In this document: piece by piece, positions 1-64,000 of the stretch
How positions within the stretch are numbered: position 1 is the stretch's first letter
Layout: each line of letters opens with the position of its first letter
From: Nitrospirota bacterium
GTDB lineage: Bacteria; Nitrospirota; Thermodesulfovibrionia; Thermodesulfovibrionales; UBA6898
NCBI GenBank assembly: GCA_021811105.1
Contig: JAJZPM010000002.1
Location: 186,001 to 250,000, forward strand
DNA: 64,000 bases
Reading direction: 5' to 3'
Program-made: the position numbers and the translations under genes
Notes under the pieces: model-generated
Told to the model about the DNA's origin: nothing
Database searches by the model: none
The model's input: only the letters and a program-made list of their open reading frames with translations

Positions 1-58
1 ACCAGATAATTGCTCATGGTTACTCAATTATAAGCAATAGCCATGCCCAAAAGGAAGT

Positions 59-1126
59 TTAAAAATGCAGTTCACTAAGCAGTCCCATGCAGGCGCGAAA
101 CACTTGATCAACTCCCACCTGAGTAAGACAGGCATATCCGTCATTGTACCTACATTTCAATGGCTTAGGGGAATATCTGAAGCAAGGGCTGCAGGAGAGC
201 CCTGATCTAACGACCCTGTGCTTTACCCACCAGGGTCGCACCCAGACAGGATTCGTAGGACCGAAAATTGACACCGTCGGGACCCTCATGGCAGCTGCCA
301 TATGCATAGGACCGGAATCGTTGCTAATAAATAATGCACACATTTCCATCAGTGCAGCAGATTGTCGTATAGAGATCCCCTCAACAGACAGTACCTTTTC
401 CGGATGTCGCACCAGCGATACAATCGAATCTCTCAAAGTCTTTTCTTCAGGCCCGCCAAAAAGCATGAACGCGACGTCCCCCATGTCGCCACCAAGACGG
501 TCGATGAGTGCGGCGAATGATTTCTCCGGCCATCTTTTCTTCCCGTGATTCTTGAATGTGCTTGTCCCGGGGTGGATGCCACACAGCATTTTTTTTGCCA
601 CTCTTCTCTCTTTCAGCCATTTCCCCGCGAACATCTTCTCTTCTTCCGTAAGGTATACCTCTAGCGGATAAAGTTTCTTTTCCGGGATCCCTATGAATTC
701 GAGGAGCCTCAGATCCTCTTCCACGTTATGAAGCCGGTCATCTTCACCGATTGTGCTATTCTTGAGAAAATTCAATTCGAAGAAATTCCTCTGCACATAC
801 CGGTGCCCGCAGCGCAGGGGGCTCCCAACGATAAAGGAAGCGAGATTGTAATCTCTCCTGTTTGAGGGGTAAAAGTTTATCGAGCAGTCGAATTTCTTCC
901 TGAACTGGAGCAGGAACCTCACCCCCTCGAGTCTGCCGGCATCCAAAAAGGGGAAATGTATGTTTTCCCTGATAAAGGGATTGTTCTGGAGAATCTCTTT
1001 TGTTGTCTTGAACATATGAAGATACGTAATTTCCGCCTCAAGTTGCTCTTTCAGGTTCCTGATAGCAGGCGTCGTCATCAGCACATCGCCTATTCCGTAC
1101 ATCGGAAAAACCAGGACCTTTTTCAT
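59..1126 (-). CDS. Glycosyltransferase family 9 (heptosyltransferase-like)
   Basis: Predicted to transfer a sugar from a nucleotide-activated donor to a lipopolysaccharide or polysaccharide acceptor on the cytoplasmic face. The GT9 (GT-B fold) pattern is visible: GIGDVLMTTP near residues 11-20, HPGTSTFK around 185, and SNDSGPMH around 268-275 followed by FGPTNP. The tail is Cys-rich (CSPC, then two further Cys), as in other GT9 proteins. The 355-aa length is normal. ATG 1126 is preferred over the in-frame codon at 1162 because it has a purine-rich leader and forms an ATGA overlap with the stop of the upstream GT4 gene, which implies translational coupling. Donor and acceptor cannot be read from the sequence. 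Confidence 0.85.
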   Translation of the reverse strand: MKKVLVFPMYGIGDVLMTTPAIRNLKEQLEAEITYLHMFKTTKEILQNNPFIRENIHFPFLDAGRLEGVRFLLQFRKKFDCSINFYPSNRRDYNLASFIVGSPLRCGHRYVQRNFFELNFLKNSTIGEDDRLHNVEEDLRLLEFIGIPEKKLYPLEVYLTEEEKMFAGKWLKERRVAKKMLCGIHPGTSTFKNHGKKRWPEKSFAALIDRLGGDMGDVAFMLFGGPEEKTLRDSIVSLVRHPEKVLSVEGISIRQSAALMEMCALFISNDSGPMHMAAAMRVPTVSIFGPTNPVWVRPWWVKHRVVRSGLSCSPCFRYSPKPLKCRYNDGYACLTQVGVDQVFRACMGLLSELHF

Positions 1127-2193
1127 CCTTGTCTCGCCTCCACGACCTGCATCAGGTAACAAGCGTATTCTGCAGATATCGTGTCCCAGGTAAAGTTCCT
1201 CGCATATTCCCTGGCCTTGAGTCCCATTTCATTCCGAAGAGTTTCATCATTCAGGAGACGTCGCATTTTTTCGGCCAGGTCCCCTGAATCTCCTGTCTTG
1301 AAGCAAAGAGCAAACCCCGCGTCAACGGCATATCGCAGTTCCGGGATATCGCTGACGACAGCAGGTTTCCCAAATGCGGCGGCCTCGAGCACCACTATCC
1401 CCTGCCCCTCAAATCTCGACGGGACAACCAGAAAACTGGATTCTCTCAGGAACAGCCTCTTCCGGTCACCGGTCACTGTTCCCACCCATTCAACACTCGG
1501 ATTGTCCTCCAGCATCCGTAACAACCTCGTGCGGTCTCTGCCGTCCCCGGCGATTTTCAGTTTGACAGGCGCGGTCCTCATCGCGTCCGAGAGAATGTCA
1601 AGCCCCTTTTGTCTGATGTCGATCCTTCCCAAAAATGCTGCATAGTGACCGTCGGCAGAATCCTCTTCCAGATGCTCGTCGTGAATCCCCTGGGGAATGA
1701 CCGCACCGTCGATATGGAACCGCCTATTCAGGTTGTCCAGAAGAACGACGCAGTTTTCAAAAAATCTGGGATAAAACCTCTCGACAAGATAAAAAGGCAG
1801 GCCGGCGAGATTATACTTCTTTAATATTTCTTTTCCCATGTAATTCTGGATCTGCAGAACAACCGGTTTGTTCTTTACCAGACAACTAAACACCGGATTC
1901 CAAGGTGCAAAATCCTCCACGATAACGTCATACTCCGCCCAGTGTCTTCCAATATATCTGTTTGCCTGCCAGGCAAATGAAAAAGTGCTCCGCACATAGC
2001 CTTTGTCGGTCCCCAAAAAAAGGAACCGGATATTGCCCTCGATATAACCGCTCGCTCCTGGGAACCTGCCGCTCACGATCGTGATATCGTGGCTGTTCCC
2101 GAGCTTTTTGTAAATCTCGTAGACCCGCACCGCACCACCGCCGCCAACCCACGGGTTATATATGTGATCGTATATCAGATGAAGAATCTTCAT
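1123..2193 (-). CDS. Glycosyltransferase family 4
   Basis: A 356-aa GT-B glycosyltransferase, probably using a UDP- or GDP-sugar to extend a surface glycan in the cytoplasm. The N-terminus has a GGGGAVRVYE glycine-rich loop (about residues 17-26). The C-terminal half has the GT4 donor-binding signature, with LGRIDIRQKGLD, then PSRFEGQGIVVLEAAAFGKP, whose two glutamates seven residues apart are the classic EX7E pair. It overlaps both neighbours by 4 bases (ATGA), so it is translated as part of a polycistronic block. Sugar specificity is unknown. Confidence 0.85.
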   Translation of the reverse strand: MKILHLIYDHIYNPWVGGGGAVRVYEIYKKLGNSHDITIVSGRFPGASGYIEGNIRFLFLGTDKGYVRSTFSFAWQANRYIGRHWAEYDVIVEDFAPWNPVFSCLVKNKPVVLQIQNYMGKEILKKYNLAGLPFYLVERFYPRFFENCVVLLDNLNRRFHIDGAVIPQGIHDEHLEEDSADGHYAAFLGRIDIRQKGLDILSDAMRTAPVKLKIAGDGRDRTRLLRMLEDNPSVEWVGTVTGDRKRLFLRESSFLVVPSRFEGQGIVVLEAAAFGKPAVVSDIPELRYAVDAGFALCFKTGDSGDLAEKMRRLLNDETLRNEMGLKAREYARNFTWDTISAEYACYLMQVVEARQG

Positions 2194-3323
2194 AAGGTCT
2201 GTTTAATTTCCCTAAAAATAATTTCAGCCTCCAATTTGCTCATGCATACCTGGCCCTCGGGATTGACGCACCCGGAAGGGAAATCTATAAATTCGAGGCA
2301 GGGGGAGCACGGCAAATCAAGCCGTATTATATTAGTGTTTCTCCCCCTTACTAGTAAAGGGGCAGTGGGCCCCAGAATAGCATATATTCTCTTGCAGCCT
2401 ACCGCCTGGGCCAGGTGGAGAGTTCCGTTATCAGGCGTGACATAGCCGCGCAGACTCCTCATCAGACACCCGAGTGCCTTCACATCGATCCTGCCCGCCA
2501 AATTTACAAACCCTTCATGTCCTTTTAATATCTCCGAGAACCTCTCAAAATCTCTCGCGTCCGCCTTGTCTCCGGTAATCACAACTTTGTACCCCTCGTT
2601 TAAAAGCTTGGTGATAAGCGCGAAAGTACTTTTTCCCGGATACTGCCGCGATACAGGGTAAACGACCGAACCGAACCCTCCGATATGCACGCCTATATAA
2701 TCTCCGAAGTCGACATAGGTCTCGTCACAGGTAATGTGTATCTCTTTCCTGATGTCTGGCACCTCCACTATCGGCGAGGCTATACTCACCTTAGCCAGGG
2801 TCAGGATATCCGTTTCGCCGTCATCGACAAAGATATCCCGCGTGTGGATATCACCTTCGACTGTTGTGCCAAAACCCGAGATGATAGTCTTGGCATCCAG
2901 CAGCCGGGACGCGAGGATCCCGAAATCGCCTGAACGGGTATGATCAAGGACCAGTGAGGAGGCAAAAGATTTCTTCCCCAGCCTGCGAAGAACCCTCAGC
3001 AGATCGAAGATACCCGGATTTCTGTTGAGGATTATTACGTGCTCGAATCCGAACATGTCAATTATCGGATGATTGTATCGGGTGCAGACCACATAATTTC
3101 TCCTGTCAATCATGTTGAGGACAGGAGAGGTTCTTATTGTATCCCCGATATTTTCAAGGATGAACACCACCAGGCCATCACGGGTTTTCCCCGTTCTCGC
3201 GACTCTTGAGCGGAGCCTTAGCAATGCAAGGGTGAGCAGATGGTCTGCCTTTCTTCCCGCCCTCGCAACAAAGAACTTAGGGCTTTTGAGCAATAATGAC
3301 AACTTTCGGACCAAATATCTCAT
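2190..3323 (-). CDS. Glycosyltransferase family 9 (second copy)
   Basis: A second GT9/heptosyltransferase-like protein (377 aa), only distantly similar to the one at 59-1126. Visible family features are ENIGDTIRTSPVLNMI near residue 57 (equivalent to the GxGDxxxxxP loop), HIGGFG around 213, and TPDNGTLHLAQAVGC in the C-terminal nucleotide-binding lobe, followed by LGPTAP and a Cys-rich CSPC tail. The first 35 or so residues are basic and hydrophobic and may contact the membrane. The gene begins inside the end of the upstream methyltransferase gene (47-base overlap) and ends in an ATGA overlap with the GT4 gene. Two GT9 enzymes in one locus suggest sequential additions to a core-type oligosaccharide (inference). 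Confidence 0.82.
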   Translation of the reverse strand: MRYLVRKLSLLLKSPKFFVARAGRKADHLLTLALLRLRSRVARTGKTRDGLVVFILENIGDTIRTSPVLNMIDRRNYVVCTRYNHPIIDMFGFEHVIILNRNPGIFDLLRVLRRLGKKSFASSLVLDHTRSGDFGILASRLLDAKTIISGFGTTVEGDIHTRDIFVDDGETDILTLAKVSIASPIVEVPDIRKEIHITCDETYVDFGDYIGVHIGGFGSVVYPVSRQYPGKSTFALITKLLNEGYKVVITGDKADARDFERFSEILKGHEGFVNLAGRIDVKALGCLMRSLRGYVTPDNGTLHLAQAVGCKRIYAILGPTAPLLVRGRNTNIIRLDLPCSPCLEFIDFPSGCVNPEGQVCMSKLEAEIIFREIKQTL

Positions 3324-4023
3324 AGGGAGAAAAGTTCATCGGTTCGGACAACCGCATGATTTTCAATATTGGATAAAAAGGCAGCAATGCTATGTATACC
3401 CACCGCCGGAGCGGCTTTACATATGACACGGTAAGTCCGTACATCTCAGCCAGACGAGAAAGTGATTCGGGTGAATACGGCCTTACGTGCGTCGGGTCCT
3501 GGTAAAAATTCTCTTTCCCCGGAACAAATACGGACGTCCAGTTTTCAGTGACTACATACAGGTAACCGCCGGGTTTCAGTACCCTGTATGCTTCCGAAAA
3601 TATATTGGACGAATCTTGGACGTGTTCCAGGAGAAAAGTTGAGACCACGAGATCAAAGGAACTGTCCTTGCACGGAAGGGGCGCTGTCTCAATATCACAC
3701 TCCAAGAATGCGATATCTTCAGGGAGCAGAATGTTCTTCGCAAGGTCAACGCCGAGAAAATCTGCGTTTCCATTGCAAAACAGCTTTAGATACCCGAAGA
3801 GGTCTCCCGGCCCCACACCAACATCCAGTATTCTATGTGCGGCGGCAAGATTCGGCACCCGATGCAGCGCATACAATGACACAAACACCATACGTTTGTA
3901 CCACTTGTGGAGAAAGCGATATTTTACAAGAAAACTCCTGATCGTGCGCTTCACCACGGTGTCGTTTTGGGTCACCTTGTCCGCAATCTGCGCCTGATAC
4001 TGTTCTGCATTTTTCCTGTTCAT
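3277..4023 (-). CDS. Class I SAM-dependent methyltransferase
   Basis: A 248-aa Methyltransf_11-type enzyme. Motif I (ILDVGVGPGDLFGYLK) lies around residues 64-79, an acidic residue after GVD marks the SAM ribose contact, and post-motif VSTFLLEHVQD and ALKPGG-like LKPGGYLYVV follow around 130-155. The position inside a polysaccharide operon suggests O- or C-methylation of a sugar or nucleotide sugar, but the acceptor cannot be inferred. The C-terminus overlaps the start of the next GT9 gene by 47 bases, so the two are probably co-translated. Confidence 0.8.
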   Translation of the reverse strand: MNRKNAEQYQAQIADKVTQNDTVVKRTIRSFLVKYRFLHKWYKRMVFVSLYALHRVPNLAAAHRILDVGVGPGDLFGYLKLFCNGNADFLGVDLAKNILLPEDIAFLECDIETAPLPCKDSSFDLVVSTFLLEHVQDSSNIFSEAYRVLKPGGYLYVVTENWTSVFVPGKENFYQDPTHVRPYSPESLSRLAEMYGLTVSYVKPLRRWVYIALLPFYPILKIMRLSEPMNFSPYEIFGPKVVIIAQKP

Positions 4024-4050
4024 ACCCGAAATACCCAGTTGCCCATGCTG

Positions 4051-4884
4051 TCAGCCTTCCGGTGTTATGCGTGACCGCGACAGCGTTCTGTAAATATCGG
4101 CTATAGACCTCATGCCGAACTTTCTCAAGAGATTCCCTGCTACCCGTTCGGCCGCCTTATAAATAAAAACTACATATGCCTTCATCTTGCCGTATCCGTG
4201 TCTTACGGCAATGTCCCGCACCTCCCTTAGACCTTCCATGACATGCCTGTTGCCCATTCCCCCTGATCGCATGACCGCGAGGACCCTGTCAAGATAATAA
4301 AACGTGCATCCTTTGCCGATAAGCCGCACAATGAGATCGTAGTCCATTGCCAGGCGGTATGAAATATCAAAAGCCCCGTACCGGTCATAGATCGATTTCC
4401 GGATAAAAACCGTGGAATGGTTCACCGGCATCTCAAAAATCGCCCCCTTTTGGATGTCAGCGAAAGGCTTGACCACATAGATGCGATTTTCTTCGAGGTT
4501 CCAAAATCTCAAATCACCATGCACGATGTCGGCTTCAGGATGACTGGCAAACGCCTCCACCACTGCCTTTACCGCTCCCGGCTCAAGGAAATCATCAGAG
4601 TGGATAATCCCGATTATCTCTCCGGATGCAAGTCTGATCCCCTTGTTCATAGCATCGGCAATGCCATGGTCCGGCTCGGAAACGGTTTTTGTAAGTCGAT
4701 TTTTGTACTTTTTGAAAACCTCCAGCGTGCCGTCCGTCGAACCGCCGTCAATGACGATGTACTCGATGCGGGGATAGTCCTGGGATAGTACGCTCCTGAT
4801 TGTATCTTCTATGTGAGCAACACCGTTCATGACAATCGTGATGATACTGACCAAGTAGGGCGCAAACTCCTTCGTAGATTTCAT
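4051..4884 (-). CDS. Glycosyltransferase family 2
   Basis: A 277-aa GT-A enzyme of the GT2 family. Visible motifs are VSIITIVMNG near residue 12, DGGSTD at 46-51, DHGIADAMNKG at 72-82 and the metal-binding HSDD at 95-98 (DXD equivalent). MDYDL later in the chain resembles the acceptor-site ED region. It probably adds one sugar to a lipid-linked oligosaccharide at the inner leaflet. A 169-base gap separates it from the upstream GT8-like gene, the longest break in this part of the cluster, so a separate promoter is possible although none is obvious. Confidence 0.87.
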   Translation of the reverse strand: MKSTKEFAPYLVSIITIVMNGVAHIEDTIRSVLSQDYPRIEYIVIDGGSTDGTLEVFKKYKNRLTKTVSEPDHGIADAMNKGIRLASGEIIGIIHSDDFLEPGAVKAVVEAFASHPEADIVHGDLRFWNLEENRIYVVKPFADIQKGAIFEMPVNHSTVFIRKSIYDRYGAFDISYRLAMDYDLIVRLIGKGCTFYYLDRVLAVMRSGGMGNRHVMEGLREVRDIAVRHGYGKMKAYVVFIYKAAERVAGNLLRKFGMRSIADIYRTLSRSRITPEG

Positions 4885-5053
4885 TATTCCTCCCTGTCGC
4901 CATCCATGGCATCATGCCGGACCATCTTCCTGCAGGACAGGAGACAGCTTCGCGGGGCGCCGGTTATCTCACGAGCACCGTCAGAAACGGAAAATCTCCG
5001 TCGCTGGTGGCCAACACTTTCTCACATCTGACGGACAATTGTGCAGAGACCTC

Positions 5054-6073
5054 TTACACGATCAGATTCCCCTTGATATAGAGGAAGCGGCCTCGTAGAA
5101 CATCCCTCAGCAGCCAAACCTTGAATATCGTGATCGCAAATAGTTTTCTGAGAAGGTTTTGCTGATACCGCGTGGTCACAGGATTTGCGAAACGGCTTTC
5201 CCCTCTGCAGTCGCCAAGAGATCTCGCTACATCATCGAGTTCCAGAAAATAGGGCGCATATATATAGCGCTTCACCACCTTTTCCATAGACGCCCCATAT
5301 GCCCTCAGGCCAGAATCATACAGGCAAGCCGTGGTTTTCTCAAGTCCGTGGAAGTGGTAAAAAACCAGAGGATCCTCGTCAATGTATACTTGGCCGTCGT
5401 GGACCCTCAGCGAATCAAGATAGTTTGCAAGGTTCCAGGGCGCCACGTCCGCCCCTTTCTGTTTCAGTACCCTAACTCCTGAAAATCGCGCAGGCCAGTC
5501 GTCCAGGTACTTCTGATCCGCATAACGTTCCCCGTCGGACACATCGCGGCACCAGAGAAGACATTGGTTACGCCAGCTTTCGAGACAGGTGAAACCCGCT
5601 TGGTCCCTTCTTATGGAAACATAGCCGACATTGAAAATCCCGTTCTTCTCCATGTGTTTCAAGGCCGGAGGGAAGCGGTGCCCGATGATGAGTATAGAGT
5701 TGTCCCCAAATTCCCTGTCAACAGACTCCAGGTTCGAAAAGAAAAAAAGGTCTGCATCGAGATAGGTAATGAGGTCGACATCCGAAAAAGTCTTAAACAC
5801 GTACCTCATGAGAGAAGGAGTACAGGTAAAATAGTATTCAACACGCGAGCGGTTACGCTTTGCTCCCACGAGTTGATCGTCTCCCCTCTCAAAATCGTCC
5901 ATAAGAACGAGCCGGACTCCCGGCAAAAGCATGCTCTCCAGGACACGATGCACAGTCGTGTCCAGGCATAAGACAAATAGCTGAAAAGATCCCGCGTGTC
6001 TGATGAGAGAACGGTAAAGGGCGAGCCCCTTCAGAAGGTACCGCGAATCAAAGTATGTGCAGAAATATCTCAT
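5054..6073 (-). CDS. GT8-like glycosyltransferase
   Basis: A 339-aa protein with a GT-A-like pattern: N-terminal strand [22 protein letters not shown], a central YLDADLFFF segment with DAD at 106-108 as the likely metal-binding [12 protein letters not shown] around 150, and a late His-rich FYHFHGLE segment. That order resembles GT8 (LPS galactosyl/glucosyltransferase-type) enzymes. The C-terminal 60 residues are basic and hydrophobic, as in membrane-associated LPS transferases. It starts in an ATGA overlap with the end of the DegT aminotransferase gene, so the two are coupled. Family assignment is by motif order only. Confidence 0.72.
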
Positions 6074-7200
6074 CGTTTATCCCTGCGGCCGGAAGACCAG
6101 GCTCTGATTGCTTCCACAACGCGAAGCGCCTGGGAGGCGGTCAATTCAGGAAACATGGGTAGACTAAGTATTTCCCGCGCCAGGATCTCCGTATGGTCCA
6201 TCGGGCCGGCACACCGGATCCGGTTCCGATACGCAGGCTGCCGGTGAACGGGCACCGGATAGTGAATAAGCGTGCCTATGCCTTTGTCTTCGAGAAAAGT
6301 TCGCAGGGAATCACGGTCTGCCGAACGGACCACATACTGGTGATACACATGGTGTGCTGCGCTTTCTGATAACGGCAGCAAAAGTCCGGCGTCCGTGAGC
6401 GATTCGTCATAGATCTTCGCCACTGCCCGCCGTCTATCGTTTTCGGCTTCAAGGAAACGGAGTTTCACACGCAACACTGCCGCCTGTATTTCGTCAAGAC
6501 GAGAGTTTAGTCCGGGGAATTCACTTATATATCTCTCACGCCAGCCATACTCCCTTGCCTCTCTTACTTTCTGAGCTATCTTTGGATCATCCGTGACGAC
6601 TATGCCGCCATCACCCACCGCCCCCAAATTCTTTGTGGGATAAAAACTAAAGGCGGCAGCGTCTCCCCACGCTCCTGTCATACGCCCTTGATAACGTGCA
6701 CCGTGGGACTGGGCACAGTCTTCGATCACCTTCAACCCCTTGAGCCGCGCTACATACATGACGCCTTCCATGTCAGCAGTGTGACCGTAGAGATGCACCG
6801 GGATTATGGCCTTTGTCCTGGTTGAGACCGCCCCTTCGATCTGCGAAATATCAATAGTGAACGTGTTTCTTTCGATGTCCACAAAAACCGGAATCGCTCC
6901 GCAAAGTTCGATTGCTGCCACCGTTGCCACTGCCGTATGAGAAACGGTTATCACCTCGTCTCCGGGAAGAACACCGCACGCCCGAAGGGCCAAATGGAGG
7001 GCATCGGTCCCATTCCCTGTCCCTATGCCAAAACCGACGCCGATAAACCCGGCGAATTCTCTTTCAAAGGCCGCCACCTCCTCACCGAGGATATACCTGC
7101 CTTTTTCGAGGACCGAGGATATAGCGGCAGATATCTCTTCCGCGTGCGCACGATAATTGGCACTTGGGTCTGTCTGGGGTATCTTAACACTCCCATTCAT
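6070..7200 (-). CDS. DegT/DnrJ/EryC1/StrS sugar aminotransferase
   Basis: A 376-aa PLP-dependent aminotransferase that would convert a keto-sugar nucleotide into an amino-sugar nucleotide for the surface glycan. The family layout is clear: [15 protein letters not shown] (PLP phosphate loop, about 57-71), [28 protein letters not shown] around 160, and [16 protein letters not shown] around 184-199, whose lysine is the Schiff-base residue. [25 protein letters not shown] follows as expected. Length is typical. The downstream gene is an SDR epimerase, so the pair may build one amino sugar. The exact product cannot be predicted. Confidence 0.9.
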
Positions 7201-7210
7201 ATATCATTCT

Positions 7211-8194
7211 CTAAATATACTTATAAAGGTGCTGCCGATAATATTCCAGAGTCTTCCGCAAGCCATCCATTACGGACGTCTCGGGTCGCCATCCCAATAC
7301 CTCACGTATGAGGCTGAAATCAGCGTAAAAATCGCCGATATCGATCCTTTTCCGGTCTGCCGGAAATTCACGAACTTTGTATGCTCCTGAGCCGTTTATC
7401 TGGACCAATATCTTCGCAAGCTCGGCGAGACTAACAGCAGAATCGCCTCCGAGGTTAAATATCCTCCCATCGGCGCTGTCGCTGGCTGCCGCCAACAGGA
7501 AGGCTTCGACCGCGTCATCAACATATGTAAAATCGCGAAGCTGCTCCCCGTCCCAGACCTCGAAATCCCGGCCCTCCACAAGAAGGCGTATCCATATGCC
7601 TACAAAGGTCTGACGGGCATCTTTGACCCGCATCCCCGGTCCTATCGTGTTCGTCAACCTCAACACCGTGGTCCTGATACCGTATGCCTGATGGTAGAGG
7701 AGATGATACCACTCCCCTGCAAGCTTGTTTACGCCGTTGATATCCACGGGTCTCAGTGGATGCTGCTCATTGACCGGCAGGGATTCCGGCTTCCCGTAAA
7801 TTTGGCGCGTACTGGCAAAGACAACCTTCACCGAAGGATTGAATTTCCGGCAGGCCTCAAGGATGAAGAGTTGAGCCTTCGCGTTAATCTCCAAGTCCGT
7901 CTGCGGATCGGCCATTGAGTCCATATGACTTGTCTGGCCGGCGAGGTTAAAAAGATAATCCTGACCCTGAACCAGATATTTCATGCTGTGCTCATCACGG
8001 ACATCGGAAATATTGATTTTCACCCGCTCTCTGATATCTTCCACATTAAAGAGATTGCCACCGTACTCCGGAATCAGGCTGTCTACCAAGGTCACCTCAG
8101 CGCCATACTCAAGAAGGCGACGAGCCAGATTTGAGCCGATAAATCCCAGCCCGCCCGTGATAAGGATCTTTCTTTGGAAATAGGTGGTTTTCAC
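7211..8194 (-). CDS. NAD-dependent epimerase/dehydratase (extended SDR)
   Basis: A 327-aa extended SDR acting on a nucleotide sugar. The Rossmann motif GGLGFIGSNLARRL (about 14-27) and the acidic residue closing strand 2 (LVDS) indicate NAD. VFASTRQIYG supplies the usual catalytic Ser/Thr region, and LRLTNTIGPG plus DFTYVDDAVEAFLLA are typical of UDP-glucose 4-epimerase and GDP/dTDP-sugar dehydratase relatives. The canonical YXXXK catalytic motif is altered: the corresponding stretch reads DINGVNKLAGEW, so the lysine is present but the tyrosine position carries Asn. It may belong to a subfamily with a different base. The start at 8194 lies just downstream of the preceding methyltransferase stop. 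Confidence 0.85.
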   Translation of the reverse strand: MKTTYFQRKILITGGLGFIGSNLARRLLEYGAEVTLVDSLIPEYGGNLFNVEDIRERVKINISDVRDEHSMKYLVQGQDYLFNLAGQTSHMDSMADPQTDLEINAKAQLFILEACRKFNPSVKVVFASTRQIYGKPESLPVNEQHPLRPVDINGVNKLAGEWYHLLYHQAYGIRTTVLRLTNTIGPGMRVKDARQTFVGIWIRLLVEGRDFEVWDGEQLRDFTYVDDAVEAFLLAAASDSADGRIFNLGGDSAVSLAELAKILVQINGSGAYKVREFPADRKRIDIGDFYADFSLIREVLGWRPETSVMDGLRKTLEYYRQHLYKYI

Positions 8195-8195
8195 T

Positions 8196-8930
8196 TCACC
8201 CCCCCTCTTTCATTTCCTTCCTCGCCAAAACAATGTTATCAAGATAAAGATCATTATTTTTCGGCAGCACAGCTCCCAAGATAGTTCCCACGATATTGAC
8301 CGGAGCCATAAGCAAGATCATTGTGAGTATATTAACATAAGGTTTTCCTGTTAGAGTTTTCTTGTACAGGTATCCGTTGATAAGCTGCAAGACAACCCTG
8401 ACATCATTTATGCTTTTCCGCAGTTCGACAACAAAAAAACCGTTTCGCACCAGCAAGTCCCTCAGGCCGAAAGAAGAGTATCGAGCAAAATCATTGGGCT
8501 GTTCATGCTCATCCCAGACGAAAGGTGTCGTCACAAGAAGATTTCCCCCAGGCTTCAAGATTCTCCATGTCTCGGAAAGGAACTGATTAGGGCTGGAAAT
8601 ATGCTCTAAAACCTGGCTCGCGATAACTGCATCGAACTCTCCGTCACAAAAAGGAAAGGCGCCTCCCGGGTAATATACGTCCGCTTTTTTGCGGAGCCTA
8701 TTTTCAGGAGTATCAAACTCAAGCCCCACATATTCGCTTGCAGGAAAACATTGTTCGTATGGTTTCTGCCCGCACCCGATATCGAGTATTTTCCCCTTGA
8801 TATTTTTGGAAAGTGCCTCAATGTTTTCGAACAGACCTTTTCGCGCAAAATAAAATGGATTCACGAAAAGGCCGAGAATGCCCGGCCTGAACTGGGCAGC
8901 CTGAATTTTATCCCTAATCGCCGCTCTCAC
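8196..8930 (-). CDS. Class I SAM-dependent methyltransferase
   Basis: About 244 aa from the preferred GTG start at 8930. The open frame extends to 9077, but that would overlap the upstream gene by 164 bases, whereas the GTG leaves a 17-base overlap like its neighbours. Motif I is ILDIGCGQKPYEQCF, followed by GLEFDTP (acidic end of strand 2), then DAVIASQVLEHISSP and RILKPGGNLLVTTPF, the Methyltransf_11 pattern. A hydrophobic stretch near the C-terminus (ILTMILLMAPVNIVGTILG) may anchor it to the membrane. It probably methylates a sugar or terminates a glycan chain; the substrate is unknown. The start codon is uncertain. Confidence 0.75.
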   Translation of the reverse strand: MRAAIRDKIQAAQFRPGILGLFVNPFYFARKGLFENIEALSKNIKGKILDIGCGQKPYEQCFPASEYVGLEFDTPENRLRKKADVYYPGGAFPFCDGEFDAVIASQVLEHISSPNQFLSETWRILKPGGNLLVTTPFVWDEHEQPNDFARYSSFGLRDLLVRNGFFVVELRKSINDVRVVLQLINGYLYKKTLTGKPYVNILTMILLMAPVNIVGTILGAVLPKNNDLYLDNIVLARKEMKEGG

Positions 8931-9720
8931 GCTTTTTTCTTCTAAAGATAAACCCTTTAAAAACAGAACGTATGTTCGCCCTGTCATTTGATTCGCAATC
9001 CGCCATGAGGTCGTACTTTGCTCGCATAAATCCCAGAAACTTTTCTGGATTGAAAAACCATGCAGGGTAACTGGCATCGTAAATACCGGGCGGAACTCTC
9101 TGGACGGTTATTCGGTCTTTACCCTTTATAAGAAACGGCGTCCTGTCGAAAAGGATATACTCGAAGTCGTGGTCCATTACTTCAGAAAGCAGCTCATATG
9201 GTTTATCGATGTACTGGATAACGCTCGAAAACAGGATTGCCTGGTATGGTCCAGTGGCCAGACATTCCTGAAGGCTGTAAAAGAATTTCAAGTGGTCATC
9301 AGCAAAATGCCGCTTTCCGCAGTCAACAAATGCCTTCTGTTCGACAATACTCCACGTTAATTCGGACAAATGGGAGAGGAAAAATCTGTTCTGATAATAT
9401 GAGCTTCCCATGGAGCCGCCGAAATCGATAAGGCGCAGCGTGTTGTTGTTTTGCGAGGCGATCCATAAGATTGCAGAAAGAAGAGGCCAGGAGTACTGGA
9501 TCTTTAAAAACAGAACTGAATCCCTCTCGTAGACCGCAGCGCCTTTCTTGACTTGAAGCAAAGCATTTTTCACCTTTTCGACAATGATGTCGGCATCGTA
9601 GCCGCCCGAACGCTTCCTTGCATCCGCCCAACACTTGTAATTGCCGAAAAAACCGTAGCGTGCAACAATCGTCTGCAGCCACGAAGAAAAGACAAAGGGG
9701 ATCCACTTATGCCTCGGCAT
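8914..9720 (-). CDS. TIGR04325-type methyltransferase
   Basis: A 268-aa protein resembling the putative methyltransferase family TIGR04325 found in LPS and capsule clusters. Features recognised are FFGNYKCWADA near 24-34, SGGYD, a YERDSVLFL stretch near 63-71, then LRLIDFGGSMGSSYYQNR around 95-112 as a SAM-binding glycine loop, SIVEQ closing the next strand, and ILFSSVIQYIDKPYE as the post-motif. It lies between a GT2-like gene (6-base gap) and another methyltransferase (17-base overlap). Activity on a sugar is inferred from context only. Confidence 0.75.
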   Translation of the reverse strand: MPRHKWIPFVFSSWLQTIVARYGFFGNYKCWADARKRSGGYDADIIVEKVKNALLQVKKGAAVYERDSVLFLKIQYSWPLLSAILWIASQNNNTLRLIDFGGSMGSSYYQNRFFLSHLSELTWSIVEQKAFVDCGKRHFADDHLKFFYSLQECLATGPYQAILFSSVIQYIDKPYELLSEVMDHDFEYILFDRTPFLIKGKDRITVQRVPPGIYDASYPAWFFNPEKFLGFMRAKYDLMADCESNDRANIRSVFKGFIFRRKKRESGD

Positions 9721-9726
9721 GACGCA

Positions 9727-10638
9727 TCACCACCTTTTTCCCAAGAAATCCACAGCCCTACTCACGAGACTTAGGCGCGACCAGGCAGACTTTTTTGTCC
9801 CCTCAAAATATTTCTTAATCTCTTGTAAGCCCACGGTATTTTCTTCTATGGGAATCGGTGATACACGAACGGGATCTGCCGTGATCTTCGTATCAAACAC
9901 GCGCGTGGAGCCGCAATGAGTACCACTTCTATCTGTTCCAATATTGCAAATGAGAGATCTCCCTGGATACAAAGTAAGTCTGCCGCCAAGAAATGCAGAA
10001 GCGTGCCAGCGGATGGCCCAGGAGTCGTTTTTCCCCTTGATCTGATCTTCCAGCATGGACATATAAGGAAAGGCTCCAGAAAAATTAAACATCTCTTCTA
10101 GCCCGCGATTTTTTAACTCCCAAAACAGTTTTGCCCCGTCGGGCTCAAACAGCTCCCATCCTCTCTTCCAAGTCGCCCATCCCCAGCAGTCAGCACCCCT
10201 CAAAAAAAAAGTCTCTGGCAATTTTCCCTTTACCGGATAAATATATCCGTGAACGCTTATCACCTTCTCCTCATTTTCATAAAGATCGAGTGCGTCGTTC
10301 ATAAACTGCAGAAAGAAGGGAGAGGTTACCATGTCATCTTCAAGGACAATGACGCGACCGAATTTGCCCACGACTTCATTAACGCCGCTCACAATTGACC
10401 GCGCCAACCCATAGTTCCAGTCACGTTCTATTATAGTAACCCTTCTGAAACCTGCCGCCTTTCTGACACGCTCGCGTACTGCCAAAACTTTTTCCCTATC
10501 GGATTCACCCTTCCACCCGTCCGAAAAAATAAATAGTTCACTCTTTTCTGATAATTCATTTTTCCGCAAAGAATCAATGGCCTGTAAAGTATGAACAGGT
10601 CTTTTATAAGTAAATAACGCTATTGGGGCTACGTTCAT
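9727..10638 (-). CDS. GT2-like glycosyltransferase (GT-A fold)
   Basis: A 303-aa GT-A enzyme. The N-terminal IALFTYKRPVHTLQAIDSL and FIFSDGWKG form the nucleotide-binding strands, and VIVLEDDMVTSPFFLQF (EDD at 100-102) is the metal-binding DXD equivalent. CWGWATWKRGW around 150 resembles the acceptor-loop segment of this subfamily, which is often annotated only as a glycosyltransferase or sugar transferase. It is separated by 56 bases from the upstream Rossmann methyltransferase-like gene. Donor and acceptor unknown. Confidence 0.78.
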   Translation of the reverse strand: MNVAPIALFTYKRPVHTLQAIDSLRKNELSEKSELFIFSDGWKGESDREKVLAVRERVRKAAGFRRVTIIERDWNYGLARSIVSGVNEVVGKFGRVIVLEDDMVTSPFFLQFMNDALDLYENEEKVISVHGYIYPVKGKLPETFFLRGADCWGWATWKRGWELFEPDGAKLFWELKNRGLEEMFNFSGAFPYMSMLEDQIKGKNDSWAIRWHASAFLGGRLTLYPGRSLICNIGTDRSGTHCGSTRVFDTKITADPVRVSPIPIEENTVGLQEIKKYFEGTKKSAWSRLSLVSRAVDFLGKRW

Positions 10639-10694
10639 CGGCTATCTCTCTTATAATGGATTCCTTTAGTCTCATTCTTAAGATTATTCATTTC

Positions 10695-11345
10695 TCAGAT
10701 GCCTAATATGTTGTTGTCTCTGTAAAAAATCGCCGTCTCATTTTTTGTATTTATGCCGGGGCCCATCCCCACGAATTCAATTTTGCGGAATCCTTTCTCA
10801 CGGAGATAAGTGTATCCTCCCTCATATTGGGGCCGGTCCGAATTGTCCCAAACGATAACGCCACCCGGTTTAAGCGCGCACAAGGAATTTTTTGCGCAAT
10901 TGACGCGGTCGCGGCCGTCTATCACGACGATGTCAAATCTGTTTTCGAACTCGGATATTTTCCGTGAATAGACTCCGCCATATTCCAAATCGCAATGAAA
11001 AAGGATTACGTTGCCTGGTTTGACCGCATTAATCTTCTTATACCACTCTTTGTCGTGCTCGATGGATACAACGGCTTTTACCTTCGACGCCCACCAAAGC
11101 GTGCCGTTCCCGCAGCCATACTCGCAGACAGACATTCCAGGGTCAAGCCTGTTCCGGAGAAATTCGATTGCGGGATATGTCAGCCACGGTAGCGGCATTC
11201 CCTCGGCATCGACCGAAGCCTCCTCCTTGACACTTCTGAACCAGCCATAATCCTTTAGCGGCCCCTCCCGTTTCAGTGAAACAAGCGTAGACAACCCCAT
11301 TATCTTCAAAACAAACCATACCGGGATTTTTAATATCTTAATCAT
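10695..11345 (-). CDS. Rossmann-fold methyltransferase-like protein
   Basis: A 216-aa protein with a class I methyltransferase core: VCEYGCGNGTLWWASK (motif I), VVSIEHDKEWY (acidic end of strand 2), FDIVVIDGRDR and ALKPGGVIVWDNSD. A hydrophobic N-terminal segment (IPVWFVLKIMGLSTLV) suggests membrane association. ATG 11345 is preferred over ATG 11351: AAGG lies 7 bases before the former and only 1 base before the latter, and the former gives a TGATG junction with the flippase stop. Substrate unknown; the family is related to the Methyltransf_24 type. Confidence 0.72.
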   Translation of the reverse strand: MIKILKIPVWFVLKIMGLSTLVSLKREGPLKDYGWFRSVKEEASVDAEGMPLPWLTYPAIEFLRNRLDPGMSVCEYGCGNGTLWWASKVKAVVSIEHDKEWYKKINAVKPGNVILFHCDLEYGGVYSRKISEFENRFDIVVIDGRDRVNCAKNSLCALKPGGVIVWDNSDRPQYEGGYTYLREKGFRKIEFVGMGPGINTKNETAIFYRDNNILGI

Positions 11346-12679
11346 CACCATACCTTAGGATAAATCATCGCCTTCGTAAGCATCCATCCCGTTTTGTACA
11401 TCGGCTTATAGACAAAACAGGCCCCGTGTGCTGCCGCCCAATAAGCAACGCATGAAGCGATGGCCGCTCCCATGCCGCCATAATAGGGAATAAGGAGAAA
11501 GTTCAAAGCCACATTGATCAGGCTCCCCAGAAAAACAGACATCAAATGGATCCTTGTCCAGTTCATCGTCGTAAGAAAAGAACTGCGGGCAACCCCCAGA
11601 TTTACAAACAACCCGGCCCAAATTAGTACTGCGAGCATTGATCCAGCCTTTCTGTAAGCAGGACCGAATAAAATATCCACCACCCACCCCGAGAGAAATG
11701 TCACCGGCACGGCGACCAAATAGGCAACCAGTGCCATCATGTTGTATAGTTTTTGGAGACGCTGATAAAAAAGTTCGTCACTCACATCCTTGGCTTCCAC
11801 GATGCTCGGGAAAAAGGAGGGGACAACGGCCATCGGAATAAAGTACCAAACCTCAGATAGTCGCACTGCCGCCGAATATATGCCTACTTCTCCGTCACCC
11901 ACCATTTGCCCAAGCATTACCTGATCGATTCGTAAGTAGATCATGATAACGATGCCGGAAAAGATAAGCGGCCAGCTATCCCGCAGTAGCGCCTTCGCTG
12001 ATCGCAAACTGGCACGCCAAGAAGTAAGAGAGTTACCATTAGCCTCGTAAACGACTATGAGTCCTAAAGAACCGACGGCTATTTCTGCCAATCCCGCCCA
12101 TGCGAAGGCAATCAGCGGCGCCTTCACGATGATAAGAAAAATTTTTACGATACTGAGGAGTAAGAAAGCGGAATTCCTAGCATAAACCGTGTACTTAGAC
12201 TGGACCTGCGACTGGAACCAGTAATCAATCGCGTCAAATGCCTGAAAAATGGTCCCCACGGCGATGATCCCCACAAGCCATTGTGTCAGCCTGTCGGAAG
12301 GTCGAACGATTATAGCGCCAATCAGAGTGAGCCCGACGGCTGCCATACCCCCCATAAGCTTCAGAACAAATGCAGTGCCCAGCACTTTTTCCTTGCTCGC
12401 CGGATCACGCACGATGTTACGCACCACGATGTCATTGAGCCCCAATGGGGCTACCGCAGAAAACAAGGCGACAAAGGCAACGGAATAATTCAACTGACCA
12501 TACCGAGCCGGTCCGAGGTAACGCGCCACCCATACCCCTACTACAAGACCCACTCCCATACGAACAATCTGATCGGCAAACAAAAAGGCCGTATTGCCTA
12601 TAATTTTCTGCAGGTCGTGACGCCCTTCTAATCTGCGTCTGACAAGACCCCGAAGAAAACTCCACCATGTCTGATTCAT
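11345..12679 (-). CDS. Oligosaccharide flippase (Wzx/MurJ-like, MOP superfamily)
   Basis: A 444-aa polytopic membrane protein with about 12 hydrophobic segments. It would move a lipid-linked oligosaccharide across the inner membrane. The N-terminal NTAFLFADQIVRMGVGLVVGVWVARYLGPARYGQLNYSVAF pattern is characteristic of the polysaccharide-biosynthesis (RfbX/Wzx) family, and LRIDQVMLGQMVGDGEVGIYSAA in the middle is the second family hallmark. It is the first gene of the minus-strand polysaccharide block, with a 314-base gap upstream. No O-antigen ligase or polymerase is present in the window, so the pathway is incomplete here. Confidence 0.88.
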   Translation of the reverse strand: MNQTWWSFLRGLVRRRLEGRHDLQKIIGNTAFLFADQIVRMGVGLVVGVWVARYLGPARYGQLNYSVAFVALFSAVAPLGLNDIVVRNIVRDPASKEKVLGTAFVLKLMGGMAAVGLTLIGAIIVRPSDRLTQWLVGIIAVGTIFQAFDAIDYWFQSQVQSKYTVYARNSAFLLLSIVKIFLIIVKAPLIAFAWAGLAEIAVGSLGLIVVYEANGNSLTSWRASLRSAKALLRDSWPLIFSGIVIMIYLRIDQVMLGQMVGDGEVGIYSAAVRLSEVWYFIPMAVVPSFFPSIVEAKDVSDELFYQRLQKLYNMMALVAYLVAVPVTFLSGWVVDILFGPAYRKAGSMLAVLIWAGLFVNLGVARSSFLTTMNWTRIHLMSVFLGSLINVALNFLLIPYYGGMGAAIASCVAYWAAAHGACFVYKPMYKTGWMLTKAMIYPKVW

Positions 12680-12993
12680 TATGTATGGCCCTCTACGTTT
12701 CCCCCTGGGAAGAAAAAACGAAAAAATATCATGCCGTCTTATCTATGAGTGTGCATTTTGTAGAAAAGGCAAATGATTGTTAAATTCGTCCATTAAGCCT
12801 TTTACCAAATTTAATGCATTAGTCTGTAGCATTTTATTATAGCCTACAAGTGATTATTTCTTCAGCCCTATGAGCATATACATGAAGCAGATCCGAAAAG
12901 GGGTGTAGAAAAGGACGTAGATTCATATTGCTCCTTCTCCTTACCCTCATTATTATGTGTAATCCATTAAAAAAGCCCGGCAGTCGAGGTCCC
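12680..12993. other. Intergenic region upstream of the polysaccharide operon
   Basis: A 314-base AT-rich stretch between the DUF2723 gene and the flippase gene. It should contain the promoter of the polysaccharide operon, but no convincing -35/-10 pair was seen. The DUF2723 end is followed on the minus strand by a run of six T at about 12969-12974 without a clear stem. Short open frames here lack ribosome-binding sites and family resemblance. Confidence 0.4.
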
Positions 12994-14985
12994 TTATCTC
13001 CTCTCCGCGCTGACCGCCGAAATGGTCCTTTCCTCGAGCATCTCAGCGAACTTTCCATAGTCTCGATTCGACTTAAGTCTCCTGGCGATTTCCAGAGCCT
13101 CCTCCTGCCTGCCGTCCCCGACAAGAAAATTCAGGTAAGGCCATAAATATCTTTCAGGATATTGGATAGAAAAAGCCCTTTGGTATAGTTCGTCTCCCAG
13201 CGCTTTCTCCCCGTCTCGTTTTACGAAATCAGCATATACCATCGTGTTCATGGCGTAACCCGTCAGCAATTCCTGCACCAGAAAGTCATCCGCTGGGAAA
13301 ACCGTCTCGGCGTCTTCATATGCCATTTTTACATAGTTCGCCTTGAAGGCAGCCCGCAATGTCCTCTTGAAACGTTCAATATCGGCGCGACCGGTATTAC
13401 AGGGGTAGAGACCAACAGAAAAAATATAGGGATAATAGCAATATTTTTTTGAAACCGTCTCGGTCATTCCAAAGGGATTGTTCGAAAAAAGCTTGCCCCT
13501 GTTCGCAAACTCGGCGTTAATTTCTTTCACGGAACTCCTTGCCCCTTTATAAAAAAAAGGGTAAAGGCCTGCGTACTTCCATCCGGGTGAACTCTCCATG
13601 CCGTAAATATCCTTCCTCCCCGACGTGTCGATCACCAGAACGTCCTCCCTATATCTCTCGACGGCCCTCATGTAAAAGGTAACAAACATAGCATTGTCGT
13701 GGTAGTTGAAGAGCAGGCTGTTTACGGGTAACGCCAGAAGCATGTCCTTTCCGAAGTCGTACGCGATCGGGGCCTTGTCAGCGTCAGTCGTCTTATATGA
13801 ATAAGGGAGCAACGCAAAGGGCAGTGCAAGAAGGGCATAGGATGCAGCCTTGGGAAGAATTTTGTACGGCAATTTCTTTATAAGCGCTAGTACCGATGAA
13901 AATCCTACGGCCACCAAACAATAAAGGATAGGGACCGAAGGGAGAAAATATACCGACATCACCTCGAAGTCCTCCCTCGTGAGGTCCTTTACAGCCCAGA
14001 CCATTTTCGCCAGCACTCCGAACCAGATAATGAAGGCGAAGAGAAAATACAAAAGTACTGCACGTTTTTTCCGCAGGCCTACGATTCCAGCCAGAAGAAA
14101 CAGGAAGACCGGTCTCGTGCTCGTAAATACAATATACTGCAGACTATTCTTGAATGCATAATACCATGGTTTTCCGAATGTGAAGGCATGGGCAATCGTA
14201 CCGGGAGTCGAAGACACCTTATAGTCGAGCCGCAAGAGGACCCTCAGAAAGTCCTCCCAGGAACCGCCGAAGGAATAGACGATCAGTCCTCCCGAACGGA
14301 CCATCGCAAGGGACCTCAGATAGATCAACGAATTTACCGAAAAACCGGCAAGAAGAGTAAGCACCGCGAAGGGCAGCCATTTCAGGCGTAATTCCTTCCA
14401 GCGCACCGCTATCGGGAACAACAGGATGGGGCACATGAAGCCGATCGTATGCTGGTTCCCCATGCCCAAGCCGATTACGAACAATCCGGTCAGGCCGTTT
14501 TTCAGAATGCTTCCCCCGTCAAGCATTCTCAGCCCCAGGTAAAATACTGCTATGCCGAGGAAACTGTTGAGCGTATAAGCCTCCGCCTTAAGCGATTCGG
14601 GGAAAAATAACGGTGATATGCCGCAGATAAGAGCTGACGACCAGGAAGCGTAAGGGTCTTCAGTAAGTTCCATCGAGAGTCTGTATACCAATAGGCATGC
14701 GAGTGTCCCGGAGATAGCGCTTACGAGGTTCACCCTCATCGCCACGTTTCCGACGGGCAGAAAAGTCATGAGTTTGCCTAAAAGAACAAAAAGCGGGTAG
14801 CCGGGGGGATGCGTGGTGCCTATAGAAAAAGAGGCTGCGGCAAAGAGGCTGCTGTCCCCCACATATATCGACGGGCACAGGCCGAAAAGGTAAATCAGGA
14901 AGATTGTGATCACCAGGAGGGACTCATTGGTCATTGAAGGCCGACACGCTGCGTGGAAGGAAGAAAAAAAACTTCTTATTTTCAA
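12994..14985 (-). CDS. DUF2723 membrane protein (PMT-like glycosyltransferase)
   Basis: A 663-aa membrane protein of the DUF2723 family, related to GT-C protein O-mannosyltransferases. The early loop IYVGDSSLFAAASFSIGTTHPPGYPLF (about residues 39-65), with its Asp and HPPGYP, matches the family signature near the catalytic acidic residue. About 10-11 hydrophobic segments fill residues 20-400, followed by a soluble C-terminal region with TPR-like helices near the end. The gene starts 13 bases after the stop of a type IV pilin, so it is almost certainly co-transcribed with the pilins. A role in pilin glycosylation is an inference from that position. An internal ATG at residue 18 is an alternative start. 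Confidence 0.8.
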   Translation of the reverse strand: MKIRSFFSSFHAACRPSMTNESLLVITIFLIYLFGLCPSIYVGDSSLFAAASFSIGTTHPPGYPLFVLLGKLMTFLPVGNVAMRVNLVSAISGTLACLLVYRLSMELTEDPYASWSSALICGISPLFFPESLKAEAYTLNSFLGIAVFYLGLRMLDGGSILKNGLTGLFVIGLGMGNQHTIGFMCPILLFPIAVRWKELRLKWLPFAVLTLLAGFSVNSLIYLRSLAMVRSGGLIVYSFGGSWEDFLRVLLRLDYKVSSTPGTIAHAFTFGKPWYYAFKNSLQYIVFTSTRPVFLFLLAGIVGLRKKRAVLLYFLFAFIIWFGVLAKMVWAVKDLTREDFEVMSVYFLPSVPILYCLVAVGFSSVLALIKKLPYKILPKAASYALLALPFALLPYSYKTTDADKAPIAYDFGKDMLLALPVNSLLFNYHDNAMFVTFYMRAVERYREDVLVIDTSGRKDIYGMESSPGWKYAGLYPFFYKGARSSVKEINAEFANRGKLFSNNPFGMTETVSKKYCYYPYIFSVGLYPCNTGRADIERFKRTLRAAFKANYVKMAYEDAETVFPADDFLVQELLTGYAMNTMVYADFVKRDGEKALGDELYQRAFSIQYPERYLWPYLNFLVGDGRQEEALEIARRLKSNRDYGKFAEMLEERTISAVSAERR

Positions 14986-14998
14986 TGAAATTAACCGG

Positions 14999-15508
14999 TC
15001 AATCGGACGAAATTATCTTTCTATAAATGAAGTTGTTCCCTCCGTCAAAAACCGACATGTCAATAGCCCGAATCATAAAGTCATCGGACGGAATCGCCGA
15101 CAGCGCAATCTGGCCGGGGAGATGAGCTCCTCCCACCGAAGCGTCAAACCATTGTTCTCCTCCCCACGGCGATTTTTCCGCTTTGTTCCTCGCAGAGACA
15201 AAGGTAGAGACGACCCCCGCATTGGCAAGTGAATTGTTGTTCCAGGGACCGACCTCGCCGTCCCAGTTTGTGTCAACCTCCAGAAGAACTCCCTGCGGCG
15301 TCCCGGACTTCTTTGCCGCATTGAGCCATCCCTGGAGTTCGGGCTCGGCAGCGGTGGCGGTCCTTTGGACCGTACCCTTACGCGCCCTGTCCTGCATACC
15401 TATATAGCCCGGGATAGCGATGGCGGCAAGGATGCCGATGATCGCCACAACGATCAGAAGTTCGATAAGGGTAAAACCTTTCCTGTTGTGAATAAATCCT
15501 GTTTTCAT
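14999..15508 (-). CDS. Type IV pilin-like protein (copy 2)
   Basis: A 169-aa prepilin with a short basic leader and the class III signal: RKGFTLIELLIVVAIIGILA, cleaved after the Gly before Phe, with Glu at +5. The hydrophobic helix forms the pilus core, and AIAIPGYIGMQDRARKG continues the alpha-1 spine. The soluble domain is very similar to the upstream paralog at 15594-16100 (shared SGTPQG, LEVDTNWDGEVGP, NAGVVSTFVSARN, PWGG and LSAIP segments), so the pair arose by tandem duplication. ATG 15508 is chosen because the longer open frame would add an unrelated 57-residue extension and read through the hairpin. The family could be major pilin or GspG-like pseudopilin; no Cys pair is seen. Confidence 0.85.
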   Translation of the reverse strand: MKTGFIHNRKGFTLIELLIVVAIIGILAAIAIPGYIGMQDRARKGTVQRTATAAEPELQGWLNAAKKSGTPQGVLLEVDTNWDGEVGPWNNNSLANAGVVSTFVSARNKAEKSPWGGEQWFDASVGGAHLPGQIALSAIPSDDFMIRAIDMSVFDGGNNFIYRKIISSD

Positions 15509-15536
15509 CCCTCTCTCAAAATACACGCTTGAATTT

Positions 15537-15575
15537 GCAAGGGGCGGATATCGTATACCGATATCCGCCCCTTGC
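15537..15575 (-). promoter_or_regulatory. Perfect 17-bp hairpin between the two pilin genes
   Basis: Left arm GCAAGGGGCGGATATCG (15537-15553), loop TATAC, perfectly complementary right arm 15559-15575. It lies between the pilin stop at 15594 and the next pilin start at 15508. No U-run follows on the minus strand, so it looks like a processing, stabilising or partial attenuation element rather than a full terminator. Confidence 0.7.
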
Positions 15576-15593
15576 TGTCCCCGGTTTCCCGGA

Positions 15594-16100
15594 TTAATCA
15601 GCAGAAATGATTTTGCTGTACAGGAAGTTGCTTTTGCCGTCATACACCGACATGCTGATAGAGCGGATCGTATTGTCATCAGCGGGTATCGCCGAGAGAC
15701 TGATCTGTCCCGCTCCAGGTGTCGCTGATTTTAGCCAGAGGTTTCCGCCCCATGGTGATTTGTCGCCGTTGTTCCTTGCGGCGACAAAGGTGTTAACAAC
15801 CCCCGCATTGGCAAGCGCATCATTGTTCATAGGACCGACTGCGCCGTCCCAATCTGTGTCAACCTCCTGGAGAGCTCCCTGAGGCGTCCCTGATTTCTTT
15901 GCTGCTGTCATCCACGCCTGAAGTTCAGGCTCGGACGAGGTCGCAGTCCTCTGGATCGCGCCTTTTCTGCCCCTTTCCTGCATGCCGATGTAGCCCGGGA
16001 TGGCGATAGCAGCAAGGATACCGATGATTGCGACAACAATCAGAAGCTCGATAAGGGTAAAACCTTTTTGCTCCTTAAGATTATTGACTGCCTTGTACAT
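15594..16100 (-). CDS. Type IV pilin-like protein (copy 1)
   Basis: A 168-aa prepilin: leader MYKAVNNLKEQKG, then FTLIELLIVVAIIGILAAIA with Glu+5, the substrate of PilD-type prepilin peptidase. The soluble domain (TSSEPELQAWMTAAKKSGTPQG in pieces, VDTDWDGAVGP, NAGVVNTFVAARN) closely matches copy 2. It is the promoter-proximal copy and has a strong ribosome-binding site, AAAGGAGG, 7 bases before ATG 16100. A sigma-54-like promoter lies about 110 bases upstream. The downstream hairpin suggests higher expression of this copy than of copy 2 and DUF2723. Other pilus assembly genes are not in the window. Confidence 0.88.
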   Translation of the reverse strand: MYKAVNNLKEQKGFTLIELLIVVAIIGILAAIAIPGYIGMQERGRKGAIQRTATSSEPELQAWMTAAKKSGTPQGALQEVDTDWDGAVGPMNNDALANAGVVNTFVAARNNGDKSPWGGNLWLKSATPGAGQISLSAIPADDNTIRSISMSVYDGKSNFLYSKIISAD

Positions 16101-16211
16101 AATCAAACCTCCTTTTTGATTGTTACGACCAAAGGTCGATAAATACCCCGCCAAAAGTACCCTGAATTATCACCTCCTCAAAATAATTGAAGAAACCTAT
16201 GATGTTACAAA

Positions 16212-16227
16212 AGCACTTTTTATGCCA
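16212..16227 (-). promoter_or_regulatory. Candidate sigma-54 promoter of the pilin operon
   Basis: On the minus strand this reads TGGCATAAAAAGTGCT, with GG and GC separated by exactly 10 bases, as in -24/-12 elements (consensus TGGCAC-N5-TTGC). It lies 112 bases upstream of the first pilin start. Pilin genes are commonly sigma-54 dependent. Assigned by eye. Confidence 0.5.
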
Positions 16228-16365
16228 GATTCTCATCTCTTAAACTACATGAATTATCGAACATAAAATATTCCTTAAAGACGATAAAAGTCAAGATGGA
16301 TGACATTATTTGTCATAATAGCAGGGGAGATGGCGCATATTGGCGTACCAAGCCGCCTTTGCCGT

Positions 16366-16508
16366 TATCATTATTAACCCGGCAATTAAATATCGTCATG
16401 CCCGAGTTCCTTTGTCGGGCATCCAGGGTCTCTGTTCTTTCTGGATTCCCGCCTAAAGACTGCGGGAATGATAATTACGGAATTTTGTTGCCGGAGTAAT
16501 AAATGATA
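16366..16508. repeat. Degenerate palindromic element (MITE/REP-like)
   Basis: Imperfect outer inverted repeats TATCATTATTAACCCGGCAA (16366 on) and its rough complement ending at 16508 enclose two smaller inverted repeats: ATGCCCGA/TCGGGCAT (16398-16422) and ATTCCCGC/GCGGGAAT (about 16445-16470). The inner segment 16441-16471 matches, inverted and with about 3 differences in 31 bases, the core of the MITE at 34663-34772. It occupies most of the 500-base gap between the pilin and activase genes; no gene was seen in that gap. Confidence 0.55.
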
Positions 16509-16553
16509 TTGCCGGTTGAAACGGCAACTATGGAATACAAGAAGAGAAATCTG

Positions 16554-16562
16554 TGGTATAAT
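16554..16562 (+). promoter_or_regulatory. Extended -10 promoter of the activase gene
   Basis: TGGTATAAT: a perfect TATAAT at 16557-16562 with the extended TG one base upstream. No good -35 is present, as is usual for extended -10 promoters. A transcript would begin near 16569, leaving about 32 bases before ATG 16601. A second TATAAT at 16590-16595 is too close to the start unless the mRNA is leaderless. Confidence 0.5.
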
Positions 16563-16600
16563 TTTCCAAAAATTAAAATGTACTTTCTCTATAATATAAG

Positions 16601-19600
16601 ATGAATTTTATCGGCCTCGATGCAGGATCAGTGAGTGTCAAGCTTGTTTCCCTCGATAATGGTGGTAACAGGCTTCATAGCGTATATCAGAGACATAAGG
16701 GACAGCCCCTTACCGTAGCACTTCAACTTCTGAAAGAAGTGTTGGGCGTTAAGAGTGAGGAGTCAGGAGTCACCCCTCACTTCTCACTTTCACTTACCGG
16801 GTCGGCGGGCAGGCTTATTGGGTCTGTGCTCGGCCTTGAACCTGTCAACGAAGTTGTAGCATATGCGTATGCCACGCGCAGGCTCTATCCCCGGATAAGG
16901 ACCATCATCGAGCTTGGTGGCGAGGACTCGAAGCTCATTATGCTCGGAGAGGGTTCCGGCGCCGCCAAAGATTTCTCGATGAACTCGGTATGCGCGGCCG
17001 GCACCGGCTCATTCCTGGACCAGCAGGCCGAAAGGCTGAGGCTTTCGATAGAAGAATTCAGCGAATTATGCCTCAAATCGAAGAATCCCCCCCGCATCGC
17101 AGGAAGATGCAGCGTCTTTGCAAAGTCCGACATGATCCATCTTCAGCAGATCGCCAGCCCAATGGAAGATATCGTTGCAGGGCTCTGCTTTGCTGTTGCC
17201 CGGAACTTTAAAGGTTCGATTGCGCGCGGCAGGGAGATAAAATCTCCTGTCTCTTTCCAGGGCGGGGTGGCGGCAAACGCCGGGATGGTCAGGGCATTTA
17301 GAGAAATCTTCTGCCTCGATGAACTCTTTGTTCCGGAAGAGCATGCCCTCATGGGCGCCTTCGGAGCGGCAATGAAGAACCTCGATTCAGGGGCGAAACA
17401 GACGTTCGACCTGAAGAAACTGGAGGACTTCATCAGTTCGGCAAGGCCTGCGGAAAAAGGTCACCGTCCACTCATCGGAGAGGGGGACCGGTTCTCTGAA
17501 AGACACCTCAAAGACAGTGAGGAGATAGGAGTGAGGAGTAAGGAGTCACCCCCCCCACGCCTCTCGCCTCACACTTCACGTGTGAAAGCCTATCTCGGTA
17601 TCGATATAGGTTCGATAAGCACGAATCTTGCCGTCATCGATGAAGACTGCAGACTGCTCGCAAAGCGTTATCTCATGACAGCAGGCAGGCCTATCGAGGC
17701 GGTCAAACAGGGGCTCGAGGAAATTGGCCGGGAGATCGGCGACATAGTCGAGATCGTAGGCGTCGGCACGACAGGCTCGGGCAGATACATGATCGCGGAT
17801 TACGTAGGCGCGGACATTGTAAAGAATGAGATCACGGCGCAGGCGACCGCAGCAGCATTCATTGATAAGGAAGTAGACACGATCTTCGAGATAGGCGGCC
17901 AGGATTCGAAATATATTTCGCTGAGGGACGGCGTGATCGCCGATTTCGAGATGAACAAGGCATGCGCAGCCGGCACCGGCTCCTTCCTCGAAGAACAGGC
18001 CGAGAAGCTGAGCATCCCGATAAAACTCGAATTCCAGAAGCTTGCCCTGAAGTCGGGAAATCCCTGCAGGCTCGGAGAGCGCTGCACGGTCTTTATGGAA
18101 AATTCCCTGATGTCAAACCTGCAGCGGGGCGCCGGAAGAGAAGACCTCCTGGCGGGACTTGCGTATTCGATCGTGCAGAATTACATAAACCGCGTAGTCG
18201 GCAAGCGGCCGATCGGGCGGAAGATATTCTTCCAGGGTGGGGTGGCCTTCAACAAATCGGTCGTCGCCGCCTTTGAAAAGTATCTGGGTATGGAGATAAC
18301 CGTTCCGCCCAACCACGACGTCACAGGTGCGATCGGAATGGCTCTGATCGCAAAAAAACAGAGGGAAGACAAGAAAGAGGTAAGGAGTAAGGAGTCAGGG
18401 GTCAGGGCTAAGCACCCCCTCACCAGCTTTAAGGGCTTTGAGTTGTCGAAAAGACCTTATGAGATATCTTCCTTCGAGTGCAAGGGGTGCCCGAATGTCT
18501 GCGAGATCAACAGGGTGAAGGTTGAGGGCGAAAAGGGATATCTCTTCTACGGCGGAAGGTGCGAGAAGTATGACGTGAAGAAGAACAGGCAGGAGAACAA
18601 CCTTCCCGACCTATTCGCGCTCCGGGAAGACCTCCTCTGGAAGGCACACCTCAACTACAGTGAACAGTTCAAAGTGAAGAGTGAAAAGGCAGAGGATGAA
18701 GACCACGCACCTCACACCTCGCGCCTCGCGCCTCAAACTGTTCGCTCTTCACGTCCCAAGATCGGTATCCCTTACGTCTTTTACTTCCATGATTTTCTCC
18801 CGTTCTGGTCGACATTACTGTGGGAACTCGGATTTGAGGTCGAGGTCTCGGGGAAAACAAACAGAAAGATCGTCGACCTGGGGCTCGAGTCGGTGCTCTC
18901 GGAGACCTGCTTCCCGGTAAAGACCGCGCACGGCCACATCAAGCACCTGATCGACAACGGCGTGGACACGATCTTTATGCCGAGCTTCGTGAACCTGAAC
19001 CTTCCCGACGACACCTTCGAAAGGGGATTCGCATGCCCTTATACCCAGACTATCCCTTACTCCGCCAGGGTCGCCTTTGAAAATGGAAAGTTCCTGACAC
19101 CGGTCATCGACCTCAGCAGGGGAGACGAATTCATTAAAAAGGAATTGAAAAAAGTTTTCGGGGCTTTCGGCGTCAAGGCTTCTGAAATCTCGCGGGCCTA
19201 TGACATCGCCCGCGGTGCCCAGGAAGCATTTCTGACAGAGATCAGGGATGAGGGCAAGAGACTCCTCTCGGCATTGAAGGAAAGAACTGTGGTGATAGTC
19301 GGGCGGGCCTACAATTCGTTCGACAAGGGAATGAACCTCAATATTCCACGGAAATTGGCCGACCTTGGCGTGATGGCGGTCCCGATGGACTTTCTGCCGA
19401 TGGAACCTTCCAGTATCGACAGGGACTGGCCGAACATGTACTGGCGGGCCGGTCAGCGGATACTCAGCGCGGCGAGGCTCGCCAGGGCAAACCCTCTGCT
19501 CTATGCGGTGTACATAGGAAATTTTTCCTGCGGCCCTGACTCTTTCATCATCAAGTTCTTTGAGGAAGAGATGTCCGGGAAGCCCTACCTTCACCTTGAA

Positions 19601-20947
19601 ATCGACGCCCATAGCGCCGACGCAGGTGCGATCACGAGATGCGAGGCCTTTCTTGACAGCGTCGGGAACCACGGAGTCAGGCGTCCGGAGCCGGAAAAAA
19701 GTGCGAAGTCAGGAGTAAGGAGTAAAGAGTTAAGAAATGAAAACACCTCACGCCTCGCGTCTTACTCCAAACGGACTGTTTATATCCCGCACATGTCCGA
19801 CCATGCATTTGCCCTGGCAGCAGCCTTTGAATACTGCGGTGCGGATGCAGAGGTACTTCCCCAATCTACGAAAGAGGCGGTCGATCTCGGGAAGAAGTTT
19901 GTCTCCGGGAAAGAGTGTTACCCTTGCGCAGTGACCACCGGCGATATGGTGAGAAAGATCCAGGAACGCGGGTTTGTGCCGTCCAAATCGGCTTTTTTCA
20001 TGCCCTCGGGTTCGGGCCCGTGCAGGTTCGGGCAGTACAATGTATTTCATCGTCTGGTGATAAGGGAACTCGGATACGAGGACATCCCGGTGCTGTCCCC
20101 GAACCAGGACGAGAACTTCTACGAACACCTTGGGGTCATCGGCGGTAATTTCGCCATGAGATCCTGGCAGGGTATTATTGCGATAGAACTGCTCACCAAG
20201 TGTCTCCATGAAACGAGGCCCTACGAAGTTGAAAAAGGCTCTTCGGATGCCCTTTACGAAGAGTATCTGCGAAAGGCGTGTAAATCGATAAAAGGCGCCG
20301 ATGGTAATATCGAGAGCCTCCTCAGAAAGGCGCGGGCCGATTTCGAACACTTGAGCACAATCAAGGACCCGAAGCCGCTGATCGGCATCGTCGGCGAGAT
20401 ATTCGTGAGATCCAACAAGTTCTCGAACGAGGACCTGGTCAGAAAGGTCGAGGCGCTGGGCGGCGAGGCATATCTGTCCCCTGTGGAAGAGTGGATATGC
20501 TACATCAACCATATGGCATTCCGTAAGGTCTTGATAAAAAAAGATTGGTCTGGTATGATTAAACTTCTGCTGAAGACGTTCTTCCAGAAGAGAATCGAGC
20601 ACGGATTCGGCAAGAATTTTGAAGGGTTCTTGCGGAACCTTCATGAACCCGACTCGAAGGAGTTGCTGGCAAAGGCGGGTCCTTATCTCCACTCCTCATT
20701 TGAAGGAGAGGCGATCCTCAGCATCGGCAAGAGCATCGACCTTATCACGAGAGGGGCGTCAGGCATCATCAATGCGATGCCTTTCGGCTGCATGCCGGGC
20801 ACGATCGTAAGCGGGCTGATGCGGGGAGTCGGTACAGACTTCGGAATCCCGTGCCTGAGTCTCCCTTATGACGGGACAGAATCGTTGACAACGGAAATTC
20901 AGCTTGAGGCGTTCATAGACCAGGCGAAGGAGTTTAAGAGAAGATAA
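16601..20947 (+). CDS. Large acyl-CoA dehydratase activase-type fusion protein
   Basis: A 1448-aa protein of the BadF/BadG/BcrA/BcrD (ASKHA) group fused to DUF2229/HgdB-like regions. Two ATPase modules are visible. The first (about 1-280) has GLDAGSVSVKLV, ELGGEDSKLIML and VCAAGTGSFLDQQAERL. The second (about 330-585) has GIDIGSISTNLAVI, EIGGQDSKYISL and ACAAGTGSFLEEQAEKL. The conserved Cys in each CAAGTGSFL and GRC/ERC segment would ligate a bridging [4Fe-4S] cluster. DUF2229 (about 605-960) has CKGCPNVCEINR, and a C-terminal part (about 1060-1440) resembles dehydratase D-component proteins. By analogy it performs ATP-driven low-potential electron transfer, but the partner is unknown. Five in-frame palindromic repeats interrupt the linkers. 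The ATG lacks a clear ribosome-binding site. Confidence 0.85.
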   Translation: MNFIGLDAGSVSVKLVSLDNGGNRLHSVYQRHKGQPLTVALQLLKEVLGVKSEESGVTPHFSLSLTGSAGRLIGSVLGLEPVNEVVAYAYATRRLYPRIRTIIELGGEDSKLIMLGEGSGAAKDFSMNSVCAAGTGSFLDQQAERLRLSIEEFSELCLKSKNPPRIAGRCSVFAKSDMIHLQQIASPMEDIVAGLCFAVARNFKGSIARGREIKSPVSFQGGVAANAGMVRAFREIFCLDELFVPEEHALMGAFGAAMKNLDSGAKQTFDLKKLEDFISSARPAEKGHRPLIGEGDRFSERHLKDSEEIGVRSKESPPPRLSPHTSRVKAYLGIDIGSISTNLAVIDEDCRLLAKRYLMTAGRPIEAVKQGLEEIGREIGDIVEIVGVGTTGSGRYMIADYVGADIVKNEITAQATAAAFIDKEVDTIFEIGGQDSKYISLRDGVIADFEMNKACAAGTGSFLEEQAEKLSIPIKLEFQKLALKSGNPCRLGERCTVFMENSLMSNLQRGAGREDLLAGLAYSIVQNYINRVVGKRPIGRKIFFQGGVAFNKSVVAAFEKYLGMEITVPPNHDVTGAIGMALIAKKQREDKKEVRSKESGVRAKHPLTSFKGFELSKRPYEISSFECKGCPNVCEINRVKVEGEKGYLFYGGRCEKYDVKKNRQENNLPDLFALREDLLWKAHLNYSEQFKVKSEKAEDEDHAPHTSRLAPQTVRSSRPKIGIPYVFYFHDFLPFWSTLLWELGFEVEVSGKTNRKIVDLGLESVLSETCFPVKTAHGHIKHLIDNGVDTIFMPSFVNLNLPDDTFERGFACPYTQTIPYSARVAFENGKFLTPVIDLSRGDEFIKKELKKVFGAFGVKASEISRAYDIARGAQEAFLTEIRDEGKRLLSALKERTVVIVGRAYNSFDKGMNLNIPRKLADLGVMAVPMDFLPMEPSSIDRDWPNMYWRAGQRILSAARLARANPLLYAVYIGNFSCGPDSFIIKFFEEEMSGKPYLHLEIDAHSADAGAITRCEAFLDSVGNHGVRRPEPEKSAKSGVRSKELRNENTSRLASYSKRTVYIPHMSDHAFALAAAFEYCGADAEVLPQSTKEAVDLGKKFVSGKECYPCAVTTGDMVRKIQERGFVPSKSAFFMPSGSGPCRFGQYNVFHRLVIRELGYEDIPVLSPNQDENFYEHLGVIGGNFAMRSWQGIIAIELLTKCLHETRPYEVEKGSSDALYEEYLRKACKSIKGADGNIESLLRKARADFEHLSTIKDPKPLIGIVGEIFVRSNKFSNEDLVRKVEALGGEAYLSPVEEWICYINHMAFRKVLIKKDWSGMIKLLLKTFFQKRIEHGFGKNFEGFLRNLHEPDSKELLAKAGPYLHSSFEGEAILSIGKSIDLITRGASGIINAMPFGCMPGTIVSGLMRGVGTDFGIPCLSLPYDGTESLTTEIQLEAFIDQAKEFKRR
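16748..16795 (+). repeat. In-frame palindromic repeat, copy 1
   Basis: Encodes residues about 50-65 of the activase fusion (GVKSEESGVTPHFSLSL region). The purine-rich left arm (AGTGAGGAGTCAGGAGTCA) is followed by a pyrimidine-rich right arm (CTCACTTCTCACTTTCAC) roughly complementary to it. It sits in a loop of the first ATPase module. Confidence 0.65.
17514..17586 (+). repeat. In-frame palindromic repeat, copy 2
   Basis: Encodes about residues 305-329, the linker between the two ATPase modules. Left arm GTGAGGAGTAAGGAGTCA, then an eight-C run, then right arm CGCCTCTCGCCTCACACTTC. The peptide is the low-complexity type GVRSKESPPPRLSPHTSR. Confidence 0.7.
18374..18420 (+). repeat. In-frame palindromic repeat, copy 3
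   Basis: Encodes about residues 592-607 between the second ATPase module and DUF2229. It consists mainly of left-arm units (GTAAGGAGTAAGGAGTCAG then GGTCAGGGCTAAG), giving the peptide EVRSKESGVRAKHP. The right arm is short. Confidence 0.6.
18664..18755 (+). repeat. In-frame palindromic repeat, copy 4
   Basis: Encodes about residues 688-718 inside DUF2229. The outer arms GTGAAGAGTGAA and TTCGCTCTTCAC are inverted repeats with one mismatch, and the inside contains repeated CCTCGCGCCTCGCG-type units. The peptide is FKVKSEKAEDEDHAPHTSR followed by LAPQTVRSSR. Confidence 0.7.
19699..19772 (+). repeat. In-frame palindromic repeat, copy 5
   Basis: Encodes about residues 1033-1057 at the junction before the C-terminal dehydratase-like part. 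Left arm GTCAGGAGTAAGGAGTAAAG; right arm CACCTCACGCCTCGCGTCTT then ACTCC. Peptide KSGVRSKELRNENTSRLASY. Confidence 0.68.
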
Positions 20948-21000
20948 GTCAAATAAGGCTTATAGGACCTATTCGAATCTATTAAGAAGGAGGTGAGTCT

Positions 21001-21099
21001 GTGGGAAGCGTAGTTAAATGGCGCAAGAAGAAAATGAGCAAGCATAAGCACAAAAAGCTGCTCAAAAAGACCAAACATCAAAGAAGAAGGAACGCATAA
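21001..21099 (+). CDS. bS22-like small ribosomal protein (AURKAIP1/COX24 domain)
   Basis: A 32-aa very basic protein starting with GTG: VGSVVKWRKKKMSKHKHKKL is the first part and it ends LLKKTKHQRRRNA. This matches the AURKAIP1/COX24 C-terminal domain family, whose bacterial members include the mycobacterial small-subunit protein bS22 (about 33 aa). An excellent ribosome-binding site, AAGGAGGTGAG, ends 4 bases before the GTG. It lies 53 bases after the activase stop and is convergent with the next gene. Ribosome association is inferred from the family. The gene is short enough that automatic callers often miss it. Confidence 0.8.
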   Translation: MGSVVKWRKKKMSKHKHKKLLKKTKHQRRRNA

Positions 21100-21158
21100 G
21101 TTGCAGACTTTTTTCATTACATATAGTGTCAGAGTCTTCAGGAATCATTGTCACGGGA

Positions 21159-21896
21159 TTACTGCGCATCTGCGCCGAACCGGCTTACCCGTATCCCGGC
21201 AAAGGGCATTGTCTGCAGGTAATCAGGGAAAGAGACCTTTTTGACTTCTCCGCCCCCTCCCTTTGTCCCGCTTGCATGGATCAGATAGACGCCGTCCTTC
21301 TCTCTCTTAAGGACCCCGATATGTCCGATGGTAATCCCTTCGGCTATCCTGGCGGGCGTGTTTACAAAAAAAACAATGTCGCCGCTCCTGAAAAGGTCGT
21401 TCCCTTTCGCCAAGGCCCCGGCCGGCACAAATAAGACCGGCTTCCCCGCCGGTGTCGTAATCGTACTGATCTTACCCAATTCCGAAGTTACTTCCGTCCC
21501 CCACTTCCCGCTTTCAAGCATATCGTCGCCATATTGAAACCGGTCGTCATAGTTCACGACTTCCCCATGTTCGACCTTCCCGTGATGCATGAATCTCATG
21601 CTGAGCGCCACCTCCCGCGCATCATCCGGGTCCCTGCTCATGGCGAGTTCGACCGCCCTGAATGTAAGATACATGCAGTCTACCCTTTCGTCCGCGACGA
21701 TCACCTCTCTTCTCACATAGGCCCCGAGGGGGTCGGTATCATAGGGAGTGCCGATGAATTTTTCAGCCCAGAACGCGATCCGTTCTCCGACAGGCATCAC
21801 CGCAGCCTGCTTTTGAAAGGCCGCGATGTCACCGTCGGGGAAAAAGGCGGAGGCGAACGCGGGAACAAAGACCAGGACGATAAATAACATCCTCAT
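21159..21896 (-). CDS. Secreted amidase-like protein (DUF1460/NlpC-P60-like)
   Basis: A 245-aa exported protein with a cleavable signal peptide (MRMLFIVLVFVPAFASAFF). The mature part resembles the DUF1460 family, described as N-acetylmuramoyl-L-alanine amidase-like, a cysteine-peptidase fold related to NlpC/P60. The likely catalytic Cys is in RVDCMYLTFRAVE, and GHIGVLKREKDGVYLIHAS supplies the His segment. It would cleave or remodel periplasmic peptidoglycan. The ATG at 21896 begins the signal peptide; the open frame upstream to 21953 has no leader-like sequence. It is divergent from the MetE-like gene with a 63-base gap, so a compact bidirectional promoter region is expected. Confidence 0.7.
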   Translation of the reverse strand: MRMLFIVLVFVPAFASAFFPDGDIAAFQKQAAVMPVGERIAFWAEKFIGTPYDTDPLGAYVRREVIVADERVDCMYLTFRAVELAMSRDPDDAREVALSMRFMHHGKVEHGEVVNYDDRFQYGDDMLESGKWGTEVTSELGKISTITTPAGKPVLFVPAGALAKGNDLFRSGDIVFFVNTPARIAEGITIGHIGVLKREKDGVYLIHASGTKGGGGEVKKVSFPDYLQTMPFAGIRVSRFGADAQ

Positions 21897-21959
21897 TGCA
21901 CTATTATACCCGCTGGAAAAATTTTGAAACAACCCCGGTGAATAGGGTATCATTCATAG

Positions 21960-22964
21960 GTGATCAAACCTTTTTCGACAACGGGGATAGGCAGCCTGCC
22001 CCATCTCGACGCCGGAGAGGCCTGCAGACTGGTACTCGACATTTTCGATATCCCATTCTGGCCGCAACTCCCAAGAGTATCGTTCAAAGAGTTCATGGTT
22101 CCCCAGTATTCCGAGGGCATGCCTTTCTTCAGGATCGACGCTGAAAGGCAGGCGGTATGGGTTGAAAAAAACGGCTCTGACGAGCTCGAGAGGTTCTATG
22201 AAGGCTGGAGAGAGGAATGCAGGATCGCAATATCCGAAGACTACGCGAAGGGCCTCCACACCTTCCTCCGCCTCGTCAAAAACAGAAAATTCGACTTTCT
22301 GAAGGGCCATGTGACCGGTCCCCTTACCTTTTCCCTCGGGCTGAAGGACGCCGGCGGAAAGCCAATCTATTTCGACGAGGAGTTCCGGGAAATCTCCCTG
22401 ATGCTCCTGAAGGCCAAGACACGCTGGCAGATAGACGCGCTGAAGCCCTATGCCGGCAAGATAATAGTCTTTATTGATGAGCCGATCCTCTCAGCACTCG
22501 GTAGCTCGGCCTATCTCGGCGTAAGCCAGGAAGAAAGTCTCAGAATGCTAAGAGAAATGACCGGCACGATACAGAAGGAAGGCGGCCTTGCGGGTATTCA
22601 CTGCTGCGGAAACGCGGACTGGCCGCTAGTAATCAAAAGCGGAGCCGACATCGTCAACTTCGACGCGTACGATTACGTAGACACCATATCGCTTTACCCC
22701 GGGGAATTCAGGGACTTTCTCGAAAAGGGCGGCCTTCTCGCGTGGGGGATCGTACCTACGTCGGACGCAATCGTGAACGAAAGCCCCGAATCGGTGAAAG
22801 AGAGGTTCCATGCCGGGCTCGAAATGCTTTCGCGGCATATACCGGACAGGCTTCTTCTTTCGCAAATACTGCTCACCCCTTCGTGCGGGACCGGGTCAAG
22901 GACGATAGAGGAGACCATCAAGGTCTTTCAGATACTTATGCGGCTGAAAGAGGCGCTCACATGA
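21960..22964 (+). CDS. Core-MetE-like methionine synthase
   Basis: A 334-aa protein corresponding to the C-terminal catalytic half of cobalamin-independent methionine synthase, without the N-terminal half of full-length MetE (about 750 aa). GIGSLPH near residue 10, the zinc-binding pair IHCCGNADW (about 219-227) and LLTPSCGTGS (about 306-315), and IDEPILSAL are family hallmarks. Stand-alone core-MetE proteins (MesA-D groups) transfer methyl groups from corrinoid proteins or other donors to homocysteine, so that is the likely role; the donor is unknown. The GTG start at 21960 has a weak leader. It overlaps tmk by 4 bases. Confidence 0.75.
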   Translation: MIKPFSTTGIGSLPHLDAGEACRLVLDIFDIPFWPQLPRVSFKEFMVPQYSEGMPFFRIDAERQAVWVEKNGSDELERFYEGWREECRIAISEDYAKGLHTFLRLVKNRKFDFLKGHVTGPLTFSLGLKDAGGKPIYFDEEFREISLMLLKAKTRWQIDALKPYAGKIIVFIDEPILSALGSSAYLGVSQEESLRMLREMTGTIQKEGGLAGIHCCGNADWPLVIKSGADIVNFDAYDYVDTISLYPGEFRDFLEKGGLLAWGIVPTSDAIVNESPESVKERFHAGLEMLSRHIPDRLLLSQILLTPSCGTGSRTIEETIKVFQILMRLKEALT

Positions 22965-23593
22965 AAGGCCTGTTCATCTCTCTGGAGGGTATAGAGGGCA
23001 CCGGAAAATCCACGCAGGCAGATCTGCTCGCCGTGCATTTCAGGAAGAAGGGATTCACCGTGGTGAAGACCGCTGAGCCCGGCGGCACGCGAATAAGCCT
23101 CAAGATACGGGAACTCCTTTTGTCCACTGACAATATGAACATGGCCCCTCTCACCGAGCTGCTCCTGTACAACGCGGCGCGGGTCCAGCATGTCAAAGAG
23201 ATCATCATGCCCGCGATTCAGAGGGGAGACGTGGTGATCACCGACAGATTCAGCGACTCAACAATGGCATACCAGGGCTTTGGAAGGGGCATCGACCCGA
23301 AGCTCATCGATTCTCTTGACCTGATTGCAACGGGGAGATTACGCCCTCATCTTACGATCCTCCTGGATGTCGATGTCGCAACCGGCCTCAGAAGAAATCG
23401 CGCGGCAGACAAGATAGACCGCCTTGAACTCGAGGAAATCTCTTTCCATGAGAGGGTGAGGGAAGGGTTTATCAGCATGGCCGCAAAGGAGCCCGAACGG
23501 ATCAGGCTTGTCGACTGCTCCGGGGACATCGAAACGGTACATAAGAAGGTAGTAGGCCTTGCCGATACGTTTCTGGATGGCCTGAGGACCTGA
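22961..23593 (+). CDS. tmk: Thymidylate kinase
   Basis: A 210-aa enzyme phosphorylating dTMP to dTDP. The P-loop is EGIEGTGKST (about 9-18), TAEPGGTRI gives the DR/E-P-G-G substrate loop, TDRFSDSTMAYQGFGRG is the dTMP-binding DRF segment, and NRAADKIDRLELE is the lid region. The ATG at 22961 overlaps the preceding stop (ATGA); the longer open frame upstream runs through the MetE-like gene and is not used. The tmk-holB-ricT-metG order is a widely conserved housekeeping arrangement. Confidence 0.95.
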   Translation: MKGLFISLEGIEGTGKSTQADLLAVHFRKKGFTVVKTAEPGGTRISLKIRELLLSTDNMNMAPLTELLLYNAARVQHVKEIIMPAIQRGDVVITDRFSDSTMAYQGFGRGIDPKLIDSLDLIATGRLRPHLTILLDVDVATGLRRNRAADKIDRLELEEISFHERVREGFISMAAKEPERIRLVDCSGDIETVHKKVVGLADTFLDGLRT

Positions 23594-23599
23594 AAAGGA

Positions 23600-24631
23600 A
23601 TGTCTCTCAGGGATATCATAGGGCAGGGAAAGGCGATTGAGATGCTGTTGGGGATACTCAAGAGACAGAGTGTCGCGTCCTCCTATCTTTTCTGCGGTGA
23701 GTCGGGAGTAGGAAAGAAGGCGGCGGCGATAAATTTTGCTAAGGCCATGAACTGCTTAAAAACAGTTGCGAGACACGAGTCGCGAGTTGGGAGTGAAAAT
23801 ATTGTTCGGAACTTGGAACTCAGAACTCGGAACTCAGAACCAGTTCAAATCGACGCCTGCGACGAATGCGAATCCTGTCTCAAGATTGAAGCAGGGACGC
23901 ATCCGGATTTTCTGCTGGTTTCCCCTGAAGACCGGCAGATCCGGATAGAAGAGATACGTGCAGTTGACGAGGCGCTCTCGTTCAAACCCTTTGAAGGCAG
24001 AAAAAAAGTTGTCGTGGTAGACGACGCCGAGGCGATGAATATCTCGGCTGCAAACGCCTTCCTCAAGACTCTTGAAGAACCCCCTGAAGACAGTGTCATC
24101 ATTCTGGTCTCGTCAAAGCCGGACCTTCTCCCCGCCACGATCAGGTCGCGCTGCTCGAGGATCAACTTTGTCCCTCTGACGACCGATTCGTGTATGAAGG
24201 TGATAGGTCGGACAATTGAAGGACAGGAGGCGCTTGAACTCGTCGCCAGGCTGTCGATGGGACGACCGGGCTACGCACTGTCCGCTGATCTGTCGGAAGA
24301 AAGGTCTTGGTTTCTCGGTCTTCTAAAGGGCATGCTCGGCGCCGAAAAAGACGGCTGGACCTCCAGGGATGACATGGAGCGCTGGTTCGACCAGGGCCTG
24401 ATCTTTTTCAGGGACCTTGCTGTTTTGGCGATAACAGGCGATCCTGCCCGTCTTATCAATATGGATCTTAAAAGCTATATGGCCGGTTTCAGCAAATCCC
24501 TTGATATAAAAGGTATAATATATATCCATCAGGAGCTGAGCCGCCTGAGAAGGCTGCTCCTGTTTAATCTCAACAAGTCCATAACGTGGAACTATACCGC
24601 TTCGTTGTTGCGAAAGGAACTTACCGGATAG
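23600..24631 (+). CDS. holB: DNA polymerase III subunit delta-prime (with in-frame insertion)
   Basis: A 343-aa clamp-loader subunit. The AAA+ P-loop is GESGVGKKAAAINFAKAMN (about 34-52), VVVVDDAEAMN is Walker B, LKTLEEPPED is the sensor/SRC region and RSRCSRI the arginine-finger-like motif. The zinc-binding loop is interrupted. The first Cys (AMNC) and the CDECESC cluster, normally close together, are separated by about 30 residues encoded by a palindromic repeat (23758-23850). The frame is kept and the rest of the protein looks intact, so function is probably tolerated. Confidence 0.92.
   Translation: MSLRDIIGQGKAIEMLLGILKRQSVASSYLFCGESGVGKKAAAINFAKAMNCLKTVARHESRVGSENIVRNLELRTRNSEPVQIDACDECESCLKIEAGTHPDFLLVSPEDRQIRIEEIRAVDEALSFKPFEGRKKVVVVDDAEAMNISAANAFLKTLEEPPEDSVIILVSSKPDLLPATIRSRCSRINFVPLTTDSCMKVIGRTIEGQEALELVARLSMGRPGYALSADLSEERSWFLGLLKGMLGAEKDGWTSRDDMERWFDQGLIFFRDLAVLAITGDPARLINMDLKSYMAGFSKSLDIKGIIYIHQELSRLRRLLLFNLNKSITWNYTASLLRKELTG
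23758..23850 (+). repeat. In-frame repeat insertion within holB
   Basis: Repeat-type DNA built from GAGTCGCGAGTTGGGAGTG-like units, then TTGGAACTCAGAACTCGG and its echo, encoding about residues 54-84 (ESRVGSENIVRNLELRTRNS). It falls inside the zinc-finger loop. Composition and unit structure are like the activase insertions, though the unit sequence differs somewhat. Confidence 0.62.
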
Positions 24632-24632
24632 A

Positions 24633-25508
24633 ATGGCGGATACTGTAGGAATACGGTTCAAGAGCTGCGGGAAGATTTACGATTTCGAGGTGAACGGACT
24701 CGAAGTCGCCCGGGGAGACCGCGTAATTGTGGAATCCGAGTTCGGGTTGAGCATAGGCTATGTAATCACCGGACCCAGTGCCCCGGAGGATTCCGGGAAA
24801 GAACTGAAAAAAGTGCTGCGCGTCGCCAGCGAAGAGGACCTGCGACAGAAGCGGGAAAATGAGGAATTCGAGCGGACCGCGAAGAACTTCTGCCTCGAAA
24901 GGATAATGGCGCGGGGGCTGCCGATGAAACTCGTCTGTTCCGAGGTCACTCTAGACCGGAAACGGATAGTGTTTTATTTTACCGCCGACGGCAGGATAGA
25001 TTTCAGGGAACTCGTTAAAGACCTGGCTGCAAAATTCAAGACAAGGATCGAGATGCGCCAGATAGGCGTGCGGGACAAGGCAAAGATGGTGGGAGGACTC
25101 GGCCTCTGCGGAAAGGAGCTCTGCTGCAGGCTATTTCTGACCTCTTTCGAGCCCATTTCCATTAAGATGGCCAAACAGCAGGAACTGGTGCTGAATACCG
25201 GCAAGCTTTCCGGCATATGCGGAAGACTGATGTGCTGCCTCGGGTACGAATATCATGAAGGAGGGGTCCCCCCCTATCCGCGGGCCGGCGACCGCGCCGT
25301 GCCTCCCACGGAGGAACCGGAAACAGCCGAGAACCCCATAGAAGACAGCGGAATCAGCCCCGACGTGATCTGCTGCACTGTCGTGCCTCCGGCCGGCGTT
25401 GCGCCTGCCGGACCAGACAAACCGGAGGAGCAGAAAAAACCTGATGGGTTCAAGAAAAAAAGCAAGAGAAGAAGGAGATACAGGAAGAAATTCCAGAAGA
25501 ATGAATAA
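24633..25508 (+). CDS. ricT: RicT/YaaT-family PSP1 domain protein
   Basis: A 291-aa PSP1-domain protein. The C-terminal PSP1 core has GGLGLCGKELCCRLFL (about 151-166) and KLSGICGRLMCCLGYEY (about 190-206). These clustered cysteines ligate Fe-S clusters in the B. subtilis homolog RicT, part of the RicAFT complex that affects RNase Y-dependent mRNA maturation. The role here may differ, since no ricA or ricF is nearby. The tail is extremely basic (KKKSKRRRRYRKKFQKNE) and might bind RNA. It starts 1 base after holB and overlaps metG by 8 bases. Confidence 0.85.
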   Translation: MADTVGIRFKSCGKIYDFEVNGLEVARGDRVIVESEFGLSIGYVITGPSAPEDSGKELKKVLRVASEEDLRQKRENEEFERTAKNFCLERIMARGLPMKLVCSEVTLDRKRIVFYFTADGRIDFRELVKDLAAKFKTRIEMRQIGVRDKAKMVGGLGLCGKELCCRLFLTSFEPISIKMAKQQELVLNTGKLSGICGRLMCCLGYEYHEGGVPPYPRAGDRAVPPTEEPETAENPIEDSGISPDVICCTVVPPAGVAPAGPDKPEEQKKPDGFKKKSKRRRRYRKKFQKNE

Positions 25509-27486
25509 GAAATTCTACGTAACCACACCGATATACTACGTCAACGACATCCCGCATATCGGGCACGCCTATACAACTGTTGCGGCCGATATACTGGCAA
25601 GATATAACAGGCTTCTGGGCCGCGAGGTTTTCTTCCTCACCGGGACGGATGAGCACGGCCAGAAGGTCGAAAAAGCGGCAAAAGAAAAGGGCCGGTCTCC
25701 TAAGGAGCATGCCGATTTGATGGTGCAGAACTTTAAAACCCTCTGGACCGGCCTGAATATATCAAATGACGCATTTATCCGCACTACCGACGATGCCCAT
25801 ATCAAGACCGTCCAGGGGCTTCTCCAGATGTTGTGGGACAGGGGTGAGATTGAAAAAAGGGAGTACGCCGGCTGGTACTGTACCCCTGACGAGCGTTTCT
25901 GGACCGAAAAGGACCTTATCGACGGCAACTGCCCCGACTGCGGCCGGCCCGTCGAGCGGATACAGGAGGAAAATTATTTCTTCCTGATGTCCGAATATCA
26001 GCAGAGGTTGATCGATTACATAGAAAAAAACACCCATTATATCCTTCCCGAGACGCGAAGGAACGAAGTGCTCGGCTTTCTCGGAAACAATGCGCTTGGC
26101 GACCTCTGCATCTCAAGGCCGAAACAGAGGCTTTCATGGGGGATTCCGCTTCCTTTCGACGACAACTTCGTCACCTATGTCTGGTTCGACGCGCTCGTCA
26201 ATTATTTTTCGGCGACGCGCTACCTTGCTCCTCACGCCGAAAAGGCCCGTGAAGGCGACTTCTGGTGGCCGGCAGAACATCACCTGGTGGGGAAGGACAT
26301 CCTCACCACTCACGCAGTTTACTGGTCCACAATGCTTATGGCGCTTGACCTCCCTCTGCCGAAAAATATCTTCGCGCACGGTTGGTGGACAATTCAGGGG
26401 AAGAAGATGTCGAAGTCTCTCGGCAACGTCGTTGACCCGAATGAGATCGTCGCCAAGTATGGCGCCGATGCCTTCCGGTACTTTCTCTTCAGAGAGGTTC
26501 CCTTCGGCCTTGACGGAGATTTCTCGGAAGAGGCATTGGTAAACAGGACCAATACCGACCTCGCAAACGACCTGGGCAACCTCCTCAGCAGGTTTCTCAC
26601 GATGGCCGAAAAGTATTATGCCGGCCAAATTCCTTTGCCTTTGGGGACAAGCGCCACCGCTTCGAGTGATCTCGCCCGTGCATGTATTAATGAAATAGGG
26701 CATATCATTGATGAAGATAATTTCACCTATTGGTCTCATCTTCGGTTTAATATAATCCTTGATCATATTTGGGGGATCATCGGCGCTGCCAACAACTTTA
26801 TCGCGTCGCAGGAGCCATGGAAACTGTTAAAAACAAATCCGCAGCGGCTCGAAACCGTTATGTTCAGCCTCTGGAACGCTCTCCGGCTTAGTGCAATTTT
26901 TCTTTCACCGTTCATGCCGGAAACGGCCGAAAAGATCTGGAAACAGATAGGCTGTAAAAAGACGATGCCCGATGCAATCTCCGAAAGTCGCTCCCGGTCT
27001 GCCGGGCAAAAGTACTCCGATATTTTCGGGTGGGAGTGGCAGCCCCATTATGAGATTAGAGTCTCAAAAGGTGAGCAGCTCTTTCCGAGGATAGAGAAGA
27101 AGAAGGAGCAGGAAAAGGCGGAACCGGAGAAGAATGCCGATACTCAACAGTCTGCGAAGGAAAACCTGATCTCGATTCAGGACTTCATGAAAGTAGAACT
27201 GAAGATCGGCAAAGTCGTCAGCGCCGAACGGGTAAAAAAGTCGGAAAAACTTCTCAAGATTCAGGTGGACACAGGAGAGATGAGACAGATCGTAGCCGGG
27301 ATTGGCAAGGCGTACGGACCGGAGGACCTCATCGGCAAGAAGATTGTCGTCGTGACTAACCTCCAGCCCGCCAAGTTGATGGGCAACGAGTCAAACGGCA
27401 TGCTCCTGGCTGCGACCGGACCGGACGGTGTTCCCGTGGTTCTTACCCCTGAAAAGGACGTTGAAGAAGGCTCTAAGATTAAATAG
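25501..27486 (+). CDS. metG: Methionyl-tRNA synthetase with C-terminal tRNA-binding domain
   Basis: A 661-aa class I aminoacyl-tRNA synthetase charging tRNA-Met. HIGH is at 19-22 and KMSKS at 302-306; the connective peptide has zinc-site-like cysteines (YCTPDE at about 127 and CPDC at 144-147), apparently with three of the four ligands of the four-Cys type. Residues from about 560 form an EMAP-II/Trbp111-like OB domain (DFMKVELKIGKVV, NLQPAKLMG) that promotes dimerisation and tRNA binding. A charged, low-complexity linker precedes it. ATG 25501 starts the conserved N-terminus; longer open frames upstream overlap ricT and are rejected. Confidence 0.95.
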   Translation: MNKKFYVTTPIYYVNDIPHIGHAYTTVAADILARYNRLLGREVFFLTGTDEHGQKVEKAAKEKGRSPKEHADLMVQNFKTLWTGLNISNDAFIRTTDDAHIKTVQGLLQMLWDRGEIEKREYAGWYCTPDERFWTEKDLIDGNCPDCGRPVERIQEENYFFLMSEYQQRLIDYIEKNTHYILPETRRNEVLGFLGNNALGDLCISRPKQRLSWGIPLPFDDNFVTYVWFDALVNYFSATRYLAPHAEKAREGDFWWPAEHHLVGKDILTTHAVYWSTMLMALDLPLPKNIFAHGWWTIQGKKMSKSLGNVVDPNEIVAKYGADAFRYFLFREVPFGLDGDFSEEALVNRTNTDLANDLGNLLSRFLTMAEKYYAGQIPLPLGTSATASSDLARACINEIGHIIDEDNFTYWSHLRFNIILDHIWGIIGAANNFIASQEPWKLLKTNPQRLETVMFSLWNALRLSAIFLSPFMPETAEKIWKQIGCKKTMPDAISESRSRSAGQKYSDIFGWEWQPHYEIRVSKGEQLFPRIEKKKEQEKAEPEKNADTQQSAKENLISIQDFMKVELKIGKVVSAERVKKSEKLLKIQVDTGEMRQIVAGIGKAYGPEDLIGKKIVVVTNLQPAKLMGNESNGMLLAATGPDGVPVVLTPEKDVEEGSKIK

Positions 27487-27659
27487 ATACTTTGTTCCGC
27501 TTGATCGTTTCAGTCGTGCGGGAGGGTTTTCCGGCTTCTAGAGAAACGGTTTCAGTGCGGCGCAAGGTTATTTATTTTTATAATAGATTTATAATACTCC
27601 TTTAAAAAAAGCGCTTTCGAGTTATCATATCTTGTAATCGATACTATTCCGAGGGACAA

Positions 27660-27866
27660 ATGGCCTTCAGATGCAAGAATATGCAGGGATGCCCTATGTA
27701 CAATCTCATCACGACATCTCTCAGGATCATGCAACTACAGCCATATTTGATGGAGTATTGTGCGAACCCCGACCACTGCCGGGAATGCGCCCGGTTCAAG
27801 ATCATCGAAACCGGCAAGGAGCCGCCCGCCGACCTTCTGCCGGACGGAAAGAAACTCCCTGCTTAG
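27660..27866 (+). CDS. Small Cys-rich protein of unknown function
   Basis: A 68-aa protein with a good leader (GAGGGACAA before ATG 27660). Cysteines are arranged CKNMQGCPMY and YCANPDHCRECARFKI, a pattern that could bind zinc or an Fe-S cluster. There is no signal peptide. I do not recognise a named family. It stands alone after metG with a 173-base gap and converges on the HNH gene, the stop codons overlapping by 4 bases. Confidence 0.6.
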   Translation: MAFRCKNMQGCPMYNLITTSLRIMQLQPYLMEYCANPDHCRECARFKIIETGKEPPADLLPDGKKLPA

Positions 27867-28183
27867 TCCCCCTGCCCTTTCAGCCTCTCGAGGTATTCTT
27901 CCCATTCAACAGGGAGCATATGCTTTTTCTTGTTGTTGCATTCCTTACATGAGGGGACGACGTTCCCCTTTGTCGATTTCCCCCCCCTGATCAGAGGAAC
28001 GATGTGGTCCATCGTCAGTTCCTTCGCGGGGAACTTCCGGCCGCAGAAATAACAGATGCCCTCGGATCGCTTCCTCTTCCACCACTGCGAATTGCGGAGC
28101 TCGCGGGCCCTGGTACGTTCTCTGCGAAGTTCCTCCTCTGTGACATGAGAAATAAATCCCATTTCTACTTTATGCTGCTCCAT
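27863..28183 (-). CDS. HNH endonuclease
   Basis: A 106-aa HNH-family protein. It contains CYFCGRKF, TMDHIVPLIRGGKS, NVVPSCKECNNKK: two CXXC pairs forming a zinc knuckle around the DH-(I/V)-P-L catalytic strand and the terminal Asn, the complete beta-beta-alpha metal motif. It is probably a DNA nicking or cleaving enzyme, perhaps in repair or in a phage/restriction context, though nothing mobile surrounds it. It overlaps the end of the diguanylate cyclase gene by 19 bases. Confidence 0.82.
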   Translation of the reverse strand: MEQHKVEMGFISHVTEEELRRERTRARELRNSQWWKRKRSEGICYFCGRKFPAKELTMDHIVPLIRGGKSTKGNVVPSCKECNNKKKHMLPVEWEEYLERLKGQGD

Positions 28184-30189
28184 AGCATACTTTGGTTCCT
28201 TCCGTTATGCTTGGCATGGTAGAGCGCCTGGTCGGCCTTCTCTATCAGCTCTTCCTTGTTCGCGGCATCAGCAGGCGAAGTGGCTATGCCGATGCTTACC
28301 GTCACCCTGAACGACCTTCCGTCGGAGGAGAAAGTCTTGTCCATCACCGCCTTCCTCAATCTTTCCGCGATATTCCTGGCGCCTTCACCGCCGGCCCCCG
28401 GCAGGATCACGGCGAACTCCTCTCCTCCATACCGTGCGGCGATGTCGATATTCCGTATCGTCTGCCCGATGGTCCTTGAGACGTCTTTCAGCACCACATC
28501 ACCGACAGGATGCCCGTATGTGTCATTGACCTTTTTGAAGTAATCGATATCCGTGAGAAGGAGCGAGACAGGGTCCGCAAATCTGTTCATCCGCCTGAAT
28601 TCTTCCGCAAGCCTTTCCTGGAACACCCTGTGGTTGAAAAGCCCGGTGAGCCCGTCGGTCGTTGCCATTTTTTCGATCGCGGCGTGCAGCTTCGCGTTCG
28701 CAATCGATGTCGACGCCTGGTTACACATGACCTTCATCATGTCTGTCTGGAACGTATCGAGGAAGCCTTTATTTTCCGAGAGCATCACAAGAAGTCCGAG
28801 AAGATTATTCTCGTAGAACATGGGGATAGTAAAGACAGACCCCACATCCCCGGTTTTAAAGGGCATCACGGGGACCTTGTACGTAGTCACGTCGGACAGA
28901 TAAATATGCTGCCTGTTTTCCACCGCCATATCGACAAGCGTGCCCTTGAGTGTAAAGAGGGTGCCTTCCGGAGACGGCGTCCCGGTGTGATATATGAGCG
29001 AAAACTCATCTCCCTCCGAGAGGAAAAAAAAGACGCGGCAGGGTGCGATCTTTTCTGCTCCCTCGCACAGGTTCTTCACGATCACCGCGATATTCAGCGA
29101 CGAGACAAGGCTGGAACTCTCTTCCGTCAGCATCTTCAGACCAAATGTATCGCGCTTGATCCTCATATAGATCCTCTCACGTTCGAGGACCCTCGCGATA
29201 TGCTCGCCGAACATTTTTGCGGTATTTTTTTCCGTCTCGCTGAAGGCCTGGAATCTGGCACTGTCTACGGCGAGCACCCCCGCGGTGACGGTGCCCTCCG
29301 TCACGGGGACAGCAATGATCGAGGCGATCTTGCCATCCTTGATATAGCCGGGCTCGATCTTTTTTTCCGCTATGTCCCCCGATGCGACGATCTTCCGGCC
29401 CCTGACGCAATCGTAAATTACGCCTCTGTCCGAGATAATGATCCCCTCTTTCTCCTCGGTGGTGCATCTGAGCGCAAAGCCGTTCCCTTGAGGAACAAGG
29501 AGGCTGACCGAATCGGCAAAGACCGCCTGTTTAACGGTGAGGAGCATCTCCCTGATTTCCTCATCTGTTCTTAACAGCGAGGCGAAGTAATGCGACATTA
29601 TCTCGTCGCTGCTGAGGGATTCCATCCCTTCCTCCAAGGCGATGCTCCGTGCATTATCTTTGATCTCATCGAGGGAGGAAATCGCTTTTTCCCTTTGGCT
29701 GCGGAGTCGGTCCGTTATCGCGGAGGAGATCGCCGCCGTCAAGACAAGCGATGCAGCAAACGCGGCATCAGGGGCCAGGGTCCCGCCGGACAGAAGAGAC
29801 CGCAGGGAGAGGAACGGGACGAGAAACGAGACCGGCACCACCGTTGTCATGCCGTAAAAAGCAGTCATCAATATCACGACGGGGAAATACAACAACCTCA
29901 GCCAGAAAAGCTGCGAGACGAGGATCAGACCGCCGAGCATGACCATCAGGGAAAAAAGGAACTCGACTCTATACTCGTGCCTTCCCTTCGTAAAGTGAAG
30001 AACCGAGTACACCCCGACTGTCAGAGTACTGAATGGAAACCACAGCACAGGCCGCGTGAGCGGGAATTCGAGCAGCAGGCCAAGCCAGGAGAGAACGAGC
30101 AGCAGGAGCGGGGAGCTCCTCCTTATCCAGTAGCCCTGCCCTTTTTTATCTCCTCTTCCCTGAAAAATTTCTTGTAGAGAACTTCCCAT
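28165..30189 (-). CDS. Membrane diguanylate cyclase with two GAF domains
   Basis: A 674-aa protein making cyclic di-GMP from GTP. About five hydrophobic segments occupy residues 27-160, followed by a coiled linker, two GAF-like sensor domains (about 200-335 and 350-500) and a C-terminal GGDEF domain. The active-site motif is GGEEF (588-592), and the RNID at 579-582 is the RXXD inhibitory site, so product feedback is expected. TDGLTGLFNH opens the GGDEF domain. ATG 30189 has AGAAGG nine bases upstream but overlaps the DUF507 gene by 67 bases, so the true start may be slightly inside. The input ligand is unknown. Confidence 0.88.
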   Translation of the reverse strand: MGSSLQEIFQGRGDKKGQGYWIRRSSPLLLLVLSWLGLLLEFPLTRPVLWFPFSTLTVGVYSVLHFTKGRHEYRVEFLFSLMVMLGGLILVSQLFWLRLLYFPVVILMTAFYGMTTVVPVSFLVPFLSLRSLLSGGTLAPDAAFAASLVLTAAISSAITDRLRSQREKAISSLDEIKDNARSIALEEGMESLSSDEIMSHYFASLLRTDEEIREMLLTVKQAVFADSVSLLVPQGNGFALRCTTEEKEGIIISDRGVIYDCVRGRKIVASGDIAEKKIEPGYIKDGKIASIIAVPVTEGTVTAGVLAVDSARFQAFSETEKNTAKMFGEHIARVLERERIYMRIKRDTFGLKMLTEESSSLVSSLNIAVIVKNLCEGAEKIAPCRVFFFLSEGDEFSLIYHTGTPSPEGTLFTLKGTLVDMAVENRQHIYLSDVTTYKVPVMPFKTGDVGSVFTIPMFYENNLLGLLVMLSENKGFLDTFQTDMMKVMCNQASTSIANAKLHAAIEKMATTDGLTGLFNHRVFQERLAEEFRRMNRFADPVSLLLTDIDYFKKVNDTYGHPVGDVVLKDVSRTIGQTIRNIDIAARYGGEEFAVILPGAGGEGARNIAERLRKAVMDKTFSSDGRSFRVTVSIGIATSPADAANKEELIEKADQALYHAKHNGRNQSMLWSSIK

Positions 30190-30407
30190 TCAGGGCTGCC
30201 TTCTATCAACTTCTTCGTAAAGGACTGGAGTTTTTTCCTGACAACCTGATCAATCTCCTCGCCGATCTTCAGTTCCGACAGAATCGTCCGCTTTATTTCG
30301 CGCCGTATCGCGCCCTCGTCCTCGCCTGTTTCCACCAATTCCTGCTTGATAAGGTCTCTGAGGAGCACATGGCTGAGGTGGGAAATTTTGTCCTCCGAGA
30401 GCATCAT
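30123..30407 (-). CDS. DUF507 protein (downstream copy)
   Basis: A 94-aa, highly charged, alpha-helical protein of the DUF507 family (LSEDKISHLSHVLL, then VRKKLQSFTKKLIEGSPEWEVLYKKFF with the conserved W-x2-L-x2-K-F ending). No function is known for the family. It is the second of two tandem DUF507 genes, linked by an ATGA overlap, so the two products may form a heterodimer (inference). It lies in the rpsF-ssb-rpsR transcription unit. Confidence 0.75.
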   Translation of the reverse strand: MMLSEDKISHLSHVLLRDLIKQELVETGEDEGAIRREIKRTILSELKIGEEIDQVVRKKLQSFTKKLIEGSPEWEVLYKKFFREEEIKKGRATG

Positions 30408-30685
30408 AGGACCAGATTTCTCTCCTTCACGAGTTTATGTTTGGTGAGTTCAAACAACCTCCGGTAATCCATCCTTCCTCGTTCGATATCGGATGCATGT
30501 TTCTTCAGTAGCTCCCTCACTTCATCGTTCAGCCTGTCCTCCACCATGAGTTCTTCGGTAATAATCTCCTCCGTCTTCGCGATAAACTTCTCCATCGGGA
30601 CCGTAACCCTCACCATCTCCTTCGCGACGAGGTTCTCCGCAACATGCTTTGCGAGCAGGACAACCCATGTCTTGGGAATCCTCAT
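30404..30685 (-). CDS. DUF507 protein (upstream copy)
   Basis: A 93-aa helical DUF507 protein (MRIPKTWVVLLAKHVAENLV, EEIITEELMVEDRLNDEVRELL). It is recognisably the same fold as the following gene, with the shared pattern of a short N-terminal helix, an E-(E/K)-(I/L) rich middle and a charged C-terminus (RMDYRRLFELTKHKL). It starts 1 base after the rpsR stop and is surely part of the ribosomal operon. Function unknown. Confidence 0.75.
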   Translation of the reverse strand: MRIPKTWVVLLAKHVAENLVAKEMVRVTVPMEKFIAKTEEIITEELMVEDRLNDEVRELLKKHASDIERGRMDYRRLFELTKHKLVKERNLVL

Positions 30686-30686
30686 C

Positions 30687-30917
30687 CTATTTCTCTACAA
30701 AGGAGAGGAGCGCAATATTCCTTGCCCTCATGATGGCCTCGTTCAATTCCCTCTGATGCTTTGCGCAGGTGCCGGTCATCCTCCTGGAGAGCATCTTCCC
30801 CCGTTCGGTCAGATAACTCCTGAGAAGCCTGATGTCCTTATAATCGATGAATTCCGTCTTTTCAGAGCAGAACTTGCAAAACTTTCTCCTCTGGAACCTC
30901 TTCTGCTGATACGCCAT
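30687..30917 (-). CDS. rpsR: 30S ribosomal protein S18
   Basis: A 76-aa S18 (bS18) with [27 protein letters not shown] and [22 protein letters not shown], which are diagnostic. The two CKFC cysteines plus Cys-x2-His later make this a zinc-binding (C+) form. It pairs with S6 on the 30S platform and is the third gene of rpsF-ssb-rpsR. Confidence 0.97.
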
Positions 30918-30967
30918 TGTTTCTCCTTTCGCACTGTATATCCGATAATGGTATATTCGTAAAAACG

Positions 30968-31360
30968 TTAAAAAGGCTCTAAATCCGTGGTACCTTCAGG
31001 CGGCGCAAAATCTTCTCCTCCTCCGCCCTGGCCCCCGCTCTTTTTCGATGAAAGGAACTTGACCGTATTGGCGACCACCTCGAACTTGCTCTTCTGTTGT
31101 CCGTCCGCCTCCCAGCGCCTTTCCTGGAGCCTGCCCTCCACCAGCGCCTGGCTCCCTTTATTCAGGTACTGACCGCAATTCTCGGCCTGCTTGCCGAAAA
31201 CCACTATATCGATAAACGTCGTCTCTTTTTTCCATTCGTCACCCTGCTTGTACGAGTAGTTTATCGCAAGTCTGAAAGTCGCCACGGGCGTCCCCTGTGG
31301 GGTATATCTCAGTTCGGGGTCTTTGGTAAGATTTCCGATGAGAATTACCTTGTTGTACAT
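30968..31360 (-). CDS. ssb: Single-stranded DNA-binding protein
   Basis: A 130-aa SSB with one OB-fold (about 1-105: [47 protein letters not shown]) and a short Gly-rich linker leading to an acidic tip ending DLEPF, which recruits repair and replication partners. It lies between rpsF and rpsR, immediately after the rpsF stop. Confidence 0.95.
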
Positions 31361-31711
31361 TTATGCCTCGCTCTTCGGCTGTTCCGCCCCGGCGGCCTGA
31401 AGACTTTCGAAATGCTTCACCTGCTTCGGTCCGAGCTTGATGACCATATATTTGATCACCGGGTCGAAGACCTTGTAAAACTCTTCGAGTTTTCTAACGG
31501 TCGCCGGCGGCGTTTTGTAGATCAGGAGCACATACATCCCCTTGTTCTGCTTCTTGATATCGTAGGCGAGTTTTCTCCTCCCCCACATGTCCGTCTTGAG
31601 GATCTCTCCGCCTGCATTGACAATCAGGTCCTTGATCTTCTGAAGCGATGCGGTGATTTCTTCGTCGGGGAGTGCGGCGTCAAGGATGACGATATTCTCG
31701 TAGATGTTCAT
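31361..31711 (-). CDS. rpsF: 30S ribosomal protein S6
   Basis: A 116-aa S6 (bS6): MNIYENIVILDAALPDEEI, then WGRRKLAYDIKKQNKGMYVLL and FDPVIKYMVIKL are characteristic. It heads the rpsF-ssb-rpsR operon, with AAGGAGGTG before ATG 31711, a GC-rich hairpin in the leader and a strong sigma-70 promoter upstream. The S6:S18 complex commonly represses its own operon by binding the leader. Confidence 0.95.
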   Translation of the reverse strand: MNIYENIVILDAALPDEEITASLQKIKDLIVNAGGEILKTDMWGRRKLAYDIKKQNKGMYVLLIYKTPPATVRKLEEFYKVFDPVIKYMVIKLGPKQVKHFESLQAAGAEQPKSEA

Positions 31712-31735
31712 TCAAACACCTCCTTATGGATTTTT

Positions 31736-31751
31736 CCCCGCCGCGGCGGGG
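31736..31751 (-). promoter_or_regulatory. Perfect GC palindrome in the rpsF leader
   Basis: CCCCGCCGCGGCGGGG, a 16-base perfect palindrome able to form a 6-bp stem with a CGCG loop in the mRNA, 24 bases before the rpsF start. It contains CCG, the element recognised in known S6:S18 leader motifs, so it is a candidate autoregulatory site. Confidence 0.5.
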
Positions 31752-31790
31752 ATTAAAGCCCTTCCCAAAGGAAAGAGCAAGGGGCCTATT

Positions 31791-31820
31791 TTTATACCAT
31801 AGACAGCGCGTTTCCGTCAA
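31791..31820 (-). promoter_or_regulatory. Sigma-70 promoter of rpsF-ssb-rpsR
   Basis: On the minus strand TTGACG (31820-31815), an 18-base spacer and TATAAA (31796-31791). Transcription would begin near 31784, giving a leader of about 73 bases that contains the palindrome. Confidence 0.7.
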
Positions 31821-31900
31821 TAAACCGCAGGACAGGCAAAGGCGGGAGTCCCCCTGCATGGTCCTTTTTGGCCTTTCCCGCATTGTTTGATTTATAATGA

Positions 31901-32977
31901 ATGATGTTTAAAAGGATAGGGGAAAGAATTCTTGCGGGAAAGCGCCTCACGGAGCGCGATGCGCTGCGACTCTTCGAAACCGATGACATCTTTTCCCTCG
32001 GCATGCTCGCATCAGCCGTCGCCGAAAAAAAGAACGGAAAGAAAGCCTATTTCATAAGAAACCGGCATATAAATCCGACGAATATCTGCGTCAACCGATG
32101 CCGGTTCTGCGCCTTCAGCAGGTCCAGGGGACAAGAGGGCGCGTTCGCACTTACCACCGAAGAAATCATCAACAAACTTCGGCCTCAGATCCATGCTCCT
32201 CATCCAATTTCCGAAGTGCATATCGTCGGCGGGCTGCATCCCGACTGGCCTTTCGACTACTATCTCGATATGATTGCAGGGATAAGAAGGCAATTCCCCA
32301 AGTTGCATATAAAGGCCTTCACCGCGGTCGAGGTGGATTATATGTCGCGCATCAGCGGTCTCAGCCTTCGCGAAACGCTGGCAGCCCTGAAGAAAAGCGG
32401 GCTTGACTCAATGCCGGGCGGAGGCGCCGAAATATTCGACCCCGCCGTGAGGAACCGGCTTTGCCCGGAGAAGATATCGGGCAGAAGGTGGCTGGAAGTG
32501 ACGGCCTCGGCCCATAAAGCCGGCATCAGGACTAACGCAACTATGCTGTATGGTCATATCGAAAAATATGAGCACCGGGTGGATCATCTTTTTAGACTCA
32601 GGAAGCTTCAGGACCAGACCGGCGGATTTCAGGCCTTCATCCCGCTTGCCTATCATCCCAAGAACACCCGTATCAGGGGAAGATATACGTCGGGAATCGA
32701 CGACCTCAAAACGATTGCGGTAAGCCGCCTGTTCCTCGACAATTTCGACCACATCAAGGCTTACTGGATAATGCTCGGCGAAAAGATCTCTCAGCTTGCC
32801 CTCCGGTTCGGGGCCGACGACGTCGACGGCACGATCATCGAAGAAAAGATCACTCATTCGGCAGGAGGGCTGACAGCAGAGCAGCTTACGGCAGACCAGC
32901 TGATTCATATGATCAGGAAGGCCGGGAGAGTGCCGGTCGAAAGAGATTCCTTTTACCGGCGTGTGCGCGCGAAATGA
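31901..32977 (+). CDS. mqnE: Aminodeoxyfutalosine synthase (radical SAM)
   Basis: A 358-aa radical SAM enzyme of the futalosine route to menaquinone; it builds aminofutalosine from 3-(1-carboxyvinyl)oxybenzoate and SAM. The cluster motif is CVNRCRFCAF (CX3CX2C, about 62-71). VGGLHPDWPFDYY, PGGGAEIFDPAVR, TNATMLYGHIEKYEHRVDH and LQDQTGGFQAFIPLAYHP match MqnE rather than MqnC. It overlaps mqnC by an ATGA. Two adjacent ATGs (31901 and 31904) are possible and neither has a strong ribosome-binding site. Menaquinone would serve the DsrMKJOP complex encoded nearby. Confidence 0.88.
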   Translation: MMFKRIGERILAGKRLTERDALRLFETDDIFSLGMLASAVAEKKNGKKAYFIRNRHINPTNICVNRCRFCAFSRSRGQEGAFALTTEEIINKLRPQIHAPHPISEVHIVGGLHPDWPFDYYLDMIAGIRRQFPKLHIKAFTAVEVDYMSRISGLSLRETLAALKKSGLDSMPGGGAEIFDPAVRNRLCPEKISGRRWLEVTASAHKAGIRTNATMLYGHIEKYEHRVDHLFRLRKLQDQTGGFQAFIPLAYHPKNTRIRGRYTSGIDDLKTIAVSRLFLDNFDHIKAYWIMLGEKISQLALRFGADDVDGTIIEEKITHSAGGLTAEQLTADQLIHMIRKAGRVPVERDSFYRRVRAK

Positions 32978-34086
32978 AACCTGCACGGCCGAAGAGCCGG
33001 ATCACCAGGAAGCAGGCGCTCGCCATGATGAAGGATGCCGATCTGCTTGAACTCGGCAGCCGCGCCGATGAATTGAGAAAAGATCTCCATCCTGAAGGGA
33101 CCGTGACCTTCGTCGTCGACAGAAACATCAATTACACGAACATCTGCATCAACCGATGCCGGTTCTGCGCCTTCTGGAGAGATGAGGACGCCCCTGACGC
33201 CTATCTGCTCGATAAAGGAACGCTCTTTTCAAAGATCGAAGAAACCATTGCTTTGGGCGGCACCCAGATTCTGATCCAGGGCGGCCTGCACCCCTCACTG
33301 GACATCGCCTATTACGTCGATCTGTTGCAGTCCATCAAACAGAGGTTTGCCATAAACATCCATGGTTTTTCTCCACCGGAGATATGCTATATCGCGGATT
33401 CTGCGGACCTCACGCTCAGGGAGACATTGACTATTTTAAGAGAGGCGGGACTCGATTCGGTCCCCGGCGGAGGGGCGGAGATTCTTTCCGACCGGGTACG
33501 GGAAATTGTGAGCCCGAAGAAGATCCGCTCTTCCCTCTGGCTGGCGGTTATGGAACAGGCCCACCGGCTCGGGATGAGGACCACGGCAACGATGATGTTC
33601 GGCGGCATCGAGGAGCCTGCTGACATTATCGAACACCTCGATTCGATACGCGACCTTCAGGACAGGACAGGCGGGTTCACCGCCTTCATCCCCTGGTCGT
33701 TCCAGCCCTGGAATACGGAACTCCGTAAAACGTTAAATGTAAAAAGTGAAAAGTTTGGAAAAGGTCCGCAATCCGCAAAACTCAAAACCGTAGATTATCC
33801 TGCCACTGCTGTGGAGTATCTCAGGGTACTTGCCCTTTCGAGGATCTATCTGGATAACGTCGAAAATATCCAGGCATCGTGGGTGACGCAGGGGCTTAAA
33901 CTTGCCCAGGTCAGCCTGAGGTTCGGGGCAAATGATTTCGGCTCGACCATGATAGAGGAAAACGTTGTCGCCTCGGCCGGCTGCAGTTACCGCGTATCGA
34001 AAGAAGATATAGTCGCAGCCATAAAGTCAGCCGGGTTCAGGCCTGCCCAGCGGGACACGTATTACCGCCTGCTTAAAAAATTCTAA
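32974..34086 (+). CDS. mqnC: Cyclic dehypoxanthine futalosine synthase (radical SAM)
   Basis: A 370-aa radical SAM enzyme that cyclises dehypoxanthine futalosine in menaquinone synthesis. The cluster motif CINRCRFCAF lies at about 52-61. IQGGLHPSLDIAYYVDLL, PGGGAEILSDRVREIVSPKK, TTATMMFGGIEEP and DRTGGFTAFIPWSFQPWNTEL are MqnC hallmarks. A loop after NTELRK carries an extra 20-residue segment (about 254-273) encoded by a repeat of the kind found in the activase. The stop codon overlaps, convergently, that of the next gene. Confidence 0.88.
   Translation: MKPARPKSRITRKQALAMMKDADLLELGSRADELRKDLHPEGTVTFVVDRNINYTNICINRCRFCAFWRDEDAPDAYLLDKGTLFSKIEETIALGGTQILIQGGLHPSLDIAYYVDLLQSIKQRFAINIHGFSPPEICYIADSADLTLRETLTILREAGLDSVPGGGAEILSDRVREIVSPKKIRSSLWLAVMEQAHRLGMRTTATMMFGGIEEPADIIEHLDSIRDLQDRTGGFTAFIPWSFQPWNTELRKTLNVKSEKFGKGPQSAKLKTVDYPATAVEYLRVLALSRIYLDNVENIQASWVTQGLKLAQVSLRFGANDFGSTMIEENVVASAGCSYRVSKEDIVAAIKSAGFRPAQRDTYYRLLKKF
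33733..33792 (+). repeat. In-frame repeat-like insertion within mqnC
   Basis: The AT-richer variant AATGTAAAAAGTGAAAAGTT resembles the left arm of activase copy 4. It encodes NVKSEKFGKGPQSAKLK in a surface loop between conserved MqnC blocks. Assignment to the repeat family is less certain than for the others. Confidence 0.5.
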
Positions 34087-34526
34087 AATTTCACCTCGTC
34101 CCGGTGCGCAAACCCCTTGTTGTAGTCGAGGAAAAAACCGGCAACCGGCTCGATTCTCACGAAGATCATGTCGGGGTTTGGCGGAAAATCCGCCACGGCG
34201 GGGAATTTCCTGATGATCAGGTCTGATGCCTGTTTGATGTCTTTCTGCTCTGTAAGCAGCTGCGCCCTTCCTTCAATCTGTACGCCCTGAATCTTCGTCC
34301 AGTCATCGTAATCCTCGTCAACGGCATACGAGACGTGGCTGTTTTTAATGATGTTCTGCGCCTTCCTCGTTGTTCTCAGCGTGCCGAAATAGACAGTAGC
34401 GCCGTCGGAGGCGTATTCGACGGTATGGGCGAGCGGCCTTCCGTCGAGGGTTACCGTCGCAAGGGTCATCTTCCTGTGGCTCTTGAGATAATCCGAAATC
34501 TTCAGTTTGATCTCATCATCGTTCAT
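34083..34526 (-). CDS. Pyridoxamine 5'-phosphate oxidase-family FMN-binding protein
   Basis: A 147-aa split-barrel flavin-binding protein. MTLATVTLDGRPLAHTVEYASDG (strands 1-2), VYFGTLRTTRKAQNIIKN (FMN phosphate contacts), VQIEGRAQLL and VRIEPVAGFFLDYNKGF follow the PNPOx-like general-stress family order. It is shorter than true PdxH and its substrate is unknown. ATG 34526 is chosen because GGAGTG lies a proper distance upstream; an in-frame codon at 34556 lacks a leader. Confidence 0.75.
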   Translation of the reverse strand: MNDDEIKLKISDYLKSHRKMTLATVTLDGRPLAHTVEYASDGATVYFGTLRTTRKAQNIIKNSHVSYAVDEDYDDWTKIQGVQIEGRAQLLTEQKDIKQASDLIIRKFPAVADFPPNPDMIFVRIEPVAGFFLDYNKGFAHRDEVKF

Positions 34527-34662
34527 GGCACACTCCTTTAAGGCGACACCATCCACTCCTTAGTTGCATTATAGGAGCACTCCGGACCTTTTGCAATGAA
34601 CGGGCACAACTGTCGTCCCGGCAGCATGTGCTGCTGACAAGCCCTTGCCTTGTATGGTTAAA

Positions 34663-34772
34663 TAGAGTCTGTGCATAAAGTATTTCTTCTTGTTTGTCAT
34701 TCCCGCAGTCAGTAAGCGGGAATCCAGTGCTTTCAGGTGGATTACTGACTTTGAATTTATGCACAGACTCTA
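34663..34772. mobile_element. MITE-like element with 15-bp TIRs and TA flanks
   Basis: Perfect inverted repeats TAGAGTCTGTGCATAAA (34663-34679 and 34756-34772) bound a 110-base element. The outermost TA on each side fits a TA target-site duplication, as made by mariner/IS630-type transposases. Inside is a hairpin ATTCCCGC...GCGGGAAT (34700-34722) shared with the degenerate element at 16366-16508. No coding capacity. It lies upstream of the flavoprotein gene, whose ribosome-binding site is 28 bases beyond it. Confidence 0.75.
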
Positions 34773-34809
34773 AACAAAATACAATGAATTTCAGTATGCA
34801 GGAGGTCGT

Positions 34810-35757
34810 ATGACGGACACGGAAAATATATACGATGTTGTCATAATAGGCGGAGGCCCGGGCGGCCTCGCGGCGGCGCAGTATGCGTCAAGGGCCAAAC
34901 TCAGGACCGTCGTACTCGATAAGTCTGCCGCGGCCGGCGCCCTTGCCTACACGAGCCACATAGAAAATTATCCCGGTGTGATGGGTCCTATTTCGGGCAA
35001 GGAACTCCTCGACTTATTTCGCAGGCAGGCTGTCGGATTCGGTGCGGAGTACGTGGAGGCCCAGGTCGTCGGGGTAAAGCTCGATGCCGAGATAAAGGAG
35101 GTCTACACGATGGACAAGGGCTATCAGGGGAAAACCGTCATCGTGGCTACCGGTTCCATGGGGAGAAAACCGACGATTAAAGGCGAAGCCGAATTCCTCG
35201 GCAGAGGCGTCAGTTATTGCGCTGTTTGCGATGCCGCATTTTTCAAAGGCAAGACCGTCTGTGTAATAGGCAACTCCGAAGAGGCGGTGAAAGAGGCCGG
35301 CTATCTCACGAGGTTCGCCGCAATGGTGTATCTGATATCGCCTACTCCCAAGTTGAAGGTCGATAGCCATCCGGCGCTTGAATCGCCCAATCTGAAGGTG
35401 TTATCGGAAAACACCGTCGTAGCGATAGAAGGGGACGAGGCAGTCGAAAAAATCAGAGTGAGCGGCCCTGACAAGAAAGAGGGCGAGATCCCTCTTCAAG
35501 GCGTCTTCGTATACATCCACGGCAGCAGGCCGATAGTCGATTATTTATACGGCTCCATCGAGCTTACCGAAGACGAATGCATCGACATCAACAGGATGAT
35601 GGAGACACCTTTGCCGGGGGTCTTTGCCGCCGGGGACGTCACCTGCACGGAAGTCAGACAGGTTGTCACCGCAGTTGCCGGAGGCTGCGTGGCTGCGCTT
35701 TCCGCCGAGAAATACATCCATCACCGCACCAGGAGAAGGTCGGACTGGGGAAAATAA
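34810..35757 (+). CDS. Thioredoxin reductase-like FAD oxidoreductase
   Basis: A 315-aa flavoprotein with the TrxB layout: FAD site VVIIGGGPGGLAAAQYAS (about 10-27), redox pair CAVCD (about 138-142) and GVFAAGDVTCTEVRQVVTAV near the C-terminus. The second nucleotide-binding site is unusual. The normal GGGDSA reads IGNSEEA, and the HRRXXXR that grips NADPH is replaced by ISPTPKLKV. It may therefore use NADH, ferredoxin or another donor. It is led by AGGAGG and converges on a 2[4Fe-4S] ferredoxin gene, which fits a ferredoxin-dependent thioredoxin reductase (inference). Confidence 0.8.
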   Translation: MTDTENIYDVVIIGGGPGGLAAAQYASRAKLRTVVLDKSAAAGALAYTSHIENYPGVMGPISGKELLDLFRRQAVGFGAEYVEAQVVGVKLDAEIKEVYTMDKGYQGKTVIVATGSMGRKPTIKGEAEFLGRGVSYCAVCDAAFFKGKTVCVIGNSEEAVKEAGYLTRFAAMVYLISPTPKLKVDSHPALESPNLKVLSENTVVAIEGDEAVEKIRVSGPDKKEGEIPLQGVFVYIHGSRPIVDYLYGSIELTEDECIDINRMMETPLPGVFAAGDVTCTEVRQVVTAVAGGCVAALSAEKYIHHRTRRRSDWGK

Positions 35758-35830
35758 TCTATTCCCGCGTCTCACCCTGTCTTTTCAGGTATTGGTCCGG
35801 GAGAAGCGGGGTGCCGGGCGCACAAGAAAA

Positions 35831-35856
35831 GGGGCGATGGAAAAATCCACCGCCCC
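35831..35856 (-). terminator. Intrinsic terminator after the ferredoxin gene
   Basis: GGGGCGATGG (35831-35840), a 6-base loop, then CCACCGCCCC (35847-35856) pair with one mismatch. On the minus strand the stem is followed by TTTTCTT, and on the plus strand by an A-rich tract, so it terminates the ferredoxin transcript and probably the dsr read-through. Confidence 0.75.
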
Positions 35857-35877
35857 TAAAAAAATTGAAAAAATCTT

Positions 35878-36063
35878 TTACATCTCGGTAAGGGTAACCG
35901 CACCGGACGAGCATACGCTTGTGCAGGTCTGGCAACCCTCGCAAAGATCAGCCTGCTCGGCAAATGCCTTGCCGTCTTTCATCACAAAAACGCTGACCGG
36001 ACAGTTATTCACGCACTCTTCACACGCTTCGCATTTTGATGCGTCTACGGAAACCAGATACAT
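35878..36063 (-). CDS. 2[4Fe-4S] ferredoxin
   Basis: A 61-aa bacterial-type ferredoxin with two cluster motifs: CEACEECVNNCP and CEGCQTCTSVCS (each CX2CX2CX3C). No signal peptide, so it is cytoplasmic. It is the last gene of the dsr transcription direction, 79 bases after dsrP, and may deliver low-potential electrons to cytoplasmic steps. Ferredoxins are frequent companions of dsr loci. It is convergent with a thioredoxin reductase-like gene that could use it. Confidence 0.9.
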   Translation of the reverse strand: MYLVSVDASKCEACEECVNNCPVSVFVMKDGKAFAEQADLCEGCQTCTSVCSSGAVTLTEM

Positions 36064-36142
36064 TATTCAATCCTCCTTATCGTCATTAACCAGAAGTATG
36101 GTTTTCTTAATTATAAATAAATCTCTTTATAAAATCCAGCAC

Positions 36143-37306
36143 TTAATCGTGATATCCGCCTTCTTCTCTCACCGCTACCGCAACTTTGTATAATACCGTC
36201 AGGACTAGAAAACCGATTGCCCAGACGCCTATTGTAATCATCGTCTCGGGCACCGTCGGCCAATACTCGGTGACGCCTTCGAACATATTTGGGACGAAAC
36301 CGCCGACTATCAGGCCGAACCCTTTGTCGATCCAGAGGGAGACGAACATCGATACGCAGGCGACCGCAAGGATGTTTTCGTTTCTCCTAAGGGCGGGAAA
36401 GACGAGAAGAGTCAGTGACAGCACGGCCAGAATGCTCGACGTCCACATGATCGAAACGAGTTTGCCGTGGCCTTCAAACCCGGTATACAGGTACTCGATC
36501 GGGGCCATGTGGCCCGGGATATTGCTGTAAAATGCGGTGAAGAACTCGAGTCCAAGGAAAAATACGTTGGCGAACATGGCGTACGTCACGATCTTGCCGA
36601 GCGCCTGGATCGGCTCATATCCCGGGTCGAATTTCGTCAGTTTCCTCACTAGAAGTGAAAGGATAATCAGGAGGGCCGGTCCGCCGGCAAACGCAGACGC
36701 GAGAAATCGGGCCGCCATAATGGCCGTCAACCAGAAATGCCTCCCCGGTATACCCGCATACAGGAAGGCCGTAACAGTATGGATACTGACCGCCCACGGG
36801 ACCGAAAGGTAGATAAGGGGCTTCACCCACTGGGGGGGGTGCACTCCTTTACGGTCCGCACCCAGCGTCGTCCAACCGATGACGATATTGAGGACCAGAT
36901 ACCCTGTAAGCACGATGAAGTCCCAGAACATGATAGAGTTCGGCGTCGGATGGAGCACCACATTCATGATCCTCATCGGCTGCCCCATATCAACGAAGAT
37001 GAAAAGTACGCACATCGTCACGGCAGAGACCGCGAGGAACTCTCCCAGGATCACGATCTTCCCGAACTTCTTGAAGTCGTGGAGATAGTAGGGAATGACC
37101 AGCATGACAGCCGAGGCGGCGACGCCGACCAGAAAGGTGAACTGGCCGATATAAAGCCCCCACGATACATCACGGCTCAGTCCGGTGATTCCCAGACCGT
37201 AGCTGAACTGATGAAGGTACTGGATAAAGGCGATCCCTATCACGGCGAGCAGCGCCCCTATCCACAGCCAATAGCGTTTGCTTCCGATAAGCGCTTTCTC
37301 GAGCAT
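36143..37306 (-). CDS. dsrP: DsrMKJOP complex membrane subunit DsrP (NrfD-like)
   Basis: A 387-aa polytopic membrane protein with about ten hydrophobic segments, of the NrfD/PsrC family. HQFSYGLGITGLSRDVSWGLYI near the N-terminus and PTPNSIMFWDFIVLTGYLVLN are typical of DsrP. It should exchange electrons between menaquinol and the periplasmic Fe-S subunit DsrO. The ATG shares 1 base with the dsrO stop (TAATG), so the two are tightly coupled. Confidence 0.93.
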   Translation of the reverse strand: MLEKALIGSKRYWLWIGALLAVIGIAFIQYLHQFSYGLGITGLSRDVSWGLYIGQFTFLVGVAASAVMLVIPYYLHDFKKFGKIVILGEFLAVSAVTMCVLFIFVDMGQPMRIMNVVLHPTPNSIMFWDFIVLTGYLVLNIVIGWTTLGADRKGVHPPQWVKPLIYLSVPWAVSIHTVTAFLYAGIPGRHFWLTAIMAARFLASAFAGGPALLIILSLLVRKLTKFDPGYEPIQALGKIVTYAMFANVFFLGLEFFTAFYSNIPGHMAPIEYLYTGFEGHGKLVSIMWTSSILAVLSLTLLVFPALRRNENILAVACVSMFVSLWIDKGFGLIVGGFVPNMFEGVTEYWPTVPETMITIGVWAIGFLVLTVLYKVAVAVREEGGYHD

Positions 37307-38133
37307 TATTCCCTACCTCCTATCACATAGTAAAGACTCGGCTGTGTCCCGAGTTCAGGCTTACGCCTGATGGTATAATTTGCATCGATGACCTTCCTCA
37401 CCTCGGAGTTGGGATCTTCGAGGTCGCCGAACACGATCGCCCCGTTCGATGCCTCGGCGCACGCGGGCAGAAGTCCTACCGCAAGCCGTTCATAACATAG
37501 CGTGCATTTCTCGACCACGCCGATCATGCGCGTGGGGAACTCCTTGTTCTCCTTCCTGATGAAGGGCCTTCCGTTGGCATCCTTGCCCCTCGGGTCCCGG
37601 TAGTTGAAGCTGCGCGCGCCGAAAGGACAGGCCGCCATGCAGAACCTGCAGCCGATGCAGCGGTGCATGTCCTGCATCACGATGCCGTCCTTCCTTTTGT
37701 AAGTCGCCTTGGTAGGGCAAACCCGCACACACGCCGGCTGTGCGCAATGATTGCAGAAGAGAATAAACGGCTTCTCCTTCAGTTCCTTGTTCATGATCTC
37801 GTCTTCCGTCACAGTAGGAAACGTATGCTCGTACGTGTCCTTCCATATCCACTTCACCGAGTCCTTCGGGTTGCCGAAATCCGGGACATTATGGATATCA
37901 TGACAGGCAGAGATGCACTTCTGGTAATCCTCGTCCGTCTTGAGCTTCCTCACGTCTATCGCAAATCCCCACCGCTTGCCCGTGATGGCCCTGGGGTCGG
38001 TGGTAAAATGAGGGGTAGTCTGGGACACGGCCTCGCCCTTTCCGGTCAACGCGCTGAGGACCGAGGCCCCGCCGACCCCGAGTACGGTCGAAACTCCGGC
38101 CAACCTTAAAAATTGTCTTCTATTTATACTCAT
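37306..38133 (-). CDS. dsrO: DsrMKJOP periplasmic iron-sulfur subunit DsrO
   Basis: A 275-aa Tat-exported protein; the signal is SINRRQFLRLAGVSTVLGVG with the twin arginine. Several cluster-binding groups follow: CISACHDIHN, CNHCAQPACVRVCP, CIGCRFCMAACPFG and CTLCYERLAVGLLPAC, in the arrangement of four-cluster ferredoxin-like subunits. It relays electrons between DsrP and the cytochrome DsrJ. ATG 38133 has GAAGGAGAAAC upstream and overlaps the dsrJ stop by 4 bases; the longer open frame lacks a Tat leader at its N-terminus. Confidence 0.93.
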   Translation of the reverse strand: MSINRRQFLRLAGVSTVLGVGGASVLSALTGKGEAVSQTTPHFTTDPRAITGKRWGFAIDVRKLKTDEDYQKCISACHDIHNVPDFGNPKDSVKWIWKDTYEHTFPTVTEDEIMNKELKEKPFILFCNHCAQPACVRVCPTKATYKRKDGIVMQDMHRCIGCRFCMAACPFGARSFNYRDPRGKDANGRPFIRKENKEFPTRMIGVVEKCTLCYERLAVGLLPACAEASNGAIVFGDLEDPNSEVRKVIDANYTIRRKPELGTQPSLYYVIGGRE

Positions 38134-38543
38134 GACTGTTTCTCCTTCGGTACGATATGGCAACTGAAGCAGTATGGGTTCACCGCGAGATAATTGTGGC
38201 ACTTGTCGCAGAACTCTTTCTTGTTCGAATGGCAGTTCAGACAGGTATTCTGAAGGCTCATATGAAAACTCTCGCCACGCGAATTTACGTAAATGCGGTC
38301 GCCGTTGCGCACTACCGCATCACGCCACTGGTTCAGCAACTGCATGTGCTCCGCCGACATGAACTCCTTGGATTCGACGCATTCCTTCTTACCGTATTGT
38401 TTTTCGTACTGGAGGATTGCAGGGGTATCGTACTTCAGCTTGGGGGGAACGTTCGCCTTCCCGAGGTTGTAGTAGAACGGAAAGCCGAAGACTACCACGA
38501 AGCCGATCACCACCCCGATGACAACCTTTCCGGCATTTTTCAT
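38130..38543 (-). CDS. dsrJ: DsrMKJOP triheme cytochrome c DsrJ
   Basis: A 137-aa protein with an uncleaved or slowly cleaved hydrophobic N-terminal segment (VVIGVVIGFVVVFGFPFYY) facing the periplasm. Three heme-binding motifs are clustered at the C-terminus: CLNCH, CDKCH and CFSCH. This is the DsrJ layout, in which one heme has an unusual Cys/His ligation in characterised homologs. The N-terminal half contains a conserved-looking KKECVES Cys. The start lies 1 base after the dsrK stop. Confidence 0.93.
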   Translation of the reverse strand: MKNAGKVVIGVVIGFVVVFGFPFYYNLGKANVPPKLKYDTPAILQYEKQYGKKECVESKEFMSAEHMQLLNQWRDAVVRNGDRIYVNSRGESFHMSLQNTCLNCHSNKKEFCDKCHNYLAVNPYCFSCHIVPKEKQS

Positions 38544-38544
38544 A

Positions 38545-40152
38545 TCAGTTGCCCTCCTTTCCCGGGAGAGGTTCGCCGCGTAAGTTGGTCTCCCTCTTCT
38601 TCTCTCCCTTCATGATGAGGGCGTTGGCAACGAGCTCGTGGACCCCGGTAACCCGGACACCCGGGACCCAGTAGTCCACCGCCGCCGAAAGGGTCGCGCG
38701 GTCGATGGCGCAGATATTGGCCAGCATGTTGACCCCATGCTTTTCCTTGACGTATTTCACCGCATTGGCCCTCGGGAATCCGCCCCTCATCCTCAGTTCC
38801 ATGTTCTCCCCGGCATTCAGCCCGGTGCCGCTTCCGCAGCAGAAGGTCTGCTCGCGGATAGTGTTCTCCGGCATCTCATGGAAGTGGTTGCAGACGTTCT
38901 TGATGATATAGCGCGGCTCCTCAAGAAGCCCCATGCCCCGCGAGGTATTGCATGAATCATGATAGGTCACGACTAGGTCGTCGTTCCTGGACGGGTCGAG
39001 CTTCAGTTTCCCGTGGTTGATAAGATCGGCAGTAAACTCGGCGATATGGATCATCTTGAGCGATTTAGCAGTATCGAACCTGGTACCCGTGATCGGGGAG
39101 ACAGGCACCTCGAGAAAATCTGCCGGGCCGTTCCACGTGTCCATATACTGATGGATTACACGCCACATATGGCCGCATTCTCCGCCGATAATGTACTTCA
39201 CGCCGAGTCTCTTGGCCTCGGCATAGATCTTCGAATTCAGTCTCTTTGCCATCTCATTGGAGGTGAAGAAACCGAAATTTCCTCCCTCAGACGCGTAGGT
39301 GGACCAGGTATAGTCGAGGCCGAGTTCGTGGAAGAGCATCAGATATCCCATACAGGTATAAGTGCCGGGATCTGCGAAGAGGTCGCCTGAAGGGGTAACA
39401 AAGAGGATCTCGGCACCTTTCCTGTTAAAAGACGGATTGATCTTGATGCCGGTGATCGTCTCGATGTCATCCAGCATGTATTCTATGTTGCTCACGATGG
39501 TATGGGGCTCGAGGCCGAGGTGGTTGCCCTTCATGTAGCAGTTCGCCACCGGTCCCGATATCCAGTCTGTGTTGAGACCGATAAGATTCAGGAGTTCCCT
39601 GCCCATCATGGTAATCTCCGCCTGGTCTATCCCGTAGGGACAGAACAGCGAGCACCGGCGGCACTCCGTGCACTGGAAGAAGTAATACCACCATTCCTTC
39701 AGCACGTCGAGCGTAAGCTCCCGGGCGCCGGCGACCTTCCCGAGCATCTTGCCGGCGGTCGTAAAGTGTTTCCGGTAGACGGACCTCAGCAGCTCCGCCC
39801 TAAGCACCGGCATGTTCTTGGGATCGCCGCCGCCGACGAAGAAGTGGCATTTGTCGGCGCATGCGCCGCACCTTACGCAGATATCCATGAAAAGCTGGAA
39901 TGAGCGATACTTGCCGAGGCGTTCCTTCATGCCTTCAAGAAGTATTTCTTGCCAGTTCTCCGGGAGCTTCCAGTCCTCCTCTACGGGAGTCCAGTCGCGG
40001 GCATTTGGGAATTCGAGTATCTGGAGGTTCTTCCCCTTTGCGCCCCAGCAGAAGGTGCCCGGCTTGAAGACCGTCGGCACATCCATCCATTCCTTCGGGG
40101 GCGGCGTATAATCTATGTTCGAAAGTTCTTCTGGTGTTGGACCCTTTGCCAT
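38545..40152 (-). CDS. dsrK: DsrMKJOP catalytic subunit DsrK (HdrD-like)
   Basis: A 535-aa cytoplasmic-facing Fe-S protein related to heterodisulfide reductase HdrD. Two [4Fe-4S] motifs, CVRCGACADKCH (about 92-103) and CTECRRCSLFCP (about 157-168), precede two CCG-type regions: HDSCNTSRGM with conserved Cys, and QTFCCGSGTGLN near 448. The latter binds the noncubane cluster that reduces the DsrC trisulfide in the current model. The dsrM stop is 2 bases upstream of its ATG. Confidence 0.94.
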   Translation of the reverse strand: MAKGPTPEELSNIDYTPPPKEWMDVPTVFKPGTFCWGAKGKNLQILEFPNARDWTPVEEDWKLPENWQEILLEGMKERLGKYRSFQLFMDICVRCGACADKCHFFVGGGDPKNMPVLRAELLRSVYRKHFTTAGKMLGKVAGARELTLDVLKEWWYYFFQCTECRRCSLFCPYGIDQAEITMMGRELLNLIGLNTDWISGPVANCYMKGNHLGLEPHTIVSNIEYMLDDIETITGIKINPSFNRKGAEILFVTPSGDLFADPGTYTCMGYLMLFHELGLDYTWSTYASEGGNFGFFTSNEMAKRLNSKIYAEAKRLGVKYIIGGECGHMWRVIHQYMDTWNGPADFLEVPVSPITGTRFDTAKSLKMIHIAEFTADLINHGKLKLDPSRNDDLVVTYHDSCNTSRGMGLLEEPRYIIKNVCNHFHEMPENTIREQTFCCGSGTGLNAGENMELRMRGGFPRANAVKYVKEKHGVNMLANICAIDRATLSAAVDYWVPGVRVTGVHELVANALIMKGEKKRETNLRGEPLPGKEGN

Positions 40153-40154
40153 GT

Positions 40155-41147
40155 TTACTCCTTTTCTACTGGTAATCCAGCCTTTTTCATTTTTTCCCTG
40201 AAGTCATCTTCGTACTGATCATAGGTATGCACGTGGACGGGATAATTCCACGGGTTGATATGCCTGACCTCCCTGCTGTTGTTCGCCATGTTCCTCGTCG
40301 GACTGAGGAAGACCCCTCCCATATGCATGAGCTTGCTCAGGGGGAAATAGGCGAGCAGGGTGCTGACCAGGAAAAGATGGATGTAGAAGATAGAGCCGAT
40401 GCCCTCGGGAATGACCGGCTGGAAGGAGACGAGTCCCATGACAAGCTCCTTTACCCTCACCACCGGCACCTTCGTGAAATACCGCATCATGATGCCGGTT
40501 GTGGCGATCCCGAGGATGAGGAACAGCGGGAAATAATCTGCCGGAAGCGAGATATACTTGATCTGGGGCATAAACACTCTCCTCAGAAAGAGAAATGTTA
40601 CCGCACCCACCAGGACCACGTCGGTGATATAAAGAAGAGGCGCTCCGATCTGAAGGAAGCTGTCCAGATGCTCGGCCAGCTGGATCGGGTACGGTACGGT
40701 CTGCATAAAGAACCTGAAATGCCTCACAAAGATGATCAGGAACGACCAGTGGAATGCCAGCCCTCCCAGCCAGAGGAATTTCTCCGAACCGTAGGTAAGT
40801 TTGGTGCCGGGGTAGAGTTGCGTTTTCGTGTTCCTGAAGAGCGAACGGAAAAGGAATACTTCGAGGAGCATTCTTCCGAAGACCCCGAGACGGCTCGACG
40901 GGTTATCGAGCTTGTTCTGCTTGATCCAGGGGGCGAAGGACTTCATCTGCCCTGCGGTCGTCGGGATGCGGAACGGTACGGGAGAACGTCCCCATTTGAG
41001 CACCTTAAAGATGAACCCAAACATGAAGATCAGGACTGCCGCATAGGGGATCACGATACCGAAGAGGGCATGGAGGTTCGCCTGCACACCCACAAAGGCT
41101 ATCACTACAAGCGCTATGACGGTAAATAAGGGTAGCAAGATTTTCAT
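40155..41147 (-). CDS. dsrM: DsrMKJOP cytochrome b subunit DsrM
   Basis: A 330-aa integral membrane protein with about six hydrophobic segments, of the NarI-like cytochrome b group. Histidines in GGLAFHWSFLIIFVRHFRFF and HLFLVSTLLAYFPLSKLMH are the expected heme b ligands. It passes menaquinol electrons to DsrK. It is the first of the five dsrMKJOP genes and follows an RsbRD-like gene by 18 bases, an association seen in sulfate reducers. Confidence 0.93.
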   Translation of the reverse strand: MKILLPLFTVIALVVIAFVGVQANLHALFGIVIPYAAVLIFMFGFIFKVLKWGRSPVPFRIPTTAGQMKSFAPWIKQNKLDNPSSRLGVFGRMLLEVFLFRSLFRNTKTQLYPGTKLTYGSEKFLWLGGLAFHWSFLIIFVRHFRFFMQTVPYPIQLAEHLDSFLQIGAPLLYITDVVLVGAVTFLFLRRVFMPQIKYISLPADYFPLFLILGIATTGIMMRYFTKVPVVRVKELVMGLVSFQPVIPEGIGSIFYIHLFLVSTLLAYFPLSKLMHMGGVFLSPTRNMANNSREVRHINPWNYPVHVHTYDQYEDDFREKMKKAGLPVEKE

Positions 41148-41165
41148 TGAGTTACCTCTTTTTCT

Positions 41166-41723
41166 TTATGCGTTATCATTGTTGCTTCCTTCCGGGGGGG
41201 ATTCAGACTCAGCATCGCGTTCCCCTCCCAATGCGTTTGCTCTCTGCACTAATCGAAACGTCATGTTCCTCAATTCGTTTGCCCTGATGTCGTACAATTT
41301 CTCCCGGCATTTCATGAATATATCGAAAGAAGCCAGGGCAAGCGCATCGATGTGAGAGTCGAGTTTGTGCAATTCATCGCAGGATACAGTGAGGTTTTTT
41401 TCGCCCTTTATCTCTTCGCGGACCACGTTTTTGAGGGAAAAAATGAAAGCGACCGCCTGTGACGCCGTGAAGTCCTGGACCGCCCGGACCCTAAGTATGT
41501 TGTCGAGAAAAGGGGAAACCCTGTCGAGATCGACTCCCTGCACCAATTCGTCAAGGATCTTCTCTATCCCCTGATATATGGTATGCCCCACAGGGTTGGT
41601 AAAACGGTCTTTTTGGTTTTTTAGAAAGCTCGAAGTGTCCGCCGGGTAGGTTGCCAGTATCAGATTAAACCACTTCTCTATTAACGCCGGCTTCTTTTCG
41701 GAAAGAAACGTCTCCAGCGTCAT
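41166..41723 (-). CDS. RsbRD N-terminal domain-like protein upstream of dsrM
   Basis: A 185-aa soluble helical protein resembling the N-terminal domain of RsbT co-antagonist RsbRD (non-heme globin-like fold): FLSEKKPALIEKWFNLILATYP at the start, NPVGHTIYQGIEKILDELV, and DFTASQAVAFIFSLKNVVREE. The last 20 residues are acidic and Ser/Asn-rich. The same gene type sits before dsrM in other sulfate reducers, which suggests a sensory or assembly role for DsrMKJOP (inference). A perfect 9-bp hairpin lies 20 bases upstream. Confidence 0.75.
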   Translation of the reverse strand: MTLETFLSEKKPALIEKWFNLILATYPADTSSFLKNQKDRFTNPVGHTIYQGIEKILDELVQGVDLDRVSPFLDNILRVRAVQDFTASQAVAFIFSLKNVVREEIKGEKNLTVSCDELHKLDSHIDALALASFDIFMKCREKLYDIRANELRNMTFRLVQRANALGGERDAESESPPEGSNNDNA

Positions 41724-41742
41724 AGACAGTTAGTGCCGCCGC

Positions 41743-41765
41743 GTACGATTTCTGGCAAATCGTAC
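41743..41765 (-). promoter_or_regulatory. Hairpin/operator in the rsbRD-dsrM leader
   Basis: GTACGATTT (41743-41751), CTGGC loop, AAATCGTAC (41757-41765): a perfect 9-bp inverted repeat 20 bases before the RsbRD-like start. It could be an mRNA stem or a regulator-binding site for the dsrMKJOP operon. Confidence 0.5.
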
Positions 41766-41896
41766 TTCCTCGCCGCGGACATTCTCACAATCCTTTCAAC
41801 GGTGGTGTGTTTAATCGTATGTTCACTCATCGGTGATGATCTCGGTAAAAAGCTCTTCGGCTCCCCTGTCCCTTGCTCAGGGCTCAACGATCAGGG

Positions 41897-41927
41897 GGCA
41901 CTCCATTGAGGTCATCAATGGAGTGCC
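41897..41927 (-). promoter_or_regulatory. Hairpin immediately downstream of dsrC
   Basis: GGCACTCCATTGA (41897-41909), 5-base loop, perfect complement 41915-41927, 13 bp. It lies 28 bases after the dsrC stop, with no U-run on the minus strand. It is likely a 3' end stabiliser or weak terminator that separates abundant dsrC mRNA from the rsbRD-dsrM transcript. Confidence 0.6.
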
Positions 41928-41954
41928 GGTACATGTTATTGCTCGTTGCAATGA

Positions 41955-42290
41955 CTATACGCAACCGGTAGGTTTCGGGAGTCCGGCATATTTACATGCC
42001 TGTTTTGCAGGTCCGCCCGGATACAGTTCGTACAGGTACTTCGTGTTGCCTTTCTCAGGCCCCATAGCCTTGCCGATCTCTTTTACGAGTATCTTTATCA
42101 TCGGAGCAATCTGGTACTGCTTGTAGTACTCGCGCAGGAAGTTGATCACTTCCCAGTGAGCGGCCGAGAGCTCGATGCCGTCCTGCTTCGCAAGGTGCTC
42201 GGCCAATTCCTTGGTCCAATCATCGAGGTTCAACAGGTAACCGTCGTCGTCAACCTCGATCTGTTTTCCTTGAAAATCCATCATTGCCAT
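41955..42290 (-). CDS. dsrC: DsrC sulfur-carrier protein
   Basis: A 111-aa sulfur-trafficking substrate of DsrAB. The flexible C-terminal arm ends CKYAGLPKPTGCV, with the two redox cysteines 11 residues apart and the second one penultimate, so this is a fully functional DsrC rather than a TusE/RspA paralog. The core shows DDWTKELAEHLAKQDGIEL and HWEVINFLREYYKQYQIAP. ATG 42290 is chosen because the protein then starts with the conserved short N-terminus; the open frame to 42353 adds 21 atypical residues. It has a 231-base gap on its downstream side and probably its own promoter. Confidence 0.95.
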   Translation of the reverse strand: MAMMDFQGKQIEVDDDGYLLNLDDWTKELAEHLAKQDGIELSAAHWEVINFLREYYKQYQIAPMIKILVKEIGKAMGPEKGNTKYLYELYPGGPAKQACKYAGLPKPTGCV

Positions 42291-42574
42291 TTTACTTTCC
42301 CCCTTTCTCACTAAATATAGGTTTAAAATTTTGCAGGGATCAATTCCCAACAATCAGAAACGGAAACATTGTAAAGCAAACGCACTGCTATTTCAAAATC
42401 AAGAAATTCTATTCTTCTAATTATCAGATTGAGCTATAAAAAGTAATACAGATACATGCCCGCGGTCAAATAAAAAAAACTTATCCATTAATGACCAATC
42501 TTTATTGGTTTAATTTTTCATGGACTATCGGCCTCTTACCGCATATGGGCAGAACAAAATGAAAAGCGCACTCG

Positions 42575-42949
42575 TCATTCACGATCAGCAGCAGCGCTGT
42601 TTTCTTTAAGGCGGAGAAACAGAAAGACCGGGGAGTTCGCAATGCGTCTCCTCTCGTTCCCGAATTTCCTTCTCCTGCTGTCATAGGCAAGTTCCAATAC
42701 TTCGTAGTCTTCATCCGGCGAAAGACTCCATACCCGTTCCCAGTCGTCACCGCACAAAAGCCCAAGGGCATCCACATAGGCATCTCCGAGGGAGTGACCG
42801 TCACGGTCATACACGAAAACGGCGCCGCATTCGCATCGGCCACCCTCAAAGCTGCTGCCGAAACGGGCTTTTATCTCACCGGGAGCCTCCAGAGGTCGCC
42901 TGCAGAAAGGGCAGTTCAAAAGATTGTCGTCTATTGTGCGGCTGATCAT
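42575..42949 (-). CDS. Zinc-ribbon-like protein of unknown function in the dsr locus
   Basis: A 124-aa protein with a putative zinc ribbon: CPFC near residue 13 and CECG near 40. The rest is acidic and helical, with GDDWERVWSLSPDEDYEVLELAYD and RRRKFGNERRR. No signal peptide. I do not recognise a characterised family. It is translated directly after the HEAT-repeat gene (adjacent stop and start) between dsrN and dsrC, so an accessory role in sulfite reductase maturation or regulation is possible. Confidence 0.65.
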   Translation of the reverse strand: MISRTIDDNLLNCPFCRRPLEAPGEIKARFGSSFEGGRCECGAVFVYDRDGHSLGDAYVDALGLLCGDDWERVWSLSPDEDYEVLELAYDSRRRKFGNERRRIANSPVFLFLRLKENSAAADRE

Positions 42950-43600
42950 CTATTTCCCTTCGGCACGCAGTATTATAACAGTTTCTTCGGCAATTTTGGC
43001 CAGACTGACCGTCCTGAAATCTCGGTCTTCATATATCTTCACCTCACTTTTGTCTCCCACAAGAGCTTCCCCATAAGACAGAAGCCTTGTGAGCCTAAGT
43101 CTGCGCACGATAAGAAGGGCATAAAACCGGGTAACGACATCATCGTGCCTCAAATAGTCCCCGACAATCGGCGAAACGGATTCCACAAGGTCCGGCCTTA
43201 TCTCACTTATCCTCGCGATCGCCCTCAGCACACCTCTCCTCAGGATCTCTTCATCGTGGAAAGAAACGATGATCGGCGCGATGTCGCAGAACTCGTCCGG
43301 ACTGTTCCTCACTATCTCTCCGAGCATCTCAGGGGCGCTCCAGGGATTGTTCCCCGACTCCTCGCGCATCATCCAGAGGATCCTCTGCACAAGTCCTCTT
43401 ACCCCGGCAGGATCGGCCTTTGCCCTTTCCCCGGCAATCAGCCCTATTGCCTCTATTGCCCGCCAGTTTACGACATCTTCCTTGTCATAGGTAAGGGAAA
43501 TGAGGATTCTGAAGATGCCCCGGGTCCCCTTGGCGATATCAAGCAGCCTCGCGAAATCATTCTCCTTCAAACATTCGATTACCTCATTTCTTGTCGCCAA
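42950..43600 (-). CDS. HEAT-like repeat protein, possibly DVU0298 family
   Basis: A 216-aa all-helical protein with HEAT-like repeats: NDFARLLDIAKGTRGIFRILISLTYD, then VNWRAIEAIGLIAGERA, NNPWSAPEMLGEIVRNSP, and ILRRGVLRAIARISEIRP. It resembles an uncharacterised family seen mostly in sulfate-reducing bacteria (DVU0298 type; this link is from memory). HEAT repeats usually mediate protein contacts. It overlaps the end of dsrN by 17 bases and abuts the zinc-ribbon gene, so the three genes form one unit. Confidence 0.65.
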   Translation of the reverse strand: MATRNEVIECLKENDFARLLDIAKGTRGIFRILISLTYDKEDVVNWRAIEAIGLIAGERAKADPAGVRGLVQRILWMMREESGNNPWSAPEMLGEIVRNSPDEFCDIAPIIVSFHDEEILRRGVLRAIARISEIRPDLVESVSPIVGDYLRHDDVVTRFYALLIVRRLRLTRLLSYGEALVGDKSEVKIYEDRDFRTVSLAKIAEETVIILRAEGK

Positions 43601-44999
43601 GCCTGCGCTTCCCCCTTTTGAATATTGCGGCCCTCTTCACAAGACCATCGGCCCATTCCGGCGTGCCATACGCATGGACATGCGTGTACGTGGCCAATAC
43701 ATTCTTATAACATACACCGTCCATCCCGTCTATAATCCCCTGCCCCCTCGACATCCGAAAGGCAAAGCGCATTCCCTCTTTATGCGCATAGTCGAGCACC
43801 CTGGAATAATGGAATTCATGCCCCTTCAGCACCGTCCCCCTCGCGTAAAAGGGGTTTGCGCGGTCCACTCTGACCACCGTATAGCCGTGGGCCTGAGGTT
43901 TCTTTTCAAGACTGAATATAATAGGAAATACGCCGACCATAGGATAGCTCTTTCTTCCGAGGAGCAATGACTTGCCCAGATACATCAGGCCGCCGCATTC
44001 CGCGTATACCGGGAGCCCTGCCTCGACCGCATCCAGGAGCGACCTGCGGAATGAAAGGTTTTTAGCAAGCGCAATCGAATTGGTCTCCGGGAAGCCCCCG
44101 CCGATATAGAGGGCGTCGACGTCCGGAAGCCTCTTCTCAGTCAGGGCGCTGACTTCTACCAATCGCGCCCCCTTCCTCTCAAGCTCCTCGAAATTTTCCG
44201 GATAATAGAACTGGAAGGCAGAATCTCTGATGACCCCTATGGCAGGGCTTCCGGAGGAAATATCCGGCACCGGGACGGACTGGCAGGCCGGCAGTCCCTT
44301 CCCCGGTGCACCCTCTGCGACCTTCCTCAGCCCTTCGAGATCAACGTACTTCCTGGCGGTCTCAGCAGCAAGAGAAATAGCCTTTCCCACGTCCGGATGC
44401 TCCTGAAACGGCGTGAGACCCATATGCCTTTCGGAGAGAAGGACATCACGGAGTTTGGGTATGGCGCCGAAGACAGGGACATCGCAGTAATTCCGGATGA
44501 CCTCTCTGATGATTTTTTCATGCCTCGATCCCGCAACCTGGTTCAGCACCACCCCTTTTATTGCGACCTTTCTGTCGAACTTCTGCATGCCCATCAACAT
44601 CGCTCCCACGGTCCTCGTCGCCTTCGTGCAGTCGACGATGAGGACTACCGGGGATTTAAGGGCCTTGGAGAGTTCGGCGGTACTGAAGGTGCCTGCGGCG
44701 TCCATTCCATCGTACAGGCCCCTGTTCCCTTCTATAACGGCAACGTCCGCATCCCCGAAATGTGCGACGAAGGAGAAGCGGATTTTCTCGTTTCCTGCCA
44801 GGAAGGGGTCCAGATTAAAGCAGAGGCGGCCCGCCGCCGCGGAGAGCCAGCCGGCGTCAATATAGTCAGGCCCTTTTTTGAAAGGCGCTACCGCCGATCC
44901 TTCTTCTCTCCATGCGGCGATCAGCCCGAGCGACAGCGTCGTCTTCCCGGATCCGCCCTTCAGACCGGCTATGATAATCCTTGGAAATGACGTTTTCAT
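43584..44999 (-). CDS. dsrN: Siroheme amidase DsrN (CbiA/CobB-like)
   Basis: A 471-aa cobyrinic acid a,c-diamide synthase homolog. The N-terminal P-loop GLKGGSGKTTLSLGL lies at about 12-26, PFKKGPDYIDAGW is the family loop, and the C-terminal class I glutamine amidotransferase domain has YAECGGLMYLG (catalytic Cys about 334) and GHEFHYSR (catalytic His). In dsr loci this enzyme amidates siroheme to siro(heme)amide for DsrAB. A true cobalamin role (cbiA) cannot be excluded, but no other cobalamin gene is near. It has its own leader after the dsrABD terminator. Confidence 0.87.
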   Translation of the reverse strand: MKTSFPRIIIAGLKGGSGKTTLSLGLIAAWREEGSAVAPFKKGPDYIDAGWLSAAAGRLCFNLDPFLAGNEKIRFSFVAHFGDADVAVIEGNRGLYDGMDAAGTFSTAELSKALKSPVVLIVDCTKATRTVGAMLMGMQKFDRKVAIKGVVLNQVAGSRHEKIIREVIRNYCDVPVFGAIPKLRDVLLSERHMGLTPFQEHPDVGKAISLAAETARKYVDLEGLRKVAEGAPGKGLPACQSVPVPDISSGSPAIGVIRDSAFQFYYPENFEELERKGARLVEVSALTEKRLPDVDALYIGGGFPETNSIALAKNLSFRRSLLDAVEAGLPVYAECGGLMYLGKSLLLGRKSYPMVGVFPIIFSLEKKPQAHGYTVVRVDRANPFYARGTVLKGHEFHYSRVLDYAHKEGMRFAFRMSRGQGIIDGMDGVCYKNVLATYTHVHAYGTPEWADGLVKRAAIFKRGKRRLGDKK

Positions 45000-45147
45000 A
45001 CTTTTACAATATCTCCACGGCGTAGAATTTTCACGCGACCGAAAAAAGAGGACACTTGGTATATTGCCCCAATAAGAGAAGGATTATCAATCAACGGCTC
45101 ACAGACGGGACCTCCTGTGCAGTGCGGGCTTCCGGGACAGCAGGAAA

Positions 45148-45170
45148 CAGAGGGGCCTTGGGCCCCTCTG
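45148..45170 (-). terminator. Terminator between dsrD and dsrN
   Basis: CAGAGGGGCC (45148-45157), 3-base loop, GGCCCCTCTG (45161-45170): a perfect 10-bp stem followed on the minus strand by TTT. It lies 24 bases after the dsrD stop and marks the end of the dsrABD transcript. Confidence 0.65.
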
Positions 45171-45193
45171 TTATGCAGGGGTGGAAATTATAA

Positions 45194-45442
45194 TTACTTT
45201 ATGAGACCCTTTTCTCTCAGGTATTCTTCACTCGGGATCTCGACTGAACTGGCGCCGCCGCCATAGGAATACATGAGCCTTCCCACGTCGATCATCGCCC
45301 TCATCGCCTTTTTGACATCGTCGGGCGGTACGTTCTGCTCTGCGGATACACCCTTGATGATATCTTTCTCTTTTAGTTTCTTCTTGCCCTTTGCCGCTTC
45401 GCAAAAGGCAAATATCTTGTCTTGAAGTTCCGCTGTTTCCAT
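45194..45442 (-). CDS. dsrD: DsrD regulatory/allosteric protein
   Basis: An 82-aa winged-helix protein characteristic of reductive dsr systems: LQDKIFAFCEAAKGKKKLKEKDI, then AEQNVPPDDVKKAMRAMIDVGRLMYSYGG. DsrD lacks DNA-binding evidence in studied organisms and has been reported to activate DsrAB. Its presence argues that this locus runs in the sulfite-reducing direction. It follows dsrB after a 87-base gap that contains a 9-bp hairpin, so its level may be set separately. Confidence 0.93.
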   Translation of the reverse strand: METAELQDKIFAFCEAAKGKKKLKEKDIIKGVSAEQNVPPDDVKKAMRAMIDVGRLMYSYGGGASSVEIPSEEYLREKGLIK

Positions 45443-45484
45443 ACACCTTACCCCCGTGTGTTATGTTTGTTATGTTTATACGTT

Positions 45485-45508
45485 GGCAGCCCGCCGAAAC
45501 GGGCTGCC
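45485..45508 (-). promoter_or_regulatory. Hairpin between dsrB and dsrD
   Basis: GGCAGCCCG (45485-45493), 6-base loop, CGGGCTGCC (45500-45508): perfect 9-bp stem, no U-run on the minus strand. Probably an intercistronic processing or attenuation element. Confidence 0.55.
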
Positions 45509-45529
45509 ATACTTTAGTATATTATACAA

Positions 45530-46600
45530 CTACCACTTGAAGGTCGAAGCGGTCCTCATCGTGTCTCTCATAAATGTGAAGTCGTCGATCGACTGGAATG
45601 TAAATTCGATGCCGGTAAGGGCGAAGAACCTCTCCCATCCGATCCTCTCGATCCACTCGCCCAGCCTCTCATGCTTTCTTGCGTGCGAGGCATACACTTC
45701 AACGATGTGCTTTACCGCGGCAACGACCTTGGGCCATCTCGGCGGCTCATTGGAGATGTAAGGGATAACGAGCTTGGAGAACTTCGGGTTTGACCTGAGG
45801 CTGTTGATCTTGCCGCCCACAACGATGGCGACTCCGTCACGCTCCGGGTTCTTTATGCTGATAGGCGGACATACGGTGAAGCAGTTGCCGCAATACATAC
45901 ATTTATCAGGATTGATCTTGACGCTCTTCTTGGCCGGATCGGGGCTTATCGCCCGGGTCGGGCACGAACCGATGACCGTCGGCAGTTCGCACATATTCTT
46001 GAATTTCTCATCGTCCACCACAGGCACCTTCGTATGGACCGCAACGATTGCGATATCGGAACAATGGACTGCGCCGCACATATTCACGCAGCAGGCCACC
46101 GCGAGGCGTAATTTGTTCGGAAGTCTCTTGGACTCGAAATACTCGAACAGTTCATCCATCATCGACTTCACGATACCGGACGCGTCGGTCGCGGCACTGT
46201 GGCAGTGGACCCAGCCCTGGGTATGGACGACATTCGTGATGCCGTAGCCTATACCGCCCATCTTGAAGCCGCGGGCTGCAAGGTCCTTCTTTATCGGCTC
46301 GAGGTTCTTTTCGTCCGAAACGAGAAACTCCACGTTGTTTCTTGTTGTAAAGCGGAGATGACCTCCGCAGAATTTCTCTGCCACGTCGCAGATCTCACGG
46401 ATCGTGGCCGTTGATAAAATCCTCGGGGAAGCGACCCTGACCGTCCATAATTTGTCGCCGCTTTCTGCCACATGGACCATGGTGCCGGGCGTAAGCACCT
46501 CATGATATTTCCATTTCCCGTAATTCTTGTCTATTACAGGCGGCATAAACTGCCTATAATGAGGTGGCCCTATGTCTGTTCTTCTCTGTGGTAATGCCAT
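45530..46600 (-). CDS. dsrB: Dissimilatory sulfite reductase beta subunit
   Basis: A 356-aa subunit forming the alpha2beta2 sulfite reductase core with DsrA. Siroheme/[4Fe-4S] ligands appear as ACCVNMCGAVHCSD (about 162-175) and later Cys. The inserted ferredoxin domain is CMYCGNCFTVCPP, preceded by CPTRAISPDPAKKSVKINPDKC pieces. HLRFTTRNNVEFLV is the substrate-channel strand. It follows dsrA by 34 bases and has the strong ribosome-binding site AAGGAGG. Siroheme in DsrB is the catalytic one in characterised enzymes. Confidence 0.97.
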   Translation of the reverse strand: MALPQRRTDIGPPHYRQFMPPVIDKNYGKWKYHEVLTPGTMVHVAESGDKLWTVRVASPRILSTATIREICDVAEKFCGGHLRFTTRNNVEFLVSDEKNLEPIKKDLAARGFKMGGIGYGITNVVHTQGWVHCHSAATDASGIVKSMMDELFEYFESKRLPNKLRLAVACCVNMCGAVHCSDIAIVAVHTKVPVVDDEKFKNMCELPTVIGSCPTRAISPDPAKKSVKINPDKCMYCGNCFTVCPPISIKNPERDGVAIVVGGKINSLRSNPKFSKLVIPYISNEPPRWPKVVAAVKHIVEVYASHARKHERLGEWIERIGWERFFALTGIEFTFQSIDDFTFMRDTMRTASTFKW

Positions 46601-46634
46601 TTTATATCCTCCTTATAAAATAATATATAGAATG

Positions 46635-47864
46635 TTAGAACCTGTATTTGCCCGTCTTCTTTTCTTCGGCTTCCTTCGCCTTGTAGGCGGCGATATCGGC
46701 CTCGGTGTAGAACATGAACGGATCTTTCCTCGGCTCCTTGATCTGTTGCGGCAGAGGCGGCACGCCTATCGCCTCGAGGAATGACCTCATCCCCTTCACT
46801 TCGATAACCTCGCCGATCCTCTCTCTCGGCTTCCCGTTATCATCCCACCAGTCCCATATCTTGCGGAGCAGTTCTTTCAGCTCTGTGTAAGGCGGCTCGA
46901 GTTTGATGAACGGAATGATGACCCAGGAGAGAAGAGAACCGACGACAATAGGGGCCTTGCTTCCCATACAGATTGTCGCTCCCCTTTCGCCGCTCGGCTT
47001 CAACGCCTTTGTCATCTTTGATATGCAGTGCATGCACCTGCTGCATTCAGCATTATCTATCTTGAGTTCCTTTCCGTCGTAGCTCATGCACTGTGTAGGA
47101 CACATGCTTACGATTTCGGACATTACGTTCATGCCCTTCTTGGCATAATTCTGGACTTCTTTCTGGTCGATCAATATGTCGCCCTTCCAGGTCCCGATTA
47201 TGGAGAAGTCCGAACGTGCGATTGAGGCAACGCAGTCACAGGCGCAGCCCGCTGCCTTTATCTTGAACTTGTAAGAAAACATCGGCCTGTGGAGCTCATC
47301 CTGGAATTCCTGCGTTAAATTATAGACCAGGTCGAGGGTATCATAATTTGACCATTCGCAGCGGCCCGGCCCAACGCAGCAGCTCGGCGTCCTGAGGTCG
47401 GACCCTGAACCACCGAGGTCCCATCCGCGGGAGGAATACTCTGCGAATATCGTCTCAAGGGCATCGGTCTTCGTTCCGAGAAGCACGATATCACCCGTGG
47501 AACCGTGCATATTCGTCAGGCCGCTTCCGTATTTGTCCCAGATGTCACATATTTCCCTCAGTGCCTTGCTGGTATAAAAGAAACCGCTCGGCTGGTTCAA
47601 TCTGACCGTGTGGAAATGCGCAACACCAGGAAATTCTTCCCCGAGTTCCGAATACCTTCCGATAATTCCACCACCATAGCCGAGGACACCGACAATTCCA
47701 CCGTGCTTCCAGTAACCCATCTTCGTGGTGTAGCACTTCTCGAGATGTCCGACTGCATCGTTTGCCATCTCATTGTTCTTGCCGGCCTTCTTCATCTCGG
47801 TGACGAAGCTAGGCCATGGACCTTTTTCCAACTGATCGATCAACGGCGTATTATACTTCTTCAT
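46635..47864 (-). CDS. dsrA: Dissimilatory sulfite reductase alpha subunit
   Basis: A 409-aa subunit. [32 protein letters not shown] and [16 protein letters not shown] are the canonical DsrA blocks used in phylogeny. [16 protein letters not shown] contains the second pair of cluster ligands, and a ferredoxin domain follows ([13 protein letters not shown]). The C-terminal tail is Lys/Glu-rich. It is the first gene of the dsrABD operon, with AAGGAGG seven bases before the ATG and a 267-base divergent region shared with bamA. Confidence 0.97.
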
Positions 47865-48029
47865 CTAAATCCTCCTTCTATGGTAATTTTTTTTCGAAGC
47901 CCAAAAAAATAAATTAGCAGGCGCTAAAAAGCTTAAAACACCTCATATCTAATGGTCAAATAAAATAAATTAATCTGTTAATCATAATTATTTATTCATC
48001 TGCTACCGAAAAGATTAAATGCGGCCTCA

Positions 48030-48053
48030 AAAAATGGCCTGCCGGCCATTTTT
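48030..48053. terminator. Bidirectional hairpin between dsrA and bamA
   Basis: AAAAATGGCC (48030-48039), TGCC loop, GGCCATTTTT (48044-48053): perfect 10-bp stem with T-tracts on both strands. It sits in a divergent intergenic region, so it may insulate the two promoters or stop antisense transcription. Confidence 0.5.
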
Positions 48054-48079
48054 CTTGTTTACTTTTCCCCCTCGCCAAG

Positions 48080-48088
48080 TGCTATACT
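48080..48088 (+). promoter_or_regulatory. Extended -10 promoter of bamA
   Basis: TGCTATACT: extended TG followed by TATACT (48083-48088). Transcription would start near 48095, about 37 bases before ATG 48132. No strong -35. Confidence 0.5.
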
Positions 48089-48131
48089 TATCGAGTTTTT
48101 ATACTAAATGAATATAGGGCAGGGGGAAGGT

Positions 48132-50369
48132 ATGCGCAGGTTGGCACTAGGTCTTTTTTTTCTGTTGATCACGACAGGTGTCGTGCTTGCACAGGAACTG
48201 CCGCTCGTCAGCAAGATCGAGATTCAGGGCCTGAAACGCATCGAAGAAGGGGCGATTAAGGCGAAAATTTCGCAGAAAATCGGGGAACCCGTCTCTGAAG
48301 ACAAGATAAACGAAGATATCAAAGCGATCTTCAAGATGGGCTACTTTGATGACGTCAAGGTAGAGATTGAACCCTTCGAAGGAGGGGTCAATCTTATCTA
48401 TAACGTAAAGGAAAAACCGACGATCGTCAAAATTGACTTTCAGGGAAACAAAGAAATCGAAGACTCCAAGCTGAAAGAGAAGATCACCATAACTCCAGGC
48501 TCTATCGCCGACAGTGTGCTGATTCAGGATAATGCGCTCAAGCTCAAAAACTACTACGAAGAGGAAGGATACTGGCTTGCCAATGTGGTCCCCGTAATAA
48601 AAAAGTATTCCGCAAATGACGTAAGCCTGACCTACCAGATCGACGAAGGACCGAAGATAAAAATCAAAAAGATCATTATCGAGGGAAACCGCCGCATCTC
48701 TTCCTCCAAGATAAAGAAGGTGATGGAGACGAAGGAGTGGTGGATCTTCTCATTCCTGTCGTCGTCGGGCTATTTCAAGAAGGCGCAGATGAACACGGAT
48801 GTCGAAAAGATAAAAAATCTTTACTTTGACAACGGCTATATCAAGGCGGCGGTCGCCGAACCGGAGATCTCTGTAGACAGGGCAAAGAAGTCCATGACCA
48901 TCACCATAAGGATATCGGAGGGAGATCAGTACAGGGTTTCCTCAATCGACTTCACCGGCAACAAGACGTATGATAATGCGACAATCCAGAAGCTGATCAC
49001 GATAAAGCCGGGGAGCGTCTTCGATAAGAGCAAACTCGAAAAAGACATTCAGGCGATCTCGAGCCTCTATTCCGACAACGGATACGCGCTTGTCTCGGTG
49101 GCCCCCGACCTTGTTCCCGATGAAAAAAACCGGACCGTCCGCATCACCCTGAATATCAGCGAGGGCGACAAATACCGGATCGGCAGGATCGAAGTCTCCG
49201 GCAACACCAAGACACGGGACAAGGTGATCAGGAGGGAGATCAGGTTCGATGAGGGCGACATTTTCAGCAGTTCAAAGCTGAAAAGAACTTATGAACGCCT
49301 GAACAATCTCAATTATTTCGAGACTATCGATATCATCCCCAAACCGAAATACGAAGAAAAGGTGGTAGACCTCGACGTAAGAGTCAAGGAACGGCCTACC
49401 GGCTTTCTCAGTATCGGCGGCGGCTACAGTTCGGTCGATAAATTTATCGCCACCGTGGACCTTACCCAGGGCAATCTCTTCGGAAAGGGACAGTATCTGA
49501 AACTGAAGGGCGAACTCGGGGGAACGAGTTCGCTTTATGAAGTCTCCTTCCGGGACCCGTGGTTTCTCGACAAACCGATCGCCCTGTCGACCGGCATTTA
49601 CAAAACGACGCGGGAATACATAGAATACAACAAAAAAGCATTCGGCTTTTTTGTCGGATTGGGAAAGGATCTCTCGGAATACTGGAGGGGGGACGTATCG
49701 TATAATTTCGAACGGGCCACCATCTCGGATATCCGCGTCGGGGCTTCTCCGATAATATTCGACCAGGAGGGGACGAAGTCCACAAGCAGTATAACCCCCA
49801 CGATCACGAGAGATACCCGGGACAATTACCTGGACCCTTCGCGGGGATCGAGAAATTCGCTGTCCGCAACGTTTGCAGGACTCGGAGGAGACAACGCCTT
49901 CGTCAAGGGGTCGGTTGATTCCGGCTGGTATTTTCCTCTCGGACCGACCACCTTCATGGTGAGGGGCCGTTTCGGATATGCCAAAGGGCTCTTTGACAAA
50001 ACTCTGCCGCTCTACGAGCGGTTTTATGTGGGCGGAATATATACGGTACGCGGGTTGGGATTCGGCGATGCCGGTCCGAAAGACCCTGCCACCGGCGATC
50101 CGATCGGCGGGACCACGCAGCTGATATTCAATACAGAGTATATTTTCCCTATCCTCACCGAGATGAGATTGAAGGGAGTTGTCTTTTTTGACGCGGGGAA
50201 TTCCTATGAGGATTTCAACAACTTCGGATACTTGAGATATACAACAGGCACGGGCCTGCGCTGGATCTCTCCGATCGGACCTATCAGGATAGAGTGGGGT
50301 TACAATCTAGCAAAAAAACCGGGTGAGAGTTCGAGCAAATTCGAATTTGCATTCGGCAGTTTTTTCTAA
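48132..50369 (+). CDS. bamA: Outer membrane protein assembly factor BamA
   Basis: A 745-aa Omp85 protein inserting beta-barrel proteins in the outer membrane. After the signal peptide (LALGLFFLLITTGVVLAQ) come five POTRA-type repeats (to about 425), recognisable by recurring G-N-(K/R) turns such as IDFQGNKEIEDSKL and IDFTGNKTYDNATI. The C-terminal barrel follows: SIGGGYSSVDKFIATV, RDPWFLDKPIAL, FYVGGIYTVRGLGFGD (the L6 VRG motif) and a terminal Phe. ATG 48132, with AGGGGGAAGG before it, is favoured over in-frame ATG 48108. It heads the envelope operon. Confidence 0.95.
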   Translation: MRRLALGLFFLLITTGVVLAQELPLVSKIEIQGLKRIEEGAIKAKISQKIGEPVSEDKINEDIKAIFKMGYFDDVKVEIEPFEGGVNLIYNVKEKPTIVKIDFQGNKEIEDSKLKEKITITPGSIADSVLIQDNALKLKNYYEEEGYWLANVVPVIKKYSANDVSLTYQIDEGPKIKIKKIIIEGNRRISSSKIKKVMETKEWWIFSFLSSSGYFKKAQMNTDVEKIKNLYFDNGYIKAAVAEPEISVDRAKKSMTITIRISEGDQYRVSSIDFTGNKTYDNATIQKLITIKPGSVFDKSKLEKDIQAISSLYSDNGYALVSVAPDLVPDEKNRTVRITLNISEGDKYRIGRIEVSGNTKTRDKVIRREIRFDEGDIFSSSKLKRTYERLNNLNYFETIDIIPKPKYEEKVVDLDVRVKERPTGFLSIGGGYSSVDKFIATVDLTQGNLFGKGQYLKLKGELGGTSSLYEVSFRDPWFLDKPIALSTGIYKTTREYIEYNKKAFGFFVGLGKDLSEYWRGDVSYNFERATISDIRVGASPIIFDQEGTKSTSSITPTITRDTRDNYLDPSRGSRNSLSATFAGLGGDNAFVKGSVDSGWYFPLGPTTFMVRGRFGYAKGLFDKTLPLYERFYVGGIYTVRGLGFGDAGPKDPATGDPIGGTTQLIFNTEYIFPILTEMRLKGVVFFDAGNSYEDFNNFGYLRYTTGTGLRWISPIGPIRIEWGYNLAKKPGESSSKFEFAFGSFF

Positions 50370-50389
50370 AAATGAGAAGGAGAAGAGTG

Positions 50390-50917
50390 ATGAAAAAGAC
50401 GTTGTTATTGGTAGTGATTTTTGTCCTGGTCGCAGGACAGGTGGCTTTCGCGGAGAACATCAAGGTCGGCATCGTCGATCTGATGAAGGCCCTGAACGAG
50501 TCGGATACCGGGAAGAAAGCGAAAGGAGAACTCGAGACGATGATCAAGGCGAAGCAGTCCGTCCTTGATCAAAAAGGCAAGGAGATCGAGAAGTTAAAGG
50601 CAGACATCGAAAAACAGTCCTCGATCCTCTCGGCAGAGGCGAAAAAGGCGAAGGAAGACGACCTCGAGAAATCGCTCAGGGAGTACCAGAGGCTGGTCAC
50701 CGATTCCCAAAATGAAGTGAAGAAGAAAGAAGGGGAACTGACAGGAGGCATCCTGAAGGAAATCCGGGCGATTGTCGACAAAATGGGAGAAGACGGCGGA
50801 TACACGATCATCCTCGAGAATGTCGACGGCGTGGTTCTTTTTTCGAAGAAGGACATCGACCTGACCAGTGTGGTCATAAAAAAATATAATGAATCGAAGG
50901 CGAAGAACAAGAAGTAA
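50390..50917 (+). CDS. skp: Periplasmic chaperone Skp/OmpH
   Basis: A 175-aa OmpH-family protein with a signal peptide (KKTLLLVVIFVLVAGQVAFA) and a mature chain rich in Lys/Glu coiled coil (about 50-130) that forms the tentacles of the Skp trimer. KVGIVDLMKALNESDTGKKAKGEL is the family-typical start of the mature part. It carries unfolded outer membrane proteins to the BamA machine. ATG 50390 is preferred because AGAAGGAGAAGAG precedes it. The bamA-skp-lpxD-fabZ-lpxA order is widely conserved. Confidence 0.9.
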   Translation: MKKTLLLVVIFVLVAGQVAFAENIKVGIVDLMKALNESDTGKKAKGELETMIKAKQSVLDQKGKEIEKLKADIEKQSSILSAEAKKAKEDDLEKSLREYQRLVTDSQNEVKKKEGELTGGILKEIRAIVDKMGEDGGYTIILENVDGVVLFSKKDIDLTSVVIKKYNESKAKNKK

Positions 50918-50945
50918 CGCCGCGGCGCATAAGAAAGATTATCGG

Positions 50946-50979
50946 GCCTCCTGCTCTGACCGAGAAGGAGGCTTTCTTT
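50946..50979 (+). terminator. Terminator or attenuator between skp and lpxD
   Basis: GCCTCCT (50946-50952), 13-base loop, AGGAGGC (50966-50972), then TTTCTTT. A 7-bp stem with a U-rich tail, 29 bases after skp. It may lower expression of the downstream lipid A genes. Confidence 0.5.
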
Positions 50980-51063
50980 ACCGTGGGAGAGTGCGCTGAA
51001 GGCCGGACGACTTCTGTTTACGGAGGCTATACAAGGCATAACTACCATGCAAGAGACTGTTGA

Positions 51064-52098
51064 ATGAAGCTGAGGGAAATTTCTCATTTAGTGAGCGGCA
51101 GGGTGATCGGCGATCCTGAAACCGAGATCACCGGCGTGGCCGGCATCAAGGAAGCCGGCAAGGGTAAGATAACCTACCTTGCAGCGCCCCGGTATCTCCG
51201 GTACCTGCACGGCAGCGAGGCTTCCTCTGTGATCGTAAAGGAGCCTCTGAAAGGGATAGAGATTGCACAGTTGGTGGTGGATAATCCCCAGTATGCATTC
51301 GCCCGGGCCATAGAGTGCTTCTATCCTCCCGTGCAAAATACGACGGGCATCAGCGACAAGGCGGTCATATCGGACAAGGCCGTCATCGGCGGGGGCGTCT
51401 CCATCTCGCCCTTTGCCTATATCTGCGATGGGGTGACGATCGGCGACGGCACTCTGATTCTGCCCGGCGTCTATATAGGCGAAGGATCGAAGATCGGAAA
51501 GGGATGTGTCATCTACCCGAACGTGACCATACGCGAAAAGGTATCTATCGGCGACAGAGTAATCATTCATTCCGGCACGGTAATCGGCTCCGACGGATAC
51601 GGCTATGTTTTCGAAAAAGGGGAACATTATAAGATACCCCAGGTAGGAGGGGTCGTTATCGGAGATGACGTCGAGATAGGTTCCAATGTCTCTATAGACC
51701 GCGCGACCCTCGGCAATACCATCGTCGGCAGAGGTACGAAAATAGATAACCTGGTACAAATTGCGCATAATGTAAAAATCGGCGAGAAATCTCTCCTCAT
51801 GTCTCAGGTCGGGATTGCCGGCAGCAGCGAATTGGGGAGCTTCGTCACCCTGGCGGGCCAGGTAGGGGTAGCCGACCATACCGAGATAGATTCAGGGACG
51901 ATAATTGCTGCGCAGGCAGGCGTTGTCGGGCATGTTGCAAAGGGGGTCTATTCCGGTTCTCCCGGCATCCCTCATGGCAACTGGCTCAGGGCCCAGGCGG
52001 TATTTGCAAAGCTCCCTGAGCTTCAAAAAAAGATAAGAGAACTCGAGGCAAGATTAAGCACAATAGAAAAGGGGGCCACTGATGATGACCGTAAATGA
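51064..52098 (+). CDS. lpxD: UDP-3-O-acylglucosamine N-acyltransferase LpxD
   Basis: A 344-aa enzyme adding the N-linked hydroxyacyl chain in lipid A synthesis. The N-terminal uridine-binding domain ([20 protein letters not shown]) is followed by about ten hexapeptide repeats forming a left-handed helix ([20 protein letters not shown] and so on). The catalytic His lies in [13 protein letters not shown] helical tail ends the chain ([20 protein letters not shown]). It overlaps fabZ by 14-17 bases. Confidence 0.93.
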
Positions 52099-52513
52099 AA
52101 TAATGAAACTCCTTCCCCACCGGTATCCGTTTCTGCTCGTGGACAAGATCGTCGATCTGAAACCCGGGGAGAGCGCCTTAGGGGTAAAAAACGTCACGAT
52201 CAACGAACCATTCTTCCAGGGGCATTTTCCCGGACAGCCGATCATGCCCGGCGTACTGGTCATAGAGGCGATGGCCCAGGTTGCGGGAGTTATGGCGTTT
52301 CGTTCGGGAGTAGAAGGCAAGTCGGTCTTTTTCATGAGCATCGACAACGCAAAATTCAGGCGTCCCATCGTGCCCGGCGACCAGGTGATGATGGAGATCA
52401 AGGTCCTGAAGCAGCGGGGGAACGTCTGGAAGTTTTCCGGCACGGCCACCGTCGACGGGAAATTGGTCTCCGAAGCTGAATTCACCGCAATGGTAACGGA
52501 CCGGGAGATCTGA
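52085..52513 (+). CDS. fabZ: 3-hydroxyacyl-ACP dehydratase FabZ
   Basis: A 142-aa hotdog-fold enzyme dehydrating 3-hydroxyacyl-ACP. The catalytic His is in [12 protein letters not shown] and the catalytic Glu in [20 protein letters not shown]. It competes with the lipid A pathway for hydroxyacyl-ACP, which explains its position between lpxD and lpxA. Two adjacent ATG codons (52082 and 52085) are possible; the second is given. Confidence 0.95.
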
Positions 52514-52517
52514 TAGA

Positions 52518-53297
52518 ATGAAGACCAAAATTCATCCCACTGCAATAGTCGATCCTAAGGCCGAAATTGACGCGAATGTGGAGATAGGCCCATTCTGCAT
52601 CGTAAGGGCCGGGGTAGAGATAAAGAAGGGCAGCAAACTCCTTTCGAACGTCGTAGTCGAGGGTACCACTTCCATCGGCGAAAACTGCACGGTCTATCCG
52701 TTTACGAGCATCGGGTTTGCCCCCCAGGACTTGAAGTACCGGGGGGAAGACACAGGGCTCGTCATCGGAAGCGGCACCATCATCCGGGAATATGCCTCCA
52801 TACACAGGGCGTCGGTCGGCGGCGACGGTGCCACGATAATCGGTGAGAACAGCTTTCTCATGGCATATGTGCATGTCGCGCACGACTGTGTTATCGGTAG
52901 TAACGTCATCATGACAAACGCGGCCACCCTGGCCGGCCATGTGGTCGTCGAAGACTTCGCGTATATCGGCGGATTGGTAGCGGTTCATCAGTTTACGCGG
53001 ATCGGCCGTTATGCGATGGTCGGCGGCTTCAGCGGCATCGGCCAGGACATCCCCCCTTACATGATCGCCTCGGGTGCCAGGGCCAAGCTCTTCGGCCCGA
53101 ACACCATAGGGCTGCAGCGGCGCGGCTTCTCCGAAAAGACGATCAACGATATCAAGAAGGCTTACAAGATCCTCTTCAGGGAGAAGCGGACGCTCAAAGA
53201 CGCATTGAAGAAGGTACAGGAAGAATATCCTTCCTCGCCCGAGATAAAACACCTTGTCGAGTTTATCGAAAAGAACAAGCGGGGGATCTGCCGGTAG
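52518..53297 (+). CDS. lpxA: UDP-N-acetylglucosamine acyltransferase LpxA
   Basis: A 259-aa left-handed beta-helix enzyme performing the first committed step of lipid A synthesis. KIHPTAIVDPKAEIDANVEIG starts the repeats. YVHVAHDCVIGSN holds the catalytic His, and the loop TNAATLAGHVVVEDFAYIGG is diagnostic. The C-terminal helical domain (GLQRRGFSEKTINDIKKAYKIL) is the usual ACP-binding region. It lies 4 bases after fabZ. Confidence 0.95.
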   Translation: MKTKIHPTAIVDPKAEIDANVEIGPFCIVRAGVEIKKGSKLLSNVVVEGTTSIGENCTVYPFTSIGFAPQDLKYRGEDTGLVIGSGTIIREYASIHRASVGGDGATIIGENSFLMAYVHVAHDCVIGSNVIMTNAATLAGHVVVEDFAYIGGLVAVHQFTRIGRYAMVGGFSGIGQDIPPYMIASGARAKLFGPNTIGLQRRGFSEKTINDIKKAYKILFREKRTLKDALKKVQEEYPSSPEIKHLVEFIEKNKRGICR

Positions 53298-53301
53298 CCG
53301 A

Positions 53302-54117
53302 ATGAAGAAACTCGGCCTTATCGCCGGATATGGAGAGCTGCCGTCCGCCGTGGCAGCCGAGGCGCGCGCAAAAGGATACTCCGTATTCGCCGTGGGCCTC
53401 GAACCGCTGGCAGACAAGTCGCTTGCCTCTGCCGTCGATGAAATAAAGTGGATCAATGTAGGCAAACTCGGCCTGATCATCAACACGCTCAAAAAGGCAG
53501 GTGTGGCTGAGGCCGTGCTGGCAGGCAAGGTCCCCAAGTCATTATTATATAAGAGCAGGATTACGCCGGACCTCCGCGCCGTAAAGGTCCTTTTTTCTTT
53601 AAAGGACAGGACCGACGATTCGATCATGCTTGCAATTACCGGGGAACTCGCGAGGGACGGCATCACCCTGCTTAACACCACGGATTTCAGCGTGCGGCTT
53701 CTGGCGCCTGAAGGGGTACTGGGCAAACACGCACCTTCCAAAAATGAATGGAAGGATATAAACTTCGGGTTCAGAATCGCCAAGGAGATGGGAAGGCTGG
53801 ACATAGGACAGACCGTGGTCGTAAAAGACATGGCGGTGATGGCGGTAGAAGCGATCGAGGGCACGGACGAGGCGATAAGGAGGGGCGGAAAACTTGCAGG
53901 CCCGGGGGCGGTGGTGATAAAGGTGAGCAAGCCCCGGCAGGACTTGAGGTTCGACGTGCCGGCGGTGGGGATGGAAACGCTCGCGGCAATGATCGAGGTC
54001 CGGGCTCGCGTACTGGCTGTCGAACAGGGCAAAAGCATTATCCTCAACAGGAAGGAAATGCTCAAGAAAGCCGACAAATATGATATTGCCTTAGTCGGTC
54101 ATCAGCCGAAGCAGTAA
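53302..54117 (+). CDS. lpxI: UDP-2,3-diacylglucosamine pyrophosphatase LpxI
   Basis: A 271-aa DUF1009/LpxI protein, the alternative to LpxH that hydrolyses UDP-2,3-diacylglucosamine to lipid X. LGLIAGYGELPSAVAAEARAKG opens the N-terminal domain. FSLKDRTDDSIMLAI is a conserved acidic segment, and GTDEAIRRGG and FDVPAVGMETLAAM mark the C-terminal DUF1009 domain. ATG 53302 is adopted because it begins the conserved N-terminus 5 bases after the lpxA stop; the open frame from 53254 runs through lpxA. Confidence 0.92.
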   Translation: MKKLGLIAGYGELPSAVAAEARAKGYSVFAVGLEPLADKSLASAVDEIKWINVGKLGLIINTLKKAGVAEAVLAGKVPKSLLYKSRITPDLRAVKVLFSLKDRTDDSIMLAITGELARDGITLLNTTDFSVRLLAPEGVLGKHAPSKNEWKDINFGFRIAKEMGRLDIGQTVVVKDMAVMAVEAIEGTDEAIRRGGKLAGPGAVVIKVSKPRQDLRFDVPAVGMETLAAMIEVRARVLAVEQGKSIILNRKEMLKKADKYDIALVGHQPKQ

Positions 54118-54253
54118 TCCTTTCCTTCGCTTTCCATCACGATGCCCTGTTTCGATACAATAGCCTATTCCAAATAGTAATAAATCTATAAATTAGTTAA
54201 ATTGGACAAATAGGGATGATTTTGTTTATATACCCTGTTAATTTTAATTTTAG

Positions 54254-54286
54254 TTTTTAAGCTATTCGTTAGTAATAGCTAAAAAA
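54254..54286 (+). promoter_or_regulatory. A/T-rich hairpin in the cytochrome operon leader
   Basis: AGCTATT (54260-54266) pairs with AATAGCT (54274-54280), extended by T5/A6 runs with one bulged A. It lies just before the ribosome-binding site of the heptaheme cytochrome gene. A weak promoter-like pair TTGGAC (54202-54207), 17 bases, TTTATA (54225-54230) lies upstream, so the hairpin would be near the 5' end of the mRNA. Confidence 0.4.
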
Positions 54287-54306
54287 TCCAATGAGTTGAG
54301 GTGCTT

Positions 54307-55236
54307 ATGCCATACAAGAAGGTCATTTTTTTTGCCGCACCTTTGATGGTCCTCGCACTCCTTCTTCCAATGAGCGCATCCGCGCAGGAGTCTGCGAACT
54401 GCCTCGCTTGCCACAGTTCGATGAAGGGCAGGATAAAGGCCGTCTCGGGCAACCTGATCGAACTGAACATTGATTCCGAAAAATTCCAGTCTTCGGTCCA
54501 CAGCTCGTTGGCCTGTACCGACTGCCACATCAAATTTTCCGACAACCCTCATACTTCACCGAACGCCCCGGTACCCCCGGCGGTCCTGGCAATATCGGCG
54601 AAGATTTCGAAAAAATATCCCATCGATCCTGTCGCGGCCGCAGCCTGCGTCCAGTGTCACGATGAGATTTACAAGAAGGTGCTCGAAAGCGTACACGGAA
54701 AAAACATCACTCAGAAACACCAGACGGACGGCGCCCTCTGCCTCGACTGCCACGGCTCTCCCCATTATATCGTGCCGATCGGCAATCCTGCCGCCCTGAT
54801 GGGCCGCAAGCATCAGGTAGAAACCTGCGGCAAATGCCACGGGAACAAGGCGCTTAACGAGAAATACAAGATGGAGGAGAACGTCATGGAGAGCTTCGAA
54901 GAGAGCTTCCATGGACGGAAACTCGCCCTCGGGCATACGAAGGTCCCGGTCTGTGCCAGCTGCCACGGGGCCCATGATGTAAAATCAGTAGACGATCCGA
55001 CCTCACCTGTATTCGGCAACAACAGGCTGCAGACCTGCGGCAAGTGCCATAAGGGTGCAAACAAGAAATTCATTCCGGCGATTACGCATAAATTGCCCGG
55101 CCCGATCCCTTATTACACCGAAAAGGCGCTGATATTTCTGGTACTGGGGGTCTTCACCTTCATCATATCTCACGTTCTGCTCGAGGCATTCTCCGATATC
55201 AGGGATGCAATCTTCAGGAAAGGGGGGCACGAATAA
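54307..55236 (+). CDS. Heptaheme c-type cytochrome with C-terminal membrane anchor
   Basis: A 309-aa exported multiheme protein: signal peptide (FFAAPLMVLALLLPMSASAQ), then seven CXXCH motifs (CLACH, CTDCH, CVQCH, CLDCH, CGKCH, CASCH, CGKCH) and a C-terminal transmembrane helix (ALIFLVLGVFTFIISHVLLEA). That resembles cytochrome c3-type/NapC-like or doubled-CXXCH periplasmic proteins tethered to the inner membrane. It is directly coupled (TAATG) to a membrane cytochrome b, suggesting it accepts electrons from that subunit. ATG 54307 has GAGGTG upstream; the GTG at 54301 is an alternative. Confidence 0.88.
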   Translation: MPYKKVIFFAAPLMVLALLLPMSASAQESANCLACHSSMKGRIKAVSGNLIELNIDSEKFQSSVHSSLACTDCHIKFSDNPHTSPNAPVPPAVLAISAKISKKYPIDPVAAAACVQCHDEIYKKVLESVHGKNITQKHQTDGALCLDCHGSPHYIVPIGNPAALMGRKHQVETCGKCHGNKALNEKYKMEENVMESFEESFHGRKLALGHTKVPVCASCHGAHDVKSVDDPTSPVFGNNRLQTCGKCHKGANKKFIPAITHKLPGPIPYYTEKALIFLVLGVFTFIISHVLLEAFSDIRDAIFRKGGHE

Positions 55237-55985
55237 TGAGCCAGTCAAGCACGACAACTGAACGGGAAATCCCTAAAGAAATAGAGAGGTTCAACATTAC
55301 CTTTCGGATACAGCATATCATCATGTTTACGACATTTCTGCTTCTCAGCTTTACCGGCTGGGGGCTCAAGTATGCCTACGCCCCCGGCGGTGTATCGAGC
55401 TGGTGGATACGCGTCTGGGGAGGTCCCGAAACCGCCGGCATAATACACAGGGTTGCCGGGGTCACCATGTTACTGGACTTCGTCTGGCATGTCATCTATC
55501 TCTTCTACCTCTTTGGGACGAAGAGGATGACGATCAACTTGAAGACTACGGTCATCCCTCTTCCAAAAGATGTCTTCGACGTCATAAAGAATTATCTGTA
55601 TTTCTTCGGTCTCTCCAAGGAAAAGGCGAGATTCGGGAAATACTCCTACGCACAGAAATTCGATTATTGGGCGGTCTTTTGGGGCATGTTCATCATCGGC
55701 TTTTCGGGGTTTTCCTTAGCCTTTCCGATGCTTGTGTCTCATATCATCCCGCAGTTCGCCACCGCCTGGATATGGCAGCTCCTGTCGATCATGCACAGCG
55801 ACGAGGCGCTTCTGGCGATCGTCTTCATCCTTTTCTGGCATTTCTACAACGAGCATCTCAAGCCGGAGAACTTCCCGATGAGCTGGCTCTGGATAACCGG
55901 AAAGATATCGACTGACACGCTGAAGCACCACCACCCCATCGAATACGAGATGCTGTTCCCTGATGCGAACAAGAACAAGGATTAG
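55236..55985 (+). CDS. Membrane cytochrome b subunit
   Basis: A 249-aa protein with four main transmembrane helices of the cytochrome b561/FdnI-like di-heme group. Candidate heme ligands are RIQHIIMFTTFLLL, GIIHRVAGVTMLLDFVWHVIY and FILFWHFYNEH. It would oxidise or reduce menaquinol and exchange electrons with the anchored heptaheme protein. The cytoplasmic C-terminus is His-rich (LKHHHPIEYEM). It is followed 5-8 bases later by the nonaheme lipoprotein gene. Confidence 0.85.
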   Translation: MSQSSTTTEREIPKEIERFNITFRIQHIIMFTTFLLLSFTGWGLKYAYAPGGVSSWWIRVWGGPETAGIIHRVAGVTMLLDFVWHVIYLFYLFGTKRMTINLKTTVIPLPKDVFDVIKNYLYFFGLSKEKARFGKYSYAQKFDYWAVFWGMFIIGFSGFSLAFPMLVSHIIPQFATAWIWQLLSIMHSDEALLAIVFILFWHFYNEHLKPENFPMSWLWITGKISTDTLKHHHPIEYEMLFPDANKNKD

Positions 55986-55993
55986 GGGGAATG

Positions 55994-56752
55994 ATGGCGA
56001 GAAAAATTGCGATCCTGTCCCTGGTCTTGCTGCTTTTTGCCTGCAACAGGTGGAAGCCTGTCGAAAAGCCGGTCGCCGAGGAGAAGGAGCCGCCGGTGAT
56101 CGCTTCGCTGCAGGACTCCGGCATGCCCTGCTTCAAATGCCACTCCTACGAGAAATTCTCACTTGATTCGAAGGGGAAATTCTCTCACCCGAAGCATCTC
56201 GGGTTCGGGGTACACTGTAACCAGTGCCATATAATCGTGCCTCACAAGGAGATGACTCTCAACAAAGATACCTGCAGCAATTGCCATAACCTGACGGCCT
56301 TTACGTACGCGGCTTCTGGCCTGCCCGTGACGTTCTCCCACCAGAACCATCAGAAGAAGTACAACTGCAGCGAATGCCACCCCAAGCTCTTCCAGATGAA
56401 GAAGGGGACATCGAACATCACGATGGACGAGATGCTCAAGGGCGAAAACTGCGGCAGATGCCACAACGGAAGGATAGCCTTTTCGGCCAAGGATTGTGCG
56501 AAGTGCCATAACCTCTCGGCACTGAAAAAGGACTTTACTTATCCCGCCGGCGACATGTCTCCCGCGGTCTTCAGTCATCAGGTGCATACCGCTATGTTCG
56601 AATGCAGCAGCTGTCATCCCTCTCTCTTTAAATATAAGAGGGGCGGCTCGGGCATGAAGATGGACGACCTCTATCAGAATAAGTTCTGCGGCAAGTGCCA
56701 TGACGGAAAGACGGCGTTCGCCTCGACCGAATGCCAGCGGTGTCATAGGTAA
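55994..56752 (+). CDS. Nonaheme c-type cytochrome lipoprotein
   Basis: A 252-aa secreted lipoprotein (signal ILSLVLLLFAC, lipobox Cys around residue 17) with nine CXXCH motifs: CFKCH, CNQCH, CSNCH, CSECH, CGRCH, CAKCH, CSSCH, CGKCH and CQRCH. They are arranged in three cytochrome c7-like triheme units, each with FSH(P/Q)XH ligands (FSHPKHLGFGVHC, FSHQNHQKKYNC, FSHQVHTAMFEC). A lipid anchor in either membrane could place it as the periplasmic or outward end of the chain. ATG 55991 is also possible. A strong terminator follows. Confidence 0.88.
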   Translation: MARKIAILSLVLLLFACNRWKPVEKPVAEEKEPPVIASLQDSGMPCFKCHSYEKFSLDSKGKFSHPKHLGFGVHCNQCHIIVPHKEMTLNKDTCSNCHNLTAFTYAASGLPVTFSHQNHQKKYNCSECHPKLFQMKKGTSNITMDEMLKGENCGRCHNGRIAFSAKDCAKCHNLSALKKDFTYPAGDMSPAVFSHQVHTAMFECSSCHPSLFKYKRGGSGMKMDDLYQNKFCGKCHDGKTAFASTECQRCHR

Positions 56753-56766
56753 TTAAGTCGATCCTA

Positions 56767-56796
56767 AAAGGGGCAGGCCATGCCCGCCCCTTTTTT
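56767..56796 (+). terminator. Terminator of the cytochrome operon
   Basis: GGGGC-A-GGC stem (56770-56778), CAT loop, GCC-C-GCCCC (56782-56790) with one mismatch, then six T (56791-56796). Located 15 bases after the nonaheme stop. Confidence 0.85.
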
Positions 56797-57007
56797 CCTC
56801 CCCCCGGCCGTAAAAATACAGTTTTCGATGCCTCCTTTCAGTCCCGGCTCCGAAGAAAAGTGCTGCCCGGAATGTTGTATTTAATGTATAATGAAGAATT
56901 GTGGATTCCCCGCAGATTGCTTACTTCGGGCCCAGGCCAGCGACAGGGGAAGAAGAAGGAAACGTGTATTGCGGTTGTAATGCAACATAACTTGAGGAGA
57001 GTTTGCC

Positions 57008-58426
57008 ATGACGAAATATTGCCCTCTGGATCGTACTAAGCTTTTAGCTGCAATTCCACTTTTGCTGTTGAGCGCCGTTACCATGATGATGCTCTCAGGA
57101 TGCAGTGACAGCCGTACGTATACTGTTTCAGGGAAGATCACATCGGGTGGCGCCCCTCTTTCGGGCATTATAGTGACTTTTGCCGACGAGAATTCAAATA
57201 CAATCGAAACAACGACTACGGATGCAAACGGCAACTATAGCTTTACGGATGTCTCCGGCGGCATTTACACTGTAACTCCTTCGCGGACAAGCTTTGGCAT
57301 TTTTACCCCGCCCTTCAGGAAGGCATTCCTCGACGGCCTCAGCGCGGTCGGGTTTAACTTCAGCGTAACGAACGCAGGCAGACTGGGGGGAACAAACCAC
57401 ACTGTTTTTCTTAAGACCGACGGCACAGTCCGGACATGGGGAAATAACAGCAACGGCCAGCTCGGCAACGGGACTACCACGAATAGCGCCCTGCCGGTAG
57501 AGGTGACGGGACTGACCGGGATAACAGCCGTTTCGGCCGGCAATACTCACACTGCGGCACTGAAAACCGACGGCACGGTCTGGACTTGGGGGAATAACAC
57601 TACCGGGCAGCTCGGCAATGGGAGCACGACGCAAAGCACCACGCCGGTGCAGGTAATCGACCTTGCTGACGTGACAGCCATATCGGCTGGGTCCGATCAT
57701 ACGGTAGCATTGAAAACCGACGGCACGGTCTGGACTTGGGGAAGCAACAGCAACGGGCAGCTCGGCAACGGAAGCACGCTTTCCAGCTCCGCGCCTTTAC
57801 AGGTACCAGGGCTGTCGAACATAACCGCTATTGCCGCAGGCTCTAATTACACTCTCGCGCTGAAGAACGACGGCACGGTCTGGGCATGGGGTAACAACAG
57901 CAATGGACAGCTTGGCGACGGGAGCACCACACAGAGCTACGTCCCTGTGCAGACGAGCAGTCTGTCAAACGTGATCGCCATCGCCGCAGGGTTTTCTCAT
58001 GCCGTCGCGCTTAGAAACGATGCGACTATTGTGTCTGTCTGGACGTGGGGCAATAATACCAACGGCCAGCTGGGTGACGGGACCACTTCGCAACGTAACG
58101 CCCCGGTACAGGTGCCAAACTTCTCCAATGTAGCTTCTGTTGCGGCAGGCAATGACCACACAGTAGCGCTGAAAAACGACGGCACAGTCTGGACATGGGG
58201 AAATAACAGCAATGGACAGCTTGGCGACGGGACCACTAATCAGCGCGATGTGCCTGTGCAGGCCGGCGGCATATCCGGCGTAACTGCCGTGGCAGCCGGC
58301 TACCAATATACTGCCGCCCTGAAAGTCGACAACACAGTCTGGACATGGGGAAACAATAATTACGGGCAGTTAGGGAATGGGGCTACGACCGGAAGCTTGA
58401 CCCCGGTGCAGGCACAGTTACCTTGA
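57008..58426 (+). CDS. RCC1-repeat beta-propeller lipoprotein
   Basis: A 472-aa lipoprotein: the signal (LLAAIPLLLLSAVTMMMLSG) ends in a lipobox with Cys 32. It is followed by a carboxypeptidase-regulatory-like/CarboxypepD beta-sandwich (about 37-110, GKITSGGAPLSGIIVTFAD) and seven RCC1 repeats with the core LKTDGTVWTWGNNSNGQLG. Seven blades would close a complete propeller. The function is unknown; such proteins mediate binding at the cell surface. Several repeats are almost identical at DNA level (for example around 57563 and 57713), pointing to recent duplication or gene conversion. It has its own leader GAGGAG eight bases before the ATG. Confidence 0.85.
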   Translation: MTKYCPLDRTKLLAAIPLLLLSAVTMMMLSGCSDSRTYTVSGKITSGGAPLSGIIVTFADENSNTIETTTTDANGNYSFTDVSGGIYTVTPSRTSFGIFTPPFRKAFLDGLSAVGFNFSVTNAGRLGGTNHTVFLKTDGTVRTWGNNSNGQLGNGTTTNSALPVEVTGLTGITAVSAGNTHTAALKTDGTVWTWGNNTTGQLGNGSTTQSTTPVQVIDLADVTAISAGSDHTVALKTDGTVWTWGSNSNGQLGNGSTLSSSAPLQVPGLSNITAIAAGSNYTLALKNDGTVWAWGNNSNGQLGDGSTTQSYVPVQTSSLSNVIAIAAGFSHAVALRNDATIVSVWTWGNNTNGQLGDGTTSQRNAPVQVPNFSNVASVAAGNDHTVALKNDGTVWTWGNNSNGQLGDGTTNQRDVPVQAGGISGVTAVAAGYQYTAALKVDNTVWTWGNNNYGQLGNGATTGSLTPVQAQLP

Positions 58427-58451
58427 AGTCCTCCGCTCTGAACTTCAGGTG

Positions 58452-58469
58452 AAAAAGGCGCTGAACGCC
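58452..58469 (-). terminator. Weak intrinsic terminator of the TPR gene
   Basis: On the minus strand GGCG, 5-base loop, CGCC, then TTTTT; it begins right after the TPR stop codon. The stem is only 4 bp, so it may be insufficient alone. Confidence 0.35.
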
Positions 58470-59075
58470 CTACTTCGCCAGCTGCTTTAAGTTATCGCAG
58501 GCGACATTGTTGCCGGCGTCGCAGGCCCTGCCGAAATCGGCCATCGCCTTCCTCGCGTAGGCAACACCCCGGGACAGGTAGAAGTTCTTGTCCTTCGGCT
58601 TCAGGGAAATAGCCTTATCATAATCTTTTATCGCCTCGTCGTACCGCCCGGCATTTGAGTACGCTATGCCTCGGTTATGGTATGCGTCCGCAAAGTCCGG
58701 AGTCATCGCGATGACTTTGGTGTAATCGTTGATCGCGTTTTCATACTGTCCCAGCTTGAGATACGCAAGTGCCCGGCTATTGTAGGCCTGCAGATTTGCC
58801 GGGTCCCTCGATATGACCTTACTGAAGTCGGCTGCCGCTTCCTCATATTTGCCCTTTTTGTAATAGGAAAGCCCCCTGTTGTTATAGGCATCGGTGAGCT
58901 CAGGATAAAGCGAAATCGCCGTGGTATACGCTTTTATGGCGTCATCGTATTCCCCGTTGTTGAAGTGGGCGTTCCCTCTGTCGAAATAGAACCCCGGATC
59001 GAGTTCTTTCGATAAGGCCAAACTGGGAAAAAGCATCAATATTATCACCGGAAAAGCAAATATCACTTTTTTCAT
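58470..59075 (-). CDS. Exported TPR-repeat protein
   Basis: A 201-aa protein with a signal peptide (KKVIFAFPVIILMLFPSLALSK) and four complete TPR units plus a partial fifth (repeat core YNNRGLSYYKKGKYEEAAAD, DYDKAISLKPKDKN). The C-terminus has a Cys pair (GRACDAGNNVACDNL) that may form a disulfide, a Sel1-like feature. It presumably scaffolds protein interactions in the periplasm. It diverges from rpoD with a 263-base gap. Confidence 0.8.
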   Translation of the reverse strand: MKKVIFAFPVIILMLFPSLALSKELDPGFYFDRGNAHFNNGEYDDAIKAYTTAISLYPELTDAYNNRGLSYYKKGKYEEAAADFSKVISRDPANLQAYNSRALAYLKLGQYENAINDYTKVIAMTPDFADAYHNRGIAYSNAGRYDEAIKDYDKAISLKPKDKNFYLSRGVAYARKAMADFGRACDAGNNVACDNLKQLAK

Positions 59076-59220
59076 CGTCTGCTCGGACTCCGTTCATGTC
59101 TTTTCAACCGGCCCATTACAAAATTATAGCAAAACACCGAAAAAAAATGGTATCATTGTATTTATCCGCAAAAGATAGTTCAGAAAAAATCCTGATAAAA
59201 AAATGGGTTACAAAGTTTTT

Positions 59221-59252
59221 CATATTTTCTTCAAATTTATGCTATATAGTAT
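59221..59252 (+). promoter_or_regulatory. Conserved promoter block upstream of rpoD
   Basis: A TTTTCTTCAAA...GCTATAT...GTAT block that recurs nearly unchanged at 60837-60868 before the sigma-1.1 paralog. TTCAAA and TATAGT/TATATT-like hexamers suggest a sigma-70 promoter, about 90 bases before the rpoD start. The duplicated block supports a functional element. Confidence 0.55.
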
Positions 59253-59338
59253 ATTTATAAAATAAGATTTATGAAGTCTCTTTTATGAAGAAAATAGACC
59301 GGCGCTGCGGTAACGGCCGGGGAATATGAGGGAAAAAG

Positions 59339-60760
59339 ATGGATAAAAATGAACTTTTCGATGAGATAATCGAGCTGGGAAAGAAGCGTGGCTCATTGAC
59401 GTATGATGAGATCAACGAGGCGCTCTCACCAGAGTTCTTCGCTCCTGATGAGATGGAGGAACTTATCGAACTGCTGGAAGAAATGGGGATAGAGGTCCTC
59501 TCGCCCGAGGAAGCCGGCCCAGCCGGGGAAGAAGTCTGGGAAGAAGAGGAGACCCCCGAGACCGAAAAAACAGAGGACCTCGTGCAGGCGTATTTCCATT
59601 CTATGGGCAACATCACCATCCTGACTAGACAGGAAGAGATAGAGATTGCCAAGAGACTCGATGAGGGAAGAAAGATAATCAAAAAAACCGTCACTTCGAT
59701 GCCGCTTTACCGGAAGACAGAGGCGGCAATGGAAATCAAGGAAGAGGAAGAGCCGGAAGAGCGGGCCGACAGGGCGCTTCTGCTCTCAATGGAGGCGCTC
59801 GATTGCCTCATGGAGCAGATAAGCGAGACTGACCGGAAGGTCGTGCGGTACGGTTCCCTGAAGGACTTGAAAAAAACCATTCAGGAGAAGAAGAAAAAAG
59901 GGATCAACCCTGCCAAGCTCCAGGACACAGCAAAAGAGGTGCAGGCGGTATACAAGGCGGTCGAGACTGAAGTCGGGATGAAAATAGATGATATCCGGGC
60001 TGCCTGGGACAGGATAACAAGGGCCAGGACTCTTTATAACGAAGCCAAGAACGAACTCACAACGCGGAACCTCAGGCTGGTGGTAAACATAGCAAAGAAT
60101 TATATAGGAAGGGGACTCTCCCTGCTGGACCTTATCCAGGAGGGAAATATCGGCCTTATGAGGGCGGTCGACAAATTCAAGCATGAAAAGGGGTTCAAGT
60201 TCAGTACGTATGCCACATGGTGGATACGGCAGGCGATCACACGGGCACTGATCGACCAGACGAAAACGATAAGGGTGCCTGTTCATATGGTGGAGTTCTA
60301 CAACAAGGTGACGAGGACTTCGAGGGAGTTGACCCAGGAACTCGGCAGGGAACCGAGAAACGAGGAAATCGCCGGGAAAATGGGCGTGGCGACCTCGAAG
60401 GTCGAAGAGGTCTTCAGGGCTATCCAGGACCCCATCGCCCTTCAGACCAAGGTGGGCGATGAGGACTCTGAACTCGAAGATTTCATCAGTGACGAAAACG
60501 TTCTTTCACCTTATGAGGACACCGAAAAGGGGGAACTTTCCGAAAAGATGATCCTGCTCCTGAAGACGCTGCACCCGAACGAAGAAAAGGTGATCAGGAT
60601 GAGGTTTGGGATCGGAGTCGACAGGGACCACACCCTCGAGGAAGTCGGCAAATGTCTCTCGCTCACCCGAGAGAGAGTGCGCCAGATCGAAGCGAAGGCA
60701 TTGAGGAAGCTCAAACATCCCGGACGGCTGAAGGTACTGAAAATACTGACTGCCGCATAA
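59339..60760 (+). CDS. rpoD: Primary sigma factor RpoD (sigma-70)
   Basis: A 473-aa group 1 sigma factor. Region 1.1 (about 1-55) is DNA-mimicking and acidic. Region 1.2 has [20 protein letters not shown], and region 2 has [22 protein letters not shown] then [17 protein letters not shown] (-10 recognition). Region 3 follows, and region 4 ([20 protein letters not shown]) recognises -35. The non-conserved insert between 1.2 and 2 is shorter than in E. coli. ATG 59339 has GAGGGAAAAAG upstream. A 17-bp terminator follows. Confidence 0.95.
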
Positions 60761-60781
60761 GCGGCGTCGACTATTCAAGGG

Positions 60782-60824
60782 AAACCCCTGATGAAATAAA
60801 TTTAATATTTCATCAGGGGTTTTT
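60782..60824 (+). terminator. Strong terminator of rpoD
   Basis: A perfect 17-bp stem: AAACCCCTGATGAAATA (60782-60798), 7-base loop, complement at 60806-60822, then further T. It cleanly separates rpoD from the sigma-1.1 paralog. Confidence 0.9.
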
Positions 60825-60836
60825 GCCTCTTTTCTT

Positions 60837-60868
60837 CACATTTTCTTCAAATTATTGCTATATCGTAT
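60837..60868 (+). promoter_or_regulatory. Duplicated rpoD-type promoter block
   Basis: Matches the block at 59221-59252 at about 27 of 32 positions (CACATTTTCTTCAAATTATT, then GCTATATCGTAT). It lies 29 bases before the ATG of the sigma-1.1 paralog, so the small gene has its own rpoD-like promoter. Confidence 0.55.
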
Positions 60869-60896
60869 TGGCCATCTCACGCACAAAAGGTGGACC

Positions 60897-61079
60897 ATGA
60901 AAGAACACGACGTGTACGAAGCGATTATCGAAATCGGCAGAAGGCGGGGAAATGTTACCTACGACGAGATCAACGATGCACTTCCCCCCGAGTTCTTCTC
61001 TCTCGAAGAACTCGAGAAATTTGTAAGGCTGCTTCTGGGCATGGGGGTAAGGCTGACCCCGAGTGCAGCACGAAACTAG
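60897..61079 (+). CDS. Stand-alone sigma region 1.1 paralog
   Basis: A 60-aa protein, MKEHDVYEAIIEIGRRRGNV..., closely resembling residues 1-55 of the adjacent RpoD: compare [20 protein letters not shown] with DVYEAIIEIGRRRGNVTYDE, then [10 protein letters not shown] with INDALPPEFF. It lacks all core-binding and DNA-binding regions. AAAAGGTGGA precedes ATG 60897. It could compete for the site occupied by region 1.1 in RNA polymerase, but no function is established. It probably arose by partial tandem duplication of rpoD including its promoter. Confidence 0.75.
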   Translation: MKEHDVYEAIIEIGRRRGNVTYDEINDALPPEFFSLEELEKFVRLLLGMGVRLTPSAARN

Positions 61080-61081
61080 AC

Positions 61082-62434
61082 TTACGCAATGCCGAGCTTT
61101 TTTATCTTCCGGTAGAGTGTGGCGAGGTCCACTCCAAGCTGCCGCGCGGTCTCTTCCTTATTCCAGTCGTTGGTCTGGAGCGTCTCCCTGATAATCGTCT
61201 CTTCGTAGTAGTCAAGTCTGTCTTTCAGCGTCCGCGTGGTCCGCGAGCTGTCGTGCGACCTCACCTTTTCGGGAAGCTCGGCGGTCCCTATCTCTCCGCC
61301 TCCGGAAAGGACCACCGCCCTTTCAATCACGTTCCGGAGCTCTCTGATATTGCCGGGCCAGGGATAATTCACCAACGCCTCCATCGCCTCGTCCGATATT
61401 CCGGCCACCTTCTTGTTGTTTTCCCTGCAGCACCTGTCGATAAAATGCCGCGCAAGCACCCGGACATCTTCCTTCCTTTCTCTCAGGGGAGGGATTTTCA
61501 CCTCGATCACGTTCAGCCGGTAGTAGAGGTCCTCGCGGAAAAGCCCTTTCCTGATCTGTTCTTCGAGATCCTTATTGGTGGCGGCGATGAGCCTGATGTC
61601 CACGAACCGCGGTTTCGTCTCGCCGAGTGGAAGCACTTCGCCGGACTCGAGGACCTTCAGGACCTTCGCCTGAAGTCCCATCGGCATGTCTCCTATCTCG
61701 TCGAGAAAGAGCGTCCCCTGATCGGCCATCGTGATCAGTCCTTTCTTGTCCGATGCCGCACCGGTAAAGGCGCCCTTTCTGTATCCGAAGAGTTCGCTCT
61801 CCAGCAGGTTTTCGGGAATTGCGGAGCAGTTGATCGAGATGAAGGGCTTGTCTTTTCTCTGACTGTTTCCATGGACGATCTCGGCGATCAGGCCCTTGCC
61901 GGTACCGCTCTCGCCCAGGAGCAGGATATTGGAGCGCGTCGGAATGACCTTGCTCAGGATGTCGAGCACCTGGGATATCTGAGGCGATACCCCGACGAAC
62001 TCCCGGTTGCCGAACTGCTGGCTGAGCTGCTGCCGGAGGACCAGATTTTCCATCAGGACCTTCCGGTGCTCCAGGAGCCTCCTAACGGTCATCTTCACGT
62101 CTTCGTTGATGAAGGGTTTTACGATATAGTCGCTCGCCCCTTTCTTCATAGCCTCGACGGCAGACTCCACCGAGCCGAAGGCGGTCATGATGACCACGAT
62201 GAGCCCCGGACTCATCGAGAGGGAACGTTCGAGCACCTGCATGCCGTCTATCCCCTCCATCTTGAGGTCGGTTATGACGAGGTCGAAATCATCAGCTTCC
62301 ACTTTCTTCAGCGCCTCCTGCCCGCTGTTGGCGATGGCCACCTTGTAGCCCTCCCGCGACAGCAGGAATTCGAGCGCCCTGCAGATGTCCCTTTCGTCGT
62401 CTACGACCAGTATCTTCGCCGCTTCAACTTTCAT
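61082..62434 (-). CDS. NtrC-family sigma-54-dependent response regulator
   Basis: A 450-aa regulator: receiver domain (KILVVDDERDICRAL, phospho-acceptor Asp in DLVITDLKMEG), central AAA+ domain with Walker A GESGTGKGLIAEIV, GAFTGA (sigma-54 contact), Walker B TLFLDEIGDMP, and a C-terminal Fis-type HTH (KEETARQLGVDLATLYRKIKKL). It activates sigma-54 promoters on phosphorylation by the neighbouring kinase, with which it overlaps by 11 bases. The pilin operon in this window has a sigma-54-like promoter, but no direct link is shown. The HTH suggests a tandem operator target. Confidence 0.93.
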   Translation of the reverse strand: MKVEAAKILVVDDERDICRALEFLLSREGYKVAIANSGQEALKKVEADDFDLVITDLKMEGIDGMQVLERSLSMSPGLIVVIMTAFGSVESAVEAMKKGASDYIVKPFINEDVKMTVRRLLEHRKVLMENLVLRQQLSQQFGNREFVGVSPQISQVLDILSKVIPTRSNILLLGESGTGKGLIAEIVHGNSQRKDKPFISINCSAIPENLLESELFGYRKGAFTGAASDKKGLITMADQGTLFLDEIGDMPMGLQAKVLKVLESGEVLPLGETKPRFVDIRLIAATNKDLEEQIRKGLFREDLYYRLNVIEVKIPPLRERKEDVRVLARHFIDRCCRENNKKVAGISDEAMEALVNYPWPGNIRELRNVIERAVVLSGGGEIGTAELPEKVRSHDSSRTTRTLKDRLDYYEETIIRETLQTNDWNKEETARQLGVDLATLYRKIKKLGIA

Positions 62435-64000
62435 AGTACGGCAACCTCACCCTGAACATCGTGCCTCCTTCAGGCCTGTTCTCCACGAGGATATCACCCT
62501 GATAACTCTTGACGATATTATAGCTGACCGCAAGCCCGAGACCGGTGCCCTTCTCCTTCGTGGTGAAGAACGGGTCGAATATCTTTTCCATATGCTCGGA
62601 AGGGATACCGGAGCCCGTGTCCGCCACCGAAATCTCGACCTCGTCCTCCAGTTCTCTCGCACGTATCTCCAGGGTACCGCCGTTCGTCATCGCATCCGCG
62701 GCGTTCAGGATAATGTTCATCAGCACCTGGATCATCTGGGTCTCATCCACCCGCACCGGCGGCATCGTCTCAGGGATATCCACATTGATCGCGATGCCCT
62801 TCATCCGTTTGTCGTATTTCACGAGATCGAGGGTCAAATCCACAAGCGCCCGCGCATCGTGGTGCCTCAGGTCCGACGTCCGCATCTTGGAAAAACCCGA
62901 CATCTGCCTGACTATGTCGGCAATCCTGTTGATGTGCTTCGCCACGGTATCGAGGCTCTCCTTCGTAAACTCGTCGTGGTCCAGCTCCCTCAGGATCTGC
63001 ACATAGGAGGAGATCGAGGTAAGGGGGTTCCCGATCTCATGGGCGATCCCCGCGGAGATACGAGCGAGCGCCGAGAGTTTTTCCGACTGCATCATCCGGT
63101 CTTCCATCTTCTTGATATCGGTGATGTCCTGGATCAGGACCAGCGTCTGCCGGTGCGCGTGCGGAGCGATAAGGGGCGTCGACGTGATCTGGAAATAGCC
63201 CTTCTTTCTGCCGTAGTCGTGATAGATCACTTCGCGAAGCATCTTGTCGTCCACAATCGCCCTGTGTATTCCGCTTCCCCCGTAAATTGTATCCATGCCG
63301 ACCTCCTCGAACGACTCCTGCCCCAGCCACTCAAGCAACGTCCTGTTCGCCCATATGACCTTTGCCTCATCGTTGTCCAGAACGCAGAGGCCCCCTTCGA
63401 TGGCGCTGACGATCGCATCGAGTTTCTCCTTCTCCCCCTGCAGTTCATCCGTTCTGCTCACCACCATCTCTTCGAGCCTCAGCGCGTAATCCTGGATCTT
63501 GGTCTTCAGGCCTACCTCCTCCGTCACGTCGCTGCTCGAGAGGATGATCCCGGCGACTTCGCCGTGGAGCACGAGGGGGTTGACGTTAATGTTGAGGAAG
63601 AGCGTCTGTCCGTCCCGTGCATAACCGTAGTTGCTCAGGCGGTGGCTCCTTCCCTCGAGGCACTGTTCCAGGACCTTCCTGAGTGCGCCCGTTTTTCGGT
63701 CAACCTCGCTCATCGAGAATACATCGAAGAAATTCCGCCCGACGATCTCCTCTTTTTTCCTGCCGCAGAGCCGCGCATGGGCCGAATTCACCGTATGGAT
63801 GATCATATCCCTGTCCAGGACCATGATCTTCGACTCGGTGCTTTCAAGGAGGTTTTCGAGATAGTCCTTCGTCTGCAGGATCTCCTTTTCGAGAAGCTTC
63901 TGCGTCTCCAGATATTTCGCTCTTTCTTCGGCCTTCACCCTCTGTCTGTTGATAGTAACGATCGCGAACGCCCCGGTCACAGTGGCGATAAAAATCGAGA
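62424..64000 (-). CDS. PAS-containing sensor histidine kinase (truncated by the window edge)
   Basis: At least 518 residues of a sensor kinase; the frame stays open to the window end, so the start is missing. The visible N-terminal part carries a hydrophobic stretch near 63965-64000 (a transmembrane segment), then a coiled linker and two PAS domains (about 40-150 and 185-290 of the visible protein). The HisKA domain contains SAGIAHEIGNPLTSISSYVQIL with the phospho-accepting His. The HATPase_c domain has N, G1 and G2 boxes (NIILNAADAMTNGG, VADTGSGIP, GTGLGLAV). It is the cognate kinase of the adjacent NtrC regulator. Confidence 0.9.
   Translation of the reverse strand, partial: SIFIATVTGAFAIVTINRQRVKAEERAKYLETQKLLEKEILQTKDYLENLLESTESKIMVLDRDMIIHTVNSAHARLCGRKKEEIVGRNFFDVFSMSEVDRKTGALRKVLEQCLEGRSHRLSNYGYARDGQTLFLNINVNPLVLHGEVAGIILSSSDVTEEVGLKTKIQDYALRLEEMVVSRTDELQGEKEKLDAIVSAIEGGLCVLDNDEAKVIWANRTLLEWLGQESFEEVGMDTIYGGSGIHRAIVDDKMLREVIYHDYGRKKGYFQITSTPLIAPHAHRQTLVLIQDITDIKKMEDRMMQSEKLSALARISAGIAHEIGNPLTSISSYVQILRELDHDEFTKESLDTVAKHINRIADIVRQMSGFSKMRTSDLRHHDARALVDLTLDLVKYDKRMKGIAINVDIPETMPPVRVDETQMIQVLMNIILNAADAMTNGGTLEIRARELEDEVEISVADTGSGIPSEHMEKIFDPFFTTKEKGTGLGLAVSYNIVKSYQGDILVENRPEGGTMFRVRLPYYES

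What the first reader, a model, noticed from the sequence alone, without database searches (positions are those of the whole stretch)
16748..19772. Family of in-frame palindromic repeats inserted into one gene
Five segments of the activase gene (16748-16795, 17514-17586, 18374-18420, 18664-18755, 19699-19772) contain runs of GAGGAGTAAGGAGTCA-like units, usually followed by a roughly complementary CTCAC/CTTCTCAC arm. All five stay in frame and fall in linkers or loops between conserved motifs, encoding odd peptides of the VRSKES/VKSEK type. Seen directly: unit structure, inverted arms and frame. Inference: a selfish or recombinogenic repeat that tolerates protein-coding sites because neither strand contains stops in the used frame. 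Comparable intragenic palindromes are known in other bacteria (for example Rickettsia RPE), but I cannot say that this family has been described.
Basis: partly seen in the sequence, partly recalled or inferred. Interest (0 to 1): 0.8.

Follow-up and report, generated by a model that had tools for sequence, protein, structure and literature searches.

The report
Seven-base repeat hairpins inside genes
Short DNA arrays built from seven-base units, often followed by an inverted copy, are scattered through this bacterium and many relatives and sit in frame inside essential genes, in flexible linkers and even in protein export signals; seven-base repeats are known in bacterial DNA between genes, but I found no earlier report of them as a major, fast-changing source of new protein segments.

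Summary
The window is from a Thermodesulfovibrionales-type Nitrospirota genome; the gene (16601-20947) is a fused CoA-dehydratase activase. The five segments are tandem 7-bp arrays (AGTNARR type); four have an inverted arm, one (18374-18420) does not. In 80 orthologs the five sites are variable linkers: 97 period-7 arrays fall there and 12 elsewhere; period 8 gives 23, period 14 gives 54, other periods from 4 to 15 none. Families differ between genomes, match the family dispersed in each genome, and swap between close relatives. In this genome composite copies sit in UvrC and UvrA; in relatives related arrays interrupt RecN, RecJ, IleRS, ProC and HolB. TolB's signal peptide is built of heptamers in 14 of 19 array-bearing genomes and 0 of 9 others. 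No linked transposase or reverse transcriptase was found. Best reading: dispersed heptanucleotide-repeat elements, copied around and remodelled in 7-nt steps, filtered by selection. A new variant of known heptanucleotide repeats that works like Rickettsia RPE but is not one.

The parts
16601..20947 (+). Host gene: fused CoA-dehydratase activase (two BcrAD_BadFG ATPase domains, DUF2229, HGD-D-like segment), 1448 aa
16753..16796 (+). Site 1: AGAGTGAGGAGTCAGGAGTCA, loop CCCC, TCACTTCTCACTTTCACTT; best hairpin of the five; absent in the 97% relative, where the right part is the native FSLSLTG coding sequence
17514..17586 (+). Site 2: (AGTGAGG)n arm 17516-17546 plus CCTCRCR-type inverted arm; inter-domain linker; in the 97% relative replaced by another heptamer family (GAGTAAT / ATCACTC)
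18374..18420 (+). Site 3: single-arm heptamer array GAGGTAAGGAGTAAGGAGTCAGGGGTCAGG; no supported hairpin; the 97% relative has a longer two-loop version
18659..18755 (+). Site 4: AGTGAAN arm 18659-18688, then CCTCGCG-type arm 18702-18753; linker before DUF2229
19699..19772 (+). Site 5: AGTAAGG arm 19705-19738, spacer, CACCTCACGCCTCGCG arm; retained in the 97% relative with two base changes in the element; 77% identical over 50 bp to the UvrC copy, spacer included
23806..23840 (+). Heptamer array of another family (GGAACTC/GGAACTT) in holB (23600-24631), in the loop before the DACDECESC motif; relatives carry other repeats at this site

Best explanation
These are copies of a class of dispersed heptanucleotide-repeat elements: two to about eight tandem 7-bp units, often an A-rich spacer, often a second array that is an imperfect inverted version of the first. 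Shown: they are scattered through the genome inside and outside genes, each genome has its own dominant unit families, the same linker in close relatives can hold unrelated families or none, and genic copies are open in the frame used. Inferred: copies spread within a genome as composite units (ectopic copying or insertion) and are then lengthened, shortened and rewritten in 7-nt steps by slippage and fold-back template switching during replication or repair. Selection removes every copy that breaks a frame or a fold, which leaves them in linkers, loops and signal peptides. The peptides are most likely tolerated spacers without a conserved function; the enzyme behind the 7-nt step is unknown.
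For: Period 7 is dominant in the genome and in the linkers, with period 8 a distant second. Across 80 orthologs, 97 of 109 period-7 arrays fall in five linkers that make up 9% of the gene. Units at different sites of one genome share a family (at most 1 mismatch) in 17.4% of pairs, against 6.7% when genome labels are permuted (maximum 12.6% of 300). Genome-wide counts follow the linker family: ACGCATC 27/15/8/16 in the four genomes whose linkers carry it, TTCAAAG 79 in L111's genome against at most 21 elsewhere, 0-2 in genomes without linker arrays. Composite copies including the spacer occur in UvrC, UvrA and site 5 of this genome (E 2e-9 and 1e-3) and, for the GAGTTAW family, in many unrelated genes of relatives. 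Second arms are closer to the inverse of the first than expected (2.45 against 3.17 mismatches, minimum of 500 reassignments 2.84). Turnover: relatives with 92-97% core identity have gained, lost, lengthened or swapped arrays at the same sites. Frame filter: N of GAGTTAN never makes TGA or TAA in coding arrays (0 of 34 and 0 of 23), is mixed in the free phase (19 A, 11 T), and non-coding arrays are open in 12% of sense frames. TolB signal peptides are heptamer arrays in 14/19 array-bearing genomes and 0/9 others, p = 0.0006, none in the mature part.
Against: No mechanism was observed. Copying and in-place generation are not cleanly separated: in YggS the array replaces native sequence with a net gain of only about 2 residues, which fits rewriting better than insertion. 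Spacers are shared in some copies but most are merely A-rich. ORFs are stop-free by definition, so the phase result partly follows from how coding arrays were chosen; the informative part is the contrast with non-coding arrays and the conserved identity of the genes. The G014 sample was chosen by one pattern.
Confidence: 0.62

Rival explanations
1. A true non-autonomous mobile palindrome (RPE, MITE or REP type) with defined ends, moved by a transposase or reverse transcriptase in trans.
For: Dispersed composite copies with similar spacers, genome-specific families, presence/absence between close relatives, in-frame insertion.
Against: No conserved end: a C[AC]GTGA left end seen in one sample failed in an independent one (8 of 71). 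No conserved loop (GATAAAGA flanked by arrays in 2 of 66 occurrences). Arm number and unit sequence vary freely. Y1 transposase (PF01797) and RVT_1 (PF00078) are about as common in array-free as in array-rich genomes (15/17 rich against 12/18 free; about 11 of each), and the array-rich G008 has neither.
Confidence: 0.15
2. Purely local origin: each array is made in place by replication slippage with a 7-nt bias and fold-back template switching, with no movement between loci; similar units arise because the same bias acts everywhere.
For: Period-7 bias is widespread in prokaryotes (PMC6344855, PMC4692102); arrays differ in length between close relatives; YggS array replaces rather than adds; site 1 abuts a native CACTTTTCACTTTC stretch.
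Against: Same unit families, and similar spacers, at unrelated loci of one genome but not of its relatives. Slippage alone in coding DNA should favour multiples of 3; none were found at the linkers for periods 6, 9, 12 and 15.
Confidence: 0.2
3. The arrays are selected binding or regulatory sites (nucleoid protein, regulator, uptake or repair signal) placed wherever the host can bear them, as proposed for heptanucleotide elements of Geobacter metallireducens.
For: Heptanucleotide elements within and between genes were annotated as putative global regulator sites in G. metallireducens (PMC2700814).
Against: Unit sequence changes completely between close relatives and even between sites of one gene; no conserved motif; no shared position relative to genes.
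Confidence: 0.08
4. Artefact of metagenome assembly or binning.
For: The genomes are MAGs, and some contigs of G017 (C26, C33) are filled by GTTCAAG arrays at their ends.
Against: The same site-5 element is in an independently assembled relative with two base changes; 31 of 80 genomes from many projects show arrays in the same linkers, always in frame; assembly error would not keep frames.
Confidence: 0.02

Closest known systems
Long heptanucleotide simple sequence repeats of bacteria (LSSR of Mrazek; STRR of cyanobacteria; GGGAATC in Xanthomonas/Nostoc; TAACTGA in Beggiatoaceae)
   Same: 7-bp tandem units, dispersed, lineage-specific, period 7 over-represented; [quoted passage not shown]
   Different: Those are reported as mainly intergenic, with coding repeats mostly in multiples of three (PMC4679880 citing Mrazek 2007). 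Here arrays sit in frame in conserved genes, often as imperfect inverted pairs, with frame-locked unit variants.
Rickettsia palindromic elements (RPE), above all RPE-4/6/7
   Same: In-frame palindromic inserts of about 85-190 bp in housekeeping genes; different RPE groups at the same locus in orthologs; sites called possible hotspots (PMC3767692)
   Different: RPE have family consensus sequences found by HMM; here no consensus beyond a 7-bp period, arms vary freely, single-arm copies exist, and families change between close relatives.
Geobacter metallireducens heptanucleotide elements (GGGACCG)4 and class 3 fold-back sites (MTYCTGA)5
   Same: Tandem heptamers within and between genes, some several per gene, some drawn as fold-back structures (PMC2700814)
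   Different: Described as putative regulatory elements; in-frame effects on proteins, linker placement and turnover were not described in the text read.
Borg tandem repeats (amino-acid tandem repeats in ORFs)
   Same: Fast-evolving nucleotide repeats that create new protein segments (PMC9879509)
   Different: All Borg repeats in ORFs have unit lengths divisible by three; here the unit is 7 (or 8).

Membership tests
Bacterial heptanucleotide tandem repeats (LSSR/STRR type) | Tandem units of 7 bp more frequent than other periods | tested here: met
   33 clusters at lag 7 against 0-8 at lags 4-13 and 15 (14 at lag 14) in 850 kb; linkers 97 against 23 (lag 8), 54 (lag 14) and 0 at the rest
Bacterial heptanucleotide tandem repeats (LSSR/STRR type) | Dispersed through the genome | tested here: met
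   63 hits against 16 control hits for one family
Bacterial heptanucleotide tandem repeats (LSSR/STRR type) | Mainly in intergenic DNA (a usual property rather than a strict criterion) | tested here: not met
   About half of the 33 clusters lie in ORFs; in a pattern-chosen sample of relatives 52 arrays in ORFs of 150 aa or more, 19 non-coding
Rickettsia palindromic elements (RPE) | In-frame insertion in pre-existing ORFs | tested here: met
   Alignment with 80 orthologs; UvrA alignment to a solved structure
Rickettsia palindromic elements (RPE) | Palindromic over the element | tested here: inconclusive
   4 of 5 sites have an inverted arm, only site 1 clearly beats shuffles; UvrC z -3.1, UvrA z +2.2
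Rickettsia palindromic elements (RPE) | Family consensus sequence shared by copies | tested here: not met
   Units vary freely; no conserved loop or end
REP/RAYT elements | Conserved tetranucleotide-tagged hairpin and a cognate Y1 transposase (RAYT) | tested here: not met
   No association of PF01797 with array load; no fixed hairpin

The most novel reading that the evidence does not exclude
A dedicated but unidentified cellular or mobile activity writes 7-nt (sometimes 8-nt) repeats with fold-back arms into bacterial chromosomes, in lineage-specific sequence families, and is a major source of new linker segments and even of complete signal peptides in conserved proteins.
Probability: 0.15. 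Interest if true: 0.9.

Novelty: new variant of a known kind. Interest (0 to 1): 0.62.

Why it matters
Heptamer repeats are the commonest tandem repeats between prokaryotic genes, and their cause has been called unknown (PMC6344855). Here the same periodicity is carried into essential genes, where a 7-nt unit should be costly, with a natural series of close relatives that shows gain, loss and exchange at fixed sites. That makes the origin of the period testable by comparison, and shows a non-triplet repeat feeding new peptide segments, including the signal peptide of TolB, into conserved proteins. It also warns that linker differences between such proteins need not mean adaptation.

Tried and rejected
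(1) Conserved loop motif GATAAAGA: flanked by period-7 DNA in only 2 of 66 genome occurrences; rejected as general. (2) Defined left end C[AC]GTGA: enriched over inner units in one sample, but the proper expectation is background base composition, and an independent sample gave C in 8 of 71; rejected. (3) G-U wobble conservation pointing to an antisense RNA: 24 antisense-type against 3 sense-type mismatches between arms, but A-to-T and A-to-C are nearly as common as A-to-G, so this is A-richness of the first arm; not claimed. (4) RT or Y1-transposase linkage: no association; absence in incomplete MAGs is weak evidence. (5) Plasmid search with a peptide of the NSELRTP type gave mostly weak hits; not used. 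(7) The phase labels printed for classes 1 and 2 are exchanged; class 1 is GTT|ANG (free), class 2 is AGT|TAN.

Full report
What is there. The host gene (16601-20947) encodes a 1448-aa fused CoA-dehydratase activase with two BcrAD_BadFG domains and DUF2229. The nearest named relatives are Nitrospirota of the Thermodesulfovibrionales. The five segments are tandem arrays with a period of 7. An inverted arm follows at sites 1, 2, 4 and 5, not convincingly at site 3; folding against shuffles gives z -2.6, -1.6, +1.2, -1.9, -1.1. In 850 kb of the same genome, period 7 gives 33 clusters while every other period from 4 to 15 gives 0 to 8, apart from 14, which is twice seven and gives 14. A sixth array, of another unit, lies in holB at 23806-23840.

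They are dispersed. The pattern AGTVARRAGTVARRAGT, with up to one mismatch, has 63 hits in the genome against 16 for the reversed control. The element in uvrC, given whole to a search, finds a copy in uvrA (80% over 65 bp, E 2e-9) and window site 5 (77% over 50 bp, E 1e-3), spacer included (UvrA identified, UvrC). The UvrA copy is an insertion relative to the solved UvrA 3pih.

They sit at variable linkers. I aligned 80 orthologs. At all five places the length varies and relatives hold other repeats, translated as ELRVMSYEL...NSKLQTPN, ALSVMRNEL...ITHHASRITHHAS, SAVSSQQSAV, FNVQGSKFK, SPIHPFTHSP (octamer) and PPLxKGG (another hairpin family). Period-7 arrays: 97 at the five sites, 12 elsewhere; period 8: 23; period 14: 54; all other periods from 4 to 15: none at the sites; 31 of 80 genomes are affected and the sites make up 9% of the gene. 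Four of the five sites lie between recognised domains; site 1 is a loop inside the first.

They are lineage-specific and change fast. Loci of about half of the relatives show no arrays at all. In the others, unit families at different sites of one genome agree more often than by chance (17.4% against 6.7%), and the family in the linkers is the one abundant in that genome. Between this genome and a relative with 97% core identity, site 1 is gained or lost, site 2 holds a different family, site 3 differs in length, site 4 differs in content, and site 5 is retained. L049 and L098 (92%) have likewise exchanged families.

Frame. For the GAGTTAW family in relatives, the variable base never makes a stop in coding copies (T 0 of 34 where T gives TGA; A 0 of 23 where A gives TAA) and is mixed where it is free; non-coding arrays are open in 12% of sense frames, coding ones in the one used. 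Coding copies are thus the survivors of a filter. Part of this follows from how ORFs are defined; the contrast with non-coding arrays is what carries weight. Affected genes include RecN, RecJ, IleRS, ProC, YggS, PrmC and HolB (names other than YggS, UvrA, UvrC and the window's HolB are from my own reading of the sequence). In YggS the array replaces a native stretch with a net gain of about two residues.

Signal peptides. Several arrays in the opposite orientation form signal peptides in this genome (a periplasmic binding protein, TolB, a D-Ala-D-Ala carboxypeptidase). In TolB orthologs the signal-peptide stretch holds a period-7 array in 14 of 19 array-bearing genomes and 0 of 9 others (p = 0.0006); no other period from 4 to 12 appears except one case of 8, and the mature part has none. 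In some, such as G006, the first arm gives a lysine-rich start and the inverted arm the hydrophobic core.

How it may work. Shown: dispersal, period, inverted relation of arms, linker and signal-peptide placement, frame filter, turnover. Inferred: copies move as composite units and are reshaped in 7-nt steps by slippage and fold-back template switching. I could not find an engine: Y1 transposases and RVT_1 reverse transcriptases are not associated with array load, and there is no conserved loop or end.

Comparison. Heptanucleotide repeats are the commonest tandem repeats of prokaryotic intergenic DNA and are unexplained (PMC6344855; PMC4692102; PMC4679880). G. metallireducens has heptamer elements within and between genes (PMC2700814). 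RPE are the nearest analogue in behaviour, including different families at one site (PMC3767692), but lack of a consensus here excludes membership. Borg repeats in ORFs are all multiples of three (PMC9879509), unlike these. Literature searches covered open-access papers only, so an earlier description elsewhere cannot be excluded.

Noticed in passing
L267-L295 (TolB loci), array-bearing genomes: TolB signal peptides are built from heptamer arrays, sometimes as a lysine-rich first arm plus hydrophobic inverted arm.
   Followed up: yes
window 23806-23840 and HolB of relatives (L042, L048, L055, L238): The HolB loop before the zinc-binding cysteines is another hot site: heptamer arrays here and in L238, PPLxKGG-type hairpin repeats in L042, L048 and L055.
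   Followed up: partly
L036, L045, L047, L048, L053 activase linkers: A second in-frame hairpin repeat (CCCCCCTTTACTAAAGGGGGG type, peptide PPLPPFTKGGRGG) shares the linkers with the heptamer arrays.
   Followed up: partly
L045, L060, L066, L098: Octamer arrays (ATTCACCC, GCGCTTCC, AAGTGTCA) replace heptamers at the same sites; period 8 is the only other short period seen.
   Followed up: partly
L087, activase locus: A very long (about 260 bp) array of CAGTCAA/CAGTCGG units.
   Followed up: no
G017 contigs C26, C33: Contig ends are filled with (GTTCAAG)n, so arrays break assemblies and long arrays are probably under-counted.
   Followed up: no
L028 and L029 (G000 C15, near 36000): Heptamer arrays lie between what look like tRNA genes of a tRNA cluster (tRNA identity from sequence reading only).
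   Followed up: no
window 14999-16154, minus strand: Two adjacent paralogous type IV pilin-like genes with the same prepilin leader motif GFTLIELLIVVAIIGILAAIAIPGY.
   Followed up: no

Follow-up and report, generated by a model that had tools for sequence, protein, structure and literature searches.

Region 1.1 of group 1 sigma factors (Pfam family PF03979; represented by Escherichia coli sigma-70 and, as structure 5MWW, by Bacillus subtilis sigma-A) is a known domain, and database entries named after it alone may exist. SigO-RsoA of B. subtilis is a split sigma factor, the separate parts of which complete one sigma. Two small phage-encoded proteins, T7 Gp2 and the strongly acidic Ocr, target RNA polymerase in the DNA channel or close to it. 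In the accessible portions of the literature, Ocr is a DNA-mimic inhibitor (PMC7064336), and region 1.1 is described as occurring solely as an attached part of group 1 sigma factors (PMC4598750). On its own, region 1.1 has so far been tested with cut-out fragments. In the available part of one report, E. coli region 1.1 supplied in trans as an isolated domain affected RNA polymerase lacking it and the sigma-38 holoenzyme, with Gp2 sensitivity restored; the effect depended on the phage protein Gp2 and on the acidic E. coli domain of 100 aa (PMC3778932). Alternative primary sigma factors are known in Burkholderia, and the accessible text of that account contained no stand-alone region 1.1 (PMC2194791). 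Neither a natural stand-alone region 1.1 nor transcription control by a loose sigma domain was found in the literature searched (available portions of sources including PMC2613000, PMC3778932, PMC4598750, and PMC2194791).

The window analyzed here (64,000 nucleotides of DNA from a Nitrospirota bacterium) contains a natural free version of the domain, gene A. The order at the locus is rpoD2, a strong terminator, and gene A under a separate copy of the rpoD2 promoter (window positions):

59219-59235, + strand: regulon element TTCATATTTTCTTCAAA before rpoD2, exact (pattern search)
59245-59250, + strand: -10-like hexamer TATAGT of rpoD2, 9 nt past the element (42-site comparison)
59339-60760, + strand: rpoD2, second full-length group-1-type sigma factor, 473 aa, with all sigma-70 regions found; lineage apart from rpoD1
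60780-60824, + strand: intrinsic terminator of rpoD2, between rpoD2 and gene A, 19 pairs and a T tail (conserved in the four-species alignment)
60835-60851, + strand: regulon element TTCACATTTTCTTCAAA before gene A, one mismatch to the pattern (pattern search)
60861-60866, + strand: -10-like hexamer TATCGT of gene A, 9 nt past the element (42-site comparison)
60888-60893, + strand: ribosome-binding site AGGTGG of gene A (sequence)
60897-61079, + strand: gene A, stand-alone sigma region 1.1 protein, 60 aa, ATG to stop (PF03979, 5MWW fold match, dN/dS)
61082-62434, - strand: NtrC-type response regulator, convergent, ending 3 bp past gene A (Pfam)

A repeat protein encoded at 57008-58426, which we take to be RCC1-like from its repeat pattern, precedes a TPR gene and rpoD2, and was kept in four of the genus loci examined.

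The only Pfam family in gene A was PF03979 (Sigma70_r1_1; E = 4.6e-12, 46.2 bits against a cut-off of 22.5). Regions 2, 3, and 4 were absent, so that the product is region 1.1 alone and not a group 1 sigma factor. The hallmark motif TYDEINDALP was intact, and BLASTP against the adjacent RpoD2 (59339-60760) gave 19 identical residues out of 35 (E = 8e-14). The AlphaFold model (pLDDT 78.9) matched 5MWW with TMq 0.84, Z 8.5, and rmsd 2.5 over 60 residues; the fold predicted by the model is the region 1.1 fold. The ATG start is favored because the most diverged copy (G002) was open from this ATG only (60 aa) and because a longer TTG start (60855) lies upstream of the -10. The good ribosome-binding site claimed in the original prediction was recovered as AGGTGG.

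Gene A shares its sequence family and predicted fold with the region 1.1 of group 1 sigma factors but is free-standing, lacks regions 1.2 to 4 and the acidic linker, and carries approximately 5 to 9 fewer negative charges. Its proposed role resembles that of the isolated E. coli domain, which in the accessible description is a laboratory construct (100 residues, acidic) with a Gp2 readout, whereas gene A is a natural 60-aa gene (PMC3778932). Its proposed role likewise resembles that of Gp2 and Ocr, although these are unrelated in sequence to gene A, the product of which is weakly acidic. As in SigO-RsoA, a sigma domain is encoded as a separate small protein. However, the SigO-RsoA partner lacks the supplied part, whereas RpoD2 has its own region 1.1; a possible partner elsewhere would be one of the two region-1.1-less sigmas of the same genome. 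The extra RpoD-type sigmas of Burkholderia, as far as the available text describes them, are comparable to rpoD2 (PMC2194791). The domain is known; its free-standing, co-regulated form is, by the literature searched, new.

Gene A was present in four of the five genus genomes, each time in tandem with rpoD2. Across these four species, dN/dS was 0.02-0.15 (3 to 43 nucleotide differences, mostly third-codon), and the terminator, upstream element, ribosome-binding site, and frame were all preserved. The earlier statement that the gene is not decaying was therefore borne out, and a decay or pseudogene reading was rejected. Sequence comparison confirms gene A as a real, maintained stand-alone region 1.1 gene. 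The tandem arrangement, proposed beforehand as a check, also occurred in a genome of another family (G181), where an rpoD2-type gene is immediately followed by a stand-alone gene and each of the two is preceded by the element. One congener (G003) retained rpoD2 with the element and the NtrC-type flanking gene but had no gene A, the same neighbors adjoining directly; absence from close relatives together with no transcript had been named as grounds for abandoning the prediction, and the first part applies to this congener. The patchy distribution (gene A was missing from G003 and, among the matches listed, from most of the class) would suit a remnant left by duplication of rpoD, translated yet without function. 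The codon-level constraint contradicts such a remnant, and the preserved element and terminator and the recurrence of stand-alone genes in five genera also speak against it; we consider it very improbable.

Gene A had been described as a reproduction of the N-terminal domain of the adjacent RpoD. Its region 1.1 identity held, but the RpoD1 domain proved closer: gene A was approximately 54-61% identical to the RpoD1 region 1.1 vs. 48% to that of its neighbor RpoD2, which leaves a copy of the adjacent RpoD unproven. Grouping of gene A and RpoD2 as one clade had a p-AU of 0.085 (0.107 without seven charge-related columns), and all 14 stand-alones fell on one side of a branch (support 92/88 and 72/80); these trees rest on 49 to 58 columns, too few to settle the origin of gene A. 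Origin as a recent tandem copy of the neighbor's region 1.1 is neither supported nor rejected by these comparisons.

Four places in the genome matched PF03979: gene A, rpoD2, rpoD1 (on another contig), and gene B, a second stand-alone region 1.1 gene (71 aa) found in all five genus genomes and unlinked to rpoD. Further stand-alone genes occurred in G016 (two), G071, G180, and G181. Among the matches listed, stand-alone genes were found in at least nine of 230 class genomes, in five genera; the phylum-wide search took in 395 genomes, again among the matches listed. Six false stand-alones were removed: four were RpoD genes cut by a contig end (L051, L052, L055, and L057), one was a frame-shifted RpoD (L056), and one was a chance match (L054, E = 3e-4). 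Gene B and the G180 gene have msrA and a zinc-ribbon gene as common neighbors, across two families. B-type proteins (L043 4130-4342, L045, and L044) end in a basic C-terminal tail that is absent from RpoD domains.

Plasmid and phage collections were searched with E. coli region 1.1 as query (best 60 of 85 plasmid records, all nine phage records). Of four hits inspected, two were full RpoD (L117 and L118) and one (L116, 475-aa frame) was region 1.1 with further sigma sequence. The fourth, from a Cupriavidus metallidurans plasmid (L115 2372-2626, 84-aa frame), covers half the length of region 1.1, lies where the plasmid is unannotated, and is probably debris. Phage or plasmid origin of gene A was rejected, with no match in phages or plasmids and no relative in viral contigs.

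Stand-alone and attached domains differed in charge. Over the first 54 aa, net charge was -2 to -4 in gene A and -2 to -9 in all stand-alones vs. -7 to -13 in 29 RpoD domains. At position 9, every one of the 29 RpoD domains had E, whereas the 14 stand-alones all had A, T, or S. Position 41 was acidic in 28 of 29 RpoD domains vs. one of 14 stand-alones (K or R in 10), and position 44 in 28 of 29 vs. two of 14; the rows within each set are related, and these counts are not independent events. Gene A thus lacks the acidic, DNA-mimicking character described for the PF03979 family (which is not part of the profile). Because the acidic residues are gone and net charge is reduced, plain DNA mimicry appears unlikely for gene A, and the earlier suggestion of a DNA mimic is weakened. 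The charge signature suggests which region 1.1 surface matters. The reduced acidity would also fit a loss of RNA polymerase binding. The stand-alone family may have kept the fold and been recruited elsewhere, for example to another stress protein or a nucleic acid; the loss of acidic residues at positions 9, 41, and 44 in nearly all 14 stand-alones, the basic tail of the B proteins, and their msrA and zinc-ribbon synteny in two families would agree with this. We consider such recruitment rather doubtful, given the intact TYDEINDALP motif of gene A, its 54% identity to the RpoD1 region 1.1, and the strong constraint on the whole short protein.

The upstream blocks of gene A (60832-60868) and rpoD2 (59216-59252) were 86% identical over 37 nt. 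The upstream block had been read as a copy of the rpoD promoter; the likeness stands, but the block is one site of a wider stress-type regulon rather than a private copy. The regulon element has the form TTCAYATTTTCTTCAWA-N9-TAnnnT and is made of 11-bp direct repeats, the clearest being TTCATATTTTC, repeated at 11 bp in G002 (L123). In OmpR/PhoB-type promoters, 11-bp direct repeats replace the -35 and stand at a fixed distance from the -10. The element shows both features: it has 11-bp repeats, and across 42 sites the -10 usually lies at +9. TAnnnT, which was not a selection criterion, was found exactly at +9 with T in 38, A in 35, and T in 37 of the 42, a set in which element hits with poor surroundings (L097, L098, and L102) were retained. 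With up to two mismatches, TTCATATTTTCTTCAAA had 143 hits in 25 genomes and its reversed pattern had 24 (133 and 16 without the AT-rich G034).

The element preceded 13 of 46 RpoD genes examined (0-2 mismatches), all rpoD2-type and none rpoD1-type, whereas the remaining 33 had at least four mismatches. It preceded all four copies of gene A, 62-68 nt ahead of the ATG. A 23-nt core (three or fewer mismatches) had exactly two sites, at rpoD2 and gene A, in each of four of the five genus genomes; in G003, the first 17 bases of the element were present before rpoD2 and the -10 part was different. The element was also found before the stand-alones of other families in G181 (two mismatches) and G071 (one mismatch) and was weak in G016 (three). 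The upstream pattern search found no sense-oriented element before the G180 stand-alone or any gene B; near gene B, in four of the five genus genomes, the element faces the opposite way, into a 77-aa gene and msrA. The stand-alone family is therefore not uniformly stress-controlled.

The adjacency and co-regulation of gene A and rpoD2, together with charges that differ in opposite directions (RpoD2 region 1.1, -13; gene A, -4), would suit a sigma-directed partner. The accessible portions of one source state that region 1.1 compacts free sigma, hiding its DNA-binding parts (PMC4598750). The gene A product might mimic the attached region 1.1 in compact free RpoD2 (or RpoD1), so that DNA-binding regions are masked or unmasked and sigma loading on core is altered; it would then be a weak anti-sigma or sigma-priming factor. 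The G071 stand-alone carries the element yet lies away from any rpoD, and gene B is also unlinked to rpoD, which makes a sigma-directed partner unlikely in our estimation.

Genes downstream of the element included msrA and those for a TolC/CusB-type metal efflux pair, an MFS exporter, a thioredoxin-reductase-like protein, periplasmic Metal_resist/LTXXQ proteins, small conserved secreted proteins, and NapH-like membrane proteins. In G000, G001, G002, G181, and G028, an orthologous gene pair for an OmpR-type regulator and a kinase immediately preceded an element-bearing operon; in G071, the pair lay a few kilobases from one. This pair is a candidate master of the regulon, and its reading of the element is suggested by position. 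Since the pair flanks an element-bearing operon, metal/envelope stress control of the element-bearing genes is likely. The regulator-kinase loci (L122 1025-3116, L123, L124, L132, L133, and L125) adjoin operons for small secreted and LTXXQ-type proteins. A small conserved secreted protein occurred directly behind the element in seven loci (L095 298-642, L100, L101, L103, L104, L108, and L113); it starts with TPYGDYC..C..YG.CK and ends with DRKTGRIRSI, and the L095 copy had no Pfam match.

On balance, we lean towards gene A encoding a stress-induced, free-standing region 1.1 that would act in trans on RNA polymerase. As read from the sequence, gene A is maintained with the region 1.1 fold and shares with rpoD2 an element of 17 bp, placed at a constant distance from the -10, and the same element precedes msrA, a CusB/TolC-type efflux operon, LTXXQ/Metal_resist genes, and rpoD2-type genes in other genomes, but not rpoD1. 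Metal, redox, or envelope stress would activate these genes through an OmpR-type two-component system. Once induced, the gene A product may contact sigma or enter the RNA polymerase site for region 1.1, and may thereby adjust how promoters are opened by RpoD2 or by those sigmas of the same cell that lack region 1.1. Because the acidic face is gone, it would occupy the channel more weakly than the attached domain, or in a different position, acting as a modulator and not simply as a DNA mimic. Action of gene A in trans is favored by the E. coli in-trans result together with the presence in the same genome of two large RpoD-like sigmas that lack region 1.1 (L119 85-1707 and L120 999-2351); this genome holds at least four RpoD-like sigmas overall. 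The wider picture is more tentative, possible but short of probable: a two-component system in metal-exposed Nitrospirota would answer metal/envelope stress with a second primary sigma and a detached, charge-stripped region 1.1, re-tuning promoter opening in trans.

The findings suggest that some uncultured Nitrospirota adjust RNA polymerase with a loose sigma domain; if so, the cell re-tunes promoter opening by its RNA polymerase through that domain. Gene A is kept by selection and apparently wired to stress with a second sigma, which allows the in-trans abilities of region 1.1 to be probed directly. The regulon element is a first handle on metal/envelope stress control in these uncultured bacteria.

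The rpoD2-type genes formed lineages separate from rpoD1 in the tree. rpoD1 began directly after the 3' end of the 23S rRNA gene in the four of six loci where a 23S gene was found (L046, L047, L048, and L020). Many class assemblies break just upstream of rpoD1 because the 23S rRNA gene adjoins it.
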